From: Candidatus Mcinerneyibacteriota bacterium
GTDB lineage: Bacteria; AUK180; JAQVHJ01
Assembly: GCA_030630935.1 (NCBI GenBank)
Contig: DAOVMD010000045.1
Coordinates: 1-12,199, forward strand
DNA: 12,199 nt
Direction of reading: 5' to 3'
The position numbers and the translations under genes were made by a program. Numbering within the stretch: position 1 is the stretch's first letter; every line of letters starts with the position of its first letter. Positions 1 to 12,199 of the stretch are shown here, one piece after another. Below the pieces are notes generated by a model that saw only the letters and a program-made list of their open reading frames with translations, searched no databases and was not told the origin of the DNA.

Positions 1-637
1 AAGGAAGGAACTTTGTCCCGATTTTAATCTTCACCCCATGCTGTCTTAATTCACAAAGGGTAATGTCCCCGCCTTCGTTTAAAATCTTTTTGAGTGTGGT
101 TTTACAGTCAAAGCCGCACTCACCGCATTTCTCATGTGTGAATCCGGGTAAGATCACAGGAACATTCTCCTCAATGAAATCAACAAAATTCTCAATATCT
201 TCTAATGCATTGAAGACAGGCAGCCCTGAGATATTTGTTTTTCCCTTAGAAAATATCCCGGTTATTCCGATTGTAAAATCATCTATTCTGTTCAGGTCTT
301 CCTCGTCTTTAAGTGAAATGATTTTTGGAATAATTTCTTTAGAGAATCCTTCACAGACAACCCAATCAACATCATAATGATTTATAATTTCTCTTAAATC
401 TAAACTTTCTTTAAACATAATATCAGTTTCATTTAATCCCTTTGCTGTTACAGGATTTGCACCGATCAATTTATGCCGATATGTATCAGTCCCTTCAATA
501 TCAAGTGTAAAATCAGCAAAGTGGATATCCTTGATTGAAGCAACTGAATAACCACGTTTAATTAGTTCTTGAATTATATTCTCAACAGTAGTTGTTTTAC
601 CCGTATTGGAATGACCAAAGATGGAAAAAACTTTCAT
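1..637 (-). CDS. mobB: MobB-type P-loop GTP-binding protein with C-terminal Cys motif (partial, 3' end outside window)
   Basis: The 212 visible residues start at an ATG (635-637) preceded by a strong SD (GAGGTG). A P-loop GHSNTGKTT lies at residues 8-16. Further MobB-like signatures are a TDTYRHKLIGA segment (50-60), the counterpart of the DxxRHxxAGA region, and VVCEGFSKEIIPKI (93-106), resembling the EGxK..PKI motif. MobB proteins bind GTP and assist molybdenum-cofactor maturation. After the MobB core comes a cysteine cluster, C171-x2-C174-x3-C178 with C195, as seen in longer archaeal and anaerobe MobB-like proteins; it may bind Fe-S or zinc. The C-terminus lies beyond base 1. The gene begins 15 bp after ecfT on the same strand, so it is probably the last visible gene of the ECF operon. 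The family call is firm; the molybdopterin-specific role is inferred, because no other Moco gene is in view. Confidence 0.8.
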   Translation of the reverse strand, partial: MKVFSIFGHSNTGKTTTVENIIQELIKRGYSVASIKDIHFADFTLDIEGTDTYRHKLIGANPVTAKGLNETDIMFKESLDLREIINHYDVDWVVCEGFSKEIIPKIISLKDEEDLNRIDDFTIGITGIFSKGKTNISGLPVFNALEDIENFVDFIEENVPVILPGFTHEKCGECGFDCKTTLKKILNEGGDITLCELRQHGVKIKIGTKFLP

Positions 638-652
638 GTTTCACCTCATAAT

Positions 653-1381
653 TTAAATTTTAATAAATCTGAATACAGCAATTAAAAAACTAAAAAGAAT
701 ACACACCATTAAATAATCGCTAAAGACAAGTGAACCTTCTTTTGAAATATAGCTAAGTTTATTTGCTCTGAACCCTCTCAGATCGAGAACTGTTGCTAAT
801 TTTCTCGCAGTGAAAATTGAAGATATCATTAACGGGAATAAAATTTTCATATAATCAGAGAGGTTAACAAAGATTCTATTTTTTTGAATAATACCTTGTT
901 TAAGGCGTAAAATATTTAGAGTCTTATCTGCTTTTTCTTTAATAAGCGGAATGAATCTATATGCAGTCAGTAAAGGGATAAGTAGTGAATGTGGCAGTCT
1001 TAATTTTTTCATTGCATTAAAGAATTCCTTTTCCGAAACATCCTTGAGCATTGTGGGTGTTGTTAAGATAATCATGATTGTAATTACCGCAAGGATAAAT
1101 CTTAGAAGTCCTTCATCATATAAAATAGCAAAGTTATTAATCTTAATTACCGGTTCACCAATTCTGGAAAATATAGAATGAAGTATAAAAATACTGAATA
1201 TAAACGAGAATAAAAATTTATATTTTCTGAATGGAAAGAAAATATCTCCACCAATAATTTGTGTAATGAGTAATGCAGATAGATAAATAAATATTATAAA
1301 ATGGATATCTGTAGTAAATATGGAAGCTAATGATAATGAAATGATTATTAATAACTTTATTCTGACATCAATTTTTGACAT
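653..1381 (-). CDS. ecfT: ECF transporter T component (transmembrane coupling protein)
   Basis: This 242-residue membrane protein has several hydrophobic segments (about 8-40, 55-72, 92-110, 220-240) and a long amphipathic cytoplasmic region (about 110-210). EcfT proteins join the two ATPases to the substrate-binding S component through two Ala-Arg-Gly-type coupling helices. Here the second is recognisable as LDLRGF (199-204), while the first is divergent, LRLKQG at 158-163 instead of an ARG motif. Length and layout fit the CbiQ/EcfT family. The ATG at 1379-1381 lies inside the end of ecfA (14-bp overlap), indicating translational coupling, and no strong SD is seen. It is the third gene of the ecfS-ecfA-ecfT-mobB run. 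Confidence 0.85.
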   Translation of the reverse strand: MSKIDVRIKLLIIISLSLASIFTTDIHFIIFIYLSALLITQIIGGDIFFPFRKYKFLFSFIFSIFILHSIFSRIGEPVIKINNFAILYDEGLLRFILAVITIMIILTTPTMLKDVSEKEFFNAMKKLRLPHSLLIPLLTAYRFIPLIKEKADKTLNILRLKQGIIQKNRIFVNLSDYMKILFPLMISSIFTARKLATVLDLRGFRANKLSYISKEGSLVFSDYLMVCILFSFLIAVFRFIKI

Positions 1382-2111
1382 TATTTAGTGACCAATTAAA
1401 ATTAAAAGATTTAAAGTATTGTTCCGACTTAAAAAAATCAGAAGTATTACCAAGGAAAGCAATCTCACCATCGTCGAGAATTAAGATTTTATCTGAATCA
1501 GATAGATTGTTTATATTTCTATCAACATTAATGATAATATTATTTTTATTTTTATGCTCCATCAAAATCCTTTTTATTTTTTGAGTTGTGCTCTCGTCGA
1601 GTGATGAGAAGATTTCATCCAGGAGTAAAATCTTCGGTTCAATAACAAGGTTAATACAGAGTAGAGCTAGTTTCTTTTGACCATAGGATAAAATATTTGG
1701 ATTGGAATACCGGAATTTCTCTAAACCTGTGATTTCCAAAACCGATTGAATTTTTAATTCAGCTTCTGATTCAGCAATGTTCATGTTTTCGAGTAGGAAA
1801 ATAATTTCATCTTCTAAAGTTGTGAAGAAAAACTGGTCATCGGGATTTTGAAAGATCAAGCCGAATATTTCCGGTTTTTCATTGAGAGGAATATCAGATA
1901 TGTTTTTGTCCTTGAATTTAATCTCACCGGAAAAATCACCTTTTTGAAATTCAGGTATTATCCCGACTAAAAATTTTAATAATGTTGTTTTCCCCGCTGC
2001 GTTATTCCCGCTTATCCCAAAGTATTCTCCTAACTTTATATCGAAGGAGATATTATTTAATTTAAAAATTGAACTGGGATATTTGAAATTTATATTTGAA
2101 GCTTTTAACAT
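1368..2111 (-). CDS. ecfA: ECF transporter ATP-binding protein
   Basis: This 247-residue ABC ATPase powers the ECF importer. With the start at 2111, Walker A is GNNAAGKTT (35-43), the Q-loop is FQNPDDQ (87-93), the signature is LSYGQ (141-145), and Walker B is ILLLDE (161-166) followed by the D-loop SSLD (169-172). The H-loop normally reads T-H-D, but here it is NVDRN (195-199) with no histidine. I chose the ATG at 2111 over a TTG at 2129. The TTG is itself part of the SD-like TTGAGGAAG, whose GAGGAAG lies 9 nt before the ATG, and the ATG falls one base after the ecfS stop. Only one ATPase gene is present, so the complex is either a homodimer or uses a second ATPase encoded elsewhere. Confidence 0.9.
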   Translation of the reverse strand: MLKASNINFKYPSSIFKLNNISFDIKLGEYFGISGNNAAGKTTLLKFLVGIIPEFQKGDFSGEIKFKDKNISDIPLNEKPEIFGLIFQNPDDQFFFTTLEDEIIFLLENMNIAESEAELKIQSVLEITGLEKFRYSNPNILSYGQKKLALLCINLVIEPKILLLDEIFSSLDESTTQKIKRILMEHKNKNNIIINVDRNINNLSDSDKILILDDGEIAFLGNTSDFFKSEQYFKSFNFNWSLNNVKN

Positions 2112-2112
2112 T

Positions 2113-2661
2113 TTAAATAGCTTCCTCAATTATATTTACTGCATAATAAGAAAGAGCCCCACCGATTGCTCCCATAGTAAATGAGATTCCTCCACCAATT
2201 AAAATAAGTAATGAGGTTACTATACCTCGTTGATAAAGAAAGATAACTAATAATGCTCCAAAAAAGTTAAAGGCTCCACCAGCTAAGATGTAAGAAAAGA
2301 TATTGTTTAACTTACCTGTTAAGTAACTGATGAAATCACTAAAGAAACAGGGGAGGGTATATGTAATCAATGATAACCCGCCATGGCTTCCGAAACCTAT
2401 TAAATTTACAAGGATAGCTTGAATAATTCCGATTAACGAAATTGCCCCGGTTTTCTTAACAAGCCCGGAACCGGTAAGAATAATGAATGTATAGACTATA
2501 CCTAATAAACTACCACCGGGTAAGGGAATGATACTTCTTATAATTCCGGATATACTCGCAGTAACAGGTTTAATTGCAATCCCTATGCCTGCAAATAAAG
2601 CAATATAAACAAGGTCAAGTGTTGAAAAATAAAACTTTTTTCGCTTTGTCTTTTTATTCAT
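2113..2661 (-). CDS. ECF transporter S component, substrate unknown
   Basis: This very hydrophobic 182-residue protein has a basic N-terminus (MNKKTKRKK) and about five or six membrane segments, the size and shape of an S component. Loop motifs include PLPGGSLLG (47-55) and GFGSHGGLSLITYTLP (about 89-104). The latter feels like a specific, conserved S-component subfamily, but I cannot assign a vitamin or metal from it. It is the first gene of the operon, one base ahead of ecfA. The ATG at 2659-2661 has no clear SD; the region before it is T8 followed by A5. The transporter call rests on fold-like hydrophobicity plus adjacency to ecfA and ecfT. A link to a molybdopterin or metallocofactor precursor is only suggested by the neighbouring mobB-like gene. 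Confidence 0.8.
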   Translation of the reverse strand: MNKKTKRKKFYFSTLDLVYIALFAGIGIAIKPVTASISGIIRSIIPLPGGSLLGIVYTFIILTGSGLVKKTGAISLIGIIQAILVNLIGFGSHGGLSLITYTLPCFFSDFISYLTGKLNNIFSYILAGGAFNFFGALLVIFLYQRGIVTSLLILIGGGISFTMGAIGGALSYYAVNIIEEAI

Positions 2662-2835
2662 ATTTTATACTTTTTAAAAAAAACTTCCCGGTTGTAATAT
2701 ATAGAAACTATTAGTAATTACTAATTTAAATTTCTTCTTTTCCAAACACGGGAGGCATATTAGTTTTCTAATATACCCTATCACCTGGGAATCTTGTCCT
2801 TTCTCGAATTCAGATTTTCCAAGTCGAAAGAAATC
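2662..2835 (-). promoter_or_regulatory. Structured 5' leader of the ecf operon, riboswitch candidate
   Basis: The leader runs from the predicted transcription start (about 2835) to the ecfS ATG, about 170 nt. On the transcript, AUUUCUUU (2834-2827) can pair with GAAGAAAU (2737-2730), closing a domain. Inside it are AAUCU (2816-2812) with AGAUU (2794-2790), and an 11-bp hairpin, 2778-2768 with 2763-2753, capped by AAAA. Downstream, CGGGAAG (2690-2684) precedes a run of eight U (2683-2676). It can pair with CUCCCG (2754-2749), which competes with the hairpin, or with UUCCC (2791-2787). This is a plausible antiterminator/terminator switch. I could not match it by eye to a named riboswitch class. 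Moco RNA would suit the gene context but is unverified. Confidence 0.5.
2710..2725. repeat. Perfect 16-bp palindrome in the ecf leader
   Basis: ATTAGTAATTACTAAT is self-complementary. It lies between the leader's outer stem and the GGGAAG-T8 element. It could be a repressor operator or a small RNA hairpin. Its ATTAG and CTAAT halves also match the arms of the neighbouring AAAA-capped hairpin, allowing alternative pairing. Confidence 0.45.
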
Positions 2836-2841
2836 AATTGG

Positions 2842-2870
2842 ATTATAACATAATATTTTGTAGTTGTCAA
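2842..2870 (-). promoter_or_regulatory. Sigma-70-type promoter of the ecf operon
   Basis: On the minus strand the -35 is TTGACA (2870-2865) and the -10 is TATAAT (2847-2842), separated by exactly 17 bp. Both boxes match the consensus perfectly. Transcription should start near 2835, about 174 nt before the ecfS start codon. A fully consensus promoter in front of a long leader suggests that control acts mainly after initiation. Confidence 0.85.
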
Positions 2871-2898
2871 TGAAAAGTAGAAAAGAAAAAAAGGTTTA

Positions 2899-3030
2899 AG
2901 TGTTCAATACATGCTTCGCATGTGTTCAATAGTTCAAGTGTTAGTAAAACGTTTAAATGTTATTGTAGAGACGTGCCAAACTCAAGAAACTTTGTTACTT
3001 GAGCAGTGAATAGAGAACAGAGAGTAGAGA
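2899..3030. repeat. Degenerate intergenic repeats
   Basis: GTGTTCAATA occurs at 2900-2909 and 2922-2931, flanking a 6-bp hairpin ACATGC/GCATGT with loop TTC (2909-2923). GTTATTGTAGA (2959-2969) and GTGTTCAATA recur together at 5369-5389, in the other intergenic space. A further hairpin is CTCAAG/CTTGAG (2981-2986 with 2998-3003). No reading frame fits. The 2871-3184 stretch as a whole looks like decayed repeat DNA. Confidence 0.5.
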
Positions 3031-3179
3031 ATAGAAAAGAATTTACTTTCATTTGATAATTAAGGATAAATAAATATTTCTCTTAGCTAGAGCATTGCCT
3101 TATGTAATGCAAATCACTATTCATTATTCATTTTTACTTATTCATTGTGGAGCGAAGCGAAACTGCTATCTGTTCTCTA
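3011..3179. repeat. Inverted repeat with decayed palindromic element
   Basis: TAGAGAACAGAGAG (3011-3024) is repeated inverted at 3166-3179, with one mismatch in 14. Between them, 3142-3170 reads TCATTGTGGAGCGAAGCGAA and continues to CTATC. This resembles a worn copy of the palindromic element found intact at 5508-5564, which on the minus strand has TCATTGCGAG and GAGCGTAGCGAA. No gene is visible. Confidence 0.4.
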
Positions 3180-3184
3180 CTTTC

Positions 3185-3211
3185 AGAAAAAAGAACGGAG
3201 TTCTTTTTTCT
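3185..3211 (-). terminator. Intrinsic terminator after the ATP-cone kinase gene
   Basis: Arms AGAAAAAAGAAC (3185-3196) and GTTCTTTTTTCT (3200-3211) are perfectly complementary over 12 bp around the loop GGA. On the minus transcript the GAAC/GUUC core is followed by U6. The arms are symmetric, so it could stop transcription in both directions. It overlaps the kinase stop codon (TAG at 3212-3210). The stem is weak in GC, hence moderate confidence. Confidence 0.55.
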
Positions 3212-4559
3212 AGTATTTCAGTTCTGAGCCGCCGATGAATTCTCTAAGTACGGAGTTTGACGGGATACATGAATCGTCTTCAACTGCTTCAATCGGGTCA
3301 AGTAATTCAAACAAGCGTTTTGCACGTAGGTATGCATCAAGTTGTTTTGGTTGATCCTGATATTTATCCATGATTGGCTTAATATATTGAAACAGGTGTT
3401 TTTTCATAACAGGAAGTTCATACGGCATTGCACCATCGAAGATAAAATCAGCATATTTCATATTTGGAATAATATGTTTAATTTCACCTTTCCTTACATA
3501 ATGCCAGTGTCCTACTGTTCTTTCAGGATCATAGCTTCTGAACTGGAAGTCTCTAAGCATTCTTCTCAGGAGTCTATGGTCAGTCCATTTTATGAAATTT
3601 CCGTTTATATCCTTCAACTGGCATAGGGTTTCAATATAGAATTTAAATTTATTCTCTTCCGGGATATGCCCTGTCATACCGTCATAGAATCCGTATAAAG
3701 AATCTATTAATAAAATCTGATTATCTTTCAATCGGAACTTTGTAGATTCTTTTTCTCGCATCCCGGTTTTGAAATTATAAATAGGTACATCAATTTCTTT
3801 CCCATCAATCAGGTCAGAAAGATGTTCACTGATTAAAGTTAGGTCCAGTGCTTCGGGGGTTTCGAAATCATAATCACCAAACTCATCTTTAGGATGATGT
3901 TCCAGGTCAAAATAATAATTATCAACATTTAATGCGACCAATTCCAAACCATGTTTATTTAATGAGTCTTCGATTCGATGTGTTGTTGTGGTTTTTCCTG
4001 ATGAAGACGGTCCTGAGATAATTATCATCCTGATGGTATCAATATGTTTATAAATATTTTGAGCCGCGACGGTTAAACGATAGTTATAATGGTCTTCCGC
4101 TTCTTTTACCAGTTGGCAGAACCTGTCTTTATCCTTAACGATTTTATTTAATTTTTCAACTGTTTCGCACCCATGCTCAACATTCCACCACAGAGTTCTC
4201 CAGATAACATCGTACGGGATATTACCATGTTGGTATTCCTTTTGATCCTTGCCTTTTCGCATTTCATTTCGTTGAGCCCGATATATGATATATGCTTTTG
4301 CAGTCTTTGCATGACCATTTTCAATCAGGATTTTCTCTACTATATTCTGGATACTTTCAACTGTTGGGAGCATCTTTTCACTATATGCAACATTGATAAT
4401 TTCAATTACTTGATTTGTCAGATTTTCTGATAACTCTCGGTTATGCCCACCCACCGCAGCAGCAGACCTGTAAATTGCAAGGGTGATTTTCTCAGGATCA
4501 AAAGATACAAGTTCTCCTGTTCTTTTAATTATCGACTTAATTTTACATTCCTTATACAT
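3210..4559 (-). CDS. Uridine-kinase/phosphoribulokinase-family kinase with N-terminal ATP-cone
   Basis: Residues 5-100 of this 449-residue protein form an ATP-cone: KSIIKRTGELVSFDPEKI at 8-25 and a typical helical tail to RAQRNEMR. ATP-cones sense ATP/dATP in ribonucleotide reductase and NrdR. Residues 177-445 are a Udk/PRK-type P-loop kinase with Walker A GPSSSGKTT (183-191), DNYYFD (213-218), DYDFETPEALD (229-239), a basic LLRRMLRDFQFR stretch (330-341), and the C-terminal VLREFIGGS (437-445). That last motif is characteristic of longer uridine-kinase-like proteins that usually carry a TGS/ThrRS-like N-terminus; here the ATP-cone occupies that place. The substrate is probably a nucleoside or other small hydroxyl compound, but is not proven. 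The ATG has TAAGGAG nine bases upstream, overlapping the stop of the nucleotidyltransferase gene, so the two are cotranscribed. Confidence 0.85.
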   Translation of the reverse strand: MYKECKIKSIIKRTGELVSFDPEKITLAIYRSAAAVGGHNRELSENLTNQVIEIINVAYSEKMLPTVESIQNIVEKILIENGHAKTAKAYIIYRAQRNEMRKGKDQKEYQHGNIPYDVIWRTLWWNVEHGCETVEKLNKIVKDKDRFCQLVKEAEDHYNYRLTVAAQNIYKHIDTIRMIIISGPSSSGKTTTTHRIEDSLNKHGLELVALNVDNYYFDLEHHPKDEFGDYDFETPEALDLTLISEHLSDLIDGKEIDVPIYNFKTGMREKESTKFRLKDNQILLIDSLYGFYDGMTGHIPEENKFKFYIETLCQLKDINGNFIKWTDHRLLRRMLRDFQFRSYDPERTVGHWHYVRKGEIKHIIPNMKYADFIFDGAMPYELPVMKKHLFQYIKPIMDKYQDQPKQLDAYLRAKRLFELLDPIEAVEDDSCIPSNSVLREFIGGSELKY

Positions 4560-4572
4560 TATTAATAACTCC

Positions 4573-5289
4573 TTATCTTGTTTTAAAATGGTATTGTAAT
4601 CTTTTTAATCTTTCCGGAGTTCCAAAATCTAACCAGAACTCATAATGCGGATAAGCATGGATATTAACACACTGACGTAATAACGGAAGAATAATATCAT
4701 TCGAAAGTTCATAGTATGTTCCTGATGAACAGGAGGATAAATGTTTTTCGAAAATTGCCGGATTCCAAATTGAAATCCCGGTAAATATCCCGCCCTGTGC
4801 CACTGGAGCTGGACTGAAATTTTTACCGCTAAACTCAATTACTTGGAATTTTGAATCAATTTTCATGTCGAAACATTTTCTGGAAGGTTTAAATACTAAT
4901 GTTAAATCACTTTTCATTTCATTATGAAATGCCATAAGTTTCTTTAAATTGATTTCAGTAAAAATATCGGAATTGATTACTATAAAATTATCTTCGGATA
5001 GATATTCCTTACAATTAATAATTGCTCCACCGGTTCCCAGGAGCTTCTCTTCATAGGAGAAATAGAATGAGAAATCTTCCAGACCGCTTGTGGTTGCAAA
5101 GAACCTGATTATCTCCTTCCATAAATGATGAAGATTGATTGCAGCATTAGAAATCTCTAATTCCCTGAGTTTATTAAGAATATGAATAATACTTTCCTTG
5201 TTACCAAATCTTATTAAACTTTTCGGGATCGAATTTGTTAATGGCCTGAGACGAGTACCTAAACCTGCAGAAAGGATTAAAGCTTTCAA
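4573..5289 (-). CDS. Sugar-1-phosphate nucleotidyltransferase (NDP-sugar pyrophosphorylase, MurU-like)
   Basis: This 238-residue protein transfers a nucleotidyl group to a sugar 1-phosphate. Motifs are GLGTRLRPLT (9-18) and PKSL (22-25) for NTP binding, GTGG (85-88), NSD (106-108) as metal/nucleotide-binding Asp, FTGI (169-172), and FWLDFGTPERL (218-228) as the second metal-binding site. Short length and the lack of a hexapeptide tail resemble MurU (MurNAc-1-P uridylyltransferase) and related enzymes; exact sugar and nucleotide remain open. The start is TTG at 5289-5287: an in-frame TAG lies immediately before it and AGGAGA lies six bases upstream, so no earlier start is possible. It is the first gene of a two-gene operon with the ATP-cone kinase. 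Confidence 0.85.
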   Translation of the reverse strand: MKALILSAGLGTRLRPLTNSIPKSLIRFGNKESIIHILNKLRELEISNAAINLHHLWKEIIRFFATTSGLEDFSFYFSYEEKLLGTGGAIINCKEYLSEDNFIVINSDIFTEINLKKLMAFHNEMKSDLTLVFKPSRKCFDMKIDSKFQVIEFSGKNFSPAPVAQGGIFTGISIWNPAIFEKHLSSCSSGTYYELSNDIILPLLRQCVNIHAYPHYEFWLDFGTPERLKRLQYHFKTR

Positions 5290-5301
5290 CTAATTTCTCC
5301 T
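5287..5301 (-). promoter_or_regulatory. RBS and TTG start of the nucleotidyltransferase
   Basis: AGGAGA (5301-5296) is followed by AATTAG and then TTG. The TAG directly before the TTG is in frame, so this site fixes the start codon. Confidence 0.75.
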
Positions 5302-5310
5302 GTTTAGGTT

Positions 5311-5339
5311 ATTTTAGCATTTTTTTTTGAATATTTCAA
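5311..5339 (-). promoter_or_regulatory. Promoter of the nucleotidyltransferase-kinase operon
   Basis: On the minus strand, -35 TTGAAA (5339-5334) and -10 TAAAAT (5316-5311) are 17 bp apart, each one mismatch from consensus. The spacer holds a run of nine A. The predicted start near 5304 leaves a leader of about 15 nt, just enough for the SD. Confidence 0.65.
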
Positions 5340-5390
5340 CTAAAAAAATGAAATGTTAAAATGTTCAAGTGTTCAATAGTTATTGTAGAT

Positions 5391-5476
5391 TTTTGGAGTG
5401 CATTGATGAACTCTGTGAATCAATGCATTATAAAGGGTGCTTGCACTTCATCGATTAGCATCGATGCATTCCAAAA
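5391..5476. repeat. 86-bp palindromic element
   Basis: TTTTGGAGTGCATTGATG (5391-5408) is the inverted partner of CATCGATGCATTCCAAAA (5459-5476). Sixteen of 18 positions are complementary and the other two would be G-U pairs in RNA. Nested inside are TGCATTGAT/ATCAATGCA (5399-5407 with 5419-5427), GTGC/GCAC (5437-5446) and an ATCGAT pair. It has no coding signal and lies just downstream of GTGTTCAATA repeat text, so it looks like a small mobile palindromic unit or a cruciform. Confidence 0.55.
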
Positions 5477-5507
5477 CAAGAACTCAATAGTTCAAGTATT
5501 TTTATTA

Positions 5508-5564
5508 AGCGAGATTGCCGCGTCTGGTTCCTTCGCTACGCTCAGGACAAGCCTCGCAATGACA
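5508..5564. repeat. GC-rich REP-like palindromic element
   Basis: This stretch is much richer in GC than its surroundings. GCGAG (5509-5513) pairs with CTCGC (5553-5557), and ATTGC (5514-5518) can pair with GCAAT (5556-5560). The core CCTTCGCTACGCTCAGG (5530-5546) contains a CCT/AGG and a CG-rich inverted segment. On the minus strand it opens TGTCATTGCGAGG. Elements that begin GTCATTGCGAG and contain GAGCG.AGCGAAGG are familiar dispersed intergenic repeats in many bacterial genomes. A decayed relative appears at 3142-3170. Confidence 0.6.
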
Positions 5565-5603
5565 AATAACGGATTATCAGACAACCCACTAAATAATTTC
5601 TAC

Positions 5604-5632
5604 TTGAAAAAATCATTTAATTATGATATATT
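5604..5632 (+). promoter_or_regulatory. Promoter of the plus-strand operon
   Basis: TTGAAA (5604-5609) and TATATT (5627-5632) are separated by 17 bp, each one mismatch from the sigma-70 consensus. The predicted start is near 5639, with GAAAGG (5653-5658) as the RBS five bases before the ATG at 5664. Confidence 0.65.
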
Positions 5633-5663
5633 ATAGATAAGCAAAAAGAGAAGAAAGGTTAAC

Positions 5664-6233
5664 ATGGTAAATTCAAAGACTAAAAAGAAGACGAAATCCA
5701 CCAAGAAGCGAAAAAAGAAATCGCATAAGTTTTCTTTCACATTTGATATTCTAATAATTCTTAGTATTCTGATATTGGGTGGGCTTGTTCATTTTTATAT
5801 AGGCTCGATTTATATTATAAGCAATGATAATATGTCAACATTTCTTAATCCGGGATCTCGGGTATTCGTGAGTAAAATCCATTATGGCATTATTAATCCT
5901 GTTACAAATGAATCCACAGAGTTAAAATTTGGAGCTCCGAAGCGTGGTGATGTAATTTTATTTAAATCGAGTAAGTCTGATAATATAATTTTCATGAGGA
6001 TTTTAGGTATCCCTGGTGATAAAGTCAGTTACAGGTATGATACAATTTTAATTAATTCAAAAATTCTTAAGAAGCAATATTACAGGAAGCGTCAATTTAG
6101 AAAACTTCACACAATTAAGCTTAAGGAAAATATGTTTTTTGTTGCCGGAGATAATGTCGACAATGATACCTTCGGTGGGAATTTTGAAATCGTTTCCCGG
6201 CAGCAGATTTTGGGTAAGGTTATTTTTAAATAA
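5664..6233 (+). CDS. Signal peptidase I-like protein lacking the catalytic Ser and Lys
   Basis: This 189-residue S26-family homologue has a Lys/Arg-rich cytoplasmic N-terminus (5-20), one membrane anchor (about 27-50) and an outer domain. The family boxes are recognisable: SNDNMSTFLNPGSRVFVSK (53-71) for the SMxPTLxxGD box, KRGDVILFK (93-101), IIFMRILGIPGDKV (108-121) for the Lys box, and GDNVDND (162-168) for GDNRDNS. The nucleophile position is Asn56 (N-M instead of S-M) and the general-base position is Met111 (M-R instead of K-R). Both dyad residues are missing while the scaffold is intact, so it is probably not a peptidase. It may be a regulatory or structural paralogue. First gene of the plus operon, 15 bp before nnr. 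Confidence 0.8.
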   Translation: MVNSKTKKKTKSTKKRKKKSHKFSFTFDILIILSILILGGLVHFYIGSIYIISNDNMSTFLNPGSRVFVSKIHYGIINPVTNESTELKFGAPKRGDVILFKSSKSDNIIFMRILGIPGDKVSYRYDTILINSKILKKQYYRKRQFRKLHTIKLKENMFFVAGDNVDNDTFGGNFEIVSRQQILGKVIFK

Positions 6234-6248
6234 AATAGGAGATTTAAT

Positions 6249-7799
6249 ATGAAAGTCGTAACTTCGAGTCAGATGCGTGAGATTGATAATAAAGCGATAA
6301 ACGAGTTTAAGATTCCGGGACTTATTTTAATGGAGAATGCCGGTCGTGAGATTTTCAATTATATGGTTGATCATTATGATGATGACCTTGATTTTATGAG
6401 GATAATTATTGTCTGCGGTAAAGGGAATAATGGCGGTGATGGATTTGTTCTTGCCCGGCATCTTTATAATAATGGCTATGATATTGAGATTGCTATCCTG
6501 GATAAGAAATCAACTTATAAGGGAGATGCCAGGATAAATCTCAGAGCGCTTCAGGATTTAGATATTGAGATTACACTAATTAAAAATTTTTTCATTGAAA
6601 AGATAATTAAATATTTAAAAGAATTTGATTTAATTGTTGATGCAATATTCGGGACCGGGTTCACCGGAGTTCCAAGGGGAGTTTATGCTTCGGTCATAGA
6701 TGTAATAAATGATTTGGATTCAGAAGTAGTTTCAGTTGATATTCCATCAGGTTTAAATCCTGATACAGGAATTTCTGAAGGACAGGTAGTCTTTGCAGAT
6801 ATGACAGTTACGATGGGACTTCCAAAGCTTGGAATGACTATTTACCCGGGGTTGGAGTATTGTGGAGGTCTCTATCTTGCTGATATCAGTCTTCCGCCTG
6901 AATTATTATATGACCCTGCGGTTTTAACTGAATTAATTGATGAGATTGATTTACCAGGTCTTTATCGTGAATCTGATTCGCATAAGGGTGACTACGGTAA
7001 GATATTATTGATTGGGACTTCACCTGGTTTGACCGGGGCAGGGTGTATGGCTGGAGAAGCCGCACTTTATTCAGGGGCTGGTTTAATAACTTTAGCAGTT
7101 CCGGCATCTTTAAATTCAATTTTAGAGACAAAATTAACAGAGGTAATGACATTCCCGGTTCCGGATAGGGACGGGTACTTTACACCGGAGTCATTAGAAA
7201 AGATACTTGAATTTTCAGATAAGGTCGATGTTGTTGCGCTTGGTCCGGGGCTTGGCAGGTATGAAGAGACCGGAGAGTTTGTTTTAAAATTTTTAAATAA
7301 GTGTACAAAACCTTTAATCCTGGATGCAGATGCATTATTCTTTTTAAAAGACCATCTTGATTCAGTTAAGGAATATTCTTCAGATTTAATATTAACTCCT
7401 CATTACGGGGAATTCTCCAGGTTAACTGGGAAATCAATTAAAGAGATTAAGAAGAATAAAGTGAACATTGCAAGTGAATTTGCAGTCAAGAATAAGGTAA
7501 TTTTAGTTTTAAAAGGTGCGGAAACCATAATTGCTGCCGAGTCCGGAGAAGTTTACATTAACATCTCAGGTACCCCAGGTATGGCGACTGGTGGTATGGG
7601 AGATGTTTTGACAGGTTTAATTGCTTCGTTCCTTGGACAGAAATTACTGCCGGTAACCGCGGCATATACTGCTTCATTTATTCTCGGGGTAACTGCTGAA
7701 TACTTAACTGATGAAGTTGGTCATTCAGGTATTACACCTACAGAGATAATACAGGAACTTCCGGTTATAATCAAGGAATATCTCGAAGATGAAATCTAA
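6249..7799 (+). CDS. nnr: Bifunctional NAD(P)H-hydrate epimerase / ADP-dependent dehydratase
   Basis: Nnr repairs hydrated NADH and NADPH in the cytoplasm. Residues 1-215 are the YjeF_N epimerase with GKGNNGGDGFVLARHL (57-72), DAIFGTGFTG (131-140) and SVDIPSGLNPDTG (162-174). Residues 235-515 are the ribokinase-like dehydratase with a GDYGKILLIG start (247-256), ALGPGLG (330-336), LDADAL (358-363), LTPHYGEF (382-389), VLKG (420-423) and the nucleotide/catalytic loop GTPGMATGGMGDVLTG (441-456). All expected motifs are present and the 516-residue length is usual for the fusion. AGGAG lies a few bases before the ATG. Its last 11 bp overlap thiL. Confidence 0.95.
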   Translation: MKVVTSSQMREIDNKAINEFKIPGLILMENAGREIFNYMVDHYDDDLDFMRIIIVCGKGNNGGDGFVLARHLYNNGYDIEIAILDKKSTYKGDARINLRALQDLDIEITLIKNFFIEKIIKYLKEFDLIVDAIFGTGFTGVPRGVYASVIDVINDLDSEVVSVDIPSGLNPDTGISEGQVVFADMTVTMGLPKLGMTIYPGLEYCGGLYLADISLPPELLYDPAVLTELIDEIDLPGLYRESDSHKGDYGKILLIGTSPGLTGAGCMAGEAALYSGAGLITLAVPASLNSILETKLTEVMTFPVPDRDGYFTPESLEKILEFSDKVDVVALGPGLGRYEETGEFVLKFLNKCTKPLILDADALFFLKDHLDSVKEYSSDLILTPHYGEFSRLTGKSIKEIKKNKVNIASEFAVKNKVILVLKGAETIIAAESGEVYINISGTPGMATGGMGDVLTGLIASFLGQKLLPVTAAYTASFILGVTAEYLTDEVGHSGITPTEIIQELPVIIKEYLEDEI

Positions 7800-8802
7800 A
7801 AGTAAAAATAAATCAAATTCAGAATTTTCCGAGTTAAAATTTTTAGATATAATTGAGAAAAAATTCAAGTATAAAGATAAGGATTTAATTATTGGAATCG
7901 GGGATGATGCAGCAGTCTTGAAATTTAAAAATGAAAATATTATTGCGACAACTGATATGATGGTTGAGAATGTACATTTCAATTTGAAATATTTCTCAAT
8001 TATGGATTTGGCATATAAATTAGTTGCAGTTAATGTTTCTGACTTAATTGCGATGGGAGCAGACCCGAAATTTGCATTAATTTCAATTGCTGTTCCAAGG
8101 AAAAATTGTAAGGAGTTCCTATTAAAGTTTTCCAATGCAATTCGATCTGTTCTAAAGAGATTTTTTATTTTATTAGTTGGCGGTGATACTGTAAGTTCTG
8201 AGAAGCTTGTTCTTAATCTTACATTACTCGGTGAGAAGTCAAAGGGAAAACCACTATTACGGCCCAATGCAAAGGCAGGTGATTTAATTTTCTGTACAGG
8301 ATATCCAGGTCTGTCCGGGTTAGGTCTGAAAGTTTTAAAGTCATCAAAAGAAAAGGATAAGTATATAAACTCTGTGAAACGGCATTTACGTCCTGAGCCC
8401 AGGATTGAATTTGTAAGAGATTTTGTGAAAGGGATAAAACAAATTGGCGGAGTGATCGATATCTCTGACGGTTTAGTAATTGATCTGTATAGAATTTTAA
8501 AGGCTTCAAATAAAGGAGCAGAACTATATGAGTCCGGGATTCCGATTCATCCAGAGCTGCGGAAATATTTCAAATCAAAAACGAAGATATTTGATTTAAT
8601 CTTTTATGGTGGTGAAGATTTCGAATTAATATTCACGATTAATAAAAAGTTTAAAGAGAAGGTCATTAAGATTGCAAAGAGAGTAAAAGTTCCAATTTCA
8701 ATAATCGGAAGAGTAACAAAATCAAAAGCTCCGGGCATAATTTTAAAAACTGAAACCACTGATATAAAATTGAAGATAAAAGGTTTTGACCATTTAAAAT
8801 GA
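7789..8802 (+). CDS. thiL: Thiamine-monophosphate kinase
   Basis: ThiL phosphorylates thiamine monophosphate to the active cofactor TPP. This 337-residue AIRS/PurM-fold protein shows GIGDDAAVL (36-44), TTDMMVENVHF (54-64), NVSDLIAMGADPKFAL (82-97), GGDT (131-134), DISDGL (224-229) and GGEDFEL (274-280), the Mg-nucleotide and substrate-binding motifs. It has a Lys/Ser-rich N-terminal extension. AAGGAA lies about 10 bases before the ATG, which is inside the nnr end; the 3' end overlaps tsaE by ATGA. No other thiamine-synthesis gene is in view, so the cell may salvage thiamine or make it elsewhere. Confidence 0.95.
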   Translation: MKSKSKNKSNSEFSELKFLDIIEKKFKYKDKDLIIGIGDDAAVLKFKNENIIATTDMMVENVHFNLKYFSIMDLAYKLVAVNVSDLIAMGADPKFALISIAVPRKNCKEFLLKFSNAIRSVLKRFFILLVGGDTVSSEKLVLNLTLLGEKSKGKPLLRPNAKAGDLIFCTGYPGLSGLGLKVLKSSKEKDKYINSVKRHLRPEPRIEFVRDFVKGIKQIGGVIDISDGLVIDLYRILKASNKGAELYESGIPIHPELRKYFKSKTKIFDLIFYGGEDFELIFTINKKFKEKVIKIAKRVKVPISIIGRVTKSKAPGIILKTETTDIKLKIKGFDHLK

Positions 8803-9278
8803 AAAAGTTTAAGTTAAGAACTTCAAGTGAAGATGAAACATTTCAATTAGGTTTCCGGTTTGCAGAGCTCGTAAATAGTTCACCGGGGTTAGTTAAGAAT
8901 TTTATATTAACAGGTGATTTAGGTTGTGGTAAGACAATATTTGTAAAAGGGTTCCTGAGCTCATTTGAATTTCTTAAGAGTGAAGTGACCAGTCCAACAT
9001 TCATTATTTTAAAGAGGTTTGAAACAGCGGATAGGAATATATATCATATTGATCTTTATCGATTAAATAGTCCCGGTGAGATTGAGGGTATAGGTATTTA
9101 TGATTTCCTCGAAGAAGATAATGCGATAAGTTTAATTGAGTGGGGTGAAAAATTAAACTATAATTCTGATAACTCAGTTAAGGTAGTTTTTAACTGGATT
9201 GACGAAGAGCTCCGGGATATTACTGTTGAAGCAGAGAATGATATTTTCAAAATTATTGAAAAGAGATTATCGACTTGA
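8799..9278 (+). CDS. tsaE: tRNA t6A biosynthesis ATPase TsaE
   Basis: TsaE is the P-loop ATPase that works with TsaB and TsaD to make the t6A37 modification of ANN-decoding tRNAs. The 159-residue length is standard. Walker A is GDLGCGKT (39-46), the switch-like VTSPTF follows (63-68), then IYHIDLYRL (81-89) and LIEWGE (112-117), all diagnostic. It starts within the thiL stop (ATGA) and ends within the TTGA start of the following membrane gene, so it is translationally coupled on both sides. Confidence 0.95.
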   Translation: MKKFKLRTSSEDETFQLGFRFAELVNSSPGLVKNFILTGDLGCGKTIFVKGFLSSFEFLKSEVTSPTFIILKRFETADRNIYHIDLYRLNSPGEIEGIGIYDFLEEDNAISLIEWGEKLNYNSDNSVKVVFNWIDEELRDITVEAENDIFKIIEKRLST

Positions 9279-11503
9279 AAAATGGAAAGAAGAATTTTGG
9301 TTTTTTATTTTTTATATTTATTGGGTTTGGGGTATTATATTATTTATTCACATCAAGGTATGTAAATTTCTATGATTCGGGTGAGTTTATAGTTGCAGTC
9401 AAGACATTCGGAATATCACACCCACCGGGGTACCCTTTATTACCTGTGCTGTTTAGATTTGTAATGCTATTTATTCCGGTTAAAGATTTTACATTTAAAT
9501 GTAACCTTACATCTGCATTCTTCAATGTCTTAACCATCACATGTGCCGGAATTATTCTACTCGATTTGAAGAGGAAATTTTATAACAAGGTCTTCGAAAA
9601 AGAGAATTCGTATATCGATTATGTCAGCGTCTTAATCGGTGTGGTTTTATTCGGGTTCTTCCCTTCAATTTTCAAATCTGGCTTAAGGACAGAGGTATAT
9701 TCTCTGTTTAATTTGTTCTTTATTCTATACTTTTTATTGTTTTTAAAATCGATTTTTGAAAATATTAAATATTCAAAGTTTGCATTTTTCATTTTCGGGA
9801 TGGGCTTAATTATTCACCCCCTGATTTTACTGCTTGTACCACTTGTGATTTATCAGTTCTTTCTACTTATAAAGGCAAAGGATATAAAAAATATTACTCA
9901 ATCCATAATTTATTTCTGCTTAGGTTTCATGACAGTTTTAGTTATTCCAATTCTATCATCAGGGAATCCTTATATTAATTTTGAAGGGGTTAATAATTAT
10001 CAGAGTTTTAAAGCATTAATAATGCGTGAAGGTTTTTCACGGAATACTTTTGCTTTCGGAAAAGACCTGTTAAGGAAAACTTTTATCTTCGGTTCTGCAT
10101 TAAAGAACTTCAATCTTGAATTTATACCAGGAATAATTATTTCAATTACAGGAGCTGTTATTGTATATAAGAAATTTGAGAAAAAATTATTTTATGTTTT
10201 GACCTTATTCAGTATTTTCTGGTTCTATATTATTATCTTTATTTTTGATTACCAGTTCAGCTTCGGAAGTACTGATTATGAATTTTTCTTTACTCCGTTT
10301 TATTTAATATTTATTCTATTCTATTCAATTGCATTATGGTGGTTTGTAGATAGTATTTTCTGGAAATTTCCTAAATTAAAAGTAACCGGTAAGGTCACAG
10401 GATTTATATTAGTTTTGATCTTAATATTTATTTTGAAGTTCCCTGCTAAATATAACATGAGAGATTATAAGTATGCAGATGATTATGGGCGAAACCTGAT
10501 TAGGTCAACTTCATTAACAACCGGAAAGAAAATTGTGATATTTTCTTTTGATGATAATTCAAGTTTTATTCTTATGTATTTAAAAGTCATTCAGGATTTT
10601 AAAGAGGTAGAAATTATCCCGATTACTTTAATTAATTCTGATTGGTTCATTAAACAAGTCAGGTTACGTGACCCGGACCTGGTGATCTCAAGATATCCGT
10701 TTATCACGGGGGAGTGGGGTGGGTTATATGATTATATTATGGAATTTGAGAAGCAAAATAGGGATAGATATGATGTTTATACAACTTTCAATGAAGAGGT
10801 ATTTGCCAGGCCATTATTATTTTCCTGTGGTCTGCTCTATTCGGGTTCTGAGAAAGTTAATAGCACAGGTGACAGTCTGAATTCTCCGGATAATCAATTA
10901 AGTTTTAAGAATTATAAGGTGAATGAATCGGTATATCCGGAGATTAATGAGCTCATGATTTTTTATTCAAATTACTTTTTTGGGAACTCAGTTAATTATT
11001 TTAAACAGAAAAGGTTTAAGAAATCAGAAGTTTACATTAATAAAGCACTCGAAATAAATTGTGATAATTCATATTATCTTTATCAGCTTGGAATAATAAA
11101 AATGAAGCAGCAGGAATATTCATCTGGTTTAGAAGCTTTCAAGAAACATATTAAATTCTCAGACGAACCTTTGAACGGATATTTAAATGCAATGTTCTGT
11201 GCGTATAAACTTAATGATGAAAAGGAGTTCCACGAACTTTATGAAATTTCTTCTCCAATGTATAGAGATGATAACTATTACTCCTGGCGAGTTTCATTTT
11301 TATTATTTAAGATGAGTAGGTTTGAGGACTCCCTGGATTTATTGAAGAATTTTGATGCGGAGAATCCAATGATTAATTTATCGATTGGTTTGAATCTTTA
11401 TTATATGGGGAAGGTCGATGACGCAAAAGAAATTTTTAAAACAATTCCTGATGATATTAAAGATGCAAATGCAGATTATTTAATTATAAAAGAGAAATTT
11501 TAA
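9275..11503 (+). CDS. GT117/DUF2723-family membrane glycosyltransferase with TPR tail
   Basis: This 742-residue polytopic protein has an N-terminal DUF2723 region: a first membrane helix (8-26), the outer-loop motif YDSGEF (33-38) with the acidic pair D34/E37, and HPPGYP (49-54). About nine further hydrophobic segments run to near residue 390. The remaining part is soluble and ends in TPR-like repeats (about 565-735, for example the INKALEINCDNSYYLYQLG region). DUF2723 proteins are GT-C enzymes related to protein O-mannosyltransferases, using lipid-linked sugars; the acceptor is unknown here. The start is TTG at 9275, overlapping the tsaE stop; the next in-frame Met is far downstream and would remove the DSGEF motif, so TTG is preferred. 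The coding style matches its neighbours. Confidence 0.8.
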   Translation: MKNGKKNFGFLFFIFIGFGVLYYLFTSRYVNFYDSGEFIVAVKTFGISHPPGYPLLPVLFRFVMLFIPVKDFTFKCNLTSAFFNVLTITCAGIILLDLKRKFYNKVFEKENSYIDYVSVLIGVVLFGFFPSIFKSGLRTEVYSLFNLFFILYFLLFLKSIFENIKYSKFAFFIFGMGLIIHPLILLLVPLVIYQFFLLIKAKDIKNITQSIIYFCLGFMTVLVIPILSSGNPYINFEGVNNYQSFKALIMREGFSRNTFAFGKDLLRKTFIFGSALKNFNLEFIPGIIISITGAVIVYKKFEKKLFYVLTLFSIFWFYIIIFIFDYQFSFGSTDYEFFFTPFYLIFILFYSIALWWFVDSIFWKFPKLKVTGKVTGFILVLILIFILKFPAKYNMRDYKYADDYGRNLIRSTSLTTGKKIVIFSFDDNSSFILMYLKVIQDFKEVEIIPITLINSDWFIKQVRLRDPDLVISRYPFITGEWGGLYDYIMEFEKQNRDRYDVYTTFNEEVFARPLLFSCGLLYSGSEKVNSTGDSLNSPDNQLSFKNYKVNESVYPEINELMIFYSNYFFGNSVNYFKQKRFKKSEVYINKALEINCDNSYYLYQLGIIKMKQQEYSSGLEAFKKHIKFSDEPLNGYLNAMFCAYKLNDEKEFHELYEISSPMYRDDNYYSWRVSFLLFKMSRFEDSLDLLKNFDAENPMINLSIGLNLYYMGKVDDAKEIFKTIPDDIKDANADYLIIKEKF

Positions 11504-11505
11504 AA

Positions 11506-12199
11506 ATGAGACCTATATTTGATTTAGATAAGCACTGGAAAAGGATATTATTAAATTCAATTGTCCCACTTATGTTCCTTTTTATTTATATTATTTATAG
11601 TCTTAAACTTAAAATGTATGTCAGTTTTTCAAGTGTTCCTGAATCTTCAAGGAATCTCTTTATCGCATTCTATTTCTTTTTTATGGCATTTACAATTTTA
11701 ATTTGTCTGACTATTGGATTTTCTTGGTCAAAGAAATACGGGTTGATCGGCTGGAAAGGAATTTCTATAAAAGACAAAATATTCTGGGAAGTTATGATTC
11801 TTGGTCTTGGATCAGCTTTAATTTTGTATCTCCTTATTGATAGGGTTTTATTTGAGAATATGAAAACTTTCTGGCCTGATGATTGGTTAGACGTTTTCAT
11901 GAAACAACTCAGGCTACCGTTAATTCTCGAGATTGTTCTGAGGTTCGGGCTGGTAACATTAATTTATAGGCTGAATAAAAATGCATTCAGAGCTGTTATT
12001 TACGTTGCAGTATTCTATGCAGTTGCAGATATTAATAGTCAGATTCTGCATTTTGGTCTTGAACTTAAAACATATACTTTGCTTATTTTAACATATTTAT
12101 ATTTCTTTATTAGAAATTCAATTTCAGGATATATTTATGTGAAGGGTGGAATTTATTATTCTATGTTATTTCAATTTATAATTGGGATACGATATTATC
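11506..12199 (+). CDS. Multi-pass membrane protein, possibly degenerate CPBP-like (partial)
   Basis: The frame is open for 231 residues from an ATG two bases after the preceding stop and runs off the window. Hydrophobic segments lie near 14-33, 50-72, 93-113, 137-154, 160-176, 189-202 and 208-229. The arrangement LEIVLR (141-146), followed by FYAVADI (170-176), recalls CPBP intramembrane proteases (EExxxR, then FxxxH). The first Glu is Leu and the motif-2 His is Ala, so it is either a divergent inactive member or a different family. No strong SD is visible; coupling to the glycosyltransferase gene is likely. Confidence 0.65.
   Translation, partial: MRPIFDLDKHWKRILLNSIVPLMFLFIYIIYSLKLKMYVSFSSVPESSRNLFIAFYFFFMAFTILICLTIGFSWSKKYGLIGWKGISIKDKIFWEVMILGLGSALILYLLIDRVLFENMKTFWPDDWLDVFMKQLRLPLILEIVLRFGLVTLIYRLNKNAFRAVIYVAVFYAVADINSQILHFGLELKTYTLLILTYLYFFIRNSISGYIYVKGGIYYSMLFQFIIGIRYY

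Follow-up and report, generated by a model that had tools for sequence, protein, structure and literature searches.

The leader of a small transporter operon in Candidatus Mcinerneyibacteriota is, judging by its sequence, near certainly a member of a known riboswitch family that is predicted to respond to the molybdenum or tungsten cofactor (Moco or Tuco). This P3-less Moco RNA probably controls an ECF importer, whose predicted substrate is Moco/Tuco itself or a late precursor of it (molybdopterin). The wider proposition, in which a dedicated bacterial ECF system, accompanied in relatives by a TonB-dependent receptor, imports the intact cofactor under this riboswitch and in which entire anaerobic lineages that lost the synthesis depend on such import, has in our judgment an even chance of being correct. 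The observations behind it are the RNA family, the operon, the TonB/ECF gene context, and the missing cofactor synthesis next to retained cofactor users in relatives, from which we infer the substrate and the route of import. The window referred to below is the whole analyzed stretch of 12,199 nucleotides (contig DAOVMD010000045.1 of assembly GCA_030630935.1), and the operon is encoded on its minus strand.

The initial annotation of this region, made from the letters alone, had described a perfect promoter, a non-coding leader of about 170 nt, a closing stem, an inner stem, and a hairpin capped by AAAA. All of these were recovered. The promoter (2870-2842) carries a TG before its second hexamer, the leader measures 174 nt from the expected start near 2835 to the ecfS ATG at 2661, and the three stems correspond to P1, P2, and P4 of the Moco RNA model. 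The features of the leader are the following:

2842-2870, minus strand: sigma-70 promoter TTGACA-N17-TATAAT, TG-extended, matching the consensus at 12/12 positions
2718-2842, minus strand: Moco RNA aptamer (RF01055), P3-less, with its structured core at 2730-2834, supported by cmscan and a fold z of -3.8
2753-2778, minus strand: P4 hairpin of 11 bp (2778-2768/2763-2753) with an AAAA loop, where relatives have GAAA
2676-2753, minus strand: possible expression platform made of UCCCGUGUU (2753-2745) and AACCGGGA (2693-2686), followed by AG-U8 (U8 at 2683-2676), with an anti-P1 hairpin enclosed

A covariance scan of the leader (cmscan, Rfam 15), which had been proposed as a check, returned RF01055, the Moco RNA or molybdenum/tungsten cofactor riboswitch, over model positions 1 to 135 with 51 bits and an E-value of 5.4e-10 (gathering threshold of 36 bits). 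This full-length match supports the earlier suspicion of a riboswitch, and the ligand that had been guessed at, something like a molybdenum or tungsten cofactor, belongs to the same class. The minimum-energy fold of the 107-nt aptamer consists of the very stems listed above, including the closing stem of 8 bp (2834-2827/2737-2730) that is P1. With -30.2 kcal/mol (z of -3.8, equalled by 0/200 shuffles) this fold stands far outside what chance would give. At 2755-2739, the leader contains an exact copy of the conserved junction core CCUCCCG..UUUGGAAA. Covariation, likewise named as a check, is evident in P4, where 85 of 88 pairs are standard with several pair types per position across eight P3-less leaders (the one in the window and seven from relatives). 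The model positions of P3 are deleted in the match, and P3 is also missing in 8/8 Moco RNAs examined in relatives (G002 to G006 and three in the distant genome G087). P3-less members make up 58 of 176 Moco RNAs and have been tied to Tuco (Regulski et al. 2008, PMC2408646).

With its full-length model, P1/P2/P4/P5 architecture, CCUCCCG...UUUGGAAA core, and P3-less subtype, the leader RNA taken alone is ordinary. It differs from the published motif in its AAAA loop, its changed P2 receptor, and its target, an ECF importer, whereas the targets named for the family are genes that use the cofactor or serve metal transport or biosynthesis (PMC2408646). In most Moco RNAs, P4 is capped by a GAAA tetraloop for which P2 holds a receptor, and members with a GCAA loop have no receptor (PMC2408646). 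The joint loss of the GAAA loop and the P2 receptor sequence in the window therefore fits the family. This Moco RNA is the sole copy found in the window's own genome, which is 80% complete.

The part of the leader downstream of the aptamer is less clear-cut. The element CGGGAAG-U8 is present as described, and an exclusive fold involving it was computed; instead of the pairing with CUCCCG (2754-2749) drawn in the initial annotation, however, the computed stem joins UCCCG-U-GUU at 2753-2745 with AACCGGGA at 2693-2686 (8 bp, one bulge) ahead of AG-U8. In the computed fold of the full leader, this stem is incompatible with P1 and with the end of P4, and the alternative is favored with -40.9 kcal/mol over -33.1 kcal/mol with P1 forced. 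When the downstream 68 nt were shuffled, 99 of 1000 sequences folded as well and 221 of 1000 broke P1, so the two mutually exclusive folds were obtained as claimed but the alternative lies weakly above chance and is suggestive at most. A switch to a terminator is plausible from the modeled folds, and a simple terminator scan found no intrinsic terminator in the leader. Because the stem before U8 competes with the aptamer, the ligand would, as drawn, promote read-through, which is the opposite of the E. coli moaA leader, where the ligand represses (PMC2408646). A clean terminating switch was therefore not adopted, given a fold weakly above shuffles and a logic opposite to that of the tested Moco RNA. 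No such U-tract element was found in the relatives' leaders that were read, and the relatives from the same class mostly have ordinary Shine-Dalgarno sites shortly 3′ of the aptamer. The direction of regulation in our preferred explanation is accordingly something we infer.

The leader is followed by an operon in which the S, A, and T components of an ECF transporter are all encoded, with mobB in last position:

2113-2661, minus strand: ecfS, predicted substrate-binding ECF S component with a YkoE-like fold (AlphaFold model; PF09819 with E 0.018)
1368-2129, minus strand: ecfA, ECF ATPase (PF00005; TIGR04520 with E 2.5e-46, under the curated cut-off)
653-1381, minus strand: ecfT, transmembrane coupling protein of the CbiQ family (PF02361 with E 8.5e-16)
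2-637, minus strand: mobB, molybdopterin-guanine dinucleotide adaptor, running off the contig (PF03205 with E 2e-24; TIGR00176 above cut-off)

No Pfam family matches EcfS above cut-off, and neither EcfS nor a close homologue nor the PF00174 protein matched the sequence of a solved structure. Scanning genome contigs with the single EcfS protein likewise yielded no confirmed match. The closest fold to the predicted EcfS structure is YkoE (5edl, Z 19.5, rmsd of 2.6 over 170 residues), followed among S components by ThiT (Z 12.8). This modeled similarity speaks to some degree against cofactor import and raises the question of whether the substrate is thiamine or its pyrimidine, as for YkoEDC, the Moco RNA being placed there by a quirk of operon fusion. 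In addition to the fold, PF09819 matches, strongly so in the homologue of G146 (E 2.8e-19), and the invariant Gln81 on helix 4 may be equivalent to Gln95 of YkoE (PMC5037267). Both systems are riboswitch-controlled operons of S, A, and T components, but the group I ECF transporter YkoEDC has a THI box where the window has a Moco RNA, and MobB is part of the operon here. The residues with which YkoE binds thiamine, Trp49 on helix 2 and Glu77 on helix 3 (PMC5037267), are furthermore unmatched: judged by helix rather than by superposition, 8/8 homologues have no Trp on helix 2 and no Glu on helix 3, while Lys31-Pro32, Pro48-Gly-Gly, Tyr57, Gln81, Asp109, and Asn132 are invariant among them. No TPP riboswitch was found in the loci scanned with Rfam, and Moco RNA and MobB recur with EcfS in two lineages. 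The thiamine reading is for these reasons disfavored, and we hold it to be very improbable.

Elsewhere in the window, the gene at 3210-4559 (minus strand) encodes a protein of the uridine kinase family with an N-terminal ATP-cone domain (PF03477 and PF00485). The ATP-cone has a regulatory function and is known chiefly from ribonucleotide reductases. A perfect 12-bp inverted repeat with a 3-nt loop and flanking A/T runs (3185-3211) lies where the uridine kinase gene ends and is likely a bidirectional terminator. The gene at 4573-5289 was considered as MobA and rejected, as it resembles a sugar-1-phosphate nucleotidyltransferase.

Relatives of EcfS are rare (9 of 386 genomes). In G087, which encodes an EcfS 37% identical to that of the window, a Moco RNA is followed in order by genes for a lipoprotein-like protein, a TonB-dependent receptor, a secreted PF00174 protein, and EcfS, and then by a PF01663 homologue (phosphodiesterase/pyrophosphatase), a second PF00174-like protein, two EcfA, EcfT, and MobB. 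The PF01663 homologue and PF00174 proteins thus lie inside a TonB-ECF operon under a Moco RNA (locus L039, 10646-12594). Going by family names, on which these roles rest, the former could split dinucleotide forms and the latter could serve as extracytoplasmic binders of the cofactor. In G002 to G006, members of the window's class, the sole Moco RNA found is directly upstream of the gene for a TonB receptor; EcfS is present in 4/5 of these genomes, away from the Moco RNA and adjoining EcfA. In two of them (G003 with L045 at 7702-13652, and G002 with L046), the EcfS gene comes immediately after NuoE/NuoF-like genes and one for a 1054-aa Fe-S/pyridine nucleotide oxidoreductase that has a Molybdop_Fe4S4 domain but not the PF00384 domain. 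The gene downstream of EcfS in G110, G146, and G283 encodes a secreted protein whose match to PF00174, a molybdopterin-binding domain, is weak to moderate, so that such proteins adjoin EcfS in four genomes, G087 included. No Moco RNA was found in the EcfS stretches read of G110, G146, and G283, which counts against the import reading. In G048, which has 13 AOR-family genes and can make Moco by the full pathway, a divergent EcfS (25% identity) shares one strand with a TonB receptor and ECF genes (L041, 8386-13796).

Among 23 flanks of Moco RNAs in other lineages, in which gene names were assigned by eye, no TonB or ECF-S gene was recognized; the recognizable first downstream genes encode TupA/ModA-type transporters, moaA, moeA, and AOR or FDH-like enzymes. 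In a rival reading, the ECF system, with or without TonB, would import tungstate or molybdate under a Moco/Tuco riboswitch, with the metal perhaps bound to a metallophore. Molybdate/tungstate transporters are common targets of Moco RNAs (PMC2408646), as is illustrated by several TupA/ModA-like genes that follow such RNAs and by G087, where two further Moco RNAs precede a TupABC-like operon and moaA-moaC, and certain ECF systems (CbiMNQO) move metal ions. Against metal import, G087 has TupABC under a separate Moco RNA in addition to its ECF operon, the S component is vitamin-type, with YkoE and ThiT as nearest folds, and the metal alone would be useless to a cell without MoaA, MoaC, and MoeA. 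We therefore consider metal import unlikely.

The synthesis genes are indeed missing in most genomes of the window's class. No true MoaA (TIGR02666) was found in G000, G001, G002, G003, G004, G006, and G110, where the model hits other radical-SAM proteins only, none of them scoring over 85 bits (cut-off of 284). These seven genomes also lack MoaC and PF00994 proteins of the MogA/MoaB type, each genome having at most one PF00994 protein, of 410 to 428 aa and CinA-like by eye. MoeA_N was found in none of G000 to G006 and G110. G005 is different in that it encodes MoaC as well as MoaA, a MogA-like protein, and a MoeA-like protein without MoeA_N (L097), alone so in its sampled family; the absence of MoeA_N by itself is consequently no proof of auxotrophy. 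The completeness of G002, G003, G004, G006, and G110 is 91 to 96%. Cofactor users are nevertheless present, with AOR in G002 to G006 and G110 and formate dehydrogenase-type PF00384 enzymes in G001, G004, G006, and G110, which in G001 and G004 adjoin MobA- and FdhD-like genes. As far as gene content tells from searches for MoaA, MoaC, MoeA_N, PF00994, AOR, and PF00384, genomes without synthesis genes retain cofactor-using enzymes and the final steps, and the early steps and metal insertion are missing. In the window's own genome (80% complete) neither AOR nor a PF00384 enzyme was found, which counts against the import reading and makes a need for the cofactor in this organism presumptive.

Across the 386 genomes, EcfS occurs in 7 of 23 with AOR and without MoeA against 1 of 110 with both (Fisher p 1.4e-5), a test that counts related genomes where independent lineages number about three. 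AOR without MoeA_N and without EcfS was seen in 15 genomes (G075, G083, G107, G144, G207, G216, G225, G233, G245, G261, G302, G316, G326, G345, and G373), some of which may use other cofactor routes.

Because synthesis genes are absent and W/Mo enzymes are kept, the cofactor would need to come from outside the cell, and with a Moco/Tuco riboswitch on importer genes, import of the cofactor or a late precursor is the simplest explanation, which we hold to be somewhat more likely than not. The importer would bring in a ready-made pyranopterin cofactor, loaded with Mo or W, or a late precursor, for example molybdopterin; in relatives, the outer membrane would be crossed through the TonB-dependent receptor under the same type of riboswitch. 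In the cytoplasm, MobB and MobA would then produce the guanine-dinucleotide form for formate dehydrogenase, or the cofactor without nucleotide would be passed to aldehyde oxidoreductase. Where synthesis is absent, the cytoplasmic cofactor level sensed by the riboswitch would amount to a report of import. The retention of MobA and MobB favors import at the level of molybdopterin rather than of the dinucleotide. It also fits import of an early precursor (cPMP or metal-free molybdopterin) with the metal inserted by an unrecognized enzyme, as the imported form is then probably not the finished dinucleotide, and a vitamin-type fold would suit a pterin. cPMP, however, requires molybdopterin synthase and a metal insertase, and MoeA and MogA/MoaB are absent too. 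Their loss along with MoaA/MoaC favors the metal-loaded cofactor, and import of an early precursor seems to us rather unlikely. For import of the cofactor or late precursor, a further difficulty is that the system is retained in G005 and G087, both of which possess synthesis genes, a pattern that is compatible with salvage alongside synthesis.

Riboswitch-controlled uptake of cofactors through ECF and TonB systems is known; the predicted substrate is new to bacterial import in the papers searched. Cofactor riboswitches likewise control outer- and inner-membrane importer genes for B12 or thiamine where synthesis is lacking, for example in Caldithrix (PMC5317091), the difference being that the ligand class here is Moco/Tuco. 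The passage of mature Moco from bacteria to another organism is documented for C. elegans, which takes up dietary Moco (PMC9793310); that recipient is an animal, its transport mechanism is unknown, and no homologous gene was identified here. Searches of open-access papers yielded no bacterial Moco importer, and a model study of E. coli termed solutions with Moco uptake unrealistic (PMC3423039).

Bacterial Moco uptake is no accepted trait, and the system described here points to a possible undescribed bacterial route for importing the ready-made cofactor. If true, it would be good genomic evidence that Moco/Tuco is a shared nutrient of anaerobic communities. With EcfS, the TonB receptor, and the secreted molybdopterin-fold proteins named as candidate genes, how this cofactor gets across membranes, a question open in animals too, would become directly testable.
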